A program made the translations under genes and the position numbers. Shown here piece after piece: positions 1-64,000 of a DNA stretch of 64,000 nt. How positions within the stretch are numbered: position 1 is the first letter of the stretch; every line of letters begins with the position of its first letter. The stretch covers positions 2,366,501 to 2,430,500 of the forward strand of contig CP016269.1 in assembly GCA_001880285.1 (NCBI GenBank), in the 5' to 3' direction. This stretch comes from Flavobacteriaceae bacterium UJ101 (GTDB lineage Bacteria; Bacteroidota; Bacteroidia; Flavobacteriales; UJ101). Below the pieces are notes generated by a model that was not told the DNA's origin, ran no database searches, and saw only the letters and a program-made list of their open reading frames with translations.

Positions 1-569
1 ATGCGTTAACAGTAGAAGATAAAACGGCTTTAAGTTATTTAATAAAGACAAAAAAGGTACAACCAGTTGATGATGTACAACAGGAACGTGAATACAATCA
101 ATTAATAGAAGCTGTTAATACATATCATTTTGAGCAATATGAGATTTCTAATTTTGCAAAAGATGAAAAATATTCAAAGCATAATGCAAATTATTGGAAA
201 TCGAAGCCGTATTTAGGTATTGGCCCGTCGGCACATTCATTTAATGGTAGGAGTAGGCAATGGAATGTAGCCAACAATACACGTTATATAAAGGAATTAC
301 AAAATCATACATTACCATCGGAGGTTGAAACACTTACTTTGAAAGATCAGTTTAATGAAAAAGTAATGATTGGTTTAAGAACAAAATGGGGAATTGATTT
401 GGCTCAAATTAGAGATCTGGGAGTACAATTTGAAGAAAAATTATTAATTTTATCAAAGTCGTATATTGCTGAAAATAAATTGATTGAAAAAAATGGATTT
501 TTAATTTTAAATCCTGAATATCGCTTTTTTGCAGATGGAATTGCTTCTGATTTATTTATGATTGAATAG
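1..569 (+). CDS. hemW: HemW-like radical SAM heme chaperone, C-terminal part (5' truncated by window edge)
   Basis: Open from the first bases in the frame starting at position 3, ending with TAG at 567-569. The translation carries the hallmarks of the HemW/HemN-like C-terminal half: ALTVEDKTAL near the edge, then QYEISNFAK, SKHNANYWK, YLGIGPSAHSF and WNVANN, followed by the small winged-helix-like HemN C-terminal domain (EKVMIGLRTKWGIDL). HemW proteins insert heme into client proteins and were long annotated as oxygen-independent coproporphyrinogen III oxidase. The radical SAM CxxxCxxC part lies outside the window, so the assignment rests on the C-terminal motifs. The internal ATG at 339 is not the start, because conserved sequence continues upstream in the same frame. 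Confidence 0.88.
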   Translation, partial: ALTVEDKTALSYLIKTKKVQPVDDVQQEREYNQLIEAVNTYHFEQYEISNFAKDEKYSKHNANYWKSKPYLGIGPSAHSFNGRSRQWNVANNTRYIKELQNHTLPSEVETLTLKDQFNEKVMIGLRTKWGIDLAQIRDLGVQFEEKLLILSKSYIAENKLIEKNGFLILNPEYRFFADGIASDLFMIE

Positions 570-622
570 TTTTTGTTTTTTTTAAAATAAAATCTCAATC
601 AAAATAATTAAATTGCGTTCCT

Positions 623-1069
623 ATGTCGAATTTAGATTCTAAAAAATCAAAATATGATCGGGCTTATTTAAAAATGGCCTTAGAGTGGGCAAAGCTTTCT
701 TACTGTAATCGAAAAAAGGTTGGAGCACTACTAGTAAAAGATAGAATGATTATTTCAGATGGATATAATGGAACTCCTAGTGGCTTTGAAAATTTATGTG
801 AAGATGAAGAAGGTTATACAAAGTGGTATGTTTTGCATGCAGAAGCAAATGCGATATTAAAAGTTGCTGCTTCTACACAATCTGCTGAAGGAGCTACCCT
901 TTATATCACATTATCACCGTGTAAAGAGTGTAGTAAATTAATTCATCAATCAGGAATAAAAAGAGTTGTTTATATTCGAGAATATCGTGATACGACGGGA
1001 GTAGAATTATTAAGAAAAGCAGGTGTTGAAGTAGAACATTTTTCAGAAGAATTATTAAAAGATGCGTAA
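623..1069 (+). CDS. deoxycytidylate (dCMP) deaminase family protein
   Basis: 148 aa. Zinc-dependent cytidine/deoxycytidylate deaminase fold: the HAEANAI motif (zinc His plus catalytic Glu) and the PCKECSK motif (two zinc Cys) are both intact. An N-terminal segment KVGALLVKDRMIISDGYNG is typical of dCMP deaminases (ComEB-like), which convert dCMP to dUMP to feed thymidylate synthesis; thyA is present at 28264. The last 8 bp overlap the start of the S41 peptidase gene, so the two are probably co-transcribed and translationally coupled. Length is normal for the family. The substrate (dCMP rather than another cytidine derivative) is inferred from family resemblance. Confidence 0.88.
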   Translation: MSNLDSKKSKYDRAYLKMALEWAKLSYCNRKKVGALLVKDRMIISDGYNGTPSGFENLCEDEEGYTKWYVLHAEANAILKVAASTQSAEGATLYITLSPCKECSKLIHQSGIKRVVYIREYRDTTGVELLRKAGVEVEHFSEELLKDA

Positions 1070-2636
1070 GTTATTTGATAATGGGTATGGTCCCTTAATA
1101 TTATTGACAGCAGTCCTTTTTGGATTTTCTGTAGGCGTGTTTTTTATAAAATTTAACCCTCAATATGGTTTAATAAGTAAGAATCAAAAAAAAATGCAAG
1201 ACCTAATCTATGTAATCGAAAATGATTATGTAGATGAAGTAAATACAGATTCCATTGTAGATAAAACCATTGATGCTATTCTTTCTGAGTTAGATCCTCA
1301 TTCAAAATATATAGCTCCTGAGCTAACTCAAATGGCAGAAGACGATTTAAATGGAGAGTTTGTTGGGATAGGGATTTCTTATTTAAGAATGAACGATACT
1401 ATTGTGATTCAACGAGTTTTGGAAAACAGTCCTAATCAAGGGAAAATATTTACAGGAGATAAATTACTTTCTGCCGATCAACATCCCTTAACAGGGGATA
1501 GCATTCATTTTGCTTCGAAATACTTAAAAGGAATTGAAAATACAAAAGTAAAGGTAAGTTTGATTCGTGGTCAAGATACCATCACTCAAAATTTAGAGCG
1601 AAAAAAAATTATAAATAGTCCAATTCGAGCCGCTTATATGATAAATGATTCTATAGGTTTTATTAATTTGAATACATTTACCTATAATTCAGGGGACTTG
1701 ATAAGCAATGCTATTGATGATTTGAAAATCCAAGGTATGAAAACGTTGGTTTTAGATCTTCGAGGAAATGGAGGAGGTTTTTTACGTGAAGCCAAGAAGA
1801 TAGCAGATGAGTTTCTAGCTGATCAGAAGGTTATGTATTATGTGAAAGGTAGAAAGAATAAAAAAGAAGAAACAGTTGCTACCAAAGAGGGTGATTTTGA
1901 ACAAGGTAAATTGTATATTTTAATTGATGAAGAATCCGCTTCAGCAAGTGAATTGTTGGCAGGGGCTATTCAGGATCAAGATCGAGGAATTATTGTAGGA
2001 AGAAGATCTTTTGGAAAAGGGTTGGTTCAACAAGAAATGGAACTTTCCGATGGATCAAAAGTTCGCTTGACTACGGCACGTTATTATACACCAACTGGAC
2101 GATCCATTCAAAAAGCCTTTTCCAAAGGAGAGAAAGGAGTCAAAGCCTATCAAAATGAAAGTTTTGAACGATATCACTCTGGAGAGATGTACTTTGTAGA
2201 TAGTATCAAAATTAACGATTCATTGAAGTTTAAGACACCTAAAGGTAAAGTTGTTTATGGAGGTGGTGGTATAATCCCTGATGTATTTGTAGCTGTTGAT
2301 ACCTTATCAGTAGGGGATTGGTATTATTTACAACAAGGGAGAGCTAATATTTATGATTATACAAATCGTTATATTTTAGAAAATAAAGAGCAATTAGCTC
2401 AGTGGAATATAGAAACTTTTAATACAAAATTTGATCAAGAAAAGGTGTACAAAGAATACCTTAAAAAGTTTAAAAAAGTAGGAAAAGTTTCTAAAGCAGA
2501 TCAAGAAAAAATTCAGCAATTACTCAAAGCTCTTATTGCACGAAATTTTTATGGAGATGAAGCTTATTTTAAAATTTATAACCATTCTGATAATACAATA
2601 AAAAAAGTATTGGAATTAGAAAAAACACTAAATTAA
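1062..2636 (+). CDS. S41 family C-terminal processing peptidase (CtpA/Prc-like)
   Basis: 524 aa with one N-terminal membrane segment (about residues 10-30), so it should be anchored with the protease in the periplasm. A PDZ domain (about residues 85-170, beginning near GEFVGIGISYL) precedes the tail-specific protease domain. The catalytic Ser lies in EESASASELLAGA near residue 292 and the Lys in RRSFGKGLVQQ near residue 318, giving the Ser-Lys dyad of the family. A C-terminal helical extension of about 120 residues follows, as in Bacteroidota CTPs. It overlaps the upstream deaminase gene by 8 bp, and the next gene starts on the base after its stop codon, so the three likely form one transcript. 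Substrate unknown. Confidence 0.92.
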   Translation: MRKLFDNGYGPLILLTAVLFGFSVGVFFIKFNPQYGLISKNQKKMQDLIYVIENDYVDEVNTDSIVDKTIDAILSELDPHSKYIAPELTQMAEDDLNGEFVGIGISYLRMNDTIVIQRVLENSPNQGKIFTGDKLLSADQHPLTGDSIHFASKYLKGIENTKVKVSLIRGQDTITQNLERKKIINSPIRAAYMINDSIGFINLNTFTYNSGDLISNAIDDLKIQGMKTLVLDLRGNGGGFLREAKKIADEFLADQKVMYYVKGRKNKKEETVATKEGDFEQGKLYILIDEESASASELLAGAIQDQDRGIIVGRRSFGKGLVQQEMELSDGSKVRLTTARYYTPTGRSIQKAFSKGEKGVKAYQNESFERYHSGEMYFVDSIKINDSLKFKTPKGKVVYGGGGIIPDVFVAVDTLSVGDWYYLQQGRANIYDYTNRYILENKEQLAQWNIETFNTKFDQEKVYKEYLKKFKKVGKVSKADQEKIQQLLKALIARNFYGDEAYFKIYNHSDNTIKKVLELEKTLN

Positions 2637-4004
2637 ATGAATAGTAAATCTATATTTTACTTACTACTACTATTATTATTTGTTCAGTTTACTAATGCCC
2701 AGCAATCCCAAGATATTATTGGAAGTTGGAGTGGGTGGTATGAAGAAGGACAGAAAAACTATGATGTTCGTCTTGAAGTAGAACGTTTTAATGGAATCGT
2801 TTATGAAGGAACCATAACGTTAGTCTATGATGATAAAGAAGCTCAATTTAGTATAGAAGGAGATCTTGAGAATAATATTTTTTTGATTAATGAAAGAGAT
2901 ATGATTAGTCAATATGCACCTGAATATATTGTAAACCCACAATGGTGTAAGGCTGATTATGAATTTACATTTTCAAATCTAGGAGATCGTTTTCAATTGA
3001 AAGGAATAGCCAAAGTTCCAGAAGTGAATATAGCCTACATTAGAGGTATAAAAACCTATAATTCACCTAACTGTATTTATTTTGAAAAAGGAGAAATTAA
3101 GCTGCAAAGAAAAAATCTATCATATGAAGGTGATGTGTATTTGGAGAAGCAAAAAGAAAAGGTAGTATATGTACGAAAAAAAGGAGCGAATCCAATTGAT
3201 ATCATTACCGGAGAATTAATAGGGCAACCAAAGGAATATGAAAAAGTAGTGATTGGAGGAACTAATCCAACCACACGTTATAATAAAGAAGGTAAGCGTT
3301 TGGCTACTCCAAATTCAAAACCAAGAGTTGTTTATCAGAAAAAAGAAAAAACAGTAGAGGTAGATTCAACACAATTGGTAGAAATAAAAAAAGATGCTAA
3401 AAAAAGATGGCTTACTCGCTTTAAAGAAAAAGTTTTTAGAAAGAAAGGAGAATCAATAACTGATGAAAATAAAGTAGTAGCTACCAATACACCCAAAAAA
3501 GCTGAAGTAAAGTCAGCAAATGAAAAACCTAAGAAAAGATGGCTTACCAATATCTTTAAAGGAAAAGAAGAAGATAGTGTAGTGGTTGTAAAAAAAGATT
3601 CTTTGATTGAAGATAAGAAAGTACCTGTAGTTGATACGGTTAAAAAAATTGATTTAACAGAAAATCAAGGAAGGGAAGTAATAGAGGCAAAGATGATAGA
3701 ATCTGATGAAGGAATTGCACAAATTCAGGTTTGGGACAATCGAAGTGTAGACGGTGATATTATTTCCATTTATCATAATGGGAAATTAGTTGAAGAAAAT
3801 ATTAGTTTATTAAAAGAAAAAAAGGAACTTTCCATTACACTTGATAAAGGAAAAAATGTAATCGTTATGCATGCTGTAAATTTAGGAGAAATTCCTCCTA
3901 ACTCAGCAGCAATGAATATTAGTACTGGAGAAAAAAAATATTCTATGGTATTAACTTCTGATACTAAAAAGAGTGAATCTATAGTGATTTATTATTATCC
4001 TTAA
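2637..4004 (+). CDS. exported protein of unknown function with internal basic repeats
   Basis: 455 aa, no recognised family. The N-terminus is a signal peptide (hydrophobic run ending FTNAQQ). Residues about 25-140 look like a small beta-rich domain (IIGSWSGWYEEGQKNYDVRLEV). The middle is low-complexity and strongly charged, with a duplicated basic motif KKRWLTRFK and KKRWLTNIFK about 45 residues apart, each followed by an acidic/valine stretch. The C-terminal 100 residues (from IQVWDNRSVDGDIISIYHNG) form a compact domain that I infer to be beta-rich. ATG follows the TAA of the S41 peptidase with no gap, so it may depend on translational coupling and could be a partner or substrate of that protease; this is inference. 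Confidence 0.75.
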   Translation: MNSKSIFYLLLLLLFVQFTNAQQSQDIIGSWSGWYEEGQKNYDVRLEVERFNGIVYEGTITLVYDDKEAQFSIEGDLENNIFLINERDMISQYAPEYIVNPQWCKADYEFTFSNLGDRFQLKGIAKVPEVNIAYIRGIKTYNSPNCIYFEKGEIKLQRKNLSYEGDVYLEKQKEKVVYVRKKGANPIDIITGELIGQPKEYEKVVIGGTNPTTRYNKEGKRLATPNSKPRVVYQKKEKTVEVDSTQLVEIKKDAKKRWLTRFKEKVFRKKGESITDENKVVATNTPKKAEVKSANEKPKKRWLTNIFKGKEEDSVVVVKKDSLIEDKKVPVVDTVKKIDLTENQGREVIEAKMIESDEGIAQIQVWDNRSVDGDIISIYHNGKLVEENISLLKEKKELSITLDKGKNVIVMHAVNLGEIPPNSAAMNISTGEKKYSMVLTSDTKKSESIVIYYYP

Positions 4005-4059
4005 TTTCAAACTATAGAGCGTTAATTATTATGAACTATTTACTTAAAACGTATAGAAT

Positions 4060-4410
4060 ATGGCTAAAGACCCCGAAGATTGGAAAAGTAAATTAGGAGG
4101 AATGGTTTTTTCTACTAATGAGAATTATGAATTTGATTCAGAAGAGGAAGAAGAAACCTTAGAAGTAGCAGAACAACAATTGATTGCTAAGCTAGAAAAA
4201 AAAGGAAGAGGAGGTAAAACAGTTTCAATAGTAGAAGGTTTTATAGGAAGTAGAGAAGATTTAAAAGTTTTAGCTAAGGAATTGAAAACTCATTGTGGAA
4301 CAGGAGGTTCTGTAAAAGATAACACGATTATCATTCAAGGGAATGTACGTGATAAAATAATGGAATACCTAAAAAAGAAAGGATATCATGTCAAACGAGT
4401 AGGAGGATAG
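4060..4410 (+). CDS. SUI1/YciH-family translation initiation factor-like protein
   Basis: 116 aa. The C-terminal 70 residues match the SUI1 (eIF1-like) domain: GRGGKTVSIVEGF, then LKTHCGTGGSVKDNTIIIQG and a final KKKGYHVKRVGG. Eukaryotic eIF1 checks start codon selection; bacterial YciH homologues have a disputed role in initiation fidelity. The first 40 residues are acidic and less conserved (SEEEEE near residue 30). The ATG at 4060 lies 55 bp after the preceding gene and gives the expected family length. Confidence 0.88.
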   Translation: MAKDPEDWKSKLGGMVFSTNENYEFDSEEEEETLEVAEQQLIAKLEKKGRGGKTVSIVEGFIGSREDLKVLAKELKTHCGTGGSVKDNTIIIQGNVRDKIMEYLKKKGYHVKRVGG

Positions 4411-4471
4411 AGTATAGACTTCTTACCTATGTGTGATGTGCTCCAAAATCTTAAATTATAGAAAAACTATT

Positions 4472-5347
4472 ATGAAAATAAAAGAATCTGAATTAATATT
4501 AAATAATGATGGAAGTATTTATCATGTAAATTTACGTCCAGAACATTTGGCTGATACGGTTATTTTAGTTGGAGATCCTAATAGAGTACCTAAAGTATCG
4601 GCATTTTTTGATAAAATTGAGTTTCAAAGAGAAAAACGTGAAATGGTCACTCATACGGGAACGTTTAACGGAAAGCGTTTTACGGTTATATCCACTGGAA
4701 TGGGACCAGATAATATTGATATTGCTTTAACAGAGTTAGATGCCGTAGCTAATGTCGATTTTGAGAAAAGAGAAATCAAAAAAGATTTAAAGTCGCTAAC
4801 CTTTGTTCGAATGGGGACTTCAGGTTCATTTCAAGCAGATATTCCTGTAGATTCATATGTTGCAGCAGAATATGCTATAGGTTTTGATAACGTAATGCAT
4901 TCTTATGATACTCCAGATAATTTTTTTGAGAAAGATATTGAAGACGCTTTTATACAGCATACTCAATGGGATTCGAAAATGGGAAGACCGTATGTGATTA
5001 AAACAGATTCGAATTTAGTCAATTCATTACTTGGAGAAAATACTGTAAAAGGTTTTACAGGAACAGCAGGTGGTTTTTATGGCCCACAAGGACGTGAAAT
5101 TCGTTTACAGGCTAAAGATCGTACCTTGAATGATAAAATTTCAACTTTTCAACATAATGATTTGAGAATTACAAATATGGAGATGGAAACATCCGCAATT
5201 TATGGATTGTCGAAATTATTAGGACATAAAGCATGTTCAATGAATTGTATTATTGCAAACCGAGCTACTCAAACTTTTAGCCAAGATCCATATGCTTCGG
5301 TCAAAAAGATGATTGAGTATACTTTAAATAAAATGTCAGATTTATAA
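4472..5347 (+). CDS. nucleoside phosphorylase (uridine/purine nucleoside phosphorylase family)
   Basis: About 291 aa from the ATG at 4472. Characteristic motifs: VGDPNRVPKV (phosphate loop), STGMGPDNIDI, FVRMGTSGSFQ, and NMEMETSAIYGL (ribose/base contact). The family cleaves nucleosides with phosphate to give ribose-1-phosphate and a free base in salvage. An upstream in-frame ATG at 4433 would add 13 residues (MMCSKILNYRKTI) that do not resemble the family, so I chose 4472. Sequence alone does not settle uridine versus purine specificity. It precedes a small exported protein by 9 bp, and a strong terminator follows both. Confidence 0.88.
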   Translation: MKIKESELILNNDGSIYHVNLRPEHLADTVILVGDPNRVPKVSAFFDKIEFQREKREMVTHTGTFNGKRFTVISTGMGPDNIDIALTELDAVANVDFEKREIKKDLKSLTFVRMGTSGSFQADIPVDSYVAAEYAIGFDNVMHSYDTPDNFFEKDIEDAFIQHTQWDSKMGRPYVIKTDSNLVNSLLGENTVKGFTGTAGGFYGPQGREIRLQAKDRTLNDKISTFQHNDLRITNMEMETSAIYGLSKLLGHKACSMNCIIANRATQTFSQDPYASVKKMIEYTLNKMSDL

Positions 5348-5356
5348 ATTACAATC

Positions 5357-5941
5357 ATGAAAAGAATTACTTGCTTAATTTTATTAATTAGCTCTACTTT
5401 AATTTTTGCACAAGAAAATACAGATAGTATTCAAATTATAAGTCGTGTGAAGGAATACGCTAATCTTATAGAAAATAAAGATTTTGATCAAGTATTAGAG
5501 TATGTATCTCCAAAAATATTTGAGGTCGTTGAAAAAGAAACCATGTTAGGTATTTTTGAGAAAACAATGAATGCAGAAGAATTTGAAATAGCTTTTGATT
5601 CTTTTGATGTAAAGGGAATTTCTAAACCTTTTCTTTTTGATAAAGATGTTTACTATGATGTTGAAACAGAATCTATTATTACAATGAAAGTTGTAGATGG
5701 AAAGTTAGAGGGAAATATAGGGCTTCTTATTGCAATGATGACACAACAATATGGTGATGAAAATGTGAGTTATGATAAAGAGACAAAAAGTATTACGATG
5801 AAAAAAGAGTCAAATATGTTAGCTATACAATACCAAGGAGATAAAACATGGTATTTCATCACAATTGATAAAGGGCAAAAAACACTAGCTAAAATGGTAG
5901 TTCCTGAAGGAGTAATAGATCATTTTAGTCTTTTTAGATAA
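5357..5941 (+). CDS. exported protein of unknown function
   Basis: 194 aa. Clear signal peptide (KRITCLILLISSTLIFAQ), mature part predicted periplasmic or surface-exposed. The start of the mature protein (SRVKEYANLIENKDFDQVLEYV) resembles the helical front of NTF2-like or tetratricopeptide-like modules, but I cannot assign a family. It starts 9 bp after the nucleoside phosphorylase and is followed at once by a terminator, so it is the last gene of the unit. Confidence 0.7.
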   Translation: MKRITCLILLISSTLIFAQENTDSIQIISRVKEYANLIENKDFDQVLEYVSPKIFEVVEKETMLGIFEKTMNAEEFEIAFDSFDVKGISKPFLFDKDVYYDVETESIITMKVVDGKLEGNIGLLIAMMTQQYGDENVSYDKETKSITMKKESNMLAIQYQGDKTWYFITIDKGQKTLAKMVVPEGVIDHFSLFR

Positions 5942-5950
5942 AAAATAAAA

Positions 5951-5978
5951 GAAGCCTATTATTGAGGCTTCTTTTTTT
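5951..5978. terminator. bidirectional hairpin terminator
   Basis: GAAGCCT (5951-5957) pairs with AGGCTTC (5965-5971) across a 7-nt loop and is followed by seven T. An A-rich run on the other side provides a T-run for the minus strand. It lies between two convergent genes ending at 5941 (+) and 6008 (-). Confidence 0.85.
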
Positions 5979-6007
5979 ATATAAGATAATATCATTAAAG
6001 ATCACTT

Positions 6008-7972
6008 TCATAGAGTTTCTTTTAACCATTTAAAAAATTCATTTTGCCAAACGATACCATTTTGAGGTGTTAAAATCCAGTGATTTTCTTCAGGGAAATA
6101 TAAGAAACGACTTTTCAATCCTTTTAATTGAGCGGCAGTAAAAGCTTCCATCCCTTGATTTTCAGGTACTCGATAATCTTTTCCCCCATGAATAACCATT
6201 ATAGGAGTGTCCCATTTATCAACGTAGTTGATAGGGTTGAAATCTTGATAAGTTTTGGTTGCTTTTTTATCCCAATAAGCTCCTCCTAAATCATAATTTG
6301 CAAAGAATAATTCTTCTGTAACGCCATACCAAGACGTCATGTTAAATAATCCACAATGTGAAATAAATGTTTTAAAACGTTTATTATGAATTCCAGCTAA
6401 CATGTATACCGAATAACCTCCATAACTTGCCCCAACAGCTCCTAGACGGGTTTCATCAACATAAGGTTCTTTAGCAAGAGTATCAATCGCTGCAAAATAA
6501 TCTTGCATAGGTTGTCCTCCCCAATCTTTAGAAATAGCATGGTTCCATTCTGTTCCAAAAGAAGGTAACCCTCTTCGGTTAGGCGCAACCACAATATAAC
6601 CCTGAGCAGCCATTAATTGAAAGTTCCATCTAAAACTATAAAATTGAGAAACGGCACTTTGTGGTCCTCCTTGACAATATAACAATGTTGGGTATTTCTT
6701 TTTAGGATCAAAATCAGGAGGATAGATGACCCAAGTTAACATTTTTTTACCATCTGTAGTTTTGATCCAACGTTCTTCAATAGTACTCTTAGCTATGTTA
6801 GAATATATTTTGTCATTTACGTGAGATAATTGGGTTTGCTCTCCTGATGATATATTGACTTTATAAATTTCTGTTGCATGATTCATGTCTTGACGTCCAC
6901 CTACTAAATAATCATTGATTAAGTGAATACTTGTATAATTATGTTTTCCATCTGTAATCTGACGGATTTTTTTTGTATCAATTTTTAATTCAAACAATTG
7001 ATAAGTAGCTTGAATAGCCGCTAAAAAATACAAGGTATTAGAATCTTTTCCCCATATAAAATCAGAAACTGTATTGTCCCAATCTTTAGTGAGGTTAATT
7101 TTTTTATTATGGTGGTTTTTATCAAGTAATATAATATCATTTTTATCAGCTTCATAACCTGCTGTTTTCATTTGCAAGTAAGCAAGAAGTGTACCGTCAT
7201 GATTAAACTTTGGAGTAGTATCGTATCCTTTATTGTTAGGAGTAAGATTTACTGTTTTGTTAGTTGAGGGATTATAAAGATATAAATCGGTATTGGTACT
7301 TTGAGCAGCTTTTTTACCGTCTTCTTTTTTAGAAACATAAACCAATTCTTTACCATTTGGGCTCCATTCTACAGATGATATATTATGAGGTTCATTGGGT
7401 GTGATATCAAATGCTTCATCATATGCTTTTAAATCTTTAGAAATAAAAACATGAGAAAATTCTCCATTTTCCCAAGTATCCCAATGACGATACATTAAAT
7501 CATTATAAATTTTAGCATTGGCTTTTGTTAAATCAGGATAATAGTCTTGAGCAAATACTTTTTCTTCTTTAACGGGTTTAGTAAAACTAATATAATCTTG
7601 ATCAAGTTGTAGTCCACTAAGTGTTGTATTTAGTATTTCTTTTGATGTACGGTTATTAATATCAAAAGAATAGGTCTTACCATCTTTAGTATATAAAAAA
7701 GTATGATTATTAATAAAAGTAATAGCCTTTTCACTATCAGTAGTTTTGGTGAGTTGGGTTGTTTTACCGTTCAAGTCTAGAAGATAAAGATTTCTAGAAC
7801 TAGTATTCTCTTGAACATTAAATCGGGTATCTCCAAAGATAATTTTACCATTATCAGAGATAGCATCAATTTTTACACGTCCAATCTCCCAAATTTTTTC
7901 AGGAGTCATCTTTTCTTGTCCATTCATAAGGATAGTTATTAAAAATAAAGTGCAAACAATTAAGTTCTTCAT
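6008..7972 (-). CDS. S9 family serine peptidase (prolyl oligopeptidase / DPP-IV type)
   Basis: 654 aa with an N-terminal signal peptide (MKNLIVCTLFLITILMNGQ), so periplasmic or surface. An N-terminal beta-propeller-like region with repeated blocks (VEWSPNGKELVYVS, PKFNHDGTLLAYLQ, WGKDSNTLYFL) is followed by the alpha/beta-hydrolase domain from about residue 400. The catalytic Ser is in GASYGGYS near residue 514, the Asp in HGGKDYRVPENQ near 597 and the His in EENHWI near 629, all intact. The family removes dipeptides or oligopeptides from protein-derived peptides, in line with a protein-degrading lifestyle. Exact specificity cannot be read from the sequence. A near-consensus -7 box (TATCTTTA on the minus strand) sits about 20 bp upstream. 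Confidence 0.92.
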   Translation of the reverse strand: MKNLIVCTLFLITILMNGQEKMTPEKIWEIGRVKIDAISDNGKIIFGDTRFNVQENTSSRNLYLLDLNGKTTQLTKTTDSEKAITFINNHTFLYTKDGKTYSFDINNRTSKEILNTTLSGLQLDQDYISFTKPVKEEKVFAQDYYPDLTKANAKIYNDLMYRHWDTWENGEFSHVFISKDLKAYDEAFDITPNEPHNISSVEWSPNGKELVYVSKKEDGKKAAQSTNTDLYLYNPSTNKTVNLTPNNKGYDTTPKFNHDGTLLAYLQMKTAGYEADKNDIILLDKNHHNKKINLTKDWDNTVSDFIWGKDSNTLYFLAAIQATYQLFELKIDTKKIRQITDGKHNYTSIHLINDYLVGGRQDMNHATEIYKVNISSGEQTQLSHVNDKIYSNIAKSTIEERWIKTTDGKKMLTWVIYPPDFDPKKKYPTLLYCQGGPQSAVSQFYSFRWNFQLMAAQGYIVVAPNRRGLPSFGTEWNHAISKDWGGQPMQDYFAAIDTLAKEPYVDETRLGAVGASYGGYSVYMLAGIHNKRFKTFISHCGLFNMTSWYGVTEELFFANYDLGGAYWDKKATKTYQDFNPINYVDKWDTPIMVIHGGKDYRVPENQGMEAFTAAQLKGLKSRFLYFPEENHWILTPQNGIVWQNEFFKWLKETL

Positions 7973-8042
7973 AAGGAATAGTATTTAAGTTTTAAAGATA
8001 CAAGAATATTGTGAAAAGGATTCATTAGAAATAATAAAAAAA

Positions 8043-8068
8043 CCCCACTAGATATTTTCTAGTAGGGG
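8043..8068 (-). terminator. hairpin terminator of the YHS-domain gene
   Basis: CCCCACTAGA (8043-8052) pairs with TCTAGTAGGGG (8058-8068) with a single bulged A. The A-rich run at about 8030-8042 gives a T-run on the minus strand, just after the minus-strand gene ending at 8105. Confidence 0.75.
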
Positions 8069-8104
8069 CTACGAGTGTGTTCAATTCAATAGTTGTTGTT
8101 AAAG

Positions 8105-8572
8105 TTATCTCCGTGTCGTTCTTTTCTTATAAGTTTGTTGAGCCCAATTGTAATCTGCCTTTTTGATTAATTTATCAGATCCCTCAGATACCCATTTTCT
8201 TCTGTTTTTGGTGCCTACATAATCTTGAAATAAGTATAACTTTCCATTTTTTATTTCATATGATTTTGGATCAATATCAGTTTTGTCGTTATGAGCCATT
8301 TCATAAGAACACCATCCTCCATATTGAGGAACAAATTTTGAAGGATTATTCTTAAATATTTTTAAGTTTTCTTGAGATGAGAATAGAAACTTTTGTTGCA
8401 AATATTCAGTAGAATATAAATGCTTCCCTTTGACAGGATTTTTACCAAAATAGGAAACAACATCATATCCGTGTGCTATTGCTCCTTTAGTTGTATTAAA
8501 CTCAACTTTCTGAGCTGAAACGATTAAAAAGGGTAACGTCATTAATAAAAAACCCAAAATTTGTTTTTTCAT
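8105..8572 (-). CDS. exported YHS-domain protein
   Basis: About 155 aa from the ATG at 8572, which gives a clean signal peptide (KKQILGFLLMTLPFLIVSAQ); the longer frame to 8608 adds a 12-residue hydrophobic stretch that spoils the signal, so I reject it. The mature part carries the YHS-domain pattern: GAIAHGYDVVSYFG, then EYLQQKFLFSSQENLKIFKNN and FVPQYGGWCSYEMA. YHS modules are thought to bind metal or serve in heavy-metal handling; family members of this exported type are common but poorly characterised. The basic C-terminus (TYKKRTTRR) is notable. Transcribed alone, with its own terminator downstream. Confidence 0.82.
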   Translation of the reverse strand: MKKQILGFLLMTLPFLIVSAQKVEFNTTKGAIAHGYDVVSYFGKNPVKGKHLYSTEYLQQKFLFSSQENLKIFKNNPSKFVPQYGGWCSYEMAHNDKTDIDPKSYEIKNGKLYLFQDYVGTKNRRKWVSEGSDKLIKKADYNWAQQTYKKRTTRR

Positions 8573-8693
8573 GAAATATATAATGTCAAAATTGATTTCT
8601 AAAAACAAATTTCATGTATAAAGTTAACATTTGGGATAGAATTACTATTGATTCATGAAAACGTTCGATCTATAGTTTGATTTTCTCGATAAC

Positions 8694-10571
8694 TTATAAA
8701 GTCTCACCTTCATTTTTCATGGATAATTCAAACCAACGTTCAGATTTTTCTTCAATAGTTGTATTCAAAATACCTAATTTTTCTGAAAGATCATTAATTT
8801 GTTCAATAGAGAGTGAAGTATCATGAAATTGATTTTCTAAATTAATTTTCTCAAGTTCTAAGCTTTCCAATTCTTTTTCTAGTTTTTCAAACTCTATTTT
8901 TTCACCATAGGTTAATTGAATTTTTTTCTGTTTTGGAGCTTCTTTGGTATCTTCTTCTATGTTTTTTTTGAGTTCTTTTACTTTTTTCTCTAGTTGTTCT
9001 TCATAAATTCTATATTCTGAATAACTTCCAATAAAAGTGTCTACTATTCCTTCTCCTTGAAAGACAAATAATTGGTCTACAATTTTATCCATGAAATAAC
9101 GATCATGTGAAACGACAATTAAACATCCTGGAAAATCAATTAAAAATTGTTCTAAGACATTTAGAGTGATAATATCTAAATCATTAGTTGGTTCGTCTAG
9201 AATTAGAAAATTAGGGTTTTGAATTAAAACTGTACATAAATACAAACGTTTACGTTCACCTCCACTTAATTTTTCTACGAAATCATATTGTTTTTTTCGA
9301 GAAAATAAAAATCGTTCTAGCAATTGTTCCGCTGAAATCTTTCGTCCTTTTGTGAGCGGTATATAATCTCCAAATTCACGAATAACTTCGATAACCTTTT
9401 GTCCATCTTTAGGTTGTATTCCTGCTTGTGTGTAGTATCCAAATTTAATTGTGTCACCAATCACAATTTTACCAGAATCAATAGGTATTTGCTGTGTTAA
9501 TATATTTAAAAAGGTAGATTTACCTGTTCCATTTTTTCCAATAATACCAATTCGATCCCCTTTTTTAAAATTATAGTTGAATTTTTCTAGAATTTTTTTA
9601 TCACCAAATGCTTTGTTGAGGTTATGTAACTCTACAATTTTATTCCCCATTCGTTCCATGTTGATTTCTAATTCAACTTGAGAATCATCGCGTCGTTGAT
9701 GTGCTATTTTTTTTGTTACGTGAAAATCGTCAATTCTCGATTTAGCTTTTGTTCCACGGGCTTTGGGTTGTCGACGCATCCATTCTAATTCTTTTTTAAA
9801 AAGATTTTTAGCTTTTGCAATTGTAGCCTGTTCTGATGCAATTCGTTCTTCTCGTTTTTCTAAATAAAATGAATAATTTCCTCGGTAACGATATAATTTT
9901 CCATCATCTAGTTCTAAAATATCATCACAAACACATTCTAAAAAGTAGCGATCATGTGTTACCATGAAAAGTGTGATCTTTTCACGTTTTAAATAATCTT
10001 CCAACCATTCAATCATTTCTAAATCTAAATGGTTTGTGGGTTCATCCAGTATAAGTAAGTCAGGTCGTTCAATTAATAGTGTAGCTAAAGCAACTCTCTT
10101 TTTTTGCCCTCCTGATAGGGTTTTAATAGGAGTATTTAAATCTGTAATTTTTAATTTGAATAGGATTTGTTTGTATTGTGCTTCAAAATCCCATGCATTT
10201 AATTGATCCATTTTTTCAAAAGCCTTCTGATAGCGTATAGTATCTTCAGGAGTTAAAACAGCTTTTTCGTATTCTTGTAATACTTTTAAAATAGGATTTT
10301 CTGATGCAAATAAGCATTCCATTACAGTAAGTGTTGGATCTAGTTTAGGTTCTTGAGAAAGAAACTGAACATTTAAATTCTTGCGTTGGGTTATTTCTCC
10401 AGTATCAGGTGTATCCATTCCAGCTAATATTGTAAGAATAGAAGTTTTTCCACTACCATTCTTTGCAATTAAAGCAATTTTTTGATCTTGATTTATGTAA
10501 AAAGAAATATCTTCAAATAAAGTTCGATCACCATAGGATTTTGAAATAGTATCTACTGTAATGTAATTCAT
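8694..10571 (-). CDS. ABC-F family ATPase (Uup-like, ribosome-associated)
   Basis: 625 aa, two ABC modules and no membrane domain. First Walker A GKNGSGKTS near residue 38, signature LSGGQKKRVALA and Walker B LLILDEPTNHLDL. Second Walker A GKNGTGKST, signature LSGGERKRLYL and Walker B FLILDEPTNDLD. Between them is the charged linker (P-site tRNA interaction motif region), and the last 90 residues form a coiled-coil as in Uup-type proteins. ABC-F ATPases act on the ribosome, resolving stalls or protecting against some antibiotics; the Uup-like C-terminus fits a housekeeping role. The start codon is only about 5 nt from a perfect -7 box, suggesting a leaderless mRNA. Confidence 0.9.
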   Translation of the reverse strand: MNYITVDTISKSYGDRTLFEDISFYINQDQKIALIAKNGSGKTSILTILAGMDTPDTGEITQRKNLNVQFLSQEPKLDPTLTVMECLFASENPILKVLQEYEKAVLTPEDTIRYQKAFEKMDQLNAWDFEAQYKQILFKLKITDLNTPIKTLSGGQKKRVALATLLIERPDLLILDEPTNHLDLEMIEWLEDYLKREKITLFMVTHDRYFLECVCDDILELDDGKLYRYRGNYSFYLEKREERIASEQATIAKAKNLFKKELEWMRRQPKARGTKAKSRIDDFHVTKKIAHQRRDDSQVELEINMERMGNKIVELHNLNKAFGDKKILEKFNYNFKKGDRIGIIGKNGTGKSTFLNILTQQIPIDSGKIVIGDTIKFGYYTQAGIQPKDGQKVIEVIREFGDYIPLTKGRKISAEQLLERFLFSRKKQYDFVEKLSGGERKRLYLCTVLIQNPNFLILDEPTNDLDIITLNVLEQFLIDFPGCLIVVSHDRYFMDKIVDQLFVFQGEGIVDTFIGSYSEYRIYEEQLEKKVKELKKNIEEDTKEAPKQKKIQLTYGEKIEFEKLEKELESLELEKINLENQFHDTSLSIEQINDLSEKLGILNTTIEEKSERWFELSMKNEGETL

Positions 10572-10576
10572 AAAAG

Positions 10577-10584
10577 CAAAGTTA
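10577..10584 (-). promoter_or_regulatory. -7 promoter box of the ABC-F gene
   Basis: TAACTTTG on the minus strand, an exact match to the Flavobacteriia -7 motif TAnnTTTG. It lies 5 nt before the ATG (complement of 10569-10571), so transcription would begin at or next to the start codon. Confidence 0.55.
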
Positions 10585-10621
10585 AACTTAATTTTCTGGT
10601 TTTGTTCTTATAGATACAAAT

Positions 10622-10744
10622 AAACCTCGACATAACTAGATTATGACGAGGTTTAGATGAAAAAAATAGTGGGGGGACTATATTTTATTCAATTAGTTAG
10701 GGATATTATGTGTGATAAAATAATTTGTGATATAAATTAAATAC
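10622..10744 (-). ncRNA. candidate small RNA between the ABC-F gene and lepA
   Basis: The 490-bp gap between divergent genes has no ORF. On the minus strand an exact -7 box (TATATTTG, 10749-10756) would start a transcript near 10744. It would contain a hairpin with 5-bp stem and a loop of six C (ATAGT-C6-ACTAT, 10666-10681) and end in a long imperfect stem (10622-10655, 14 pairs with one mismatch) followed by TTTATTTG. Promoter, structured body and terminator-like end together suggest a roughly 120-nt RNA. No known family recognised. The rest of the gap (about 10757-11030) shows nothing I can name. Confidence 0.3.
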
Positions 10745-11036
10745 AATTCAAATATAAACTCTATTTATAAAACATCATATATGAAATAGATGAAATGTTG
10801 ATTAATGTAGTTGAAAAGAATATTTAGGAAGGTAATGTCCTAATTAAACTATGTTAGAAAAGATAAATAATTAAAAAACAGGTGGCTTTATTATTCTTGT
10901 AAAGAATTAGATATCTCATTTATCTAGAATATTATTTAGATAAAGTAATTTGGAATAGAAATTTATATGCAGAATAGTTCCTGTGTTTATAAAAGAATAA
11001 ACCTTAGAAAATCATGAAATACAATCAAAAAAAATG

Positions 11037-11044
11037 TATTTTTG
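11037..11044 (+). promoter_or_regulatory. -7 promoter box of lepA
   Basis: TATTTTTG followed by C, an exact match to TAnnTTTG, 19 nt before the lepA ATG at 11064. No clear -33 TTG is seen. Confidence 0.55.
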
Positions 11045-11063
11045 CATTTCTTAAAGAAATAGA

Positions 11064-12860
11064 ATGAAGAACATAAGAAATTTTTGTATTATAGCTCATA
11101 TTGATCATGGAAAAAGCACTCTTGCCGATCGGTTATTAGGACATACTCAATCGGTGACGGAAAGAGAAATGCAAAACCAGCTATTAGATGATATGGATTT
11201 AGAACGTGAACGAGGTATCACGATTAAATCACATGCTATACAGATGGATTATGAATTAAATGGAGAGCAATATATCTTGAATTTAATTGACACTCCAGGT
11301 CATGTGGATTTTTCTTATGAAGTATCTCGTTCAATTGCTGCCTGCGAAGGGGCTTTGTTAATTGTAGATGCTGCTCAAAGTATTCAAGCTCAGACTATTT
11401 CAAATTTATATTTAGCTTTAGAAAATGATTTAGAGATCATTCCTGTTTTAAATAAAGTGGATTTACCAAGTGCCAATCCAGAAGAAGTAACAGATGACAT
11501 TGTAGATCTTTTAGGTTGTGATCCTTCGGAAGTTATTCATGCAAGTGGAAAAACAGGTTTTGGTGTAGATAAAATATTAGAAGCCATTATAGAGCGTGTT
11601 CCAGCTCCTGAAGGAGATTCTGAAGCACCTTTACAAGCGTTAATTTTTGATTCGGTATATAATCCATTTCGAGGAGTAGAGGCCTATTTTAAAGTAGTAA
11701 ATGGTAAAATTCGTAAAGGCCAAAAAGTGAAATTTATGGCGACGGATAAAGAATATAATGCAGAAGAAATAGGGACCTTAAAATTAAAGCAAGAGCCTAA
11801 AAGTGTGATCGAAACAGGAGATGTAGGATATATTATTTCAGGAATCAAAACTGCTGTAGATGTAAAAGTAGGAGATACTATTACGACGGTGAATAATCCT
11901 TGTGATGTACCCATTGAAGGTTTTGAAGAAGTGAAACCTATGGTGTTTGCGGGAATTTACCCCGTGGATACAGAAGATTATGAAGAATTAACTTATTCTC
12001 TTGAAAAGTTGCAATTAAATGATGCTTCCTTAACATTTGAAAAAGAAAGTTCAGCAGCATTAGGTTTTGGTTTTCGTTGTGGTTTCTTAGGAATGTTACA
12101 TTTAGAGATTATTCAAGAACGTTTAGAGCGAGAATTTAATATGACGGTTATTACAACCGTTCCTAACGTTTCCTATCTTGCCTATTCAAAAAAACACCCT
12201 GAAGTTCCTATTACAGTAAATAATCCAAGTGATTTACCTGATCCAAGTGGTTTAGATAAGATAGAAGAACCTTATATAAAAGCTTCTATTATTACTAAGG
12301 CAGATTATGTAGGGGCGGTAATGTCACTTTGTATTGATAAAAGAGGTGATATTGTGAATCAAACTTATTTAACACAAGATCGTGTTGAATTAATTTTTGA
12401 TATGCCTTTAGCAGAAGTTGTTTTTGATTTTTACGATCGTCTAAAAACTATTTCAAGAGGCTATGCTTCTTTTGATTATTCTCCAATTGGAATGCGTCCT
12501 TCAAAATTAGTACGATTGGATGTATTAATAAATGGCGATGTAGTGGATGCACTTTCTGCTTTAGTTCATTTTGATAATGCCTATACAATTGGTAAAAAAA
12601 TGTGTGAGAAATTACGTAAGTTAATTCCACGTCAACAATTTGATATTCCAATTCAATCTGCAATTGGGGCAAAAATTATCTCACGAGAAACCATAAAAGC
12701 ATTACGTAAAGATGTAACAGCAAAATGTTATGGAGGAGATATTTCTCGTAAACGTAAACTATTAGAAAAGCAGAAAAAGGGAAAGAAAAAGATGCGTCAA
12801 ATCGGTCGTGTAGAGGTGCCACAGAGTGCATTTATGGCTGTGTTAAAACTGAATGAGTAG
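11064..12860 (+). CDS. lepA: elongation factor 4 (LepA)
   Basis: 598 aa, the standard LepA length. GTPase motifs at the N-terminus: [12 protein letters not shown] (G1), [12 protein letters not shown] (G2), [12 protein letters not shown] (G3), NKVDLPSA (G4). It continues through domain II, the LepA-type elongation-factor-G-like domains ([14 protein letters not shown]) and the LepA-specific C-terminal domain ending [25 protein letters not shown]. LepA is a ribosome-binding GTPase affecting initiation and elongation under stress. Single-gene unit with its own promoter and a very strong terminator. Confidence 0.97.
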
Positions 12861-12916
12861 ATTGTAAACTATTCTACGTTTTAAAAAGTATCTTAAAAAT
12901 AAAATTATATTTAATG

Positions 12917-12962
12917 AAATTCACTTTTTTAATTTAGATCAAATTAAAAAAGTGAATTTTTT
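12917..12962 (+). terminator. perfect 19-bp hairpin terminator after lepA
   Basis: Arms 12917-12935 and 12941-12959 are perfect reverse complements around the 5-nt loop AGATC and are followed by a T-run. It insulates lepA from the denitrification operon that begins at 13077. Confidence 0.88.
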
Positions 12963-12978
12963 ACTTACTTCAATTATT

Positions 12979-12996
12979 ATATGATCTAGATCATAT
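12979..12996. promoter_or_regulatory. FNR/DNR-like operator upstream of norC
   Basis: Perfect 18-bp palindrome ATATGATCTAGATCATAT. The core TGAT-N4-ATCA matches the half-sites recognised by Crp/Fnr-family oxygen and NO regulators (FNR, DNR, NnrR). Its centre (12987.5) falls about 41.5 bp upstream of the start point predicted from the -7 box, the class II activator position. Confidence 0.6.
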
Positions 12997-13016
12997 TTAT
13001 GTATTTTCTTAACTTC

Positions 13017-13024
13017 TTATTTTG
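13017..13024 (+). promoter_or_regulatory. probable -7 promoter box of the nor/nir operon
   Basis: TTATTTTG followed by C, one mismatch from TAnnTTTG, 53 nt before the norC ATG. A weak box would fit a promoter that depends on an activator bound at the palindrome upstream. Confidence 0.45.
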
Positions 13025-13076
13025 CAATTAAAAGATAAAAAGATCTTTTTGTATTAATTTAATTATAAAAAGTAAT

Positions 13077-13514
13077 ATGTTATCAAAAAAACAAGCACGA
13101 ACGTTTTTTCTTGGCGGTACTGTCGTTACATTTTTGATTTTTATTGGACTAACGATCTTCTCGTTTAGTAAAGAACAGGATCAAACTAATTCTGAAAATA
13201 TAACGGAACAAGTAGTAAGAGGTAAGGTACTTTGGGAAAAAAATAACTGTATGGGATGCCATACATTGTTAGGTGAGGGAGGATACTACGCACCTGAGCT
13301 TACAAAAGTTGTAGATCGAAGAGGTAAAGGATATATAAAGGCTGTACTTATGTCAGAAGCTCCTTGGGCACCTAGAGGAAGAAAGATGGTAGCTTATGGT
13401 TTCTCAAAAGAAGAAGCAGAAGACTTAATTGCATTTTTTGATTGGATAGGTGATATTGATCTTAATGGTTTTGATACTGTTATTTCTCCATTAGCAAAAG
13501 ATGAAAATCAATAA
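13077..13514 (+). CDS. norC: nitric oxide reductase cytochrome c subunit
   Basis: 145 aa. One N-terminal membrane helix (about residues 10-30) anchors a periplasmic class I cytochrome c domain. The heme site CMGCH near residue 60 follows GKVLWEKNN and leads into TLLGEGGYYAPEL, the NorC signature; the axial Met is expected in GRKMVAYGF. NorC passes electrons to NorB for reduction of NO to N2O. First gene of the operon, 14 bp before norB. Confidence 0.93.
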   Translation: MLSKKQARTFFLGGTVVTFLIFIGLTIFSFSKEQDQTNSENITEQVVRGKVLWEKNNCMGCHTLLGEGGYYAPELTKVVDRRGKGYIKAVLMSEAPWAPRGRKMVAYGFSKEEAEDLIAFFDWIGDIDLNGFDTVISPLAKDENQ

Positions 13515-13528
13515 TTAAATAAAACAAA

Positions 13529-14860
13529 ATGAAATATAAATCACAAAAAGTAGCTTACTGGTTTTTTGCATTTTCAATGCTACTATTAGTTTTACAATTA
13601 ACGTATGGGTTTATTATGGGGTTCGCTCGTATTGGTTTAGACGGGTTACATGACTTTATTCCTTTTAATACAGCAAGGGCTGTTCATACGAACTTATTGG
13701 TTGTTTGGTTGCTTTCAGGTTTTATGGGAGCAGCTTATTATATAATTCCAGAAGAAGCACAACGAGAACTTGTTAATGTGAAATTAGCTTATATTCAGTT
13801 AATTACTTTAGCATTAGTAGGAGTGACAGCTATAATTGGTTATCATTTTAACTGGTGGGAAGGACGTAAATTTTTAGAAATCCCAAGGCAGTTGGATTTC
13901 TTAGTTGTTGCTAATGTATTGCTATTCTTGGGATTAATCTTAATCACCTTATTTAAAGGAAAACGGAGAACCACAACAGCACTAGTCCTTTCAATGGGAT
14001 TACTTTTTGCTGCTTTATTATATTTACCAGGGATGCTTCCTTTTGATAGTCAAGTAACAGATTCATTTTTTCGTTGGTGGGTTGTGCACCTATGGGTAGA
14101 AGGTGTTTGGGAATTGATCATGGGAGGTATTTTATCTTTCCTATTAATAAAACTTACAGGAGTAGATAGAGAAGTTATTGAAAAATGGTTGTATGTGATT
14201 GTAGGTTTAACGTTTTTGTCAGGAGTTCTAGGGACAGGACATCATTATTATTACATAGGAGTAAACAAAATATGGTTAATCGTTGGAGGTATTTTTTCTG
14301 CATTAGAACCTTTAGCTTTTTTGGCTATGGCTTTGTTTGCAGTAAACATGTATCGTAAGGGAGAAAAAAAACATCCTAATAAATTAGCATTATTTTGGAC
14401 TTTAGGAGCTGCTATAGTTTCTTTTATTGGAGCAGGAATTCTAGGTTTTGCACATACACTTCCACAAACCAATTTATACACACACGGTACTTTAGTAACA
14501 GCAATGCATGGTCATTTAGCTTTTTGGGGAGCCTATGCTATGATAGTGTTGGCCATTATTAGTTATAGTTTACCCAATATGACGGGTAGAAAATTATATG
14601 AAAGTGCAAGAGGTCGAGCTGCTTTCTGGCTTTCAAATATTGGAATGCTAGGTATGACTACTGCTTTTGGAGTGGCAGGTGTTGCACAAGTTTATTTAGA
14701 AAGAAAACATAAAATGGAGTTTATGGAAGTACAAAATGAAATTAGTATTCATTTTGTGGTTCTCCTCATATGTGCTTCGATTTTAACAACAGGTATTATA
14801 TTGTATATCATTGATTTTATAAAACATGGCCGTCCTACAGATGAGGCTTTAGAAATATAA
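13529..14860 (+). CDS. norB: nitric oxide reductase large subunit (cNOR type)
   Basis: 443 aa, about 12 membrane helices; heme-copper oxidase superfamily. Visible ligands and signature positions: the heme b His in AVHTNLLVVW, HLWVEGVWE (His plus the conserved Glu), GTGHHYYYIG (the His pair for FeB) and MHGHLAFWGAY (axial His of heme b and b3). The short length without an N-terminal quinol-binding extension marks the cytochrome c-dependent cNOR type, in keeping with norC directly upstream. Reduces two NO to N2O at the membrane. Confidence 0.95.
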   Translation: MKYKSQKVAYWFFAFSMLLLVLQLTYGFIMGFARIGLDGLHDFIPFNTARAVHTNLLVVWLLSGFMGAAYYIIPEEAQRELVNVKLAYIQLITLALVGVTAIIGYHFNWWEGRKFLEIPRQLDFLVVANVLLFLGLILITLFKGKRRTTTALVLSMGLLFAALLYLPGMLPFDSQVTDSFFRWWVVHLWVEGVWELIMGGILSFLLIKLTGVDREVIEKWLYVIVGLTFLSGVLGTGHHYYYIGVNKIWLIVGGIFSALEPLAFLAMALFAVNMYRKGEKKHPNKLALFWTLGAAIVSFIGAGILGFAHTLPQTNLYTHGTLVTAMHGHLAFWGAYAMIVLAIISYSLPNMTGRKLYESARGRAAFWLSNIGMLGMTTAFGVAGVAQVYLERKHKMEFMEVQNEISIHFVVLLICASILTTGIILYIIDFIKHGRPTDEALEI

Positions 14861-14883
14861 AAAAACACTAAAATTTTAAGAAA

Positions 14884-16353
14884 ATGAAAAATAAACTAAA
14901 TTACTTACTGGCAACTATTTTCTTATTATCCTTTATTAATTGTAATAATTCTGAAACAGCTCAGAAAGAAGGAAAAACAGTTGAAAAAGGAGATAAAATA
15001 GCAAAGAAAGGAAGTAAAGAGCGTGTTGAAGCGGAATTAACATCACCACCTAATGTACCAAAACCAGTAGGGGATAGACCTGCTCAAATATTGGATGTGA
15101 ATATGGAAATTATTGAAAAAGAAGGTACAATAACGGATGGTACAACCTATGTATACTGGACTTTTGGAGGAACAGTGCCTGGAAGTTTTATCCGTACTCG
15201 AGTTGGAGATGAAATTAATTTTACATTATCAAATCATCCTGATAATAAATTACCTCATAATATAGATTTACATGCTGTTACAGGCCCTGGAGGAGGAGCA
15301 ACATCATCTTATGTAGCCCCAGGTCAAGAAAAAACATTTTCATTTAAGGCTTTACAACCTGGTCTATTTGTGTATCATTGTGCAACAGCACCAGTTGGAA
15401 TGCATATAGCGAATGGTATGTATGGATTAATATTAGTGGAACCAGAAGGTGGTTTACCTAAAGTAGATAAAGAATATTACGTTATGCAAGGTGATTTTTA
15501 TACCGAGGGAGAAAATGGAGCTCCAGGCTTACAAGCTTTTGATATAAACAAAGCGGTAGATGAAGATGCAGATTATGTAGTATTTAATGGTAGAGTTGGT
15601 TCTTTAACAGGAGACAATGCTCTTACTGCTAAAGTAGGTGAAACGGTTCGTTTATTTGTTGGAAATGGAGGTCCTAATTTAACTTCTTCATTTCACGTAA
15701 TTGGTGAAATTTTTGATAATGTGCATATAGAAGCGGGTTCTTCTATTAGCGAAAATGTTCAAACAACAAGTGTTCCTCCTGGAGGTGCAGCAATAGTAGA
15801 TTTTAAAGTTGAGGTACCAGGTACTTTTATATTAGTTGATCATGCTATATTCAGAGCATTTAATAAAGGAGCATTAGGAATGTTAAAAGTAGAAGGAGAG
15901 GAAAACATTGATATTTACTCAGGAGTAGTACATGAAGGTGCTTATAATCCAGGGAACGGAGGAGATCAAAATATTGGGAAGGAAGAAGCTGCTGAAGTAG
16001 CAGAAGTGGAAGTCTTAAGCTTAGAAGAAAAAATGAAAAAAGGGAAAGAAGTTTTTAGTAGTACATGTATGGCGTGTCATCAAGCTACAGGTCAAGGGAT
16101 TCCAGAAGCATTTCCACCATTAGCTAAGTCAGATTATTTAAATGCAGATGTAGATCGTGCTATTGGTATAGTATTGAATGGTAAGAAAGGTGAAATAACG
16201 GTTAACGGCCAAAAGTACAATGGTATTATGACAAAACAGGTTCTTACCGATCAAGAAGTAGCCAATGTATTAACGTATGTATACAATAGTTGGGGAAATA
16301 ATAAAACAGAAGTTAAATTGAGTGATGTTCAAAGAGTTAAAAATGGACACTAA
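14884..16353 (+). CDS. nirK: copper nitrite reductase fused to a C-terminal cytochrome c domain
   Basis: 489 aa. Lipoprotein-type signal peptide (LLSFINC), so probably lipid-anchored in the periplasm. Two cupredoxin domains: type 1 copper ligands in LPHNIDLHA (about 125), VYHCATAPVGMH (Cys about 166, His, Met), type 2 copper His in HNIDLHA and SSFHVIGE (about 270) plus the later VDHAIFRAF. From about residue 375 a class I cytochrome c domain follows, with CMACHQATGQG near 394 and the likely axial Met in NGIMTKQ. Reduces nitrite to NO; the tethered heme probably serves as built-in electron donor. Sits between norB (23 bp) and the FGE-like gene (11 bp). Confidence 0.95.
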   Translation: MKNKLNYLLATIFLLSFINCNNSETAQKEGKTVEKGDKIAKKGSKERVEAELTSPPNVPKPVGDRPAQILDVNMEIIEKEGTITDGTTYVYWTFGGTVPGSFIRTRVGDEINFTLSNHPDNKLPHNIDLHAVTGPGGGATSSYVAPGQEKTFSFKALQPGLFVYHCATAPVGMHIANGMYGLILVEPEGGLPKVDKEYYVMQGDFYTEGENGAPGLQAFDINKAVDEDADYVVFNGRVGSLTGDNALTAKVGETVRLFVGNGGPNLTSSFHVIGEIFDNVHIEAGSSISENVQTTSVPPGGAAIVDFKVEVPGTFILVDHAIFRAFNKGALGMLKVEGEENIDIYSGVVHEGAYNPGNGGDQNIGKEEAAEVAEVEVLSLEEKMKKGKEVFSSTCMACHQATGQGIPEAFPPLAKSDYLNADVDRAIGIVLNGKKGEITVNGQKYNGIMTKQVLTDQEVANVLTYVYNSWGNNKTEVKLSDVQRVKNGH

Positions 16354-16364
16354 TAAATAGATTA

Positions 16365-17138
16365 ATGCTAATAATTGTTGCCCGGTTGACTATATGTTTT
16401 ACCTTATTACTACTCAGTAATAAGGTAAGCAGTCAATCTAAAATGGTGGAGATTGAAGGAGGTTCTTATATTCCTATTTATGGTAGAGATTCCGTTTTGG
16501 TAAAGGTATCAGATTTTATGATGGATGTTTACCCTGTAACCAATCAAGACTTTTTAGAATTTGTTAAAGAAAATCCAAATTGGCAAAGATCTAAAGTAAA
16601 AAAACTATTTGCTGATAAGAGTTATTTAAAAGGATGGAAGTCCGATACAATTCTTGGAGTTAATCAATTAGAAAAATCACCTGTAACCAATGTTTCATGG
16701 TTTGCAGCAAAAGAATATTGCCTATCTAAAGGGAAAAGATTACCAACAATAGATGAATGGGAATATGTTGCGATGGCAAGTAAAGATAAACCTGATGCGC
16801 GGAAAGATGAAAAATACAATGGATATATACTTTCTTGGTATGAAAAGCCTAGAACATATAAAAATACAATAGGATCTACATTTAAAAACTATTGGAATGT
16901 ATACGATTTACATGGACTTGTTTGGGAATGGACACTTGATTTTAATTCAGTACTGATATCGGGTGAATCACGAAAAGATGTTGATGCAGATCGTAATTTA
17001 TTTTGTGGAAGTGCAGCTATTGGAGCAACTGATTTAATGAATTATGCTGCTTTTATGCGGTATGCTATTCGAGGAAGTTTAAAAGCGCAGTATACCATGC
17101 AAAATTTAGGGTTTAGATGCGTGAAAGATGAAAAATAA
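16365..17138 (+). CDS. exported formylglycine-generating-enzyme (SUMF1)-like protein in the nor operon
   Basis: 257 aa. N-terminal signal peptide (about 1-24, ending SNKVSSQ). The body has the FGE-sulfatase fold motifs: MVEIEGGSYIP, YPVTNQDFLEFVK, SPVTNVSWFAAKEYCLSKGKRLPT, EWEY and the closing NLGFRC. Members of this fold are often non-enzymatic or have other jobs. The two active-site cysteines of true FGE are not obvious, so sulfatase activation is unlikely. Its place between nirK and norQ, with 11- and 18-bp gaps, suggests a role in maturing or assembling the periplasmic NirK/Nor proteins; that is inference. Confidence 0.82.
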   Translation: MLIIVARLTICFTLLLLSNKVSSQSKMVEIEGGSYIPIYGRDSVLVKVSDFMMDVYPVTNQDFLEFVKENPNWQRSKVKKLFADKSYLKGWKSDTILGVNQLEKSPVTNVSWFAAKEYCLSKGKRLPTIDEWEYVAMASKDKPDARKDEKYNGYILSWYEKPRTYKNTIGSTFKNYWNVYDLHGLVWEWTLDFNSVLISGESRKDVDADRNLFCGSAAIGATDLMNYAAFMRYAIRGSLKAQYTMQNLGFRCVKDEK

Positions 17139-17156
17139 AAACAATATAACCTTCAA

Positions 17157-17936
17157 ATGAAAGAACAAGAACCTTATTATGAGCCTATAGCAAAAGAAGT
17201 TGAGATTTTTGAACATTCTTATAAACAGAAACTTTCATTTCTATTAAAAGGGCCTACAGGTACAGGTAAATCACGTTTTATAGAATACATGGCTTATCAT
17301 CTAGGTAAAAAACTTATTACGGTGAGTTGTCATGAGGAAACTTCTTCAACCGATTTAATTGGACGTTATATTATTAAAGGATCTGAAACTATTTGGCTTG
17401 ATGGTCCATTAACCACTGCAGTTAAGACAGGTGCTATTTTATATTTAGATGAAATTGCCGAAGCAAGACCAGATATTATTGTAGCTATCCATTCACTTAC
17501 AGATCATAGAAGAGAATTGTTTATCGATAAATTAGGAGAAACAATAAAAGCTCATGAAGACTTTATACTTGTTGCTTCTTTTAACCCTGGTTATCAACGT
17601 GGATTTAAAGAATTGAAACCTTCTACTAGACAACGATTTATAGCAGTTACATTTCATTATCCAGAACCTAAACTAGAAGTAGATATTCTAATAAATGAAA
17701 CGAATGTTGACTATGCAGATGCTAAGAAATTAGTGAGTATCGCAAATAAAATTAGAAATCTTACAGAATTAGGTTTAACAGAAACAGTTTCCACACGATT
17801 ATTGGTTGATGCTGCAAAATTAATTCATTCAGGATTGCCAAAACGGTTAGCAACTCATGTAGCGATAGTAGAACCTCTTACGGATGATCCTGAAATTATT
17901 AGTGCATTGAATGATTTATGTGATTTGATAATGTAA
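17157..17936 (+). CDS. norQ: NorQ/CbbQ-type MoxR AAA+ ATPase
   Basis: 259 aa. Walker A GPTGTGKSR near residue 36, Walker B ILYLDEIAEARPD, sensor 1 ILVASFNPG, and an arginine-containing RQRFIAV segment. NorQ works with the VWA protein NorD to activate nitric oxide reductase, by analogy with CbbQ/CbbO inserting a non-heme metal; in NorB this is FeB. norD follows 51 bp downstream. Normal family length. Confidence 0.92.
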   Translation: MKEQEPYYEPIAKEVEIFEHSYKQKLSFLLKGPTGTGKSRFIEYMAYHLGKKLITVSCHEETSSTDLIGRYIIKGSETIWLDGPLTTAVKTGAILYLDEIAEARPDIIVAIHSLTDHRRELFIDKLGETIKAHEDFILVASFNPGYQRGFKELKPSTRQRFIAVTFHYPEPKLEVDILINETNVDYADAKKLVSIANKIRNLTELGLTETVSTRLLVDAAKLIHSGLPKRLATHVAIVEPLTDDPEIISALNDLCDLIM

Positions 17937-17987
17937 AAATCAAAAATTTAGAGTTTAGATTGAGAAACTCAAAATACAATACTAAAT

Positions 17988-19763
17988 ATGTTCGAATTCG
18001 AACCAGATGAATATATATTTACCAAATTTGCTCATTACTTTAAACGCAGAAGAAAAAGGAAAGAAGCAAATTTGGCTCATGTAGTTAAATTAAGTGATAT
18101 AAAACCACGTTTGACTATTTTTGCTCGTGCTGTAACAGGGAGTCCTATTGAAATTTATGATGCAGAAAGAGAAGGAGGCTATAAAAATAATAATTTCTTT
18201 TTACCTTCAAAATACGCTGAATTCTCCACTATTGAAGAAAATACTTCTTTTTACTTGTTTAGAGTATTGTATTTATCTATTCAAAAAAAATTGAATTTAA
18301 ATTGGAAAGAAGTTAAAGAATATTCACTTATAGAATCACAAAAAAAAGCAGAAGATACAGCATCAGAAGTATTAAACTATTTATTTAGAGAATTTTCAAT
18401 AACAGAAAAATACTATCAAAAATTTATATTACATTATTCAGAAAAAACAACGAAAAAAAGATTGTCTGATTTTTCCTTTATTTATGGAAAATGGATGCTT
18501 GATGCAACAGAAGAAAAATTAGAAGATCGCTTAAAAAATATTTCAGAGAAAGTTAAAACCACAAATCATGAACAACCTAAAACTTTATTAAAAGCCCATG
18601 CTGTAGAAGAGATCGTTTCAGTTCAAGTAGATAAGAAGCAAGTGGAAGATGCTGTGTTACAACATCAATTTGAAAAAGTCGAAACAGCAGAAGAGTTTAA
18701 TGGAAATTTCAGGAATATGGATGGTGATGATGAACTAGAAGATCATGCAAATGCTTTAGAAGATTTGAATATGAAATATACGGTTCGGGTAGATGATACA
18801 ACACATTCCGTATATCAAGCTGATTTTGTAGAGAATACAACGATTGCAGAAAGTGCATTGAATGATGAAAAGGGGTATTTTATTTTATATGATGAATGGG
18901 ATTATTCCAAACGTAATTACAAAGAGAACTATTGTAAAGTTTATCCAAAAACTATTTTAAAAAAGAATGTAGAATACTATAAAAAAGCCATTTCTAAAAA
19001 TGGTTCAACCTTGCTTGGTTTACGAAAAATGTTGACAACAGTTAATAATAAATATAAGCAACAACGTAGACAAACACAAGGAGAAGAGTTTGATTTAGAT
19101 GCTATTACAGATTTATTTGTTGATGTGCATTCCAATATTACACCATCAGAAAAAATTTACTTGTCTAAACGAAAAAAAGAAAAAGATTTATCTATTTTAT
19201 TGTTGTTGGATAGTAGTTTGTCAACCGATGGTTATGTTGCAGGTAATAGAGTGATTGATGTAGAAAAGCAAGTTTCTATATTATTCGGAGAAATATTAGA
19301 AGAATTTAATATTGATTTTTCTATAAACAGTTTTTACTCAAAAACAAGAAATCATTCTAGTTATATCACTATGAAAGATTTTGATGACAATTGGAATGAA
19401 GCAAAATTTAAAATTGGAGCTATAGAGCCAAGTGGTTATACGCGTATAGGTCCTGCATTGCGTCATTCAGGAGAATTATTAGATAAAAGAAAAACTCAAA
19501 ATAAATGGATCATTCTCATTTCGGATGGAAAGCCTAATGATTATGATCGGTATGAAGGAAAGTATGGTGTTAACGATATAAAACAAGCTCTACGGGAATT
19601 GAATGAAAGACAAATAAATTCCTATGCTTTGGCTATTGAAGCACAAGCAAAGTATTATTTACCACAAATGTTTGGTCAAAATCACTACCAAATATTAACA
19701 ACTCCTGTAGAATTATTACAATCATTAGTAAAGTTATATGAAAAAATAAAACATCAAAAATAA
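17988..19763 (+). CDS. norD: NorD-like VWA-domain activator protein
   Basis: 591 aa, cytoplasmic. A less conserved, highly charged N-terminal 390 residues precedes a C-terminal von Willebrand A domain with the MIDAS motif DSSLS (LLLLDSSLSTDG near residue 402), the conserved Thr in SGYTRIGPALRH and the Asp in ILISDGKPNDYD. This is the usual arrangement of NorD/CbbO partners of NorQ-type ATPases. It directly follows norQ in the operon. The N-terminal region is divergent, so the name rests on the VWA domain plus context. Confidence 0.87.
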   Translation: MFEFEPDEYIFTKFAHYFKRRRKRKEANLAHVVKLSDIKPRLTIFARAVTGSPIEIYDAEREGGYKNNNFFLPSKYAEFSTIEENTSFYLFRVLYLSIQKKLNLNWKEVKEYSLIESQKKAEDTASEVLNYLFREFSITEKYYQKFILHYSEKTTKKRLSDFSFIYGKWMLDATEEKLEDRLKNISEKVKTTNHEQPKTLLKAHAVEEIVSVQVDKKQVEDAVLQHQFEKVETAEEFNGNFRNMDGDDELEDHANALEDLNMKYTVRVDDTTHSVYQADFVENTTIAESALNDEKGYFILYDEWDYSKRNYKENYCKVYPKTILKKNVEYYKKAISKNGSTLLGLRKMLTTVNNKYKQQRRQTQGEEFDLDAITDLFVDVHSNITPSEKIYLSKRKKEKDLSILLLLDSSLSTDGYVAGNRVIDVEKQVSILFGEILEEFNIDFSINSFYSKTRNHSSYITMKDFDDNWNEAKFKIGAIEPSGYTRIGPALRHSGELLDKRKTQNKWIILISDGKPNDYDRYEGKYGVNDIKQALRELNERQINSYALAIEAQAKYYLPQMFGQNHYQILTTPVELLQSLVKLYEKIKHQK

Positions 19764-19785
19764 TGATAGAAGGATTAAATTGACT

Positions 19786-20367
19786 ATGAAAACATCAATA
19801 ATAGATCATAAAAATATATATTATCCTCCAGGAGGAATTTTATTGTGGATTATCATCTACCTTGAACTAATAACTTTTGGTATGGGGTTGATTGCAATGG
19901 CATACTATAGTAAGCAAGAGCCAGAAAGTTTCCATACGTCAAGACTTTTGTTAAATTCTACTTATGGTATGATTAATACGCTGTTTCTCTTAACAAGTGG
20001 AGCTTGTATGGCGGCTAGTGTAAATGAATTGAAGGTTAAAAACAACAAAAAAGGGAAACAATATCTTTTACTTACCATACTTTTTGGAGGATTATTTTTA
20101 GGTTTAAAAACACTTGAATATTATGACAAAATTAAAGGAGGTTTAGAGATGGGATACAATACTTTTTTTAATTTTTATTGGATGCTTACCCTGTTTCATG
20201 TAATACATGTTATAGTAGGACTGGTCATATTAGTTGTTATTTATTTTGGAATAAAAAATGAGAATTTAAATACACAAATAGATGATATTGAATCTGGTGC
20301 AGCGTTTTGGCATATGTGTGATCTTATTTGGCTTTTGCTATTTCCTGTAGTCTATTTAATTTTTTAA
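19786..20367 (+). CDS. norE: NorE-like heme-copper oxidase subunit III family protein
   Basis: About 193 aa from the ATG at 19786; an in-frame TTG at 19780 is possible but only adds two residues. Five or so hydrophobic helices and the subunit III-like ending FNFYWMLTLFHVIHVIVGLVIL and AFWHMCDLIWLLLFPVVYL. NorE is an accessory subunit III homologue that improves NO reductase activity or assembly in several denitrifiers. Positioned after norD and 1 bp before norF. Confidence 0.87.
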   Translation: MKTSIIDHKNIYYPPGGILLWIIIYLELITFGMGLIAMAYYSKQEPESFHTSRLLLNSTYGMINTLFLLTSGACMAASVNELKVKNNKKGKQYLLLTILFGGLFLGLKTLEYYDKIKGGLEMGYNTFFNFYWMLTLFHVIHVIVGLVILVVIYFGIKNENLNTQIDDIESGAAFWHMCDLIWLLLFPVVYLIF

Positions 20368-20368
20368 G

Positions 20369-20608
20369 ATGAGTAAAACTGTTATTTCAACTTGGACCCT
20401 TTTAATTATACTGACTATTGTTTCAGCTGTATTTGGTAACCTTCAAGAAGCATATAGGGTTATTATATTAATGATTTTAGTAATTATAAAATTTTGTAGT
20501 GTTGGTTTTCAGTTTATGGAGCTTAAAAAAGCTCATGTTTTTTGGAAAACACTTTTAATAGTATATATAGTAATGTTTGCATTGTTATTATGCATTATTA
20601 GTTTATGA
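20369..20608 (+). CDS. norF: NorF-like small membrane protein (cytochrome c oxidase subunit IV family)
   Basis: 79 aa with three predicted helices. The pattern MSKTVISTWTLLIILTIVSA, then VIILMILVIIKFCSVGFQFMELKKAH resembles the cytochrome C oxidase subunit IV/NorF family. Starts 1 bp after norE, last gene of the operon, followed by a strong terminator. Confidence 0.83.
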   Translation: MSKTVISTWTLLIILTIVSAVFGNLQEAYRVIILMILVIIKFCSVGFQFMELKKAHVFWKTLLIVYIVMFALLLCIISL

Positions 20609-20659
20609 GTAAATAAGGATTGTAAATAGTTTTGGAATACACTTTTTATATAAACTAAA

Positions 20660-20695
20660 AACACCCCGTTTTAAATTTGTTTAAAACGGGGTGTT
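20660..20695. terminator. bidirectional 16-bp hairpin terminator
   Basis: Perfect 16-bp stem: left arm 20660-20675 (AACACCCCGTTTTAAA), 4-nt loop TTTG, right arm 20680-20695. It closes the nor/nir operon and the convergent acyl-CoA dehydrogenase gene ending at 20713. Confidence 0.85.
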
Positions 20696-20712
20696 ACATG
20701 CTAATAAATTAT

Positions 20713-22218
20713 CTATACAAACTTTAACCAAGCACTCCCTTCTTGGTAATTTTCTTTTGGTTCTACGCTATTACTATAATTAAACGATCCTATTAATGAA
20801 GAAACTTCATGTTGAATGGATTGTAAGCTGTCTTGTATTAAATCTTTTCTAAATCCTTTTTCTTCTAAATTTATGACTAGATTAGCTGAGATAATTCGGC
20901 TAATTATTTTTCCTAAATCTACCATTTTTCGTTGAGAAATAGGAGCTTCTATAGAAAAGTTAACTGTTGATTTAAAAAGATCTGCTGCTTTTTCAGTTAG
21001 ATTATAGTGTGATAAAAAGCTTAAAAAGTTCTTTTCTTTTGAACGCTTCATCATTTTTAAAACCATTTCTGAAATCTGAGTATATAACATTTCATTTGAG
21101 CCTTCAAAAATTTGAAAAGGACGACTATCTACAATACCACGTGTTGCAATATTTTCCATTTTATAACCATTACCTCCAAATAATTGAGCAACAGTTTGAG
21201 AAGATTCTTGCATTAAATCTGTTATGTAAGTTTTAATACTGTTTGCCTCAACAGCATCTGATGATAAATCATTCTCAATACCACTTTTTTCAGCACTTCG
21301 AGCACACATAGCAGAACAAATAGTATAAGCATTTTGAACTCTTGATAACTGAAAACGAACTTGGTCTAATTCAAATAATGGCTTATTTCCAACAATTCTA
21401 TTTCTAGTGTGTTGTAAACCTTCGTCGTACATTCTTTTTACAAAGCCCATTCCCATACCAGGAAACTGCATTCTACTACGATGTAATAAATCAAGCATTA
21501 ATTTTAAACCAGTCGATTCCGGAGTTAATTTATAGGTTTTAGGAATACGAATATTTTTAAGTTGATTGATTCCATAAGGAATCATATATAAACCTAAATT
21601 ATTATAATATTCAGAAACATGAACACGTTGATCACAATGAGTATTATCTGCTATAAAAAAGTCAATATCTCGATCTAATTTCCCATTTTCTCCTTGATTA
21701 CGAGATGTGATTAACCAATAATCAGCTAATCCCGTTAATCCTTGCCAATGTTTTGTTCCGTTAATGGTAAAATGATTGTTATCAAAAGTATGATGTGTTT
21801 GCATATTCAAAGCATCACTACCATAATCTGGTTCTGTAATCATGAGACCACCCATATTTTGCTTTTCAAGAAAACGTTTAAAGACTTCACCTTTGGCCGC
21901 TTCTTGAGCATATTTAGCTACAGGTTCTAAAAAAAGAGCAATATTAATTCCAAAAGTTAAGGATAGGGGTAGTGATTCATAAGAAGCTGCTTCTAAAATT
22001 CCTAAACATTCCTTAACCTTTACACCTCTTCCTCCAAAATTTTTAGGAATAGCTACAGATAATGGTTTATTTGCCATAATCTCTCTCATAACCAAGGGAG
22101 GAAGGCTTCTTTTTAAGCTAAATTTTTGAATATCATCACGATCATGAAAAACGCTTTTTAAAGAGTTTTTGAATGTTTTGATGAATTCATCAAAAGCAAT
22201 AGGAGTGTTCAAATCCAT
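20713..22218 (-). CDS. acyl-CoA dehydrogenase family flavoprotein
   Basis: 501 aa. Motifs of the acyl-CoA dehydrogenase fold: MITEPDYGSDALNMQT (FAD/substrate contact), FTINGTKHWQGLTGLADYW, the segment QLFGGNGYKMEN and the catalytic-region FEGSNEMLYTQI with its Glu. It is longer than classic ACADs (about 380 aa), with a C-terminal extension of about 100 residues typical of some Bacteroidota members. Probably oxidises an acyl-CoA to the enoyl-CoA; the chain-length preference cannot be read. Monocistronic, with a near-consensus -7 box (TACCTTTA on the minus strand) at 22243-22250. The rest of the gap from about 22251 to 22525 holds nothing I recognise. Confidence 0.88.
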   Translation of the reverse strand: MDLNTPIAFDEFIKTFKNSLKSVFHDRDDIQKFSLKRSLPPLVMREIMANKPLSVAIPKNFGGRGVKVKECLGILEAASYESLPLSLTFGINIALFLEPVAKYAQEAAKGEVFKRFLEKQNMGGLMITEPDYGSDALNMQTHHTFDNNHFTINGTKHWQGLTGLADYWLITSRNQGENGKLDRDIDFFIADNTHCDQRVHVSEYYNNLGLYMIPYGINQLKNIRIPKTYKLTPESTGLKLMLDLLHRSRMQFPGMGMGFVKRMYDEGLQHTRNRIVGNKPLFELDQVRFQLSRVQNAYTICSAMCARSAEKSGIENDLSSDAVEANSIKTYITDLMQESSQTVAQLFGGNGYKMENIATRGIVDSRPFQIFEGSNEMLYTQISEMVLKMMKRSKEKNFLSFLSHYNLTEKAADLFKSTVNFSIEAPISQRKMVDLGKIISRIISANLVINLEEKGFRKDLIQDSLQSIQHEVSSLIGSFNYSNSVEPKENYQEGSAWLKFV

Positions 22219-22525
22219 ATAGTATATAAAATCATTATTAATTATAAGGCTAAAGGTATTAATTTAATTTAGTTTTAAGTGTATATTTTATTATTCAAGC
22301 ATAAAATTTATTTAATTAATGAATAGTAGAAAAATAATTAAATAGTCGAAGTGTTTAAAAATAGAGGGATTAGTATTTCTTAAGAACTTAAAATACTATT
22401 ATAAATTTTTGTGTTTTTTGCTTAGAGTACTATGAATGACGACACTGTAGTATTTATTCGTATTCTAATTCTGTCACTATATGAAACCTTTACTATATAG
22501 TTGAATTATATATTTTTAAAAATAA

Positions 22526-22567
22526 AAAACCTGTAAAATAGTTATTATTAAACTAAATACAGGTTTT
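22526..22567 (-). terminator. terminator of the tRNA transcript
   Basis: AAAACCTGTA (22526-22535) pairs with TACAGGTTTT (22558-22567), and an inner TAGTT/AACTA stem (22539-22543, 22551-22555) stacks in the loop. The A-rich run at about 22515-22529 supplies the T-run on the minus strand, 6 nt beyond the tRNA-Leu end. Confidence 0.7.
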
Positions 22568-22572
22568 AATAG

Positions 22573-22657
22573 TACTCGGAGCGGGACTTGAACCCGCACG
22601 GACGCAATGTCCACTGGATTTTAAGTCCAGCGTGTCTACCAATTCCACCATCCGAGC
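22573..22657 (-). tRNA. tRNA-Leu (anticodon TAA)
   Basis: 85-nt cloverleaf with a long variable arm as in Leu tRNAs. The acceptor stem GCTCGGA pairs with TCCGAGT, discriminator A. The anticodon stem CTGGA/TCCAG encloses the loop CTTAAAA, anticodon TAA. T-arm GCGGGTTCAAGTCCCGC is intact. CCA is not encoded. Confidence 0.96.
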
Positions 22658-22674
22658 ATCCTTATGTTGTGATG

Positions 22675-22746
22675 AGCGAGAAACGGGATTCGAACCCGCG
22701 ACCCCAACCTTGGCAAGGTTGTGCTCTACCCCTGAGCTACTCTCGC
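22675..22746 (-). tRNA. tRNA-Gly (anticodon GCC)
   Basis: 72-nt cloverleaf. The acceptor GCGAGAG pairs with TTCTCGC (one G-T pair), D-arm GCTCAGGGGTAGAGC, anticodon stem CAACC/GGTTG with loop TTGCCAA (GCC), T-arm GCGGGTTCGAATCCCGT, discriminator T. It lies 17 bp upstream of tRNA-Leu on the same strand, so both come from one precursor. Confidence 0.96.
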
Positions 22747-22779
22747 AAAATAAAAGAACGTCATTTCTTTTTGTGAATG

Positions 22780-22787
22780 CAAATATA
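22780..22787 (-). promoter_or_regulatory. -7 promoter box of the tRNA-Gly/tRNA-Leu transcript
   Basis: TATATTTG followed by C on the minus strand, exact match to TAnnTTTG, 34 nt before the tRNA-Gly 5' end. Confidence 0.6.
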
Positions 22788-22887
22788 CTAGAAAAAACCA
22801 ATTTTAAAATAGATTTTTAAGGTTTTTTACTAGAGGAAAATAAAAGGAATGAAATATTAAGAAATACTAAATGTATAAAGAAAAACG

Positions 22888-22895
22888 TATATTTG
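22888..22895 (+). promoter_or_regulatory. -7 promoter box of lipA
   Basis: TATATTTG, exact match to TAnnTTTG, 18 nt before the lipA ATG. Confidence 0.55.
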
Positions 22896-22913
22896 TAAAA
22901 GGAATAATGATAT

Positions 22914-23786
22914 ATGGAAACAACCTTAAAAGAGGTGGCTCATGATGCTCCAAAACCAAAATGGTTAAGAGTAAAGCTACCAACAGGAAAAAAATATACA
23001 GAGTTAAGAGGACTCGTTGATAAATATGAGCTAAATACAATTTGCCAAAGTGGAAGCTGTCCTAATATGGGAGAATGTTGGGGAGAAGGTGTTGCAACCT
23101 TTATGATTTTGGGGAATATTTGTACACGATCGTGTGGATTTTGTGGAGTGAAAACAGGGCGACCTGAAACAGTAGATTGGGAAGAACCAGAAAAAGTGGC
23201 ACGATCCATTAAATTAATGAAAATTCAGCATGCTGTTATTACTTCGGTTGATCGAGATGATTTAAAAGATGGAGGATCTATTATTTGGGCAGAGACCATT
23301 CGTGCGATTCGTCGTATTTCACCCCAAACAACTATGGAAACTTTAATTCCAGATTTTCAGGGAGATCCGAAATTGATTAATAGAATACTTGAAACAAGTC
23401 CAGAAGTTATTTCTCATAACATGGAGACGGTTCGAAGATTGACAAGAGAGGTTCGAATTCAAGCAAAATATGAACGTAGTTTAGAAGTTTTGAAATATTT
23501 AAAAGATTCGGGGCAGAGACGTACGAAAACAGGGATTATGTTAGGCTTAGGAGAAACACATGATGAAATCATCCAAACGATTGATGATATCAGAGAAGCT
23601 AAGGTAGATGTGCTTACGATTGGTCAATATTTAAGACCTACAAAAAATCATTTACCACTTCGTGAATTTATCACACCAGAACGATTTAAAATATACGAAG
23701 AATATGGTAAAAAATTAGGATTTAGGCATGTAGAAAGTAGTCCACTAGTTCGGTCATCCTATAAAGCAAAAAAACATATTGAATAA
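22914..23786 (+). CDS. lipA: lipoyl synthase
   Basis: 290 aa. Radical SAM enzyme with both 4Fe-4S clusters visible: the auxiliary cluster cysteines in [12 protein letters not shown] and the radical SAM CxxxCxxC in CTRSCGFC. Further signatures are [23 protein letters not shown] and the C-terminal [11 protein letters not shown], where the conserved Ser of the auxiliary cluster ligates. Inserts two sulfurs into octanoyl groups on lipoyl domains such as those of the E2 protein at 58641-60230. Own promoter and terminator. Confidence 0.97.
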
Positions 23787-23790
23787 AAAA

Positions 23791-23813
23791 AAAGCTCCTG
23801 AATGGAGCTTTTT
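23791..23813 (+). terminator. hairpin terminator after lipA
   Basis: AAAGCTCC (23791-23798), loop TGAAT, GGAGCTTT (23804-23811), then further T. Confidence 0.85.
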
Positions 23814-23890
23814 CTTTGATTTTAAGTGTTATTTAGAGATAGTTTTTGTAAATTTATAAGTAAGTAAATAACACTTTTAAAACAATAAAA

Positions 23891-24337
23891 ATGAGAAATA
23901 TAGTAGTTCCAATCGATTTTGGTGATTTTTCAAAAAGAATCATTAATTTTTCTGTTGAATATGCACAGAATAAGGATATAAAATTATATTTTCTACATGT
24001 ACTTCCATTAGATGTTTCCTATGTTGTAGGTGATATGGGAATGCAGTACGTACATGGTATTCAGGGAAATATGATAGAGGTTGATACTAAGCGTTTAGAA
24101 GAATTAACCAATTTTATAAAAGAAAAAAATATTCCTTATGAAACAGAAGTTATACAAGGTATAGCTTCAGATACCATTCTAGAAAAGGCAAAAGAAGTTG
24201 ATGCAGAATTAATATTGATAGGTTCTCATGGACATGGAGCACTTTATGAAGCTTTGGTAGGAAGTGTAGCACATGATGTCTTAAAAATAACCGACATTCC
24301 TGTATTAATAGTTCCGGATAAATATAGAACCAAATAA
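23891..24337 (+). CDS. universal stress protein (UspA family)
   Basis: 148 aa, one Usp domain. Starts MRNIVVPIDFGDFSKRII and ends with the nucleotide-binding pattern GSHGHGALYEALVGSVAHDVLK then PVLIVP, matching the G-2x-G-9x-G(S/T) ATP-binding signature. Small cytoplasmic stress proteins of this class bind ATP and respond to starvation or oxygen limitation. Stands alone between lipA and a phosphoesterase gene. Confidence 0.93.
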   Translation: MRNIVVPIDFGDFSKRIINFSVEYAQNKDIKLYFLHVLPLDVSYVVGDMGMQYVHGIQGNMIEVDTKRLEELTNFIKEKNIPYETEVIQGIASDTILEKAKEVDAELILIGSHGHGALYEALVGSVAHDVLKITDIPVLIVPDKYRTK

Positions 24338-24373
24338 TAACTTTTTATTAATTTATTATTTCTATATTGCCAA

Positions 24374-24381
24374 TATATTTG
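24374..24381 (+). promoter_or_regulatory. -7 promoter box of the metallophosphoesterase gene
   Basis: TATATTTG, exact match to TAnnTTTG, 34 nt before the ATG at 24416. Confidence 0.5.
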
Positions 24382-24415
24382 GAAAATATAGAATCACTTT
24401 TAAAATAAGAAATTA

Positions 24416-25045
24416 ATGAAATATTTTATTGTTGGAGATGTTCACGGTTGTGTAAATACATACAAAGCTTTTTTAGAAAAGTATTGGAATCCTCAAAAAG
24501 AAATTTTAATACAAGTAGGAGATATAGCGAACAAAGGAAAATTCACATACGAAACTATTTTGTTTTCAATGGAATTGTCTAAAAAATATCCTGAGAATTT
24601 TGTCCAACTAAAAGGGAATAATGATCATATTTTATATAAAGAACTACAAGAAAAAGGTTTTTCTAAAGAAATAAAACAGTTATTAGAAGAGAGAGAAATA
24701 GAAGAAGATTCTGTTGTAAATTGGTTAGGAGGATTACTTCACTTTTGGGAAAATGATACCATTTTTGTTAGTCATGCTGGAGTTGATAAGAATAATAATT
24801 ACCCTGTAAAAGAAGATGACTTAAGAATTGTTTATACAAGAGAAAAGCTAAAAAATATTGGGAAAATGCAGTTTATAGGGCATGTTCTTGTTGAAGCTCC
24901 TTTTTATAATAAAGAGAAAAACATATGGTATTTAGATACCGGAGCTGGTTTTCGTAAGAAATTATCAGGTGTAAAAGTGAAACTAAATGGAAAAGTAACT
25001 GATATTATTTCAACTAAAGTAAAAAAGAAAGATTTTTTAGGATGA
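24416..25045 (+). CDS. calcineurin-like metallophosphoesterase
   Basis: 209 aa. Metal-binding blocks in order: GDVHGC, GDIANKG (in place of GDxxdRG), GNNDH (for GNHE/D), VSHAG and FIGH. These resemble the bacterial PPP-type serine/threonine phosphatases and symmetrical Ap4A hydrolases of the PrpE/ApaH group. The exact substrate is uncertain. It ends 1 bp before the next gene, so the pair is co-transcribed. Confidence 0.85.
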   Translation: MKYFIVGDVHGCVNTYKAFLEKYWNPQKEILIQVGDIANKGKFTYETILFSMELSKKYPENFVQLKGNNDHILYKELQEKGFSKEIKQLLEEREIEEDSVVNWLGGLLHFWENDTIFVSHAGVDKNNNYPVKEDDLRIVYTREKLKNIGKMQFIGHVLVEAPFYNKEKNIWYLDTGAGFRKKLSGVKVKLNGKVTDIISTKVKKKDFLG

Positions 25046-25046
25046 T

Positions 25047-25631
25047 ATGAACTTTTTAGCACATCAATATCTATCAATGGATGTTCCTGCAATAAAAGCA
25101 GGAAATCTTTTGGGTGAATTTGTAAGAGGAAAAAAATATGGAGATTATCCTGAAATGATTCAGAAGGGAATTTTGCTTCATAGAAAGATAGATGATTTTA
25201 CGGATAAACATGAAGTCGTTCTCAATTTAGTTAGAGAAATGAATCCTGTATTCCATAAATATGCTCCTGTTATTTCAGATGTGTTTTTTGATTACTGTTT
25301 AGCAAAAAATTGGTGGAAATTCTCAGAGGTTAGTTTACAAGATTTTTGTGATCAAACTTACGATGATTTGGAGAGCTTTAGCCCTCAGATGCCAGAAAAA
25401 GTTCAAGAAATGATTATAAGTATGCGTGAACATAATTGGTTGTATCATTATCAAAATTTAGAAGGAATTCAACATTCTTTAAAAAATTTGAAACGTCGAA
25501 CTTCTTTTGATAATAATATTGAAGATGCCGTAAAATACTTATATACAAACGAAGAAAAAATTGAAAAAGCCTTTTTAAAATTTTTTCCTGATATACAAAA
25601 AGAATGTAAAACCTTTTTAGAAAGTGATTAA
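25047..25631 (+). CDS. acyl carrier protein phosphodiesterase (AcpH/DUF479 family)
   Basis: 194 aa. Family signatures MNFLAHQYLS, GNLLGEFVRGKKYGDYP, GILLHRKIDDFTDKH and VFFDYCLAKNWWKF are all present. AcpH removes the phosphopantetheine arm from holo-ACP. An all-helical HD-like fold with conserved His/Asp. Second gene of a two-gene unit with the phosphoesterase. Confidence 0.87.
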   Translation: MNFLAHQYLSMDVPAIKAGNLLGEFVRGKKYGDYPEMIQKGILLHRKIDDFTDKHEVVLNLVREMNPVFHKYAPVISDVFFDYCLAKNWWKFSEVSLQDFCDQTYDDLESFSPQMPEKVQEMIISMREHNWLYHYQNLEGIQHSLKNLKRRTSFDNNIEDAVKYLYTNEEKIEKAFLKFFPDIQKECKTFLESD

Positions 25632-25662
25632 ATAAAAGGGCTTTTTAAAAAGGTTCTGGTAT

Positions 25663-25848
25663 TTAATTAGTCATAAATAAAGCCAATATTATTTTTCCAA
25701 AGACAGTAAAAATAATACCCAATACAGCTAATAAACCTAAGAAAAATAGAAAAAGTAATCCACAAGATAAGTACCATTCTGTCTTTCCCTTATCACCTCC
25801 TTCTTCTGATGAATTAGAATCGAATTGTTTGAGTTTGGTGATTTTCAT
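25663..25848 (-). CDS. small membrane protein, paralogue of its upstream neighbour
   Basis: 61 aa. Charged N-terminal 28 residues followed by one or two helices (WYLSCGLLFLFFLGLLAVLG, then IFTVFGKIILALF). The hydrophobic half aligns position by position with the neighbouring 79-aa protein (x-YL-S/T-x-G-x-LF-x-F-x-x-GL-x-x-V-x-G), so the two arose by duplication. Starts 1 bp after the stop of that gene. Function unknown. Confidence 0.6.
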   Translation of the reverse strand: MKITKLKQFDSNSSEEGGDKGKTEWYLSCGLLFLFFLGLLAVLGIIFTVFGKIILALFMTN

Positions 25849-25849
25849 A

Positions 25850-26089
25850 TTAAAAAATTGATGTCAAAATATCAGTGAAAAGCCCTAAGATTCCGCCAAT
25901 AACAGTGATGAGTCCAACAAGAAAGATAAAGAGACATCCTAATGTTAAATAGCATCCTTTATTACTACTTCTAGGTGGTTGATAAGGTTGTTCATAATTT
26001 TGATAAGTTCCTTGAGTATTTGATAGAGGTTGACTTTCAATAACTTCAGCTTCTATATATTCTCCGTTTCCAGAATTATTTTGATTCAT
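25850..26089 (-). CDS. small membrane protein with Gln/Asn/Pro-rich cytoplasmic head
   Basis: 79 aa. N-terminal 45 residues rich in Gln, Asn, Tyr and Pro (QNYEQPYQPPRSSNKG), then a hydrophobic tail CYLTLGCLFIFLVGLITVIG. First gene of a two-gene minus-strand unit with its 61-aa paralogue. No family recognised beyond that resemblance. Confidence 0.6.
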   Translation of the reverse strand: MNQNNSGNGEYIEAEVIESQPLSNTQGTYQNYEQPYQPPRSSNKGCYLTLGCLFIFLVGLITVIGGILGLFTDILTSIF

Positions 26090-26286
26090 TTGTAGTGTTT
26101 AATTATTTATGATAGATGATATGCAATATACATTCCAAAATTATTTTTGACAGATCTAAGAACAAAAATAGACATTTTTTCATGTCAAAAAGAGTAAATC
26201 ATGATGAAAAACTTTAAAGTTATGCTTTTCAAGAATTCACTTAAATATTGTATCTTTCGACTTTAAAATAAAAAGTACGCAATTTA

Positions 26287-26898
26287 GTGGATTTAGTTCA
26301 ATTAAATATTAAAGGAATTTCTTACAGTCAAACACAAACAGGTGCTTATGCATTGATTCTGGAAGAAAATCGAACCAAAAAAAAGATTCCTATTGTAATA
26401 GGAGCTTATGAAGCACAATCGATAGCCATTTCGTTAGAAAAAGATCTTCGTCCACCAAGACCTTTAACTCATGATTTATTCAAATCATTTGCCGACATAT
26501 ATGAGGTTAATTTGCATGAGGTGATAATTTATAAATTAGTAGATGGAGTTTTCTATTCGCACTTGATATGGGAAAAAGACGGGGTTAAAACAGCAATTGA
26601 TTCCAGAACTTCTGATGCGTGTGCTTTAGCTGTTCGTTTTAATGTCCCTATTTTTACAACGGTTGAAATTGTTGAAAAGGCAGGTATTTACTTTGAAGAA
26701 GAAACACAAAGTGAGGAAAAGAAATCTCCAGATTTAGATGGTGAATTAGAGAAACAAATTTCATCAACTTTAGAAGATAAAGCTGTTTTTTCTAATATTT
26801 CAAAAGAAGAATTAGAAGGAATGTTAAATGAAGCTGTTAAAAATGAAGATTATGAATTAGCAGCTAAACTTCGTGATGAATTAGATAAAAGAAACTAA
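26287..26898 (+). CDS. bifunctional nuclease family protein (BFN/DUF151 plus UVR motif)
   Basis: 203 aa with a GTG start at 26287; the conserved N-terminus (VQLNIKGISYSQTQTGAYALIL) begins right there and no ATG lies upstream in frame. Residues 1-135 form the BFN/DUF151 domain (PIVIGAYEAQSIAI, RPLTHDLFKS, DSRTSDACALAVRFN), which in plants and mycobacteria has been linked to RNase/DNase activity. Residues about 165-202 are a UvrB/UvrC (UVR) motif (MLNEAVKNEDYELAAKLRDELDK). Followed after 13 bp by a nucleoside transporter gene. Confidence 0.88.
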   Translation: MDLVQLNIKGISYSQTQTGAYALILEENRTKKKIPIVIGAYEAQSIAISLEKDLRPPRPLTHDLFKSFADIYEVNLHEVIIYKLVDGVFYSHLIWEKDGVKTAIDSRTSDACALAVRFNVPIFTTVEIVEKAGIYFEEETQSEEKKSPDLDGELEKQISSTLEDKAVFSNISKEELEGMLNEAVKNEDYELAAKLRDELDKRN

Positions 26899-26911
26899 AA
26901 TAACTTAATAT

Positions 26912-28168
26912 ATGGGAGTAAAGTTACGCTTGATCATCATGAATTTTCTTCAATTTTTTATTTGGGGAGCATGGTTGATTACAATTGCTAATTATTGGTT
27001 TGGAACAAAAGGTTGGGGAGGAGCAGAATTTGGTGCTATTTTTTCAACATTAGGAATATCGTCTATTTTTATGCCTACTATAGCTGGAATTATAGCAGAT
27101 CGATGGATTAATGCAGAAAAATTATATGCTGTTTTACATATTTTAGGTGGAATAGGAGTGTTTTATTTTTCTGAAATTGAAGATCCTACTACATTTTTTT
27201 GGGTGATGTTACTCGCTATGTTTTGTTATATGCCTACCATTGCTTTGTCTAATTCTATTGCTTATAATGCGTTAAAAAATAATGGTTTAGATGTTATAAA
27301 AGAATTTCCTCCAATTCGAGTTTGGGGAACAATTGGTTTTATTGTGGCAATGTGGGTAACGAATTTAACAGGAAATAAAGCCACAGAATATCAATTTTAT
27401 ATTTCAGCTATAGCATCATTTATTTTAGGAATTTACTCTTTCACATTGCCTAAATGTCCTCCGTCAAAAGAAACCTCTGAAGAAACTTCTTTTGTTAAAA
27501 TGTTTGGTTTGGATGCTTTTAAACTCTTCAAAGATTATAAAATGGCTTTGTTTTTTATCTTTTCAATGTTTTTAGGAGCTGCTCTACAACTCACCAATAT
27601 GTATGGTGATACTTTTTTAGATGATTTCAAGAATATACCAGAATATGCTGATTCATTTGTAGTAAAATATTCAACGATTATCATGTCAATTTCTCAGATT
27701 TCTGAAACTGTATTTATATTGGCAATACCTTTCTTTTTAAAACGATTTGGAATTAAAAAGGTAATGTTAATCAGTATGTTTGCATGGGTATTACGATTTG
27801 GACTTTTTGCTTTTGGAGACCCAGAAGGGGGATTATGGATGATTATATTATCATGTATTGTGTATGGTATGGCATTCGACTTCTTTAATATTTCAGGATC
27901 TTTATTTGTAGAAGTTTCTACAGACTCTAAAATTCGTTCGAGTGCACAAGGGTTATTTATGATGATGGTTAATGGTTTTGGTGCAATATTGGGAAGTGTT
28001 GTAAGTGGATATATGATCGATACATTTTTTACTCACGAAGGAGGACATAAGGATTGGTCGGGGATTTGGCTAACTTTTGCAGGATATGCTTTAATTATAA
28101 CCATTGTATTCTGGATTATGTTTAAACATAAACACGATCCAAAAGAAGTTCAGAATGTAACACATTAA
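26912..28168 (+). CDS. nucleoside:H+ symporter (NupG-like MFS permease)
   Basis: 418 aa, 12 predicted helices. Starts MGVKLRLIIMNFLQFFIWGAW, as in the nucleoside:H+ symporter family, with ADRWINAEKLYAVLHILGG after helix 2 and the SMFLGAALQLTNMYGDTFLDDF region in helix 7. Probably imports nucleosides, which the nucleoside phosphorylase, cytidine deaminase and thyA encoded in this window could use. 13 bp after the BFN gene; a terminator follows. Confidence 0.87.
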   Translation: MGVKLRLIIMNFLQFFIWGAWLITIANYWFGTKGWGGAEFGAIFSTLGISSIFMPTIAGIIADRWINAEKLYAVLHILGGIGVFYFSEIEDPTTFFWVMLLAMFCYMPTIALSNSIAYNALKNNGLDVIKEFPPIRVWGTIGFIVAMWVTNLTGNKATEYQFYISAIASFILGIYSFTLPKCPPSKETSEETSFVKMFGLDAFKLFKDYKMALFFIFSMFLGAALQLTNMYGDTFLDDFKNIPEYADSFVVKYSTIIMSISQISETVFILAIPFFLKRFGIKKVMLISMFAWVLRFGLFAFGDPEGGLWMIILSCIVYGMAFDFFNISGSLFVEVSTDSKIRSSAQGLFMMMVNGFGAILGSVVSGYMIDTFFTHEGGHKDWSGIWLTFAGYALIITIVFWIMFKHKHDPKEVQNVTH

Positions 28169-28202
28169 TTAGACTCTTTAAAAAGTGTTGATAACATATT
28201 CT

Positions 28203-28232
28203 AAAGCGGTAATTTTAATACCGCTTTTTTTA
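28203..28232 (+). terminator. hairpin terminator after the nucleoside permease
   Basis: AAAGCGGTA (28203-28211), 7-nt loop, TACCGCTTT (28219-28227), then a T-run. Confidence 0.85.
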
Positions 28233-28240
28233 TAATTTTG
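28233..28240 (+). promoter_or_regulatory. -7 promoter box of thyA
   Basis: TAATTTTG, exact match to TAnnTTTG, 23 nt before the ATG and directly after the upstream terminator. Confidence 0.55.
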
Positions 28241-28263
28241 TACAACTAAAATAACGAAAAATC

Positions 28264-29088
28264 ATGCAACAATATTTAGACTTAGTGAAACATGTAATGG
28301 AAAATGGAGTAGAGAAAGGAGATCGAACTGGGACAGGTACTAAAAGTGTTTTTGGATACCAAATGAGGTTTGATTTAGCTGAAGGATTTCCTATGGTGAC
28401 AACTAAGAAGTTACATCTAAAATCCATTGTTCATGAATTATTGTGGTTTTTAAAGGGTGACACTAATATAGCTTACTTACAAGAAAATGGAGTACGAATT
28501 TGGAATGAATGGGCTGATTCAAATGGTGACTTAGGACCAGTTTATGGACATCAGTGGCGTAACTGGAATAGTGAAGAAATTGATCAAATTCAAGAAATTA
28601 TAGAGACGCTAAAAACGAATCCCAATAGTCGAAGAATGTTGGTGTCAGCATGGAACCCTAGTGTTTTACCTGATACTTCAGTTTCATTTGAAGAAAATGT
28701 AGCAAATGGAAAAGCAGCTTTGCCACCTTGTCATGCGTTTTTTCAATTTTATGTTGCGAATGGAAAACTTTCATTACAATTGTATCAACGTAGTGCAGAT
28801 ATTTTCTTAGGAGTTCCTTTCAACATAGCCTCATATGCTTTATTATTGCAAATGATGGCACAATGTACAGGTTTAGAAGCAGGAGAGTTTATTCATACGT
28901 TTGGTGATGCACATATTTATAGCAATCATTTTGAGCAGGTTAAATTACAATTGTCTAGAAAACCGCATGCTTTACCAAAGATGAAATTAAATCCTGAAAA
29001 AACCAATTTATTTGATTTTACTTATGAGGATTTTGAATTGGTAAATTATGAACATCATCCATTAATTAAGGGGAAAGTTTCCGTTTGA
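28264..29088 (+). CDS. thyA: thymidylate synthase
   Basis: 274 aa. Classic Thy[20 protein letters not shown] near the N-terminus, the catalytic Cys in [12 protein letters not shown], the RSAD substrate loop ([20 protein letters not shown]) and HIYSNHFEQ. Converts dUMP to dTMP with methylene-tetrahydrofolate. dUMP could come from the dCMP deaminase at 623-1069. Single-gene unit. Confidence 0.98.
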
Positions 29089-29134
29089 TAGATTTAGTTT
29101 GACACTGTTTATCTTCTAAATTTGTTTTAAAATC

Positions 29135-30421
29135 TTAACTCTTAATAATTTTACTTAGTTCTTCGGTAATATTTTTTCGATTGTATTGGTCAATATTTTT
29201 AGAATGAATTTTTAGATTATGGGTTTTATATTGACGGTATAGATATACAATATGTGATTCTAGTTTTTCTTCATCATCGAATAAAAAATATTCTCCAGTT
29301 TGGGTTTCGTTCAAAATTTTTTCAATCTGACTATCTTTAGGACCAAAGGCTATAATAGGACGTTTTGAACGCATATACTCAAAAAGCTTACCGGGTATAT
29401 TGCCTTTTTTTTCAGTTTGATTGGCGGTTATCAATATCAAAGCTTGTGAACGTTGTTGCTCAACAATAGCTTCTTCATGAGGAAGATAGCCTTTAAAATC
29501 TAAATTCTCTTTTAAATTATATGAATCTAGATCGTGTAAAACGGAATCATCAAATTTACCAATGAATTTTATAGAAAGATCATAAGCAAAGGTTTTGTTT
29601 TGCATAGCTAATTTTTGCAATACTTTCCATAAAATTTTAGGATTTCGTTCCTTAAACATAGCACCAATGTATGCAATTGAAAATTTAGAGTCTAAAGCGT
29701 GAAAAAAAGGATTTTCAAGGGAATCAAATCCATTGGTTAAACAATGAACAGGTTGCGATGTCTTTTTTTTGTATAAGGATTGGTATTCTGGAGTAACCGA
29801 AATCACATGATCTGCCGAAAGTAAAACTCTTTGCTCCAGTTTTTTATGTTGACGATCAGCCCATTTCGTTAATCTCAACGATTTATAATAATAAATATTG
29901 GTCCAAGGATCACGAAAATCAGCAATCCACTTTAAATGAGGGAGTCGTTTTTTTAGTTTTAACCCAATTAAATGCATGGAATGAGGAGGACCTGTTGTAA
30001 TAATAGTATGAATTTGTTCTTTTTGAAGATAGTTCTTTAAAAAACGAACAGAAGGCTTTATCCAAAATTTACGAGCATCAGGAATAAAAAAATTCCCTCT
30101 TATAAATAGGCTTAATTTTGATTTCCAATTTTGATTGGCTTTTTCTTCATAAAAGCCTGCATTGTGTTCTTTATTTTTTTTTGAAAATGTATTGGCTAAG
30201 TTATAAGGTTCCCAAATAGGTTGTTTGAGCACTGTTAAATCTTCAGAAACTTCTTTTTCCATACTTGAATCAACAATGGGATAAGTAGGATTTTTAGGTG
30301 TATAAATAATAGGTTCTATATCAAAGTCAGGTAAATAGTTTGCAAATTTTACCCAACGTTGTACACCAGGACCTCCTGCAGGAGGCCAGTAATAGGTAAT
30401 AATGAGAACCTTTTGTTTCAT
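29135..30421 (-). CDS. GT4-type glycosyltransferase
   Basis: 428 aa, GT-B fold. The N-terminal GGPGVQRWVKF motif is typical of this Bacteroidota glycosyltransferase group. The C-terminal half carries the sugar-nucleotide site, KGNIPGKLFEYMRSKRPIIAFGP, with an E-x7-E-like arrangement. Transcribed downstream of the YfhO membrane protein (4-bp gap), which suggests a shared role in building a surface glycan. Acceptor and donor unknown. Confidence 0.85.
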   Translation of the reverse strand: MKQKVLIITYYWPPAGGPGVQRWVKFANYLPDFDIEPIIYTPKNPTYPIVDSSMEKEVSEDLTVLKQPIWEPYNLANTFSKKNKEHNAGFYEEKANQNWKSKLSLFIRGNFFIPDARKFWIKPSVRFLKNYLQKEQIHTIITTGPPHSMHLIGLKLKKRLPHLKWIADFRDPWTNIYYYKSLRLTKWADRQHKKLEQRVLLSADHVISVTPEYQSLYKKKTSQPVHCLTNGFDSLENPFFHALDSKFSIAYIGAMFKERNPKILWKVLQKLAMQNKTFAYDLSIKFIGKFDDSVLHDLDSYNLKENLDFKGYLPHEEAIVEQQRSQALILITANQTEKKGNIPGKLFEYMRSKRPIIAFGPKDSQIEKILNETQTGEYFLFDDEEKLESHIVYLYRQYKTHNLKIHSKNIDQYNRKNITEELSKIIKS

Positions 30422-30424
30422 AGG

Positions 30425-32884
30425 TTAGATTTGCTTTTTTCTTTCAGCTATGAAAATAACACCGATAAGTAGTAAAAATACTCCGTAAAAGATAATAGAA
30501 ACCCATTTTCCTGTTTGAATGATAGAGGGTTCAAATTTAAATTCAATTATATGTTTTCCTGCTGGAATTTCTAATCCTCTTAATATATAGTTAGCACGAA
30601 TATGATCTACTTTTTTATCATCAATATAAGCTTGCCATCCAGGGTACTCGACATCTGAAAAAATAGCTAATTGAGGTTTATCTGATTCAAAATCATAAGT
30701 CAAATGGTTAGAAGTATATTCTTTTAAATGAATAGAATCACGAGAACTTTTATTATAACGCTGGGTTGTAATAAATTCTTCATCCGTTTTATGGATAATA
30801 GCCTGTGTTTTGGTATTAATTTTTTCTAATGTTTCTAATTCTTCATCAGCATTATTGACAATTTTAACTTCATTCACTAACCAAGCATTTCCATTAGCAT
30901 CGGGATTTTGCTGAATTTTGACCAAATTTTCTAAAGAAGTAGCTTCTGGATTTTGTTGGAGGATATACTGCGTATTTAACATATTTAATACTTGCGCATT
31001 TCCTTTTGATAGATAATGATCAAATAAATCTTGATAACGACGAATTTTTACAGCATGATATCCTCCAATAGAGTTATGAAAATAAGAAGTATGAGTTTCG
31101 TTCATTGGACTTAGTAATAAATTTAAAACCCGATAACGAGAAGGATCTTTTTTCTTTAAATCTTCAAGAGCTTTATTGATAACAATGTTCTCCATTTGAC
31201 GTCCTGTAATGGTAGCTAACATTGGATTCTTCTGAACATCATTATATATTTTTTCTGTAAGATTAGTTGGATAAGGATGTTCCACATAGTAGGTATCAAC
31301 AAAATGATTATTATTTAGATAATTTTTGTTTGTAGACCATAGATCGAATAATCCAACAGTTAAAATAATAAAAGTGAGTACAGTGGCTTTAGCAGGTATA
31401 TGTATTCTACGCTTTTGTAATAAAAATAATGAACCTGCTGTAATCAAAATATAGAAAAAGGCTTTGGTTACATCACTTTTAATTAAATCGTAACGCTGTA
31501 GTTTTATTTCTGAAATAATGTTTTGTGGTAGGGAAGAAGCATTTTCTTGAGCACTTATTAAATCAAAAGCACTTTTCCCAAAAGCAAAAATTCCAATTAG
31601 AAAAATTCCAAAAAAACCAGTTACAAAGTAGAGTTTTCTTAGGTTAGATTTAGATTGGTTTTGAACAAATTCCCAGACGGTCATAGCAGCTAAAATAGGT
31701 ACACAGAATTCTGCAATAACTAATATAGAGGTAACTGCTCTGAATTTAGAATACAGAGGAAAGTAATCAATCATAAAATCTGTTAGAAAAGCAAAGTTAT
31801 GTCCCCATGCTAGAAAGATACTTAATAAAGTTGAGGCTAAAATCCACCATTTATATTTTGAATGAACAGTAAATAACCCCAAAATAAATAGAAAGATTAC
31901 AACGGCACCTTGATATGCTGGTCCAGAAGTAAAAGGTTGATCACCCCAATAAGAACTGGCGATAGGTTGCCCTTGATAATCAATGGTTTCTGAAGAACTT
32001 CCACCGTATAAATTAGGTAAAAACAAATTTAAAGTTTCCCCAATTCCATAGCTCCAAGCGGTTATTTCACTTTTATTCATACCAGAATCAGTGGCATCTT
32101 GTTCCTTATTTTTAACTAATTCTGAAGGCCCTCGAGTAGAGTATTGAGAATATTCATAAGTTGCTAAAATACGATTGGCATTCATTCCTAAGCCTATAAA
32201 AAGGGCAAAAATAGCTAATAATGAAGCTGTAATACAATCGGCTACTGTTTTATTTTTGAAGGCATAAATCAATTCTACTAAACCATATATGATTAACATC
32301 AATCCCATATAATAGGTCATTTGAAAATGGTTTGCTTTGATTTGTAAAGCCATAAAAAGAATAGTGAGGATGGTTCCTAAAAGAAACTTTTTACGATAGA
32401 TCAGCAGAACTCCTGCAATGGTACCTGGAAAATAGGCTAGGGTATGTAATTTGGCATTGTGACCTGCTGCAATTATAATAAAAAAATAGGTTGAGAAGGC
32501 AAAGAAAGTAGCACCTAAAGCTGCTGTTTTCCAATCCATTGATAAAGCTTTTAATAAAATAAAAAAGCCTAATAACATAATGAAAATATAACTAGCAGGA
32601 CGAGGTAAGAAGTTAAAGCCTTTATCAATATAAGTGATAAAATCATAATCATATTGAGCACCAAATTGATAAGTAGGCATTCCTCCAAACATAGAATTGA
32701 TCCAGTAAGGTTCTTCTCCTGTTTCAGCTCGAAAATCTTTTAATTCTTGGGCACCACCAGCAAAATGAACAATATCGGGTTGTAATACTTTTTCACCTTG
32801 TAAAAGAGGAGAAAAATAAAGTAGAGGAAGAATAATAAATCCTATAATACAAAAAAGTGATAGAATGATATTTTTAGTGTTCAT
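30425..32884 (-). CDS. YfhO family multi-pass membrane protein
   Basis: 819 aa. About a dozen helices in the first 500 residues, then a periplasmic soluble region and a final helix near the C-terminus. Family features: YFSPLLQGEKVLQPD at the first loop, GAQELKDFRAETGEEPYWINSMFGGMPTYQ, and the late block FSDVEYPGWQAYIDDKKV. YfhO proteins are GT-C-like; in Firmicutes one glycosylates lipoteichoic acid, while in Bacteroidota the substrate is unknown. Its start overlaps the end of the 70-aa gene upstream by 11 bp. Confidence 0.88.
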   Translation of the reverse strand: MNTKNIILSLFCIIGFIILPLLYFSPLLQGEKVLQPDIVHFAGGAQELKDFRAETGEEPYWINSMFGGMPTYQFGAQYDYDFITYIDKGFNFLPRPASYIFIMLLGFFILLKALSMDWKTAALGATFFAFSTYFFIIIAAGHNAKLHTLAYFPGTIAGVLLIYRKKFLLGTILTILFMALQIKANHFQMTYYMGLMLIIYGLVELIYAFKNKTVADCITASLLAIFALFIGLGMNANRILATYEYSQYSTRGPSELVKNKEQDATDSGMNKSEITAWSYGIGETLNLFLPNLYGGSSSETIDYQGQPIASSYWGDQPFTSGPAYQGAVVIFLFILGLFTVHSKYKWWILASTLLSIFLAWGHNFAFLTDFMIDYFPLYSKFRAVTSILVIAEFCVPILAAMTVWEFVQNQSKSNLRKLYFVTGFFGIFLIGIFAFGKSAFDLISAQENASSLPQNIISEIKLQRYDLIKSDVTKAFFYILITAGSLFLLQKRRIHIPAKATVLTFIILTVGLFDLWSTNKNYLNNNHFVDTYYVEHPYPTNLTEKIYNDVQKNPMLATITGRQMENIVINKALEDLKKKDPSRYRVLNLLLSPMNETHTSYFHNSIGGYHAVKIRRYQDLFDHYLSKGNAQVLNMLNTQYILQQNPEATSLENLVKIQQNPDANGNAWLVNEVKIVNNADEELETLEKINTKTQAIIHKTDEEFITTQRYNKSSRDSIHLKEYTSNHLTYDFESDKPQLAIFSDVEYPGWQAYIDDKKVDHIRANYILRGLEIPAGKHIIEFKFEPSIIQTGKWVSIIFYGVFLLLIGVIFIAERKKQI

Positions 32885-33086
32885 GCTTTTTTATTTCTTC
32901 AAATTCAACATCTTCAGCATCATCAACTTGCACTTTTGCTTGATTTTTTTTTGTTTGATGTACAGTAGTTTCTCCAACTTTAGAACGTGGTTTACGTTGT
33001 TTTTGCTTTAACCGAGATTTTTTTGATTCGGTGAACATATAAAATGCAATTCCCGCAATTAAAAGGATTAGAAGATATTTACTCAT
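32874..33086 (-). CDS. small membrane protein, first gene of the YfhO unit
   Basis: 70 aa: one N-terminal helix (KYLLILLIAGIAFYMF), then a strongly basic stretch (ESKKSRLKQKQRKPRSK) and an acidic tail (DDAEDVEFEEIKKHEH). The 11-bp overlap with the YfhO gene and the ATG in good context support it as real. No family recognised. Confidence 0.65.
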   Translation of the reverse strand: MSKYLLILLIAGIAFYMFTESKKSRLKQKQRKPRSKVGETTVHQTKKNQAKVQVDDAEDVEFEEIKKHEH

Positions 33087-33143
33087 GATCGTTGTTTCTT
33101 TCTATAAATATTCAAAGATATTTTAAAAATATTAAATAAAAAA

Positions 33144-33166
33144 AGCTGAATGCTAAACATTCAGCT
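33144..33166 (-). terminator. terminator of the Gfo/Idh oxidoreductase gene
   Basis: AGCTGAATG (33144-33152), loop CTAAA, CATTCAGCT (33158-33166); the A-run at about 33135-33144 gives the minus-strand T-run. Confidence 0.82.
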
Positions 33167-33207
33167 CTATTAAAAAATAAAAGTATTATTTTATATAGAA
33201 TTAATTT

Positions 33208-34182
33208 TTATTCATAATTCAATCCAATTTTTTCACGAACCTTATCAAGAAGGGTGCTTAAATTATAACTTAATGATAATGGTAGTTTTGCACTTTCAGT
33301 ATATCCTTTTAAAATACAATGATTAACTTCTTCAATTTCATGAAAATAGCCATTCCCAATATATGGGATGTCTAACAAGGTTTCTTGTTCGTTTTGAATT
33401 AATGATAGTTTTTGAGTATGGTGAAATCGGGTATGAAGCTTTAAAGTCCCTTTACTTCCATAAATATAAGCTTCGGTAGGTGTTTGAGCTTCAATAGTAG
33501 ATTCTAAATTAGCTTTTGCAGTATTGGAATAGTCAAATAGCATAGAACAATAGCTATCAACATCAGTATGGGTCATTCTAGCCATAGCTTTGATTTCAGT
33601 TGGTATTCCTAAAATTAAGAGACTTAAATAAATAGGATAAATACCAATATCTAATAATGAACCAGCACCTAATTTTTTATTGTAAACACGACTTTCTTGA
33701 CTAAAGTTACCTGTAAAACCAAAATCTGCACGAATGAAATTAACAGTACCAATAGTGTCATTTTCAATTAACTCTAAAACTTTTTCTGTAGCAGGGATAA
33801 AACGTGTCCATATACCTTCCATAAGAAAAACCTGTTGTTTTTTAGCTTCTTGAATCATAGTTTGAGTTTGACTCCTATTCATTCCTATAGGTTTTTCACA
33901 CAGAACTGCTTTGCCTTTTTGTAAACACATCATGGTGTTTTCAAAATGAAAGGGATGAGGAGTAGCTATATAAATAACATCAATTTCTGGATTGTTAGCT
34001 AATGCTTCATAAGAATCATAATAAGTAATAGCGTTATAGTTTTTTGCAAAATCTTTAGCCTTCTCAATACTTCTAGAGGCTACTGCATATAGAGTAGATG
34101 TTTCAGATAGTTGTAAGTCATAGGCAAATTTAGTCGCTATTTTGCCTAATCCAATAATTCCCCAATTGATTGTATGTTTCAT
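33208..34182 (-). CDS. Gfo/Idh/MocA family oxidoreductase
   Basis: 324 aa. N-terminal Rossmann NAD(P) motif WGIIGLGKIATKFA, then the conserved VYIATPHPFHFE and VLCEKPIGM (the EKP signature). The C-terminal half is the beta-sheet substrate domain (GAGSLLDIGIYPI). It most resembles trans-1,2-dihydrobenzene-1,2-diol dehydrogenase-like or glucose-fructose oxidoreductase members, but the substrate cannot be named. Monocistronic. Confidence 0.88.
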   Translation of the reverse strand: MKHTINWGIIGLGKIATKFAYDLQLSETSTLYAVASRSIEKAKDFAKNYNAITYYDSYEALANNPEIDVIYIATPHPFHFENTMMCLQKGKAVLCEKPIGMNRSQTQTMIQEAKKQQVFLMEGIWTRFIPATEKVLELIENDTIGTVNFIRADFGFTGNFSQESRVYNKKLGAGSLLDIGIYPIYLSLLILGIPTEIKAMARMTHTDVDSYCSMLFDYSNTAKANLESTIEAQTPTEAYIYGSKGTLKLHTRFHHTQKLSLIQNEQETLLDIPYIGNGYFHEIEEVNHCILKGYTESAKLPLSLSYNLSTLLDKVREKIGLNYE

Positions 34183-34203
34183 GTGAATTCAAACTTTAAA
34201 AGT

Positions 34204-34211
34204 CAAATTTA
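34204..34211 (-). promoter_or_regulatory. -7 promoter box of the Gfo/Idh gene
   Basis: TAAATTTG on the minus strand, exact match to TAnnTTTG, 21 nt before the ATG. Confidence 0.5.
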
Positions 34212-34333
34212 ATAATTTAAACAGGTGTTTTCTTGTTATATTTTATCTTATAAAGAGATGAATTTAATTTTTTTATGTTTAAAAAATAGAATGTAAAAAG
34301 GAGAATTTAGTAGCAATTTATTCATAATAAGTT

Positions 34334-34341
34334 TATATTTG
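34334..34341 (+). promoter_or_regulatory. -7 promoter box of the MerR/CarH-like gene
   Basis: TATATTTG, exact match, 21 nt before the TTG start. It is followed by TTTAA, giving the nonamer TTTGTTTAA also found at the crtI promoter. Confidence 0.5.
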
Positions 34342-34362
34342 TTTAAATAAAACAAAAATAAC

Positions 34363-35253
34363 TTGAACAATATAAAAACTATTTTTACAATTAAAGATCT
34401 TGAGAATATATCAGGAATTAAGGCTCATACTATTCGTATATGGGAGAAAAGATATAATTTGCTTTCTCCAAATAGAACAGAAACCAATATTCGTTATTAT
34501 TCTTTAGAAAATTTGCAAAAACTATTAAACATTGCATTATTAAATAAGAATAAATACAAAATTTCTAAAATAGCTGAAATGTCTGATAATCAGATTAAAA
34601 TTACAGCCAGGGAATTGTCTTTTAAACTTGCTATTAATGAAGAAGCTATTAATTCATTCAAATTATCCATGTTTCAGTTTGATAGAGAGTTATTTGATAA
34701 AACATACAATAAACTTCTTAATAAGAAAACATTTAGAGCGTTATTCAAAGATGTTTTTGTTCCCTTTTTAGATCATGTAGGGTTATTATGGCAAACCGAT
34801 ACTTTATCACCTGCTCATGAACATTTTATTTCAAATTTGATTATCCAAAAGATTCAAATAAATATTGAAAAATTACAATATACTGTATCAAATGAAGAGA
34901 TTAAATATGTTTTATTTCTTCCAGAAGGGGAAATACATGAAATAGGGTTGTTGTATTTGAATTATGAATTAACCTTGAGAGGTTTTAACACGATTTATTT
35001 AGGTCAAAGCTTACCTTTAGCAAACCTCAATTATTTTATAAAGGAAGCATCTGTAGTATTTGTAAGTGTTATGACTATAAGACCTTATAGAGAAGATTTG
35101 GAGACATATTTTAAAAAAATAGAAGCATTATTAAAAAATACAAATCATCAATTTATAAGTGTCTCAAATAGAGATTTACCTTTTGAAATGAGTTCATTAC
35201 AAACCAATATAAAGGTTTATTCTTCTATTATGGATTTTCTTGAACATATTTAA
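34363..35253 (+). CDS. CarH-like MerR-family regulator with B12-binding domain
   Basis: 296 aa, TTG start at 34363; the frame MNNIKTIFTIKDLENISGIKAHTIRIWEKRY places the MerR winged helix at the very N-terminus, so a later start would remove it. The middle has a B12-cap helical domain with W-x9-E-H (LWQTDTLSPAHEHF), the signature that holds the upper face of adenosylcobalamin in CarH. The C-terminal domain is cobalamin-binding, with EIHEIG in place of DxHxxG, supplying the lower-axial His. CarH represses carotenoid genes in the dark and is released by light. It sits directly upstream of the crt operon in the same direction. Confidence 0.88.
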   Translation: MNNIKTIFTIKDLENISGIKAHTIRIWEKRYNLLSPNRTETNIRYYSLENLQKLLNIALLNKNKYKISKIAEMSDNQIKITARELSFKLAINEEAINSFKLSMFQFDRELFDKTYNKLLNKKTFRALFKDVFVPFLDHVGLLWQTDTLSPAHEHFISNLIIQKIQINIEKLQYTVSNEEIKYVLFLPEGEIHEIGLLYLNYELTLRGFNTIYLGQSLPLANLNYFIKEASVVFVSVMTIRPYREDLETYFKKIEALLKNTNHQFISVSNRDLPFEMSSLQTNIKVYSSIMDFLEHI

Positions 35254-35343
35254 GTTTCAATTAAAACATCTTCATTAATTATTAATTCATAGTAAAACTA
35301 GTGCTATAGGTCTATAAAATTTATGTTTTTTAAATATTTTGTT

Positions 35344-35351
35344 TAACTTTG
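35344..35351 (+). promoter_or_regulatory. -7 promoter box of the carotenoid operon
   Basis: TAACTTTG, exact match to TAnnTTTG, ending 7 nt before the crtI ATG, so the mRNA would have almost no leader. An alternative one-mismatch box (ATATTTTG, 35334-35341) lies 10 bp upstream. Confidence 0.5.
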
Positions 35352-35358
35352 TTGTTAA

Positions 35359-36834
35359 ATGATTAAACAAAATAATAAAATATCAATAATTGGATCAGGT
35401 TTTTCGTCAATTTCTGCTGCATGTTATTTGGCAAAAAAAGGCTTTGATGTTACCATTTATGAAAAAAATAAAGAATTAGGAGGAAGGGCTAGGCAATATG
35501 AAATAGATGGTTTTACTTTTGATATGGGACCTACTTGGTATTGGATGCCTGATGTTTTTGAGAAATTTTTTGCTGATTTTGGTAAAAAACCTTCAGATTA
35601 TTATGAGTTAAAAAAATTAGCTCCAGCATATCAAGTTTATTTTGATGTTGATGATAGTATAATCATACCCGATAATTTTGAAAAGATTTGTGAAGTTTTT
35701 GAGAATGTAGAAAGAGGAAGCTCAACACATCTAATTAAATTTATGAAATCTGCTGAAGAAAATTATGAAATTGCAGTAAAAGATATGGTGTATAAACCTG
35801 GAGTTTCTCCTTTAGAGTTAGTAACACCCAAAACAATTATTCGAGTAACACAATTTTTTTCAACGATTAGACAACAGGTTAGAAAGAAAATACAAAACAA
35901 AAAGTTGATTCAAATTTTAGAGTTTCCCGTATTGTTTTTAGGGGCAAAACCAAGTAATACGCCTTCCTTTTACAATTTTATGAATTATGCTGATTTTTCA
36001 TTGGGAACTTGGCATCCTGTTGGAGGTATGTATAAAGTTGTTGAAGCAATGGTAAGTCTTGCAAAAGAATTGGGAGTTAAGTTCCAAACGGATGCAAATG
36101 TATGTGGAATAAAAGTAAATAATAAAAAAGTTAAAGGTTTATATGTAAACGATCAATATGTAGAAAGTGATTTAGTTTTAAGTGGTGCAGATTATCATTT
36201 TACAGAATCTATTTTGGATACATCTTATAGGCAATATTCAGCTAAATATTGGAATAAAAAAACATTTGCTCCTTCTTCACTTTTATTTTATGTAGGATTT
36301 AGTGAAAAATTAAAAAATGTAAATCATCATACATTATTTTTTGATACAGATTTTGATACACATGCAAAAACGATTTATGATAATCCTAGTTGGCCAGATA
36401 ATCCTTTGTTTTATGCTAGCTTTCCCTCCATTACGGATCAATCTTTTGCACCAAAAGATAAAGAAGCTGGAACATTCTTAATTCCATTAGCACCTGGAAT
36501 TGAAGATACTCCTGAAATAAGAGAAAAATATTTTGATATAATAATTGAACGATTAGAAAAATTAACCAATCAAAAAGTAAAAGATAAAGTTCTTTTTAAG
36601 AAAAGTTATTGTGTTAATGATTTCATTAAAGATTATAATTCCTATAAAGGGAATGCTTATGGTTTAGCCAATATATTAACCCAAACAGCATTTTTAAGAC
36701 CCAAACTCAAAAGTAATAAAGTGGATAATTTATATTTCACAGGACAATTAACGGTTCCAGGACCGGGAGTTCCACCATCTTTAATTTCGGGTAAAGTAGT
36801 TTCTGAATTAATTTTAAAAACATATTCATTATGA
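35359..36834 (+). CDS. crtI: phytoene desaturase
   Basis: 491 aa. N-terminal FAD dinucleotide fold ISIIGSGFSSISAACYLAKKG then YEKNKELGGRARQ. The C-terminal CrtI signature NLYFTGQLTVPGPGVPPSLISGKV is complete. Converts phytoene to lycopene by successive desaturations. The FAD motif begins at residue 8, so the ATG at 35359 is the true start. Its last 4 bp (ATGA) overlap crtB. Confidence 0.95.
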   Translation: MIKQNNKISIIGSGFSSISAACYLAKKGFDVTIYEKNKELGGRARQYEIDGFTFDMGPTWYWMPDVFEKFFADFGKKPSDYYELKKLAPAYQVYFDVDDSIIIPDNFEKICEVFENVERGSSTHLIKFMKSAEENYEIAVKDMVYKPGVSPLELVTPKTIIRVTQFFSTIRQQVRKKIQNKKLIQILEFPVLFLGAKPSNTPSFYNFMNYADFSLGTWHPVGGMYKVVEAMVSLAKELGVKFQTDANVCGIKVNNKKVKGLYVNDQYVESDLVLSGADYHFTESILDTSYRQYSAKYWNKKTFAPSSLLFYVGFSEKLKNVNHHTLFFDTDFDTHAKTIYDNPSWPDNPLFYASFPSITDQSFAPKDKEAGTFLIPLAPGIEDTPEIREKYFDIIIERLEKLTNQKVKDKVLFKKSYCVNDFIKDYNSYKGNAYGLANILTQTAFLRPKLKSNKVDNLYFTGQLTVPGPGVPPSLISGKVVSELILKTYSL

Positions 36835-37673
36835 AACAATTATTTGACGAAGTTTCATTTAACTGTAGTAAATTAATAACTCAAAAATACAGTACATCTT
36901 TTTCGTTAGCAACAAAAATGTTAGCACCAGAAATTAGAGTAGCTATTTATAATATTTATGGATTTGTACGATTTGCAGATGAAATTGTGGATACCTTCCA
37001 TAATTATGATAAAGTAGATTTGCTATATCACTTTGAACGTAATTACTATTTAGGTATGGAACAGAATATAAGTATGAATCCAGTAATTAATTCATTTATT
37101 CATACGGTAAAAAAATATGATATAGAAGATCATTTAGTTCAAGCGTTTTTAAAAAGTATGAAAGCTGATTTGCATAAAGCTGAATATACAACACAAGAGG
37201 AGTATAATGAGTATATTTATGGTTCAGCAGATGTTGTAGGTTTAATGTGTTTAAAGGTTTTTGTAAAAGGTGATTCACAAAGATTTGAAGAATTGAAAGA
37301 AGCTGCAATGAGGTTAGGTTCTGCTTTTCAGAAAGTGAATTTTTTGAGAGATTTAAAAGATGATATTGAGCTTTTGAATAGATCCTATTTTCCAAATGTA
37401 GATTTAAAGGAATTGAATGCAGAAGTGAAGCAACAAATTATTGAAGAAATTGAAGAAGATTTTGATTTCGCATATAAAAATGGAGTATTAAAATTACCCG
37501 TAGAGGCGAAGTTTGGGGTTTATATAGCGTATCGATATTATAGAAGACTATTGAAAAAATTAAAAACAGTTCCTTCTTCGAAAATAATGGATACTAGAGT
37601 AAGAATATCCAATGCATTAAAAATTAGTATTTTGATGAGAGGATATGCACGGTATAAATTAAATTTACTATGA
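36831..37673 (+). CDS. crtB: phytoene synthase
   Basis: 280 aa. Squalene/phytoene synthase family with both Asp-rich motifs: VRFADEIVD near residue 45 and NFLRDLKDDIELLNRSYFP near residue 170. Condenses two geranylgeranyl diphosphates to phytoene. Overlaps crtI by 4 bp upstream and the unknown 145-aa gene by 4 bp downstream, so translation is probably coupled across the operon. Confidence 0.95.
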   Translation: MKQLFDEVSFNCSKLITQKYSTSFSLATKMLAPEIRVAIYNIYGFVRFADEIVDTFHNYDKVDLLYHFERNYYLGMEQNISMNPVINSFIHTVKKYDIEDHLVQAFLKSMKADLHKAEYTTQEEYNEYIYGSADVVGLMCLKVFVKGDSQRFEELKEAAMRLGSAFQKVNFLRDLKDDIELLNRSYFPNVDLKELNAEVKQQIIEEIEEDFDFAYKNGVLKLPVEAKFGVYIAYRYYRRLLKKLKTVPSSKIMDTRVRISNALKISILMRGYARYKLNLL

Positions 37674-38107
37674 CTAAAATAATTGCCTTTTTAGTTTTTG
37701 CATTATTGTTAGTGAATGAAATTCCAGAATATATTGTTGATTATCATAATATTTCAACAAAAGCACAAGAATTGAACTTTATTGAGCAGTATAAAAATAG
37801 TAAGAATGTAAGTATTAAAGCGTATGTTATTTCCTTAGAAATGAAGCAAGCTGAATATAAAATTTCACCTTTTTCGAAACTTTCAATTTTTAAAAAAGGA
37901 AAGAAAAAATTAGAGAAGCTAATTTTAGAATATCCTAACAATGTTGATTTACGATATGTTCGATTACTTATTCAAGAAAAATCACCTTCTATATTAAATT
38001 ATAATTCCAATATAGAGGCAGATAAACACTTTTTGAAAGCATATATGCTCAAAGAAGATGATTCAGATTATTTAGATTCCTATATCATAAAAAACACATC
38101 ACTATGA
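37670..38107 (+). CDS. unknown exported protein inside the carotenoid operon
   Basis: 145 aa, no family recognised. N-terminal hydrophobic segment (IIAFLVFALLLVNEIPEYI) looks like an uncleaved signal or single anchor. The rest is polar and lysine-rich, probably helical (FKKGKKKLEKLILEYPNNVDLRYVRLLIQEK resembles a TPR-like helix pair). Overlaps crtB and crtZ by 4 bp on each side (ATGA junctions), so it is an integral part of the operon and likely acts in carotenoid synthesis, placement or membrane association. That role is inferred from context only. Confidence 0.75.
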   Translation: MTKIIAFLVFALLLVNEIPEYIVDYHNISTKAQELNFIEQYKNSKNVSIKAYVISLEMKQAEYKISPFSKLSIFKKGKKKLEKLILEYPNNVDLRYVRLLIQEKSPSILNYNSNIEADKHFLKAYMLKEDDSDYLDSYIIKNTSL

Positions 38108-38550
38108 TAATTTATTTTCTTATAACGTTAGGTACTTTTATAATAATGGAAGGTATAACTTGGTGTACACATAAGTACATAATGCACGGATGGGGTTGGT
38201 TCTTACATGAAGATCATCATCAACCGGGATATTCACATATTTTTGAAAAAAACGATGCATTTTTTGTTGTATTTGCAATTCCTAGTATCGTTTTGTTTTA
38301 TTTAGGGATTAGACCTGTATTGAATTATTTATTTTTTATAGGACTAGGTATTTTACTTTATGGGATAGCCTACTTTTTAATTCATGATGTTTTGATTCAT
38401 AGAAGGTTTAACTGGTTTAAAAATACAAAAAATAGCTATTTGAGAGGATTACGAAAAGCACATAAAATACATCATAAACATTTAGATAAGAAAGATGGTG
38501 AATGTTTTGGAATGTTATGGGTTCCATTAAAATATTTTAAAAAATCATAA
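38104..38550 (+). CDS. crtZ: beta-carotene hydroxylase
   Basis: 148 aa, about four helices. Fatty-acid-hydroxylase-type histidine clusters for a di-iron site: HKYIMHGWGWFLHEDHHQPG, HDVLIHRRF and HKIHHKHLDKKDGECFGM. Hydroxylates beta-carotene to zeaxanthin. Overlaps the unknown gene by 4 bp, and its last base is the first base of the cyclase ATG. Confidence 0.94.
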   Translation: MIIYFLITLGTFIIMEGITWCTHKYIMHGWGWFLHEDHHQPGYSHIFEKNDAFFVVFAIPSIVLFYLGIRPVLNYLFFIGLGILLYGIAYFLIHDVLIHRRFNWFKNTKNSYLRGLRKAHKIHHKHLDKKDGECFGMLWVPLKYFKKS

Positions 38551-39245
38551 TGAATCATTATTTGTATCTCTTATTAGATTTAGGAAGTCTCAGTATACCC
38601 TTGTTATACAGTGTTCTTGAAAAAGAATTTCACTTTATACAGTACTTTAAAATAGCTTTTTTTAGCATAGTTTTGGTTGCAGTACCTTTTTTAATTTGGG
38701 ACGTGATTTTTACATCGTATGGTGTTTGGGGGTTTAATAGTGATTACCACCTATCATTAAAGATTTTAGGAATGCCTATAGAGGAGTGGTTATTCTTTTT
38801 TTGCATACCGTATGCATGCTTGTTTACTCACGAAGTTTTAAAATACTATTTACCAAATTTCAAATTATCAAAAAAGATAACGAATGTAGTAGGTATATTT
38901 TTTATTTTTCTTAGTGTTGTGTTACTTTTTCTTAATATAGGTAAATGGTATACTATGATTAACTTTCTTTTTTTTACTATTTTAATGACTTATACTTTAG
39001 TAAATAAATTCACAACATTACAAGAATATGTACCTAGTTTTTGCGTGATTTTAATTCCCTTTTTTCTAGTTAATGGAGTTTTAACAGGTAGTTTTATTGA
39101 TCAGCCTATTGTATGGTATAATGATAATCAAAATATGGAATTTCGTGTAGCTACAATACCTCTTGAAGATATTTTTTATGCTTTTAATTTATTGTTTTCT
39201 ATACAATTAGTATTCAATTATTTGAAAAAGAAAGCCCATGAATAG
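38550..39245 (+). CDS. lycopene cyclase (CrtYcd type, fused halves)
   Basis: 231 aa, six to seven helices. The two halves of the heterodimeric CrtYc/CrtYd cyclases are in one chain, as in Bacteroidota. Each half has the PxE-(E/D) motif: PIEEWLFFFCIPYA and PLEDIFYAFN. Converts lycopene to beta-carotene. Last gene of the crt operon, transcribed towards the lactate permease gene. Confidence 0.9.
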   Translation: MNHYLYLLLDLGSLSIPLLYSVLEKEFHFIQYFKIAFFSIVLVAVPFLIWDVIFTSYGVWGFNSDYHLSLKILGMPIEEWLFFFCIPYACLFTHEVLKYYLPNFKLSKKITNVVGIFFIFLSVVLLFLNIGKWYTMINFLFFTILMTYTLVNKFTTLQEYVPSFCVILIPFFLVNGVLTGSFIDQPIVWYNDNQNMEFRVATIPLEDIFYAFNLLFSIQLVFNYLKKKAHE

Positions 39246-39259
39246 AATTTATTTTTTCT

Positions 39260-40861
39260 TTAGAATAATAAAATAGCAAAAATTCCTGCAAGTAAACCAT
39301 AGATGATAGTAGGTAAAACGGTACGTTTTAAGATATAACCTTCTTGATTGCTAAGAGCTAATACTGATGTTACAGCAACAATATTATTAATGCATATCAT
39401 GTTTCCAAAAGACCCTCCAACAGATTGTAAAGCTAAAATGGTTGTTCTATCAAGTCCTGTTTCCAATGCTATAGAGTTTTGAATTCCCGAAAAAGTTAAA
39501 TTTGAAATGGTTGCTGATCCTGAAAAGAAAGAACCAATCGCTCCTAAATAAGGACCAAAAAAGGTCCAATTATCCCCTGTGATGTTGGCTAAAGAACTTC
39601 CTATAGTATTAACCGCAGATTTTTCCCCTCCCATCATCATGAGTGATACAAAAACTAAGGCTCCTAATAAGGCTAGAGTAGGGTTAATCATTTGTTTTGT
39701 GGTTTGTTTTATAGTTGAATTAATATGGTGAAGATTGGTTTTATATAGCCAAAAAGTAATAAAGGATATTAAAACGAAAGGAATTAGAGAAGGAATATAT
39801 AAAATCTCATGAATCCATTTTTCCGAAGTATTGAGAATGTTTTGAAGTTGAGCAACTAAAGAAGTGCTTAATGATAGTTCCCCTAAATAACCTAAATCAA
39901 GACTGATTGAAGGTTCTTTTAATCGCAATAATGATTTGATTCCTAATTGAGGTATCCGTGTAATGATAAGAAGTATAATAGTTCCCCATAAAGGAAAAGT
40001 AGCTTTAATTAATTGTCTAGTAGATATGGAATCTTTCTTTTCTTTTTTTGATAAAGTATTCTTTTCTAAGCCGAAATGTTTTTGAGCTAAGAATATAGAA
40101 CATAACAAACCAACGGAACCACCAATAAGTGAAGGAAATTCATAATTAAATGTTGAAACCAATAAATAAGGTACAACAGTACATACGATACTCATAATGA
40201 CGAAGCCTATATTCTTTAAAATAATTTTTGTATTGAGTATTTGGGCTAGTGCAATAAAAACAATAAAAAAAGCAATAAAACTATGAATTAGAGCAGATTT
40301 ATAACCTATAGACAAGGTCTCATATTCACTTAGTTTAGATAGCTCCGGTAGTGCTGAAAAACCGTACCAAGTAGGTGTTCCAACTGCGCCAAATGAAACC
40401 GGTACTGTATTCATCATTAAAGTGGTTAAGGCAACTTTAATAGGAGGGTAGCCTAACCCAACTAGAATAGGAGCTGCAATTGCTGCTGGTGTTCCAAATC
40501 CACTAGCACCCTCAATTAAAAAAGGAAATGCCCAACCTACAATCATCAATTGTGCAACTTGATTTTCACTAATACTATTTAGCCAATTTTTTACAACAGA
40601 AATACAACCTGTGATTTCCATGGTTTTGAATAAAAATATAGCTCCAGCTATGATTAAAATGGGCTTCCATGCTTCCAATAAACCTAAGATAACATTGGCG
40701 TGAATACGATTTGCATCGTATTGAAAAACACATAAAGTTATCAAGTAGACCACAAAAGCTGATAAAGGCAATGCTTTATTTGAAGGCATTCCATTTTTTT
40801 TTGCCATTAACCAAATAAGTAATAAAATAGGGAAAAAAGAAAATAGGATTTGGACATTCAT
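39260..40861 (-). CDS. L-lactate permease (LctP family)
   Basis: 533 aa, about 13 helices. Family signatures: FPFLIEGASGFGTPAAIAAPILVGLG and GAVGTPTWYGFS in the first half, and GALVFVSLMMMGGEKSA then FSGSATISNLTFSGIQ in the second. Imports lactate (also glycolate) with protons. Starts 23 bp after the D-lactate dehydrogenase-like gene, so the two form a lactate operon read on the minus strand. Confidence 0.9.
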   Translation of the reverse strand: MNVQILFSFFPILLLIWLMAKKNGMPSNKALPLSAFVVYLITLCVFQYDANRIHANVILGLLEAWKPILIIAGAIFLFKTMEITGCISVVKNWLNSISENQVAQLMIVGWAFPFLIEGASGFGTPAAIAAPILVGLGYPPIKVALTTLMMNTVPVSFGAVGTPTWYGFSALPELSKLSEYETLSIGYKSALIHSFIAFFIVFIALAQILNTKIILKNIGFVIMSIVCTVVPYLLVSTFNYEFPSLIGGSVGLLCSIFLAQKHFGLEKNTLSKKEKKDSISTRQLIKATFPLWGTIILLIITRIPQLGIKSLLRLKEPSISLDLGYLGELSLSTSLVAQLQNILNTSEKWIHEILYIPSLIPFVLISFITFWLYKTNLHHINSTIKQTTKQMINPTLALLGALVFVSLMMMGGEKSAVNTIGSSLANITGDNWTFFGPYLGAIGSFFSGSATISNLTFSGIQNSIALETGLDRTTILALQSVGGSFGNMICINNIVAVTSVLALSNQEGYILKRTVLPTIIYGLLAGIFAILLF

Positions 40862-40884
40862 TTTGTATAATTAAATAGGAAAAA

Positions 40885-41919
40885 TTAAACTTTTGCCATG
40901 TTGTTTTTTGTTAATACACTGTTTTCTACATTATGATTTTCAAAGTATCCTTTTATGTTTGAAAAGGTTGTATTGGCAATATTATTAACCGCTTCTTTCG
41001 TGAAAAAAGCCTGATGGGATGTGATTAAAACATTAGGTAACGATTGTAATCGAATAAATTGATCATCTTGAACAATGGATTCACTTAAATCTTCAAAGAA
41101 TAATTCTTCCTCTTCTTCGTATACATCAAGTCCTAAATAACCAATCTTTTTATTTCGTAGTGCATCAATTACTGCAACAGTATCAATGAGTTTCCCTCTA
41201 CTAGTATTAATAATCATAACATTATCTTTCATATGTCCAATAGCCATAGCATTGATCATATGGTAAGTTTCGTAAGTAAGAGGACAATGTAAGCTGATGA
41301 TATCACTTTTAGAATAAAGTTCATTGATAGAAACATAGTTCAGTCCTTTTTTTATTAATTTCTCATTAGGGAATTTGTCGTAGGCTAAGATGGTACAATC
41401 AAATCCCTTCATTAAATTAATAAAGATTTCCCCAATTTTACCTGTACCAATAACTCCGATAGTTTTTTTGTGAAGATCAAATCCAAGTAATCCATCTAGT
41501 GAGAAATTGTTATCACGAACTCTTGAATAAGCTTTATGAAATCTTCGATTTAAAGATAAAATTAAACCAAGCGTATGTTCAGCAACAGAATAAGGTGAAT
41601 AACTAGGTACTCTTACCACTTCGATACCCAATTCTTTTGCTTTCAATAGGTCTACATTATTAAAACCAGCACATCTAAGGGCTATTAATTTTACACCGAT
41701 TTCTTTTAATTTTTCTAAGACTTCAGCATTCACTTCATCATTTACAAAAACACATACTACTTGACTTCCTTTTGCAAGTGTAACCGTTTTAGAATAGAGT
41801 CTTGATTCTTGAAAATCGAGCTCGAAATGATACTTTTTATTTACCTCGTTAAATGAGTCTATAACCCACTTCTTAGTGTTGAATACCGAAACTTTAATTG
41901 GATCATTTTGTTTTTTCAT
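40885..41919 (-). CDS. D-lactate dehydrogenase-like 2-hydroxyacid dehydrogenase
   Basis: 344 aa. NAD-binding GTGKIGEIFINLMKGFDCTIL, then HCPLTYETYHMIN, NTSRGKLIDT (catalytic Arg), the D/E region in DVYEEEEELFFEDLS and the catalytic His in ITSHQAFFTKEA. The EEEEELFFEDLS block is typical of the fermentative LdhA group. Interconverts pyruvate and D-lactate. Grouping with the lactate permease supports lactate metabolism. A near-palindrome at 41939-41955 lies just upstream. Confidence 0.9.
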   Translation of the reverse strand: MKKQNDPIKVSVFNTKKWVIDSFNEVNKKYHFELDFQESRLYSKTVTLAKGSQVVCVFVNDEVNAEVLEKLKEIGVKLIALRCAGFNNVDLLKAKELGIEVVRVPSYSPYSVAEHTLGLILSLNRRFHKAYSRVRDNNFSLDGLLGFDLHKKTIGVIGTGKIGEIFINLMKGFDCTILAYDKFPNEKLIKKGLNYVSINELYSKSDIISLHCPLTYETYHMINAMAIGHMKDNVMIINTSRGKLIDTVAVIDALRNKKIGYLGLDVYEEEEELFFEDLSESIVQDDQFIRLQSLPNVLITSHQAFFTKEAVNNIANTTFSNIKGYFENHNVENSVLTKNNMAKV

Positions 41920-41938
41920 ACTGAGTGTTTTAATACAT

Positions 41939-41955
41939 AGTGTAAATTTAACACT
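41939..41955. promoter_or_regulatory. candidate operator upstream of the lactate operon
   Basis: AGTGT-N7-ACACT inverted repeat, with a further AGTGT half-site at 41924-41928. The spacer AAATTTA overlaps a near-consensus -7 box (TAAATTTA). Factor unknown. Confidence 0.3.
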
Positions 41956-42159
41956 TAGTAATCTAAAGATGTAGTTTTTTACCTGTTTTGTTAGGTGATT
42001 TTTATCATTTCATTTTAATAGGCTTGTTGCGAAAAAGAGGAATTAAAATAAATTAGATAAACGATAAAACTTTAAGATTGTTAAAATGAACTCTTTTATG
42101 TCTGGTTTCTTAAAATTCACCATATTCTGAATAATTTATGGGAATTTGTATAGAAGTCT

Positions 42160-42855
42160 TTATTTATTAATTTTAAATTTGGGAATGGTGATATATAATA
42201 TCCAAGTCATAGTAATATATGTCAATAATAATGTTGGAACAAGTGTATTAAAACCTAAATCAAATTGAGGAATACCAAAAGTTTCTCTTAATGATAATGA
42301 TGCCGTAGAAAGCATAAATACAATTCCATAAATAAAAACACCTATAATGATAGCTTTGTTCTTAAAAGTTCTCTGAATTCCTTTTTTTGCTTCTTGTGAA
42401 AAGAAATACCAAAGAGTTATTGTGCTAAAAAGAGCTTCAATACCGATTGCTAAATAAGGATTCGTATCATAAAGTCCAAGTCCAAACTCATGAGTATCTT
42501 CTCCAAAAATATAATGTGGATGACCTGAAAAAAAATCCAATATATAATGTCCTAATAACAAAATGGAACCTATTATGGCTATTTTATTATCTTTAAAAAT
42601 AAGTCGACCAATGATAAAGACGATCAATACCCAAATGAATTGTGGAATTAGATCGTGACTATACATCATATCTACATACATATTGGGTATAGTTGTATCG
42701 AAAGCATCATAAGGTAGTGTATATTCTAGCCCTAGATAATGAAAAAGAAACCATAGAAAATCTTGTAATTGAGAGACAATCAAGAAATATAACAATGTTC
42801 CTTTTGGAAATTTCTGATGAGCTACTAAAGCTGTAGAATAATGTCCTGCAAGCAT
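42160..42855 (-). CDS. multi-pass membrane protein of unknown function
   Basis: 231 aa, six or seven helices with several His/Asp near the membrane face (AGHYSTALVAHQ at the N-terminus, GHYILDFFSGHPHYIFG in the middle). This recalls the membrane-bound metal-dependent hydrolase (YdjM-like) group, but the match is loose and I do not assign it. Divergent from the HxlR regulator gene with a 92-bp shared promoter region, so it is the likely target of that regulator. Confidence 0.7.
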   Translation of the reverse strand: MLAGHYSTALVAHQKFPKGTLLYFLIVSQLQDFLWFLFHYLGLEYTLPYDAFDTTIPNMYVDMMYSHDLIPQFIWVLIVFIIGRLIFKDNKIAIIGSILLLGHYILDFFSGHPHYIFGEDTHEFGLGLYDTNPYLAIGIEALFSTITLWYFFSQEAKKGIQRTFKNKAIIIGVFIYGIVFMLSTASLSLRETFGIPQFDLGFNTLVPTLLLTYITMTWILYITIPKFKINK

Positions 42856-42868
42856 AATAAAATAAATT

Positions 42869-42876
42869 TAATTTTG
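42869..42876 (+). promoter_or_regulatory. -7 promoter box of the HxlR gene
   Basis: TAATTTTG, exact match to TAnnTTTG. A start near 42881 would place the TACTA-N6-TAGTA repeat on the first transcribed bases. Confidence 0.4.
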
Positions 42877-42882
42877 TATTTT

Positions 42883-42933
42883 TACTATTGTTTTAGTAGC
42901 AAAAATAATAATTACTATTAAATCAGTAGTAAT
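42883..42933. promoter_or_regulatory. paired inverted repeats, candidate HxlR operators
   Basis: TACTA-N6-TAGTA (42883-42898) and ATTACTA-N9-TAGTAAT (42911-42933) share the same half-site in the gap between the divergent genes. HxlR-family proteins bind such inverted repeats next to their own promoter. Confidence 0.4.
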
Positions 42934-42947
42934 AATTTAGATTAAAA

Positions 42948-43379
42948 ATGGAAAAAATATTTCGTTCAGGCTGTCCAATTGCTTCAACATTAGATATTAT
43001 GGGAGATAAATGGTCTTTGTTAATCATTAGAGATATGTTGATAAAACATAAAAAGACATTTAAAGAAATATCTAATTCTGAAGAACATATTGCTCCAAGT
43101 ATATTATCAGCAAGACTTAAGCTTTTAGAGTCGTATGGTTTAATTTTTAAATATAAATTACCAAGGAATAAAAAAGAAAATATTTATCTTCTTACAGAGA
43201 AGGGGGTTGATCTGACTTCTATTGTCGTAGAATATACATTATGGGGTGATAAATATATGAGGGAATATAATAATATAGATTCAATTTCTGGTTTGGATAA
43301 GGATAAAAATTTAGCCGTAGGGATGATTCGAAATACTTACAAAGAACTTATAGAACAAACTTTTAACTTGGAGAAGTAA
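42948..43379 (+). CDS. HxlR-family transcriptional regulator
   Basis: 143 aa winged helix. Signatures: CPIASTLDIMGDKWSLLIIRDML, FKEISNSEEHIAPSILSARLKLLE (recognition helix) and LLTEKGVDL. The Cys near residue 9 (SGCPIAST) matches the N-terminal Cys that many HxlR proteins use to sense electrophiles or disulfide stress. Probably controls itself and the divergent membrane protein gene through the repeats between them. Confidence 0.9.
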   Translation: MEKIFRSGCPIASTLDIMGDKWSLLIIRDMLIKHKKTFKEISNSEEHIAPSILSARLKLLESYGLIFKYKLPRNKKENIYLLTEKGVDLTSIVVEYTLWGDKYMREYNNIDSISGLDKDKNLAVGMIRNTYKELIEQTFNLEK

Positions 43380-43466
43380 ATTAAATTTATTTTTGGTGAG
43401 GTTTTATTGAATCAAAATGGTTTTATATATTGAAATAGAATAATTATGATTAATACAATAAAAAAT

Positions 43467-43504
43467 ATAATAGTGGTTTGAGTTTTTACCCAAACCACTA
43501 TTAT
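43467..43504. terminator. hairpin terminator between convergent genes
   Basis: 14-bp perfect stem (43467-43480 with 43491-43504), 10-nt loop. Lies between the HxlR gene (+) and the SRPBCC gene (-). The flanking T-runs are weak. Confidence 0.6.
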
Positions 43505-43642
43505 TTAACATGTTGTGTGGTTGTTAGTTAATTCATGTTTTGATTTATGTAAATTTTGATTTAAAGCTCCTAAATCTGTAAACCATATAATTGCTAATAG
43601 TGCAATTTGGCTACCTAAATTTCTACTATTTTTAGTGCTTTT

Positions 43643-44230
43643 TTATTGTTCTACTTCCAATTTTAGCTCACTATTAAATTGATTATAGAGAGGGAGAGAA
43701 GCATTGGCTAAATCTTCAGTTGTAAAAAATGAATTTTCTCCTCGGAATTCATCGGTTTGTATAAATCTTGATTGACATTCAGAAATTGCTTCAACTTTGA
43801 AAATATGATTATCAACGATGCCTGGGAATGTTGTGCTCTCCGCAGACCATCCAAATTGCTGTCCTTCGGTATAAGATAAAGTTCGCACAAATTGACTTTG
43901 AGTAGGTTCTCCTGTAGTTGGGTTAGGTAAAATATAGGTTACTGTAACCTCTCCACCATCATTTATGTTACCCGAAAGACCTTGAAAAGAACTACTCCAA
44001 TTGGGCATATTGTCAAAATTTGTTAATACAGCCCAAACTTCTTCAGCTGATCTGTTAATGACTACATCAGTATAAACTCTGTGTGCGTTTGAATCAATTT
44101 CTGTAACATTTGAAGTAGGGAAATCTATTGTAGAATCTACTACGCAAGATGTGTTGTCATCATCATTGGAACAAGACGAAATTGTAAATAACATAACTAA
44201 GAGTACGAAACTCATTCTAATTTTTATCAT
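43643..44230 (-). CDS. SRPBCC-domain lipoprotein
   Basis: 195 aa. Lipobox ending in FTISSC followed by SNDDDN, typical of Bacteroidota lipoproteins. The mature part has the START/polyketide-cyclase pattern: VYTDVVINRSAEEVWAVLTNF then MPNWSSSFQGL. Such domains bind hydrophobic ligands; the ligand here is unknown. Exported SRPBCC lipoproteins are less usual than cytosolic ones. Confidence 0.8.
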   Translation of the reverse strand: MIKIRMSFVLLVMLFTISSCSNDDDNTSCVVDSTIDFPTSNVTEIDSNAHRVYTDVVINRSAEEVWAVLTNFDNMPNWSSSFQGLSGNINDGGEVTVTYILPNPTTGEPTQSQFVRTLSYTEGQQFGWSAESTTFPGIVDNHIFKVEAISECQSRFIQTDEFRGENSFFTTEDLANASLPLYNQFNSELKLEVEQ

Positions 44231-44313
44231 AACTATTTGTTTAAATTTGTTGCAAAATTAGAATTGTCAGGTTATATAACTCTTGCTATTTAGCAAGAAA
44301 AGAGGTTGAATAG

Positions 44314-44880
44314 TTAAAGTTTTATTCTACTTAATGTGTAAGGTGACATTCCTAAAAAAGATGCGATATATTGTCTGGGAGCATATTTAGCTGATTGAGG
44401 ATATTCTTTAATGAATAATTCAAGGGCTTCTTTTTTTGAACTTTTTGTTAATAATTCTCTTTGGAAATTAACTTTTTCTCTTAAAATTTTCTCAAAATAT
44501 TTTATTTCAAATAATTCCCAGTTAGGTATCGTCTTCCTTAGATCTTTTATGTCATTTGTAGTTAATACAAATATTTCACTAGGCTCAAGTGCTTCAATAG
44601 TTCTTTCACTAGGTTCTTGTGTTTGATAACTTTTTAATTCTGAAAAGAAAGAGCCTTGCTCAATAAATGCAGTGGTTTGTTCATTACCGTTATCATCATA
44701 ATAGTAGCTACGAAGTAATCCTGTTTTTAGAAATCCAACCAAATTGTTACGTTGACCAATTTCAATAAAATTATCTTGTTGTTTTAATTCTCTGGCTATC
44801 CATTTTTCAAGTAACTTTTCAGTTTCGTTAATGGAAACGGGAGCAAACTCTGTTATTATATTATGTACTACATTCTTCAT
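44314..44880 (-). CDS. Crp/Fnr-family transcriptional regulator
   Basis: 188 aa. An N-terminal cyclic-nucleotide-binding-like barrel (NNLVGFLKTGLLRSYY, FIEQGSFFSELKSYQ, ALEPSEIFVL) and a shortened C-terminal helix-turn-helix ending RQYIASFLGMSPYTLSRIKL. No cysteine cluster for an FNR-type iron-sulfur centre is present. This compact form is common in Bacteroidota. It could act on sites like the norC palindrome, but nothing here links them directly. Located upstream of the antiporter gene in the direction of transcription only by 55 bp on the opposite side, each with its own start. Confidence 0.85.
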   Translation of the reverse strand: MKNVVHNIITEFAPVSINETEKLLEKWIARELKQQDNFIEIGQRNNLVGFLKTGLLRSYYYDDNGNEQTTAFIEQGSFFSELKSYQTQEPSERTIEALEPSEIFVLTTNDIKDLRKTIPNWELFEIKYFEKILREKVNFQRELLTKSSKKEALELFIKEYPQSAKYAPRQYIASFLGMSPYTLSRIKL

Positions 44881-44935
44881 TCTTCATAAAGTTTAATTAC
44901 ATACAACAATCGTATAGATTGAAATATCTATTTGT

Positions 44936-46768
44936 TTAATTTATATGGATTTCTTTCCCCATATATACAAAGATAGAGCCTTTTTCAACTTTTTTTTCTC
45001 TATTGATTATAGTTGTAATTATGTCAAGCTTTCCATTAGTATGTTTTATAAATAAAGGAATCATTTGCTCTTCTTCATTTGATAATGTAATTAAATGATC
45101 AAAATCTTCTTTTTGTTCAATTTTTATTTCATGAATTGTAGCATTTTTTCTAGCAACTTCAGAGAAAGAATGGAAATCATGTTTAAGAGAAAGCAATTCG
45201 TTTTTATGAAAGGAAAGTTTGCCGTTATTCATTTCCTCTTCAGATAATATTTTAAATGTACCATGCTCTCCAAATTGTTTTTTTAATTTTTCGATAGCAT
45301 AATTATTGATTTCATGATTTCCTGTTAAAGCCATTAAATAACCTATTTCGCTTAATTCAATATCATCCATAAGCTGGTCAGAATAAATATCTATATTAGC
45401 AGCATCTAGACCTTGAGCAATAGCACGATCTATATTATTTTGGTTCGTATCTATTAAAATTACTTGTCGATCATTTTCATTTAAATAAGTTGCGATAAGT
45501 CTTGATACATCAGAAGCACCAATTATAAGAATTCCTTCAGATTTTTTTAGAAATACTCCAACAATCTTAGCAAAAGATCGAGCAGTGGTGGCATTAAAAA
45601 CAACAGTTCCTAAAACAACCATAAAAACTAGAGGGGTAATATATTCTGCACCCGGTACTCCATTTTTAGCTAATTTTAAACCGAAAAGTGAAGCTATACC
45701 AGCAGCTACAATTCCACGTGGTCCTACCCAGCTGATAAAAAGCTTCTCATTAAATTGTAAGGTAGACCCTATTGTACTTAAGAATACACCTAAAGGACGA
45801 ATGATAAAGATAACGCTTGCTAAAAGTAGTACCGTTTTCCAGTTGTAAATTAATATTAAATCCTTCATGTTAATATTAGCCGCAAGTAATATAAACAGAA
45901 TAGAGATAAGTAAAACACTGAGGGATTCTTTGAAATGTAATAATTCTTTTAAATGAGGAGAATTGGAATTTCCTAAGACCATTCCCATTACAACAACAGC
46001 TAGTAATCCTGATTCATGAGCAAAAGAATCGGAGAGTACAAATACGCCTAATACTGCAGCAAGTGCAAATACGTTTAGTAGATAATGAGGAATTAACTTC
46101 TTACGAATAAAGAAATTAAGTCCATGAGCAAAGGTGAAACCAAAAGTAAAGCCAAAGAGTACAATTTTTAAAAACTCTATTAACGCTGTTTGTGTATAGG
46201 CTTGTCCTTCACCAACACTTATAAATTCAAATACTAAAACGGCTACTAAAGCTCCAATGGGATCAATTAAAATACCTTCCCATTTTAACACTGCAGAAAC
46301 ATCTTTTTTTAATGGAATATTCCTTAAAATAGGGGTAATTACAGTGGGCCCCGTTACAATAATTAATGAAGAAAAAAGGAAAGAAATTTTCCAACTCATA
46401 TTAAAAATGTAATGTACCGCAACGGCAGCTCCAAAAAATGTAATGATAGATCCTAGGGTAATAAGTTTTGTTATGACAGGACCAATATTTTTAATTTCAC
46501 TGAATTTTAATGTAAGCCCTCCTTCAAAAAGAATAATACTAATAGCCAATGATACAAAATAGAACAAACTTTCACCAGGGAAAAGTCCTTTTTCACCATT
46601 CCAAATAGGTTCTATCCATTTGCTTCCATCTTCACTTAAAAATTCTGCAGATATAGGCCCTACCAATAATCCAATTAGAATTAAAGGTAAAATAGCAGGT
46701 ATTTTAAAACGCCAAGCAACCCATTGTGCTAAAATTCCAAAAATAACAATACCGGATAATTCGATCAT
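44936..46768 (-). CDS. CPA-family cation/proton antiporter with TrkA-N domain
   Basis: 610 aa. About 12 helices (residues 1-400) of the Na+/H+ exchanger domain (FEGGLTLKFSEI, VTGPTVITPILRN, AHESGLLAVVVMGMVLGN, SWVGPRGIVAAG), then a RCK/TrkA-N domain (ILIIGASDVSRLIATYLNENDRQVILIDTN) and a C-terminal tail. Exchanges Na+ or K+ for H+, with the TrkA-N part binding NAD(H) or another nucleotide as regulator. Followed by the Crp/Fnr gene (55-bp gap); preceded by a perfect -7 box. Confidence 0.9.
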   Translation of the reverse strand: MIELSGIVIFGILAQWVAWRFKIPAILPLILIGLLVGPISAEFLSEDGSKWIEPIWNGEKGLFPGESLFYFVSLAISIILFEGGLTLKFSEIKNIGPVITKLITLGSIITFFGAAVAVHYIFNMSWKISFLFSSLIIVTGPTVITPILRNIPLKKDVSAVLKWEGILIDPIGALVAVLVFEFISVGEGQAYTQTALIEFLKIVLFGFTFGFTFAHGLNFFIRKKLIPHYLLNVFALAAVLGVFVLSDSFAHESGLLAVVVMGMVLGNSNSPHLKELLHFKESLSVLLISILFILLAANINMKDLILIYNWKTVLLLASVIFIIRPLGVFLSTIGSTLQFNEKLFISWVGPRGIVAAGIASLFGLKLAKNGVPGAEYITPLVFMVVLGTVVFNATTARSFAKIVGVFLKKSEGILIIGASDVSRLIATYLNENDRQVILIDTNQNNIDRAIAQGLDAANIDIYSDQLMDDIELSEIGYLMALTGNHEINNYAIEKLKKQFGEHGTFKILSEEEMNNGKLSFHKNELLSLKHDFHSFSEVARKNATIHEIKIEQKEDFDHLITLSNEEEQMIPLFIKHTNGKLDIITTIINREKKVEKGSIFVYMGKEIHIN

Positions 46769-46794
46769 TCATTACTTGTTTTAGTCATTTTCTT

Positions 46795-46802
46795 CAAATA
46801 TA
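46795..46802 (-). promoter_or_regulatory. -7 promoter box of the antiporter gene
   Basis: TATATTTG on the minus strand, exact match to TAnnTTTG, 26 nt before the ATG. Confidence 0.55.
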
Positions 46803-46867
46803 AGATAAAAAATAAAAGTTGAATGATAATTATTTTTTATAAAATAGTGATATGAAGATAAATTGTA

Positions 46868-46946
46868 TTTGTTTTGATAGTATCAAATGATACTATGAGA
46901 GTAGTTTTTTGAAGAAAACAAACTCCTGTTACTTTCCAATACAGAA
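46868..46946. repeat. left 79-bp direct repeat / att-like site of the mnmE-associated island
   Basis: Same orientation as 51209-51287 and 74 of 79 bases identical (differences at 46881, 46902, 46928, 46935 and 46944). On the minus strand 46929-46946 reads TTC TGT ATT GGA AAG TAA, the F-C-I-G-K-stop end of mnmE, though no mnmE gene is attached here. It contains an 8-bp perfect inverted repeat (ATAGTATC-AAAT-GATACTAT, 46877-46896). Confidence 0.85.
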
Positions 46947-47044
46947 TGTTTGGTTTGTTTACTGTAAAGGGGGTTAGAAGGTCGGGGTGTATTTAAGGTG
47001 GAGGTATATTAATAATTTATAGATATGGTTTATGTAATTTGCCA

Positions 47045-50000
47045 TTATTCTAAAAATTTTCTTTTTCGCTCTCTATCTCCACTTATTAAAGCTTTTTGAA
47101 TTTTTTTGTTTAAATAAATCTTTATAGGGATCAATTTTGATCCAATATCTGATTTTTCAATTATGGTTAATATATTTTTCCATTTCGAAGCTTCTATATA
47201 TCCGATTATTACATCTCCATGGTATACAGTACCGTTACCTATCCACCAAATTTTAGAAAAAATATTTTGATCTTGATTTAGAGAAACGAAATGTAATAAA
47301 ACATCTTCAAAAATGTTTTTCATAGAATGTCTAGTAATATCAACAACAGCATTTATTTTTTTATAATTATTATAGTTTTCTTGTATATATTGGAAAAGAA
47401 ATTTTTTTACTTTTTTTGAATGCTTTTCAGAAATGTTATAGAAAAAAGAGTTACAAAAATGTTTTCTTATTCCAAAATAATATTCTTTATGTATAACTAA
47501 ATCAAAAACTTGTGTAAGGATAGGTTCAATATTATTTATTCTCCAAATAAAGTTCAAGTTTATATTATCATCTGAAAAATTATGAGATTCTTCACAGTAT
47601 AAACTATTAATATAGTCAATTAGAAAATTAGGGTCTTTATTTAATATATTTAATAAGCCTTGTTTTTTATAATCAAAATAATGATTTTGAATAAGGTTTT
47701 GTTGGATGTAAGCTTTTTTAATTAACACAATATCTTCTCCAAGATTATCAAAATATTTGCTAAAAAAATCCATCCAAACTTTTAGTTGTGTGCCTTCTCT
47801 CTCATTTTTTTCTGTAATAGTTTTTAAAATTAATTGAAATAAATTTGGTGTTACTTTTAAAAACCGTTCAAGTCTATTAAAATGAATCGTATTAGAGTTG
47901 TTCATTTTTGAAATTGATTTAACCAATGAGTTGATTAGGCTTTTATTTATTAAAGAATCATCTATATAATCATAAAATGATAGCTCCCAAAGCTCTTTAT
48001 GTTTAAATTCAGATTGCTGAACAAATTCCCAAACTTGATTTGCTATATTTTGAGTCTTTAATTGATTTTTAAAAACTACATTTGGTACATAATTAACTTC
48101 ATTATCATTCTCAATAACTTTCTTTAGTAAGGTAAGACCTATGTTAAAGTCTTTTGAATAATTTTCGTCTATGACAAAATCCAGTGTATTGTTATAATTC
48201 CAATTATTTTTTGATGAATTTTTCAATAATACAAAAGTGTTGTAAAAGTTATTGATATCGTCCTCATTGGATAAAATGAATGAGCTTCTTATTTCTGCCT
48301 CTTTTAATCGCTCATATTCTCGAAAATCATCAAATTCATACATTTCCTTATCTCTAAATCTGTTCCAATCAATTTTCAAAAATGATATGTATGTTTCATT
48401 AACGAATCTGTTAGTTAAATTTGAGAATTCAGGTAAATCAAAATCGTGTCTTCTAAACCATCTTATTTGGTCTTGAACATATTTACAATGTTCAAAATTT
48501 TCATTGGTTAAATGTTTGTCAATTATATTGAGTACAAATGGTATGTCGAATGACATTATCTCTTTATTGACATCTGGGTGAACTCTTGAATAATTCTTTA
48601 AAAGACTAAAAGCCATAATTGGTCGAGAATCGAAACTACTTTCTAAACAATTCCAAGTTTTTGTTCTGAATTCCTGAATAGTACTATTGTTTGGAATAGG
48701 ATACTGATAGTGAATAATACTATTTTTTCTTCCTCCTTTAAATTGCTGAAATTTATGAGAAAGAAAAGTTTTTGCAAGTTCGTAAAAGGATGTAGAAAGT
48801 AATTCATCATTCTTTTCAACTCCTTCTATTAGAATATCAAATAGAGTTTTTTGTCTATAAAAGTTCGAGTATTCGTCATCTCTATCGAAAATCAATAATT
48901 CCCTAATTTTATGAATTAATTCGGGTAATTTATCTGGTTTACGTGATACATACTCAAATAATAATCCAATTGAATCCTTTAAGTTTTTGTTATTGAGACG
49001 AAAAAAATTACCTAGTAATTCAATGATTTCATCTTTGTCATAATTGAACTGATTTGTTTCATAAGAGGTATCGTATACAGTATTTTCTACTTTCGGAAAT
49101 GCCTCTATTTGCTGATATGTAAACTCTAAAGTTTGGTCTTGTAAATAGAACCAAAATGAATTGAGAAAATCAAAAGATTTGTTGCTGTTAGAACTAATGT
49201 GCTTCCAGTAATTTATCAAATCGGGTTTAATTTTGTCCATTACATTTTGTGGACCAAAAGTATTGTTGGCAGGAATTATACTATCCGTAAATCTGTTTTT
49301 ATAATTCTCAAAGTAGTTGTTTAAGAGAGTGCTAAATGAAAGTAAATTATCTTTGACAAACGCTTTATAAAAGAAAAAAGTAGCAAGATTTTGTTCAGGT
49401 ACTTTTACGTGTTCAAATTGAATTTCCACTAACTCTAATTTGTCAAGAGTATCAATAGTGTCTACAAAATCATTATACGAAATATCAAACTCATTTAAAA
49501 TTGATTCTGTTATTTTTCTGTTTTTATATGGAATAGTATAAAAGAAAGCAATTAATCCTAGACATTTAATGTTTAAAGGATTTTCAAACTCGCCATCATC
49601 TTTGATGAAAGTTGAAAAATACTTCTCAAATAAATCAGAAACATTGTGTAAGGCATATAAATTTTGTTCTTGTTTAGCTAAGAGCGAGGTCATTATTGCT
49701 AATCTAGGGTTTCCATTAGAAATTCTTACTATTTCTTTATGATAATCTGGGTTTAATATTTCAAATGGCTCAGATTTTATTATATCAATAATTTGTTCAT
49801 CGGATAACTTGAACAAGTCTATTTGTTGAGTTGAAAATTCTTGACATTTTCTTCCAATTTCTTGAAACGCATAATCTCTAACTGTAATTATTATCTTAAG
49901 TTTTCCGTTCCTATTGGCTTTGAAAAAACCAGTTATTTGTTCAAATGCATCAATTCTATTTGCATCATCTACAAAAAGTATATAATCTTTGTCTACATCA

Positions 50001-50773
50001 AAATATTGGTACAAATCATCAAGCAGAGTATGGCTTTTGTAAGAAACACAGTAAGCCTGAAAAGAATTGTTTTTTGATAGATAATTATTGATAGCTTCAA
50101 GTGCTAACTTTGTTTTTCCAACTCCTGGTGCTCCTGTAAGTATTATAAAGTCGTGACTATCTATTGCATTACTTAATTCTTTGAGTTCTGTTTCTCTATG
50201 TAAAAATGTATTGTTTAATGGTGTTGCAATACCTTTTGAAGCTCTATCATACTCCTTTATGAAGTTTTCTATTGAAACTATTTGACCTGTATCTAAAGGT
50301 AGACCTAAATAATGATGAGCTAAATCTCTATGGTTTAAGTGAAGTTCTAAAGCTAGTTCTTGTAACATTAAATACCGAATTCTAATATCAGCTTTATAGC
50401 TCTGAGCAAGTGTATTTAATTCGGTTATTTTATCTTGGTCTATGTTCCAATTGAAACAAAGAATGATTTCTTGAATTTTTTCAACAGGGATTTTCGTCTT
50501 GTCTGGGTCAAAACAAGCTTTTATGTCATTGGCAAGCTTGTTTTTTGTACTTGTATCAGTTGTTATTTCAGAGTACAAAAAATTTCCGTTAGGTAATTGA
50601 AAGAAAGTATCAGGTGTTCCTTTTGTTGTCTTTTGTTTTCCTGTTTGACTTCCTGTCCTAGATATAGCCAAGTAATTATTATCTCTAATAGTTAAATAAC
50701 TATCGCAAAGTTCTTGAAAGACAGTTCCGTTTATTTCTTTCAGTCGATTTTCTATTGTTTGCAGTCTACTCAT
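47045..50773 (-). CDS. large STAND NTPase with PD-(D/E)xK-like N-terminus (candidate Avs-like defence protein)
   Basis: 1242 aa from the ATG at 50773; a TTG at 50791 would add six residues. Residues 1-170: a domain starting LQTIENRLKEINGTVFQELC with a possible nuclease core GTPD (about 52-55) and SEITT (Glu about 69), resembling PD-(D/E)xK with Thr in place of the last Lys. Residues about 190-420: STAND/AAA-type NTPase with HRETELKEL entry, Walker A GAPGVGKTK (about 214-222), Walker B ILFVDDAN (about 265-272), the ITVRD sensor and GNPRLAIM (GxP motif). The remaining 800 residues are helical, with no motif I recognise, and probably sense the trigger. Such effector-NTPase-sensor proteins include the Avs anti-phage family. 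Predicted activity is inference. Confidence 0.8.
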   Translation of the reverse strand: MSRLQTIENRLKEINGTVFQELCDSYLTIRDNNYLAISRTGSQTGKQKTTKGTPDTFFQLPNGNFLYSEITTDTSTKNKLANDIKACFDPDKTKIPVEKIQEIILCFNWNIDQDKITELNTLAQSYKADIRIRYLMLQELALELHLNHRDLAHHYLGLPLDTGQIVSIENFIKEYDRASKGIATPLNNTFLHRETELKELSNAIDSHDFIILTGAPGVGKTKLALEAINNYLSKNNSFQAYCVSYKSHTLLDDLYQYFDVDKDYILFVDDANRIDAFEQITGFFKANRNGKLKIIITVRDYAFQEIGRKCQEFSTQQIDLFKLSDEQIIDIIKSEPFEILNPDYHKEIVRISNGNPRLAIMTSLLAKQEQNLYALHNVSDLFEKYFSTFIKDDGEFENPLNIKCLGLIAFFYTIPYKNRKITESILNEFDISYNDFVDTIDTLDKLELVEIQFEHVKVPEQNLATFFFYKAFVKDNLLSFSTLLNNYFENYKNRFTDSIIPANNTFGPQNVMDKIKPDLINYWKHISSNSNKSFDFLNSFWFYLQDQTLEFTYQQIEAFPKVENTVYDTSYETNQFNYDKDEIIELLGNFFRLNNKNLKDSIGLLFEYVSRKPDKLPELIHKIRELLIFDRDDEYSNFYRQKTLFDILIEGVEKNDELLSTSFYELAKTFLSHKFQQFKGGRKNSIIHYQYPIPNNSTIQEFRTKTWNCLESSFDSRPIMAFSLLKNYSRVHPDVNKEIMSFDIPFVLNIIDKHLTNENFEHCKYVQDQIRWFRRHDFDLPEFSNLTNRFVNETYISFLKIDWNRFRDKEMYEFDDFREYERLKEAEIRSSFILSNEDDINNFYNTFVLLKNSSKNNWNYNNTLDFVIDENYSKDFNIGLTLLKKVIENDNEVNYVPNVVFKNQLKTQNIANQVWEFVQQSEFKHKELWELSFYDYIDDSLINKSLINSLVKSISKMNNSNTIHFNRLERFLKVTPNLFQLILKTITEKNEREGTQLKVWMDFFSKYFDNLGEDIVLIKKAYIQQNLIQNHYFDYKKQGLLNILNKDPNFLIDYINSLYCEESHNFSDDNINLNFIWRINNIEPILTQVFDLVIHKEYYFGIRKHFCNSFFYNISEKHSKKVKKFLFQYIQENYNNYKKINAVVDITRHSMKNIFEDVLLHFVSLNQDQNIFSKIWWIGNGTVYHGDVIIGYIEASKWKNILTIIEKSDIGSKLIPIKIYLNKKIQKALISGDRERKRKFLE

Positions 50774-51039
50774 TACTATATGGTATAACAATTACAATTT
50801 ACAAAAAACATAATAAAAGAAACAAAAAACCAATAAAGTATAAAAAAAATCTTAACGCCGAGAATCGAGAAAAGACCTGCACGAAGATCGTTAGGTTTTG
50901 TAAAGGTTTTACGAAGATGAACAAGGTAAGGAGATTTTTTCTAGCTAAATGTTGAAATAATGGTATCTAGAAAATCAGATTGAAAACTTTTAGAAATTTT
51001 TATAGGAGTCTGTTTTGAACTAGCAAATAAGTTTTTGTT

Positions 51040-51199
51040 TTATAGAACTATTATCAAAAATAAAAAGATTATTTTAATATCTAGTAAATTTTTATGAGAT
51101 GATAAATAGTGTCTTTTTATACCTTCATCTTTAACATTATGACCTCCTTCAACCACACGGTTTTGTACATGGTCAACGCAATCTTGTACTGTTTTTTAG
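51040..51199 (-). pseudogene. zeta-toxin-like fragment (decayed)
   Basis: The minus-strand frame from 51199 to the TAA at 51040-51042 reads KTVQDCVDHVQNRVVEGGHN, then VKDEGIKRHYLSSHKNLL. The pattern RV-x2-GGH-x-V-x4-I-x-R-x-Y-x2-S-x2-NL matches the zeta-toxin/predicted ABC-type ATPase family near its C-terminal third. A stop codon precedes it and the end (DIKIIFLFLIIVL) departs from the family, so both ends are lost. It lies inside the island, upstream of the STAND gene on the same strand. Confidence 0.45.
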
Positions 51200-51208
51200 G
51201 GTATAGCT

Positions 51209-51287
51209 TTTGTTTTGATAGCATCAAATGATACTATGAGAGCAGTTTTTTGAAGAAAACAAACTCCTTTTACTTCCCAATACAAAA
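51209..51287. repeat. right 79-bp direct repeat / att-like site overlapping the mnmE stop codon
   Basis: Partner of 46868-46946. Bases 51270-51287 encode the last residues of MnmE (F-C-I-G-K-stop on the minus strand), and 51209-51269 lie downstream of the gene. Here the inverted repeat has one mismatch (ATAGCATC versus GATACTAT). Confidence 0.85.
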
Positions 51288-52676
51288 CTCCCCAAAAATA
51301 GTACCTAGAATATCCGTGTCAACATCGATTTCACCTGTAATTTCGCCTAGATGGTGTAAAGCTTGACGTACATCTAGAGCAAGTAAATCTCCTGGAATTT
51401 CCATTTCCAGACCCTGTTTGGTTTTTTGAATAGCTTCCAACGCACTTACCAAAGCCTCGTAATGTCTCGTATTGGTTACAATGGTTTGATTGGTATTAAT
51501 TTCACCTCGTTTTATAACGTTAACCAGTTCATCGGTTAGGGTTTTTATACCCTTTTTTTCTTTGGCTGAAATAGGAATACAATTCTCTAACGTATTGAAA
51601 GCAGTTAGATCCAATTCTGAAGGTATTAAATCCACCTTGTTTAAAAGAACTAAAACCTTTTTAGTAGGATACTGAGAGGTTATTTTGTGAATTTCTTCAA
51701 GATAACGATCAATCTTTTGAGGATCGTGTTGTATTTTTTCAACATCAACCATATAGAGTACCACCTTAGAAGCCTCAATTTTTTCAAAAGTCTTTTGAAT
51801 CCCTATATTTTCAATCTGGTCTTGAGTGTCACGAATTCCAGCAGTATCAATAAAACGATAATTAATTCCCTCTAAAACCAATTCATCCTCAATTGTATCG
51901 CGAGTGGTTCCTTCTATATTAGATACTATGGCACGTTCTTCGTTTAACAAGGTATTTAAAAGTGTTGATTTACCAGTATTGGGTTCTCCTACGATGGCAA
52001 CCGGGATTCCTTCTTTGATCACATTTCCTAATGAAAAAGAATCGGCTAAATATTTTAAATTATACTCTAATTTTTCTAGTAATCTATTTAATTCAGAGCG
52101 ATCCGCAAATTCCACATCTTCCGTAGCAAAATCCAATTCTAATTCAAGCATAGAAGCAAAATGAATCAATTTTTTACGAAGTTCACCTAATTCATTTGAA
52201 AAACCACCCTTCATTTGTTGTAAAGCCGTTTGATGGGCTATTTCAGAATTTGCAGAGATGAGATCCGCTACCGCTTCTGCTTGTGATAAATCCATCTTAC
52301 CATTTAAGAAAGCACGTAACGTATATTCTCCAGGATCAGCTATTCGAGCTCCTTTTTTAATTAATAATTGAAGGATTTGCTGCTGAATGTAAACGGAACC
52401 ATGGCAGGAGATCTCCACAACATTTTCTCCCGTATAGGAGTGAGGGCCTTTAAAGATTGAAAATAGAGCTTGATCAATATTTTTGACATCATCTTTCACA
52501 TATCCTAAATGAATGGTATGTGATTTTTGATGTATCAATTGCTTTCCTTCATGAATGGATTCAAAAACGGAATGCGCAATTTCAAGAGCCTGTTTTCCTG
52601 ATAATCGAATAACAGCAATAGCACCGGCCCCATTGGGCGTAGCAAGAGCTACAATAGTATCTTCAAAATGAATCAT
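51270..52676 (-). CDS. mnmE: tRNA uridine-5-carboxymethylaminomethyl modification GTPase MnmE
   Basis: 468 aa, standard length and intact. The N-terminal formyl-folate domain opens DTIVALATPNGAGAIAVIRLSG. The inserted G domain has Walker A GEPNTGKST, EGTTRDTIEDE, DTAGIRDTQDQIENIG and NKVDLIPS. It ends with the conserved FCIGK. MnmE with MnmG modifies U34 of certain tRNAs. The last 18 bp form part of the direct repeat, so element insertion preserved the gene end. A perfect -7 box lies 5 nt before the ATG, suggesting a leaderless mRNA. Confidence 0.97.
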   Translation of the reverse strand: MIHFEDTIVALATPNGAGAIAVIRLSGKQALEIAHSVFESIHEGKQLIHQKSHTIHLGYVKDDVKNIDQALFSIFKGPHSYTGENVVEISCHGSVYIQQQILQLLIKKGARIADPGEYTLRAFLNGKMDLSQAEAVADLISANSEIAHQTALQQMKGGFSNELGELRKKLIHFASMLELELDFATEDVEFADRSELNRLLEKLEYNLKYLADSFSLGNVIKEGIPVAIVGEPNTGKSTLLNTLLNEERAIVSNIEGTTRDTIEDELVLEGINYRFIDTAGIRDTQDQIENIGIQKTFEKIEASKVVLYMVDVEKIQHDPQKIDRYLEEIHKITSQYPTKKVLVLLNKVDLIPSELDLTAFNTLENCIPISAKEKKGIKTLTDELVNVIKRGEINTNQTIVTNTRHYEALVSALEAIQKTKQGLEMEIPGDLLALDVRQALHHLGEITGEIDVDTDILGTIFGEFCIGK

Positions 52677-52680
52677 GAGG

Positions 52681-52688
52681 CAAAAATA
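52681..52688 (-). promoter_or_regulatory. -7 promoter box of mnmE
   Basis: TATTTTTG followed by C on the minus strand, exact match, only 4 nt between it and the ATG. Confidence 0.55.
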
Positions 52689-52743
52689 AGGAATAAGTTG
52701 TAATAATGAACTATTGGATAATGGGTACTTATCTATATATTCT

Positions 52744-53082
52744 GATCTGGGAAAACTTCTGACAATTATTTTAGAAAGTAGCGAGGCAATGGAAGATTCT
52801 CTGACAGTTATTTTAAAAAGTAATGATGCAATGGAAGATTCTCTGACAGTTATTTTAGAAAGTAGTGATGTAAAGGAAGATTTTCTGACAATTATTTTAG
52901 AAAGTAGCGGTGTAAAGGAAGATTCTCTGACAGTTATTTTAAAAAGTAGTGATGTAATGGAAGATTTTTTGACAATTATTTTAAAAAGTAATGATGTAAT
53001 GGAAGATTTTCTGATAGTTATTTTAAAAAGTAGTGATGCAATAAAAGGTTCTCTAACAGTTATTTTAGAAAGTAGTGAGATG
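52744..53082. repeat. 42-bp tandem repeat array upstream of mnmE
   Basis: Seven full 42-bp units (52783-53076, unit starts 52783, 52825, 52867, 52909, 52951, 52993, 53035) plus a degenerate 39-bp unit before and a fragment after. Units differ by a few, mostly transition, changes. Two frames are free of stops because the period is a multiple of three: + (unit DAMEDSLTVILKSN) and - (unit LLSKITVRESSIAS). Changes between units are mostly non-synonymous in the + frame, and that frame has only a TTG start, so I treat the array as non-coding until shown otherwise. Confidence 0.85.
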
Positions 53083-53100
53083 ATGGTTGTACGACAAATG

Positions 53101-53136
53101 AAAAAGCACCTAACCTTATTGGTTAAGTGCTTTTTT
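53101..53136. terminator. hairpin terminator of the large nuclease gene
   Basis: AAAAGCACCTAACC (from 53102) pairs with GGTTAAGTGCTTTT (53121-53134) with one mismatch; A-run before and T-run after make it usable on both strands. Lies just past the minus-strand gene ending at 53158. Confidence 0.75.
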
Positions 53137-53157
53137 AAAATGGTTAGAAAGAAGGAA

Positions 53158-56100
53158 TTAAAACTTTAAAATTTTAATAGTTCTTCCTTTTACACCTTTT
53201 AATTTTAAGAAATAAATACCTCTTCTTAAAGAAGTGATATTGATGGTGTGTTCACTTCTTCCTTTTGAAATATCAATGGTTTTTTGGTATTTTAAACGTC
53301 CAAATAAATCATAGATCATAATCTCAGAAGTTGTTTCTACATTACTACGGATATAAACCGTTGTTCGATTGCGTACAGGGTTAGGTGATACCACTGCTTT
53401 TATAATTTGTGGTTCAGGAGTATTCTCATCACAAGTACCTAAAGTAGCTCCTTTGTTTAAGAAATAAGGAACAGCAAATTTATGTACACATTTAGTACGA
53501 CCTCTGTAGCATACTTTTACTTTATGGTAATGTCCCCAATGTTTTTTACAACGAACATCCACTACATTGATTGTAAATTCTTTAGTTTCTGAACAACCTT
53601 CTTCATTCGTTACTGTTACACTATATGTTGTTGTTTCAGTAGGAGAAACTTCAATAGAAGCGGATGTTTCACCCGTACTCCATTCATATTGATAATTTCC
53701 TTCTGTAAGACTAGTTGATAGCGTAGAAGTTGCTTCTGGTTGATAACCATAATAAACGGTTTCCTTAGTAGCTTGTATCTCAAATTCAACAGGATCTGAA
53801 GATTCAATAACAAATTCCTGACTAACGGTGTTATTTAAAGCATCGGTGATGATAACAGAATAATCTCCAGCTTCTAAATCAGATATAGAAGACGCGGTTT
53901 CTCCATTACTCCAAGTATAGGTATACGGTTGAATACCGCCACTCATTTCAACAGATGCACTTCCTAAAGTATCACAAGCTTGATTTTCAATAACCATTTG
54001 GTCAATAGTTAATGTTTTTAAAGCCATACGTGCTGATACAGGGAAGTGGTCAGAAACTGTCCTGCTATAACTAGCATCGTAGAATTCATAATGAACACGT
54101 GTCGATTCGTCAATATATTGTGCTGCTAATTCATCGGTAACCATAATATGGTCAATCATATTTTCTCTAAAGACATACGAACGATAACCTGCTTCACTTA
54201 ATGTAGCCGAGAGAACGGTATAGTTAGATGGATCTTGAATATAATCATCATATGATGTTGTGGTTGTTGAAATGTCAGCCACAGTAACATCTACATCATC
54301 ATTAAAATCTCCTGAAATGATCACATTTCGATCAGCATAGTAGGTATCTAAAGAGTCTTTTAATACTTCCACATCAAATTTACGCATATCGTAACGCTCT
54401 TGAGGAGCACTTCCACTATTTGCTCTAGCATGTAAGGCTACAAAGTCAATCTCTTCAGTAGTTCCATCAATAGTAACATCAGCTGTCATCAAGAATGGTA
54501 AGCGTCCACTTGCGAAGAAACGTGTTTTATCATCACTAGGGAAATCATTTAAAGAAGAAGCATCACCACCATTATAATAAGGATGGATAGATTCTAATAG
54601 CACTTTTGTACTCTTAGGAGTAATAGTAGTGGTATTATAAATAAAACCGACTTGTTGTTTTACGCCTTCTGTATCATTTGGATAAGAAGTAGCATCAGAC
54701 AATACAAAATCATAACCTTCTAACTCACTTACCAGTTGAGTAAATAGAGTAGGGTCTGCAATTTCTTCTACTGTATAAATATCAGCATTTAAATCGGTAA
54801 TGATTTGTTTTGCTTTATCTTTTTGAATAGCGTCAGAATCTGGGTTCCCAGCAGCTGGACTGTTAGATTCATCTCCAAACCATTCAATATTCCAAGTTAC
54901 AACATCCAATGTTCGATCTTTAGAAATCGTTAAGTCATCTCCTGAAGGTTCGTAAGGTTCAGCACAAGGCATATCACTTTGTAAACGAGGTAATAATTGG
55001 AATGTTTCATAAAAACGTCCTACAACACCTGTGATGCTTTCACATGTTTCAGGTTGTGCTAACCCTACTAAGTTGGTAACATCATTATCAATACGTAAAG
55101 CTCCAGTTCCTGAAGTATCTGTTAAAGTATAATTAGAATTTCCAAATAACAATTGATTAGGTTGAGGGAATGTACTATTGACAATTTTAACTAATTCAGC
55201 AGGATGCTGATTTAATTGTCCTAACGTAATTTCAACAGGTTGTATTGGATTTACTGCAGTCCCATGATTTTCTACAGAGGTAATTGAGCCTAATTGAATT
55301 TGGTCTCGGAAAACACCACGAGTTCCTGTAAGTGTAATAGAATCTCCAATAGTTAAAACACCATCTCCATGAACCAACTCATCAAATACAGCAATGGCAG
55401 CAGTATCATCTTGAATATATGCAGATCCTCTGAATTGATCAGAAACTGTTATAATACCTGTAATGGTTACAACATCTCCATTTGAAACATTACGCGCTTC
55501 AGCAATTGTGACAGGACCTTCCGGTGTGATTACAGCACCATTTTCTGTCCCTGGAGTAGGTGTATCTTGTGTGTAAGTAGCGGTATTGCGTGCACCACCT
55601 TCACCATTTGGTATTCTTTGAGAAGAATGGTTGTCTTTGTCTCCTTTGTCTCCTTCATTAATTTGTGCTTGCCCTTCATTTAATAAAACCAATAGTTCTG
55701 CATCATCTCCATCATTGGTATCGTATACAAGAGCATCTATCAAATTCTCAGTTGTAACAGCAGTACCACTAGGAAAATCAGTAGCATCTCCTTGATAAAG
55801 GGCTACAGCATCAGCTCCATTTTGTAAACCATTACTAGGGAATACAAGACTTACATTCGCTACCGCTTCATTTCCTGCAACGAAATAACCTTCAGAATTT
55901 GTAGTATAACCGTCCAGATCATAGGCACCATAACTTTGGTTGTTTGATCCGTTATACATAACGAGTACAAGACCGTCTAATGTAGAATTTCCATTACCAC
56001 CATCGTATAATTCTACAAATTCCAACGTATCTGAACCAGCCGTATCAGCGTCAACTTCATTAATTAATACATTAGATGTTGGAATAATGGTGCTTCCACT

Positions 56101-58293
56101 ATTACTTGTACCAGGAGTAGGAGAGGCTTGTGTGTAAGTAGAGGTGTTACGTGCACCACCTTCACCATTTGGTGTTCTTTGAGAAGAATGATTGTCTTTA
56201 TCACCTTTTCCTCCTTCATTAATTTGTGACTGACCTTCGTTTAATAAAACAAGAAGTTCAGCATCATCACTATCATTTGTATCGTATACAAAAGCATCGA
56301 CTATATTTTCAATAGTAATAGCAGTTCCATTAGGAAAATCAGTAGCATCTCCTTGATAAAGGGCTACGGCATCAGCTCCGTTTTGTAATCCGTTACTTGG
56401 AAAAACGAGATTTACATCGGTTACCGCTTCATTTCCTGCAACAAAATACCCCTCAGCATTGGTCGTATAACCATCTAAGTCATAAGCACCATAGCTTTGA
56501 TTATTTGAACCGTTATACATAACCAACACAAAACCATCTAGTTTTGAGTTCCCGTTACCACCATCATAGATCTCAACAAATTCTAACGTATCGGAACCGG
56601 CTGTATCAGCGTCAACTTCATTAATTAATAAGGTTGGTGTTGTTATAATCTCAGTTCCGTTTAATTGAATATCATCAAAACCTGCATAATCACTTCCTCC
56701 ATTTTGTTTAACCGATAATACTAATTTAACAGAGTTAACCGTATTAGGAATAGATTGTGTAATGGTTTCCCAGCCAGTAGTACTGTATGGACTAGTTTGT
56801 GTAACCGTAACAGCTCCTTGACTTACATTATCATAGAAGATTTCATAACCAATAGTATCCCCATTAGAAACATCATAACCTACAACATTTAGAGCAAATG
56901 ATAAAGTTACATCTTCATAATTGGAGATGTCAATGGAGTTAAATGTTATAGTTCCTCCATCAGAACTACCACAATTTCCATCTAAGTCACGAACTCCGAA
57001 AAATTGTGTTCCATTAGCTGCTTCAGTAATAGAGCCTACACTTGAAACAATATCCCAAACATCACTTCCACTGCTGTTGCAAGCAGGAATAGAAAGGGAA
57101 TAATCCCATGTGTCGTTTGTAGTGCCTTCATATCCTTGGAAAGCAATATGATTACCCGCAGGAGGTGTAACCGGTGTTCCCTCTGTTGTAGCTTGAGTAG
57201 TAATTCCTACAGTTGAATAGGTTGTGTTTTTTACAGACCAAGCTTTGTAGTAATAGGTAGTCTCAGCTTTTAAACTAGTATGATTTGGTAGATTAGAAGC
57301 TAACCCTATGTATAAAATAGTTCCACCATTGGTTATGTTATCGTTAACTGAATAAGAACCGTTTGGTGTGCCAAAAGAAGTACTATTTTCATTGTAAGCC
57401 ACAATAATAGAATCATTTGAAGCATTAGCAGTAGCTGATAAATTGATTTGATTTTCTGAATTTGCTGTCGCTGTGAAGGAAACGGGTTTAGCGATTCCTG
57501 TAGGCGTTTGTCCATCAAAACGATTTTCAGCTTGAGGACCACCCCAAATAGAAGTAGCAAAAGCAGGGTTGTCAATAAAAGGATTTCGATTTCCCTGAAT
57601 ATTTTCTAAAAGGTTATTACGATTTATTTCGTATTCAGAAACAGGATCTTCAGCATTCCATTCTAAGAAAATATCTTTCATGTCGGAATGATAATTTTGA
57701 GAACCAATACCAACGCTTACTGGTAAGCATCGATTTCCATAACGGAGGTACATGTACATGACCATTCGGGCAACATCACCTTTCCATTCATCTCCTGGAT
57801 ACCAAGAGTTGTTAACTTTTCGAGCATTTCCTGATGCATCTTCGAAAGGTAAGTTACTTCGTAAGGAGTTAAAACGAACATCAGAGGAACGAATATGATG
57901 TGCATCGGCACCTGGTCCTGAAGTTCCTAAATTAGGATTTCCTAATGATTTTGGATAAACATGTTCACGATTCCAATCTCCAGAATTACCTCCATTTGCA
58001 TCCTTGGAGCGTGTACGATCCGTATCGGAGTTACCGTCATTATCGTTGTATCCGTAAATTAATAATACGTTACTTGCATTGTTTGGATCTAAATCGGTTT
58101 GTTTTAGTGCGTCCCATACACCCGGTGTATAAGAGAGGTCTGTGTGATGAGAATTGGTAATTAAAGTAGCTAAATCTGCTTTAAGTGATTCTCCTGATTG
58201 AGTCAAATTTGTACCATTATAGTAAGATGGGATTTGACCATAAAGTACGATACAGTATAAAAGTACTGTAACAGTAAGTAGATGTTTTCTCAT
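53158..58293 (-). CDS. T9SS-secreted multidomain protein with endonuclease I and exo/endonuclease/phosphatase domains
   Basis: 1711 aa. Signal peptide at 1-20. About 25-250: endonuclease I (EndA-type His-Me finger) with GDWNREHVYPKSLG and GADAHHIRSSDVRFNSLRSN. Then fibronectin-like and jelly-roll-like stretches. About 553-915: two near-identical copies of a lamin-tail domain (each starts LINEVDADTAGSDTLEFVE). About 930-1090: OB-fold-like region (VVTITGIITVSDQFRGSAYI). About 1130-1420: exonuclease/endonuclease/phosphatase domain (LDVVTWNIEWFGD, ISGDFNDD, SDHFPVSARM). Two Ig/SprB-like repeats (YTYTWSNGETASSI) and a type A T9SS sorting domain (SPNPVRNRTTVYI to RGIYFLKLKG) follow. Likely degrades extracellular DNA for nutrients or biofilm control. 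Confidence 0.9.
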   Translation of the reverse strand: MRKHLLTVTVLLYCIVLYGQIPSYYNGTNLTQSGESLKADLATLITNSHHTDLSYTPGVWDALKQTDLDPNNASNVLLIYGYNDNDGNSDTDRTRSKDANGGNSGDWNREHVYPKSLGNPNLGTSGPGADAHHIRSSDVRFNSLRSNLPFEDASGNARKVNNSWYPGDEWKGDVARMVMYMYLRYGNRCLPVSVGIGSQNYHSDMKDIFLEWNAEDPVSEYEINRNNLLENIQGNRNPFIDNPAFATSIWGGPQAENRFDGQTPTGIAKPVSFTATANSENQINLSATANASNDSIIVAYNENSTSFGTPNGSYSVNDNITNGGTILYIGLASNLPNHTSLKAETTYYYKAWSVKNTTYSTVGITTQATTEGTPVTPPAGNHIAFQGYEGTTNDTWDYSLSIPACNSSGSDVWDIVSSVGSITEAANGTQFFGVRDLDGNCGSSDGGTITFNSIDISNYEDVTLSFALNVVGYDVSNGDTIGYEIFYDNVSQGAVTVTQTSPYSTTGWETITQSIPNTVNSVKLVLSVKQNGGSDYAGFDDIQLNGTEIITTPTLLINEVDADTAGSDTLEFVEIYDGGNGNSKLDGFVLVMYNGSNNQSYGAYDLDGYTTNAEGYFVAGNEAVTDVNLVFPSNGLQNGADAVALYQGDATDFPNGTAITIENIVDAFVYDTNDSDDAELLVLLNEGQSQINEGGKGDKDNHSSQRTPNGEGGARNTSTYTQASPTPGTSNSGSTIIPTSNVLINEVDADTAGSDTLEFVELYDGGNGNSTLDGLVLVMYNGSNNQSYGAYDLDGYTTNSEGYFVAGNEAVANVSLVFPSNGLQNGADAVALYQGDATDFPSGTAVTTENLIDALVYDTNDGDDAELLVLLNEGQAQINEGDKGDKDNHSSQRIPNGEGGARNTATYTQDTPTPGTENGAVITPEGPVTIAEARNVSNGDVVTITGIITVSDQFRGSAYIQDDTAAIAVFDELVHGDGVLTIGDSITLTGTRGVFRDQIQLGSITSVENHGTAVNPIQPVEITLGQLNQHPAELVKIVNSTFPQPNQLLFGNSNYTLTDTSGTGALRIDNDVTNLVGLAQPETCESITGVVGRFYETFQLLPRLQSDMPCAEPYEPSGDDLTISKDRTLDVVTWNIEWFGDESNSPAAGNPDSDAIQKDKAKQIITDLNADIYTVEEIADPTLFTQLVSELEGYDFVLSDATSYPNDTEGVKQQVGFIYNTTTITPKSTKVLLESIHPYYNGGDASSLNDFPSDDKTRFFASGRLPFLMTADVTIDGTTEEIDFVALHARANSGSAPQERYDMRKFDVEVLKDSLDTYYADRNVIISGDFNDDVDVTVADISTTTTSYDDYIQDPSNYTVLSATLSEAGYRSYVFRENMIDHIMVTDELAAQYIDESTRVHYEFYDASYSRTVSDHFPVSARMALKTLTIDQMVIENQACDTLGSASVEMSGGIQPYTYTWSNGETASSISDLEAGDYSVIITDALNNTVSQEFVIESSDPVEFEIQATKETVYYGYQPEATSTLSTSLTEGNYQYEWSTGETSASIEVSPTETTTYSVTVTNEEGCSETKEFTINVVDVRCKKHWGHYHKVKVCYRGRTKCVHKFAVPYFLNKGATLGTCDENTPEPQIIKAVVSPNPVRNRTTVYIRSNVETTSEIMIYDLFGRLKYQKTIDISKGRSEHTINITSLRRGIYFLKLKGVKGRTIKILKF
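55535..56640 (-). repeat. in-gene tandem duplication of the lamin-tail domain
   Basis: Two consecutive segments of about 555 bp, roughly 56085-56640 and 55535-56085, encode almost the same 185-residue block, including LDGYTTN, GYFVAGNEAV, VFPSNGLQNGADAVALYQGD and SSQR-PNGEGGARNT. The high DNA similarity points to a recent duplication or gene conversion. Confidence 0.8.
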
Positions 58294-58583
58294 AAAATCT
58301 TTTTAATTTAAATGGACTACTAATTTACAACCTTAATTATAATGTATCATAATTGTGAAGGATTATTTAACAATAAAAAAATATTAGAAAAGAAATAGTA
58401 CAGTTTTGTATATATTATTTTCAATAGTATATAATTATTTTGAATAGTTGTTAGAAATAGTTAAATTAAAGCTGTTTTAAATTCACTTAATCTATGTATG
58501 TGTGTTATAATTTAGATGAGTAAACGTCTTAAAGAAGATAGATTATTTAGTCTATTGAAGCTAAGAAACGAATTGTAAACAAA

Positions 58584-58615
58584 AAAACTGTTCCGAATTT
58601 TTCCGGAACAGTTTT
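58584..58615 (-). terminator. terminator after pdhC
   Basis: AAAACTGTTCCG (58584-58595), 8-nt loop, CGGAACAGTTTT (58604-58615); the A-run before it gives the minus-strand T-run. The rest of the 58294-58583 gap shows only AT-rich sequence; TAAGGTTG on the minus strand near 58330 may be a -7 box for the large nuclease gene. Confidence 0.82.
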
Positions 58616-58640
58616 ATATAAAATAAGATAAATGATTGAC

Positions 58641-60230
58641 CTAAGCTAAAATAGTAACTGGGTTTTCAATCATGGTTTTTAAAGTTTGTAAGAAGGCTGA
58701 ACCAAGAGCACCATCAACTGTTCGGTGATCTGCGGCTAATGTAACTTTCATCGTATGACCTACTACAATTTGTCCGTTTTTAACAACGGGCTTTTCAACA
58801 ATAGCTCCAACAGATAAAATACATGAATTTGGTGCATTAATGATAGAAGTAAAAGATTCAATACCGAACATTCCTAAATTAGAAATAGTAAAGGTACTTC
58901 CTGACATTTCTTCTGCAGTCAATTTACGGTCACGTGCCTTACCTGCTAATTCTTTAACAGAGGCTGAAATTTGTGTTAACTGTAAATAATCTGCATTGTT
59001 TACTACAGGAACAACCAAACCATCAGGTACCGCAACAGCAACTCCTATATTGATATCTCCATGAGTAATAATTTTATCACCTCCCCATGTTGTATTGATT
59101 TCAGGGTGCTTTCTTAAAGCAGCAGCACTTGCTTTAATTACTAAATCGTTAAAAGAAACTTTTGTATCTGGAATAGCATTAATAGCTTTACGAGAAGCCA
59201 TAGCATTTTCCATATCAATTTCAATATTTAAATAGTAATGAGGTGCAGTAAACTTTGATTCACTTAAACGTTTTGCTATAACTTTACGCATTTGGCTAAT
59301 AGCCGTTTCCGTAGTTTCTCCAGCTGGAATAAAGTTGGTAACAGTTGAAACAGAAGAAGTTTCTGCTTTAGCACTAGCATTACTAGGTGTAAAGTTTTCA
59401 ACATCTTTTTTTATGATACGTCCATTTTCTCCAGAACCTTGAACTTGACTTAAATCGATTCCTTTATCAGAAGCAATTTTTTTAGCTAAAGGTGAAGCAA
59501 AGACTCTTCCTGATGTAGAAGTAGCTGTAGTTGATTGAACTTTTTCTGCTGCTTTAGGAGCTTCTGTGCTGGTTTCCGTTTTTTCAGTTTCTGCTGTATT
59601 AGAAGAAATTCCTCCATTGGCAACAATTGCACTTACATCCGTTCCAGCAGGTCCAATAATTGCTAAAATGGTATCAACAGGAGAAGATCCTCCTTCTTCA
59701 ACACCAGCATGTAATAAAGTTCCTTCAAATTCAGATTCAAATTCTTGAACGGCTTTATCGGTCTCAATTTCTGCTAAAATATCACCTTCATTAACTTCGT
59801 CTCCTACTTTTTTGTGCCATTTAGCAACAGTACCTGCTTCCATGGTATCACTTAAGCGAGGCATTTGTATCACTTCAATTCCTTCAGGAATAGTGATAGG
59901 TTCAGCTGAAACAGATTCAGTAGGAGTTTCTTTAACTTCTTCAGTAGTTTCACCAGAAGCAGCATTATTAATTAAAGCTTGGAAATCTTCTCCTTTATTT
60001 CCTATAACAGCTAAAGGGCTATCTACAGGGACTCCTGATCCTTCGGCAATTCCTTGATATAACAAAGTTCCTTCGAATTCAGATTCGAACTCTTGAACAG
60101 CTTTATCTGTTTCGATTTCAGCAATAATATCACCTTCTGAAACTGAATCGCCAACGTTTTTGTGCCATTTTACTATGGTTCCTTCTTCCATAGTATCACT
60201 AAGGCGAGGCATTAAAATTAATTCTGCCAT
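58641..60230 (-). CDS. pdhC: pyruvate dehydrogenase complex E2 (dihydrolipoamide acetyltransferase)
   Basis: 529 aa. Two lipoyl domains (about 3-78 and 120-200), each with the lipoylation motif ETDKA and near-identical flanks. A Thr/Glu/Ala-rich linker leads to the E3-binding domain (VFASPLAKKIASDKGIDL, GSGENGRIIKKDVE). The C-terminal catalytic domain ends with DHRTVDGALGSAFLQ, holding the catalytic His and Asp. Transfers the acetyl group to CoA. Follows pdhA by 23 bp on the same strand. The separate E1-beta gene is not in the window. Confidence 0.95.
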   Translation of the reverse strand: MAELILMPRLSDTMEEGTIVKWHKNVGDSVSEGDIIAEIETDKAVQEFESEFEGTLLYQGIAEGSGVPVDSPLAVIGNKGEDFQALINNAASGETTEEVKETPTESVSAEPITIPEGIEVIQMPRLSDTMEAGTVAKWHKKVGDEVNEGDILAEIETDKAVQEFESEFEGTLLHAGVEEGGSSPVDTILAIIGPAGTDVSAIVANGGISSNTAETEKTETSTEAPKAAEKVQSTTATSTSGRVFASPLAKKIASDKGIDLSQVQGSGENGRIIKKDVENFTPSNASAKAETSSVSTVTNFIPAGETTETAISQMRKVIAKRLSESKFTAPHYYLNIEIDMENAMASRKAINAIPDTKVSFNDLVIKASAAALRKHPEINTTWGGDKIITHGDINIGVAVAVPDGLVVPVVNNADYLQLTQISASVKELAGKARDRKLTAEEMSGSTFTISNLGMFGIESFTSIINAPNSCILSVGAIVEKPVVKNGQIVVGHTMKVTLAADHRTVDGALGSAFLQTLKTMIENPVTILA

Positions 60231-60253
60231 GATTTATTTTGTTATCTTTTTAA

Positions 60254-61267
60254 TTAAAATTGTTGTTTTTCTACTTGGTCTACAAAAGCATAATTTTCTT
60301 CTTCATAAACCATATCGTATAATTGATTAGCAGGAGGGAAGTCTGATTCCTCAGCAAATTTAACAGCATCATCTACTGTTTTTCTTGATTTTGCTACAAT
60401 TTCTTTTAATTCTTCTTCTGTAGCCCATCCTTCTGCTAAAATTTTCTTTTCAACTTGCTTAATAGGATCTCTATTTTCTTTATAATAATTTACTTCCTCT
60501 TTTGTTCTATAAGCTTGAGCATCCGAAATAGAGTGTCCTTTAAAGCGATAGGTTTTTACTTCTAAGAAAGTTGGTCCATCACCACGACGTGCTCGTTCTG
60601 TAGCTTCGTAAACAGCTTCTGCTACTTTAATTGGATCCATTCCATCTACAGCAGCATGAGGCATTTTATAACCTTCAGCTAATAAGTGAATATCTTCATG
60701 ATTGGCTGTTCGTTCAACAGAGGTACCCATAGCGTATTGGTTGTTTTCACAAATAAATACAACAGGTAATTTCCAGTTCATAGCCATATTAAAGGTTTCA
60801 TGTAAAGAACCTTGTCTTACAGCACCATCTCCCATAAAAGTTAAGGTTACGGCATCACGATCATTATATTGATCTCCAAAAGCAATTCCTGCTCCTAATG
60901 GGATTTGACCTCCTACGATTCCATGTCCTCCATAAAAATGGTGTTCTTTTGAAAAAATATGCATAGATCCTCCCATTCCTTTAGAAGTACCCGTTACTTT
61001 TCCACAAAGTTCAGCCATAATTTTATTAGGGTCAACACCTAATGCCATAGGATGTACGTGACAACGATACGCTGTAATAAGGTTATCTTTCCCCACTTCA
61101 ATAGCGTGGCGAACACCTGCAATAACAGCTTCTTGTCCATTATATAAATGAAGAAACCCTCTGATCTTTTGTTTTAAATATAAAGATTGACATTTATCTT
61201 CAAACCGTCTCCATAACGTCATATCAGCATACCATTCTAAGTAGGTTTCCTTGGTGATTTCTTTCAT
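60254..61267 (-). CDS. pdhA: pyruvate dehydrogenase E1 component, alpha subunit
   Basis: 337 aa. Thiamin diphosphate-binding motif GDGAVRQGSLHETFNMAMNW then ENNQYAMGTS. Other family blocks: GFLHLYNGQEAVIAGV, GKGGSMH-type sequence GMGGSMHIFSKEHHFYGGHGIVG and TYRFKGHSISD (phosphorylation-loop region in eukaryotes). Decarboxylates pyruvate together with an E1-beta subunit encoded elsewhere. First gene of the pdhA-pdhC unit. Confidence 0.95.
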   Translation of the reverse strand: MKEITKETYLEWYADMTLWRRFEDKCQSLYLKQKIRGFLHLYNGQEAVIAGVRHAIEVGKDNLITAYRCHVHPMALGVDPNKIMAELCGKVTGTSKGMGGSMHIFSKEHHFYGGHGIVGGQIPLGAGIAFGDQYNDRDAVTLTFMGDGAVRQGSLHETFNMAMNWKLPVVFICENNQYAMGTSVERTANHEDIHLLAEGYKMPHAAVDGMDPIKVAEAVYEATERARRGDGPTFLEVKTYRFKGHSISDAQAYRTKEEVNYYKENRDPIKQVEKKILAEGWATEEELKEIVAKSRKTVDDAVKFAEESDFPPANQLYDMVYEEENYAFVDQVEKQQF

Positions 61268-61306
61268 ATGGATTTTCTTTTTATTTTAGTATTGAATTAT
61301 TTCGTA

Positions 61307-61314
61307 CAAATGTA
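61307..61314 (-). promoter_or_regulatory. -7 promoter box of pdhA
   Basis: TACATTTG on the minus strand, exact match to TAnnTTTG, 39 nt before the ATG; lies within the small palindrome GTACAAATGTAC. Confidence 0.5.
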
Positions 61315-61338
61315 CATTTTTCCATCTAATTGTACAAA

Positions 61339-61821
61339 TTACATCATGTCAGAATTAAAAGAGAAAGGAAGTAAGTTTTGTAAGCTTTTTATTTTGTAAA
61401 TTTTACTATAATCGGTTCCAAAAATTATTTCAATTTCTTGTTTCTGTTTGTGTTCATATTCATATAAACTCTGTCTACAAGCTCCACATGGTGGAATTGC
61501 TTTGAAAAGCTTAGAGTCTTGAGCATCAGCAGTAATAGCTATTTTAATGATTTTTTTATTTGGATGATGTGATGCTGCGTGAAAAATAGCTACTCGTTCA
61601 GCACATAATCCTGATGGGTAGGCAGCATTTTCCTGATTGTTCCCTGTAACAATGGTACCGTCGTCGAGTAAAATGGCAGCTCCAACGTTGAATTTAGAAT
61701 AAGGTGCATAAGCTGTTTTTCTTATAGAAATAGCTTCTTGAAGTAATTGTTGATCTTCTGTATGAAGGGATTCTATAGAAGGGTATTCTTCAAAATTAAA
61801 ACTGAATTTTTGCGGTTTCAT
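61339..61821 (-). CDS. cdd: cytidine deaminase
   Basis: 160 aa from the ATG at 61821; the frame upstream to 61977 adds 52 residues unlike the family and runs through the porV terminator, so it is rejected. Signatures: YAPYSKFNVGAAIL, the zinc/catalytic block GLCAERVAIFHAA, and PPCGACRQSL. Deaminates cytidine and deoxycytidine to uridine forms. Placement next to pdhA and porV is a conserved Flavobacteriia arrangement. Confidence 0.92.
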   Translation of the reverse strand: MKPQKFSFNFEEYPSIESLHTEDQQLLQEAISIRKTAYAPYSKFNVGAAILLDDGTIVTGNNQENAAYPSGLCAERVAIFHAASHHPNKKIIKIAITADAQDSKLFKAIPPCGACRQSLYEYEHKQKQEIEIIFGTDYSKIYKIKSLQNLLPFSFNSDMM

Positions 61822-61887
61822 ATACGGTTTATTATTCTTTTCAAGAATTAAAGATAAACAAAAAGTTTTATACTTGTTAAAAAAGAA

Positions 61888-61920
61888 AAATGCTTCAATA
61901 TTACTATAATTGAAGCATTT
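61888..61920 (-). terminator. terminator after porV
   Basis: AAATGCTTCAAT (61888-61899), 9-nt loop, ATTGAAGCATTT (61909-61920), with a minus-strand T-run beyond. Confidence 0.8.
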
Positions 61921-61943
61921 AAAACTATGATAAATATCTTTTT

Positions 61944-63092
61944 TTAGTATTGATTTACTTTTCCACCAAAATTCCAAGCTAATGAAAAGCGTAATGTATT
62001 GGCTAAAGGATCATCTTGACTTCCTGTGGGAATTAAATACGAAGCATCAAATTCAAAGTCAGAGAAAGCTAACCCAATACCAGTTGTAATGTACGGTTGA
62101 TCTCCTTTATCTTCGTCTCCATATTTATAACCAGCTCTAACAGCTAAAGCGTCATTATACTTATATTCAGCACTTACACCTACTGTACTTGCAGATTCAC
62201 CAAATAGAGAAGAAGTTATACCACTTATCACACTGTCATCAGGTAATACATATACATCTACTACACCATCTCCATCATTGTCAACAGCATCTGCTAATGG
62301 AACTAATACTTTATTATATTCTAAACCAAGGGATAGAGTACTGATATCACTGAAAATAAAATCATATCCAGCTCCAATTCCTAAATTGGTTGGTAGAGCA
62401 GTTTCTGTTGCAGTATTAGAAGTATCATAATCTAATTTAGGACCAATATTTTTAATATTTGCCCCTAAACGAATTCGACTATCAAAACTTCGACCACGTA
62501 TAACATCCGTTTGATAAAAAGCTGAAATATCAGCAGCAAAAGTGTTGGCTGCTTGACGACTTTCAAAACCGACTTGAGTATTGTCATAAATATCAGAACG
62601 AATATAACGACCCGTTACCGCCATAGAGAATTGGTCACTTAATAATAAACCATAAGATAGGTCAATGGCAAATTCATTGGGTTTGAAAGTTCCTTGTGGA
62701 ACAATGTCTCCTGTAGGACCAATAGTGTTATTTTCTACCTCTCCCATGTTAAAATAATAAATACTAGCAGCTAATGTACTACGTTCAGCATCTCCTAAAT
62801 ATTTAAAAAAGGTAGCATTTAATAAAAAGGTATCATTTGAAATTTCATTTAACCAAGGCGTATATGAAACAGCAAATCCAGAATAATTTTCATTAAATAA
62901 GTATTTAGAAGGGTTCCAGTATTGTGAATAAGCATCTGAACTAGTGGCTACTCCCATATCAGCTAGACCACCTGCACGAGCATCGGGAACGATAGATTGG
63001 AATACAGCTCCCGTAACAGGCCTTTGATTAATTTGTGCAAAAGCAAGGGAACCAGATGTAATCCATAGAAGTCCTAAAATAATTTTTTTCAT
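61944..63092 (-). CDS. porV: type IX secretion system outer membrane protein PorV (LptO)
   Basis: 382 aa beta-barrel of the FadL-like group. Signal peptide ending SLAFAQ. Signatures: QSIVPDARAGGLADMGVATSSDAYSQYWNPSKY near the N-terminus and the repeated amphipathic beta strands to the end AWNFGGKVNQY. PorV shuttles cargo with C-terminal sorting domains from the SprA translocon to the PorU sortase, and would handle the large nuclease encoded nearby. Perfect -7 box upstream. Confidence 0.93.
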   Translation of the reverse strand: MKKIILGLLWITSGSLAFAQINQRPVTGAVFQSIVPDARAGGLADMGVATSSDAYSQYWNPSKYLFNENYSGFAVSYTPWLNEISNDTFLLNATFFKYLGDAERSTLAASIYYFNMGEVENNTIGPTGDIVPQGTFKPNEFAIDLSYGLLLSDQFSMAVTGRYIRSDIYDNTQVGFESRQAANTFAADISAFYQTDVIRGRSFDSRIRLGANIKNIGPKLDYDTSNTATETALPTNLGIGAGYDFIFSDISTLSLGLEYNKVLVPLADAVDNDGDGVVDVYVLPDDSVISGITSSLFGESASTVGVSAEYKYNDALAVRAGYKYGDEDKGDQPYITTGIGLAFSDFEFDASYLIPTGSQDDPLANTLRFSLAWNFGGKVNQY

Positions 63093-63147
63093 AAAATTAA
63101 AAATTTATGTTTTCTTTTTTAATATTTCAACGTGTTAATTTTCAAGG

Positions 63148-63155
63148 CAAAGATA
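63148..63155 (-). promoter_or_regulatory. -7 promoter box of porV
   Basis: TATCTTTG followed by C on the minus strand, exact match to TAnnTTTG, 55 nt before the ATG. Confidence 0.55.
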
Positions 63156-63309
63156 TAAAATGATATTCATAAAAAAATTAAAATTTTAATCTTCTCCTTT
63201 TAATAATAATTTGTAATGAAAACGTGAATTTTCAGAACTTATTGTTAAAAAATAAAAGTTTATGTAAAATATTTTTTCTAAAATTTCGTTATCTATAACA
63301 AAATAAAAC

Positions 63310-63317
63310 TATTTTTG
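63310..63317 (+). promoter_or_regulatory. -7 promoter box of gldJ
   Basis: TATTTTTG, exact match to TAnnTTTG, 45 nt before the ATG at 63363. Confidence 0.5.
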
Positions 63318-63362
63318 TAGCGTTTTAACAAAAATCTAGTATTTAAAAAACAGTTTTTCAAT

Positions 63363-64000
63363 ATGAAAATGAATAAGATAGCAATTCTAACAACACTATC
63401 AATTTCTCTATTAGCTTTATCAAGTTGTGGGAAGAAAACCAGTGATCATGCAGATAGTTTAACTGGTTGGGAAGACAATGAAGAAACAGGTTGGTATTTT
63501 AGTGGAGATAAAGATCCAGGACAAGGAGGGCCAGGAATGGTATTTGTTGAAGGAGGAACTTTTACAAAAGGACAAACAAAAGACAATGTGATGCACGATT
63601 GGAATAATACTCCAAGTCGTCAACAAGTTCGTTCTTTTTATATATCAGAAACAGAAGTTACTAACCGAGACTATAAAATGTATTTAGCATGGTTACGTTT
63701 GTTTTTCGATCCTAGAATTGAAGACTATAAAGAAATTTATAAAGGAGCCTTACCTGATACTATGGTATGGCGTAATAAATTAGCCAGTCAAGAACTATTT
63801 GTAGAAAACTATTTTAGAGATCCTGCTTTTGATTACTATCCGATTGTTGGAGTTAACTGGTTACAAGCTAATAATTACGCAGAATGGTTAACGGATCGTG
63901 TAAATGAGAAAAAATTAATGGACGAAGGTGTTATTGATAAAGATATGTATGTTTTTGAATGGTCAGATAGTGCTGAGTTCTCAAATTCAAAACCTGCTTT
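63363..64000 (+). CDS. gldJ: gliding motility lipoprotein GldJ, N-terminal part (runs off the window)
   Basis: About 212 codons visible from the ATG at 63363. Lipoprotein signal with lipobox ending LALSSC, then GKKTSDHADS. FGE-sulfatase-like fold motifs follow: GPGMVFVEGGTFTKGQ, SRQQVRSFYISETEVTNRDYKMYLAWLR, YYPIVGVNWLQANNYAEWLTDRVNE. GldJ is an outer-membrane lipoprotein needed for gliding and T9SS function together with GldK. The adjacency to porV supports the name. The 3' end lies outside the window. Confidence 0.9.
   Translation, partial: MKMNKIAILTTLSISLLALSSCGKKTSDHADSLTGWEDNEETGWYFSGDKDPGQGGPGMVFVEGGTFTKGQTKDNVMHDWNNTPSRQQVRSFYISETEVTNRDYKMYLAWLRLFFDPRIEDYKEIYKGALPDTMVWRNKLASQELFVENYFRDPAFDYYPIVGVNWLQANNYAEWLTDRVNEKKLMDEGVIDKDMYVFEWSDSAEFSNSKPA

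Follow-up and report, generated by a model that had tools for sequence, protein, structure and literature searches.

FNR, ANR, and DNR of Proteobacteria activate class II promoters from TTGAT-N4-ATCAA boxes, TGA-N6-TCA dyads centred at -41.5, and their targets include nor, nap, cytochrome oxidase, and haem genes. Crp/Fnr paralogues may share such a box, as is the case for ANR and DNR. Within the Bacteroidota, HcpR of Bacteroides and Porphyromonas is a Crp/Fnr regulator of nitrosative-stress genes, and HcpR2 employs the motif GTAAC-N4-GTTAC with hcp as its main target (PMC1274295, PMC12750200). NsrR, a three-Cys protein of the Rrf2 family, targets nor, nirK, and ric/ytfE-type genes from operators situated at or near the transcription start, for which the consensus gATGyAT-N5-ATrCATc has been described (PMC1274295).

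The nor locus of Flavobacteriaceae bacterium UJ101 resembles FNR/ANR/DNR promoters in the position of a TGA-N6-TCA dyad and in the kinds of genes associated with it. However, its box is not the canonical one, having A as outer base (ATGAY..RTCAT) and T or C at the inner position, and, in contrast to Proteobacteria, the promoter is of the Bacteroidota TAnnTTTG type, which belongs to a divergent primary sigma factor. With HcpR it has the phylum and the regulator family in common, but the motif reads TGAY-N4-RTCA and precedes many targets. A second dyad recalls NsrR in its location, its target genes, and a three-Cys Rrf2 protein, whereas its sequence, AAAGAY-N6-RTCYTT, departs from the NsrR consensus and the Rrf2 protein differs in Cys spacing (x6/x5) and in possessing an invariant His.

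The norC Promoter and Its Operon

The window analysed comprises 64,000 nucleotides (contig CP016269.1, positions 2,366,501 to 2,430,500). On its + strand, norC (13077–13514), coding for the cytochrome c subunit of NO reductase, is followed by norB for the catalytic subunit (13529–14860; named relatives are up to 95% identical), nirK for a copper nitrite reductase with a C-terminal cytochrome c domain (14884–16353; TIGR02376, 353.7 bits; cytochrome c matches 379–472), a gene for a SUMF1/FGE-sulfatase-like protein (16365–17138; PF03781), and genes for a norQ-like AAA ATPase of the GvpN/CobS type (17157–17936), a norD-like protein (17988–19763; assigned by its position after norQ, with no NCBIfam match), and a norE-like member of the cytochrome oxidase subunit III family (19780–20367). 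Inside the nor-nir operon, nirK and norQ are thus separated by the SUMF1/FGE-sulfatase-like gene. Upstream of norC, a long and very stable A+T-rich hairpin followed by a T run (12918–12961, + strand; RNA fold of -18.1 kcal/mol, z -6.8) is likely the lepA terminator and as such likely insulates the nor promoter.

Between this hairpin and norC, ATATGATCTAGATCATAT (12979–12996, assigned to neither strand) forms a palindrome that is perfect across 18 bp and is predicted to be a class II activator site of the FNR/DNR type. A -7 box, TTATTTTG (13017–13024, + strand), matches five of the six conserved positions of TAnnTTTG. In F. johnsoniae, the -7 element extends from T at -12 through G at -5 and is separated from the start by 4 or 5 nt (PMC6847099). 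Applying this rule, with 4 nt after the -7 box, places the predicted norC start at about 13029 (+ strand) and therefore the palindrome centre, 12987.5, at -41.5, so that a dyad of the TGA-N6-TCA kind is found near this position. The preliminary description had reported an 18-bp TGAT-N4-ATCA palindrome, a weak -7 box, and a -41.5 geometry; palindrome and box are present as described, the latter with a single departure from TAnnTTTG, and the geometry is borne out through the inferred start and the spacing conserved among relatives (see below). A scan for σ70-type promoters revealed nothing relevant on the + strand. By itself ATATGATCTAGATCATAT constitutes little proof and comparison is required, because the TGAT-N4-ATCA core occurs four times in the window where 2.75 occurrences are expected and is no rarer than chance.

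Conservation of the Palindrome Across nor Loci

A search with NorB identified 80 named related loci, nearly all of them from Flavobacteriia, and the resulting norC upstream set consists of 81 sequences, or 78 once duplicates are removed; dinucleotide shuffles served as controls. TGAYN4RTCA is found upstream of norC in 70 of the 81 sequences, and the palindrome (consensus ATGAYN4RTCAT) in 69 of the 78 distinct promoters (shuffled mean 0.72, maximum 3), 56 of the 78 containing palindrome and -7 box together (shuffled mean 0.02). The geometry is kept across relatives, the distance from palindrome to box being exactly 23 bp in 57 of 69 promoters. In the column profile, ATGAYWWWWRTCAT is followed by TA..TTTG, whose first T is located 29.5 bp from the centre, and apart from a T-rich segment (about -33 to -30) there is little conservation in between. 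As in the window, the outer base before TGAT is A and not T in 59 of 68 aligned sites. About 11 of the 81 norC loci lack the palindrome; several of these exceptions have an SCO-like gene directly before norC, with no site within 2.5 kb. Flagellimonas pacifica possesses two nor loci (L029 and L030) with differing palindromes and operators.

That the palindromes are AT-rich chance occurrences without function agrees with the frequency of the core within the window, but conservation, fixed spacing, and a genome-wide excess speak against it; the comparative data rule this reading out, and the probability that we would still grant it is negligible. These comparisons support the norC palindrome as a real and widely conserved candidate site for an FNR-type activator.

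Genome-Wide Occurrence of the Palindrome

The pattern TGAYN4RTCAT-N22-TANNTTTG, with zero mismatches allowed, has 299 matches in 30 genomes, as compared to 3 for the reversed control. In an unselected sample made up of whichever site was listed first for each genome, with genes named by sequence reading and not by family search, sites precede genes resembling hemN, ccoS, nos-type cytochrome c, universal stress protein, and sulfide:quinone oxidoreductase genes, among others. The genome of strain UJ101 (3.07 Mb, one contig) was searched by pattern and in stretches around the matches, and the list of regulon members is thus a lower bound. In this genome, a site combined with a -7 box at a spacing of 23–25 is found before napD-napA and the moeA operon (moe/moa), before a truncated-globin operon divergent from a Crp/Fnr gene (L018, see below), before an SCO-RIC operon, where the core, TGATCTAGATCA, is identical to that of norC, and before a gene for an alginate-export-type porin; truncated globin and porin are identified by sequence reading only, the globin giving no Pfam match. 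The gene for a di-haem cytochrome c peroxidase has the palindrome with a poorer box. The raw number of palindromes in the UJ101 genome, 41, overstates the regulon, since some lie within coding sequence or before unrelated genes. The motif is thus enriched near anaerobic and nitrogen-oxide genes, and this enrichment, together with the conserved spacing, supports the class II activation of FNR/DNR type proposed earlier for norC, as far as can be judged from sequence.

A Second Dyad at the Start Site and an Rrf2 Protein

The preliminary description overlooked a second dyad, AAAAGATAAAAAGATCTTTT (13030–13049, assigned to neither strand), which spans +2 to +21 and is predicted to be the operator of an Rrf2/NsrR-like repressor; norC is therefore viewed here as a two-regulator promoter. 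AARGAYN5-7RTCYTT, with one mismatch allowed, is present in 65 of the 78 norC promoters (shuffled 1.8), the consensus being AAAGAYN6RTCYTT, and the dyad is retained in several promoters without the palindrome (L042, L067, L088, and L094). It also occurs before genes reading as nirK, nrdG, ric, porin, and rrf2. The sole other copy with an A-rich spacer in the UJ101 genome is located inside a longer inverted repeat between an Rrf2 gene (G000 2545470–2545892) and the divergent cytochrome c-nosZ operon, in which nosZ is named from sequence and context, Pfam giving no match. Across the same genome, the degenerate form AAAGAYN6RTCTTT is not enriched (11 occurrences versus 12 in the control), nor is the A-rich form with one mismatch; what makes the dyad specific is its A-rich spacer together with its position. 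An Rfam search gave no match above the gathering score.

Rrf2 genes are encountered near norC in many loci, and relatives exist in all 30 genomes. The encoded proteins carry the Rrf2 domain (PF02082, 83 bits), have NsrR as the best match among solved structures (1.3e-6), and possess invariant C92, C99, C105, and H108 (28/28). Upstream of rrf2 itself, the dyad is found in 16 of 28 cases (shuffled 0.9; control stretch 1/28). Rrf2 genes adjoining clade II nosZ have been reported from sediment metagenomes, in passages that describe them without an operator (PMC6264515). The dyad is best read as an operator, very probably bound by an NsrR-like Fe-S repressor which would sense nitric oxide.

Near nor, the dyad also precedes nrdG-like genes in the absence of the palindrome (L034 3060, L043 11064, L051 3059, L054 3031, L077 3042, and L085 3043). 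NrdG being the activase of class III ribonucleotide reductase, anaerobic synthesis of DNA precursors may be under the control of the same Rrf2 repressor.

As the dyad lies inside the predicted leader, it might instead be a hairpin of the leader RNA with a role in stabilising or regulating the mRNA. At one arm position most pairs are T-G, tolerable as U-G in an RNA stem, and the copy in the window does fold, if weakly (-3.4 kcal/mol, z -2.8). However, the nosZ dyad precedes the nos -7 box and therefore lies outside the nos transcript, the rrf2 promoters L191, L193, L195, and L202 have C..A combinations, which would disrupt pairing in RNA, and the dyad precedes the Rrf2 gene itself, as expected of an operator. 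Given these positions at nosZ and at rrf2 genes, we have downgraded the RNA hairpin to an improbable explanation and retain the DNA operator.

Candidate Regulators Reading the Palindrome

Among the twelve cNMP-binding proteins encoded in the UJ101 genome, two (L017 and L018) show the E..IR pattern within an HTH of the Crp type. Their recognition helices read TATESAIR (L017) and TVETVIR (L018), RVETVIR being conserved among the homologues of L018; FNR has Ser212 where these helices have Ile. Proteins of the L017 type, which among solved structures are closest to a Crp/Fnr protein (2gau) and to FNR, have four invariant Cys residues (C9, C12, C58, and C111; 23/23), the spacing of which is not that of E. 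coli FNR, a 4Fe-4S cluster protein. By comparison, the L018 homologues have no conserved Cys (n = 15) and thus no FNR-type Cys motif, a single His of the UJ101 protein is conserved in 13 of 15 homologues, and DNR ranks among their best matches of known structure (3dkw, E 1.3e-10).

An FNR-like oxygen sensor of the L017 type might be the sole reader of the palindrome, with NO control exerted solely through Rrf2 and the L018 gene being a mere target. The invariant Cys residues, the palindrome upstream of 20 of 23 L017 homologues (shuffled 0.24), the resemblance of unselected regulon members to hemN and ccoS, which are classic FNR/ANR targets, and the detection of L018 in only 15 of 29 nor genomes at E<=1e-20 (14 lack it) argue for this possibility, to which we give slightly less than even weight. 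In UJ101, however, the site adjoins the genes for L018 and the globin, not L017, and six nor genomes retain the site while having no close relative of L017. Conversely, the palindrome might be read by the DNR-like L018 type, a presumed NO sensor, alone. This assignment draws on ATGATCAAAATCAT, located between L018 and the divergent truncated-globin operon and 21 bp before the start of L018, on sites within 100 bp upstream in 8 of 15 homologues (shuffled 0.12), and on the kinship with DNR and the conserved helix already mentioned, but L018 is lacking in about half of the nor genomes that have the site, and we regard it as rather unlikely.

Since L018 is present in 15 of 29 genomes and L017 absent from six, no single regulator fits every genome. 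The cognate activator may be either the DNR-like L018 or the FNR-like L017, or both acting on one box, and a box common to paralogues would be the simplest reading. Of the earlier label "FNR/DNR-like," the assignment to the Crp/Fnr type stands, while either an FNR-like or a DNR-like reader would fit, L017 and L018 having the key recognition-helix residues in common.

Two genomes have neither L017 nor L018 at the thresholds used and possess longer Crp-domain proteins (frame of about 370–385 aa). Frames of about 350–385 aa coding for Crp-domain proteins with a class II site directly after them are found at G020:C1:1032135-1032713, G003:C1:123850-124410, and G008:C20:8474-9064, and such proteins are a possible third reader of the box. 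A rule links Glu in the recognition helix to TGA cores (PMC1274295), and L027 was rejected as a reader as it has Val at this position in an alignment made by eye. Also set aside was a Crp/Fnr-like gene inside the window (44339–44881) of the short-HTH type, with an HTH unlike those of L017 and L018, which is linked to no site. A tandem cluster of five related Crp-like genes with shortened HTH (L020, L021, L023, L025, and L026) occupies about 6 kb of the UJ101 genome (G000:C1:2905263-2911394).

A Two-Input Model and Its Meaning

Sites of fixed geometry are conserved across relatives, recur at related genes, and are placed before the regulator genes in an autoregulatory arrangement. The norC promoter probably receives two inputs, class II Crp/Fnr activation at -41.5 and Rrf2 repression over the start. 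In this model, in which binding, the signs of regulation, and the signals are deduced from sequence features, a dimer of the Crp/Fnr family would bind the palindrome and, in response to low oxygen and/or NO, serve as a class II activator of RNA polymerase at a promoter of the TAnnTTTG type whose -7 box is weak. An NsrR-like Rrf2 dimer with a predicted Fe-S cluster would bind the start-site dyad, block initiation, and be released by NO or by loss of the cluster. The output would be the norC-norB-nirK-norQ-norD operon, and both switches jointly would open norCB-nirK only at low oxygen in the presence of NO.

For Flavobacteriia in general, we consider it reasonably probable that a phylogenetically broad denitrification and anaerobic regulon exists, in which an ATGAY-N4-RTCAT box serves class II activation of the atypical Bacteroidota RNA polymerase and, for nor, nos, nirK, nrdG, and ric, is combined with a distinct Fe-S Rrf2 repressor acting on an undescribed AAAGAY-N6-RTCYTT operator. 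In the openly accessible literature, to which our searches were confined, neither motif was found described for Flavobacteriia, and no promoter-level regulatory logic was encountered for flavobacterial denitrification genes. Given the exact -41.5 geometry, class II activation seems to carry over to TAnnTTTG promoters and the divergent sigma factor of the Bacteroidota. Flavobacteria harbour many clade II nosZ genes and are relevant to N2O reduction. Denitrification in marine flavobacteria seems to be under the control of two switches, and two motifs with candidate regulators and target lists make the sensing of O2 and NO in flavobacteria experimentally addressable.
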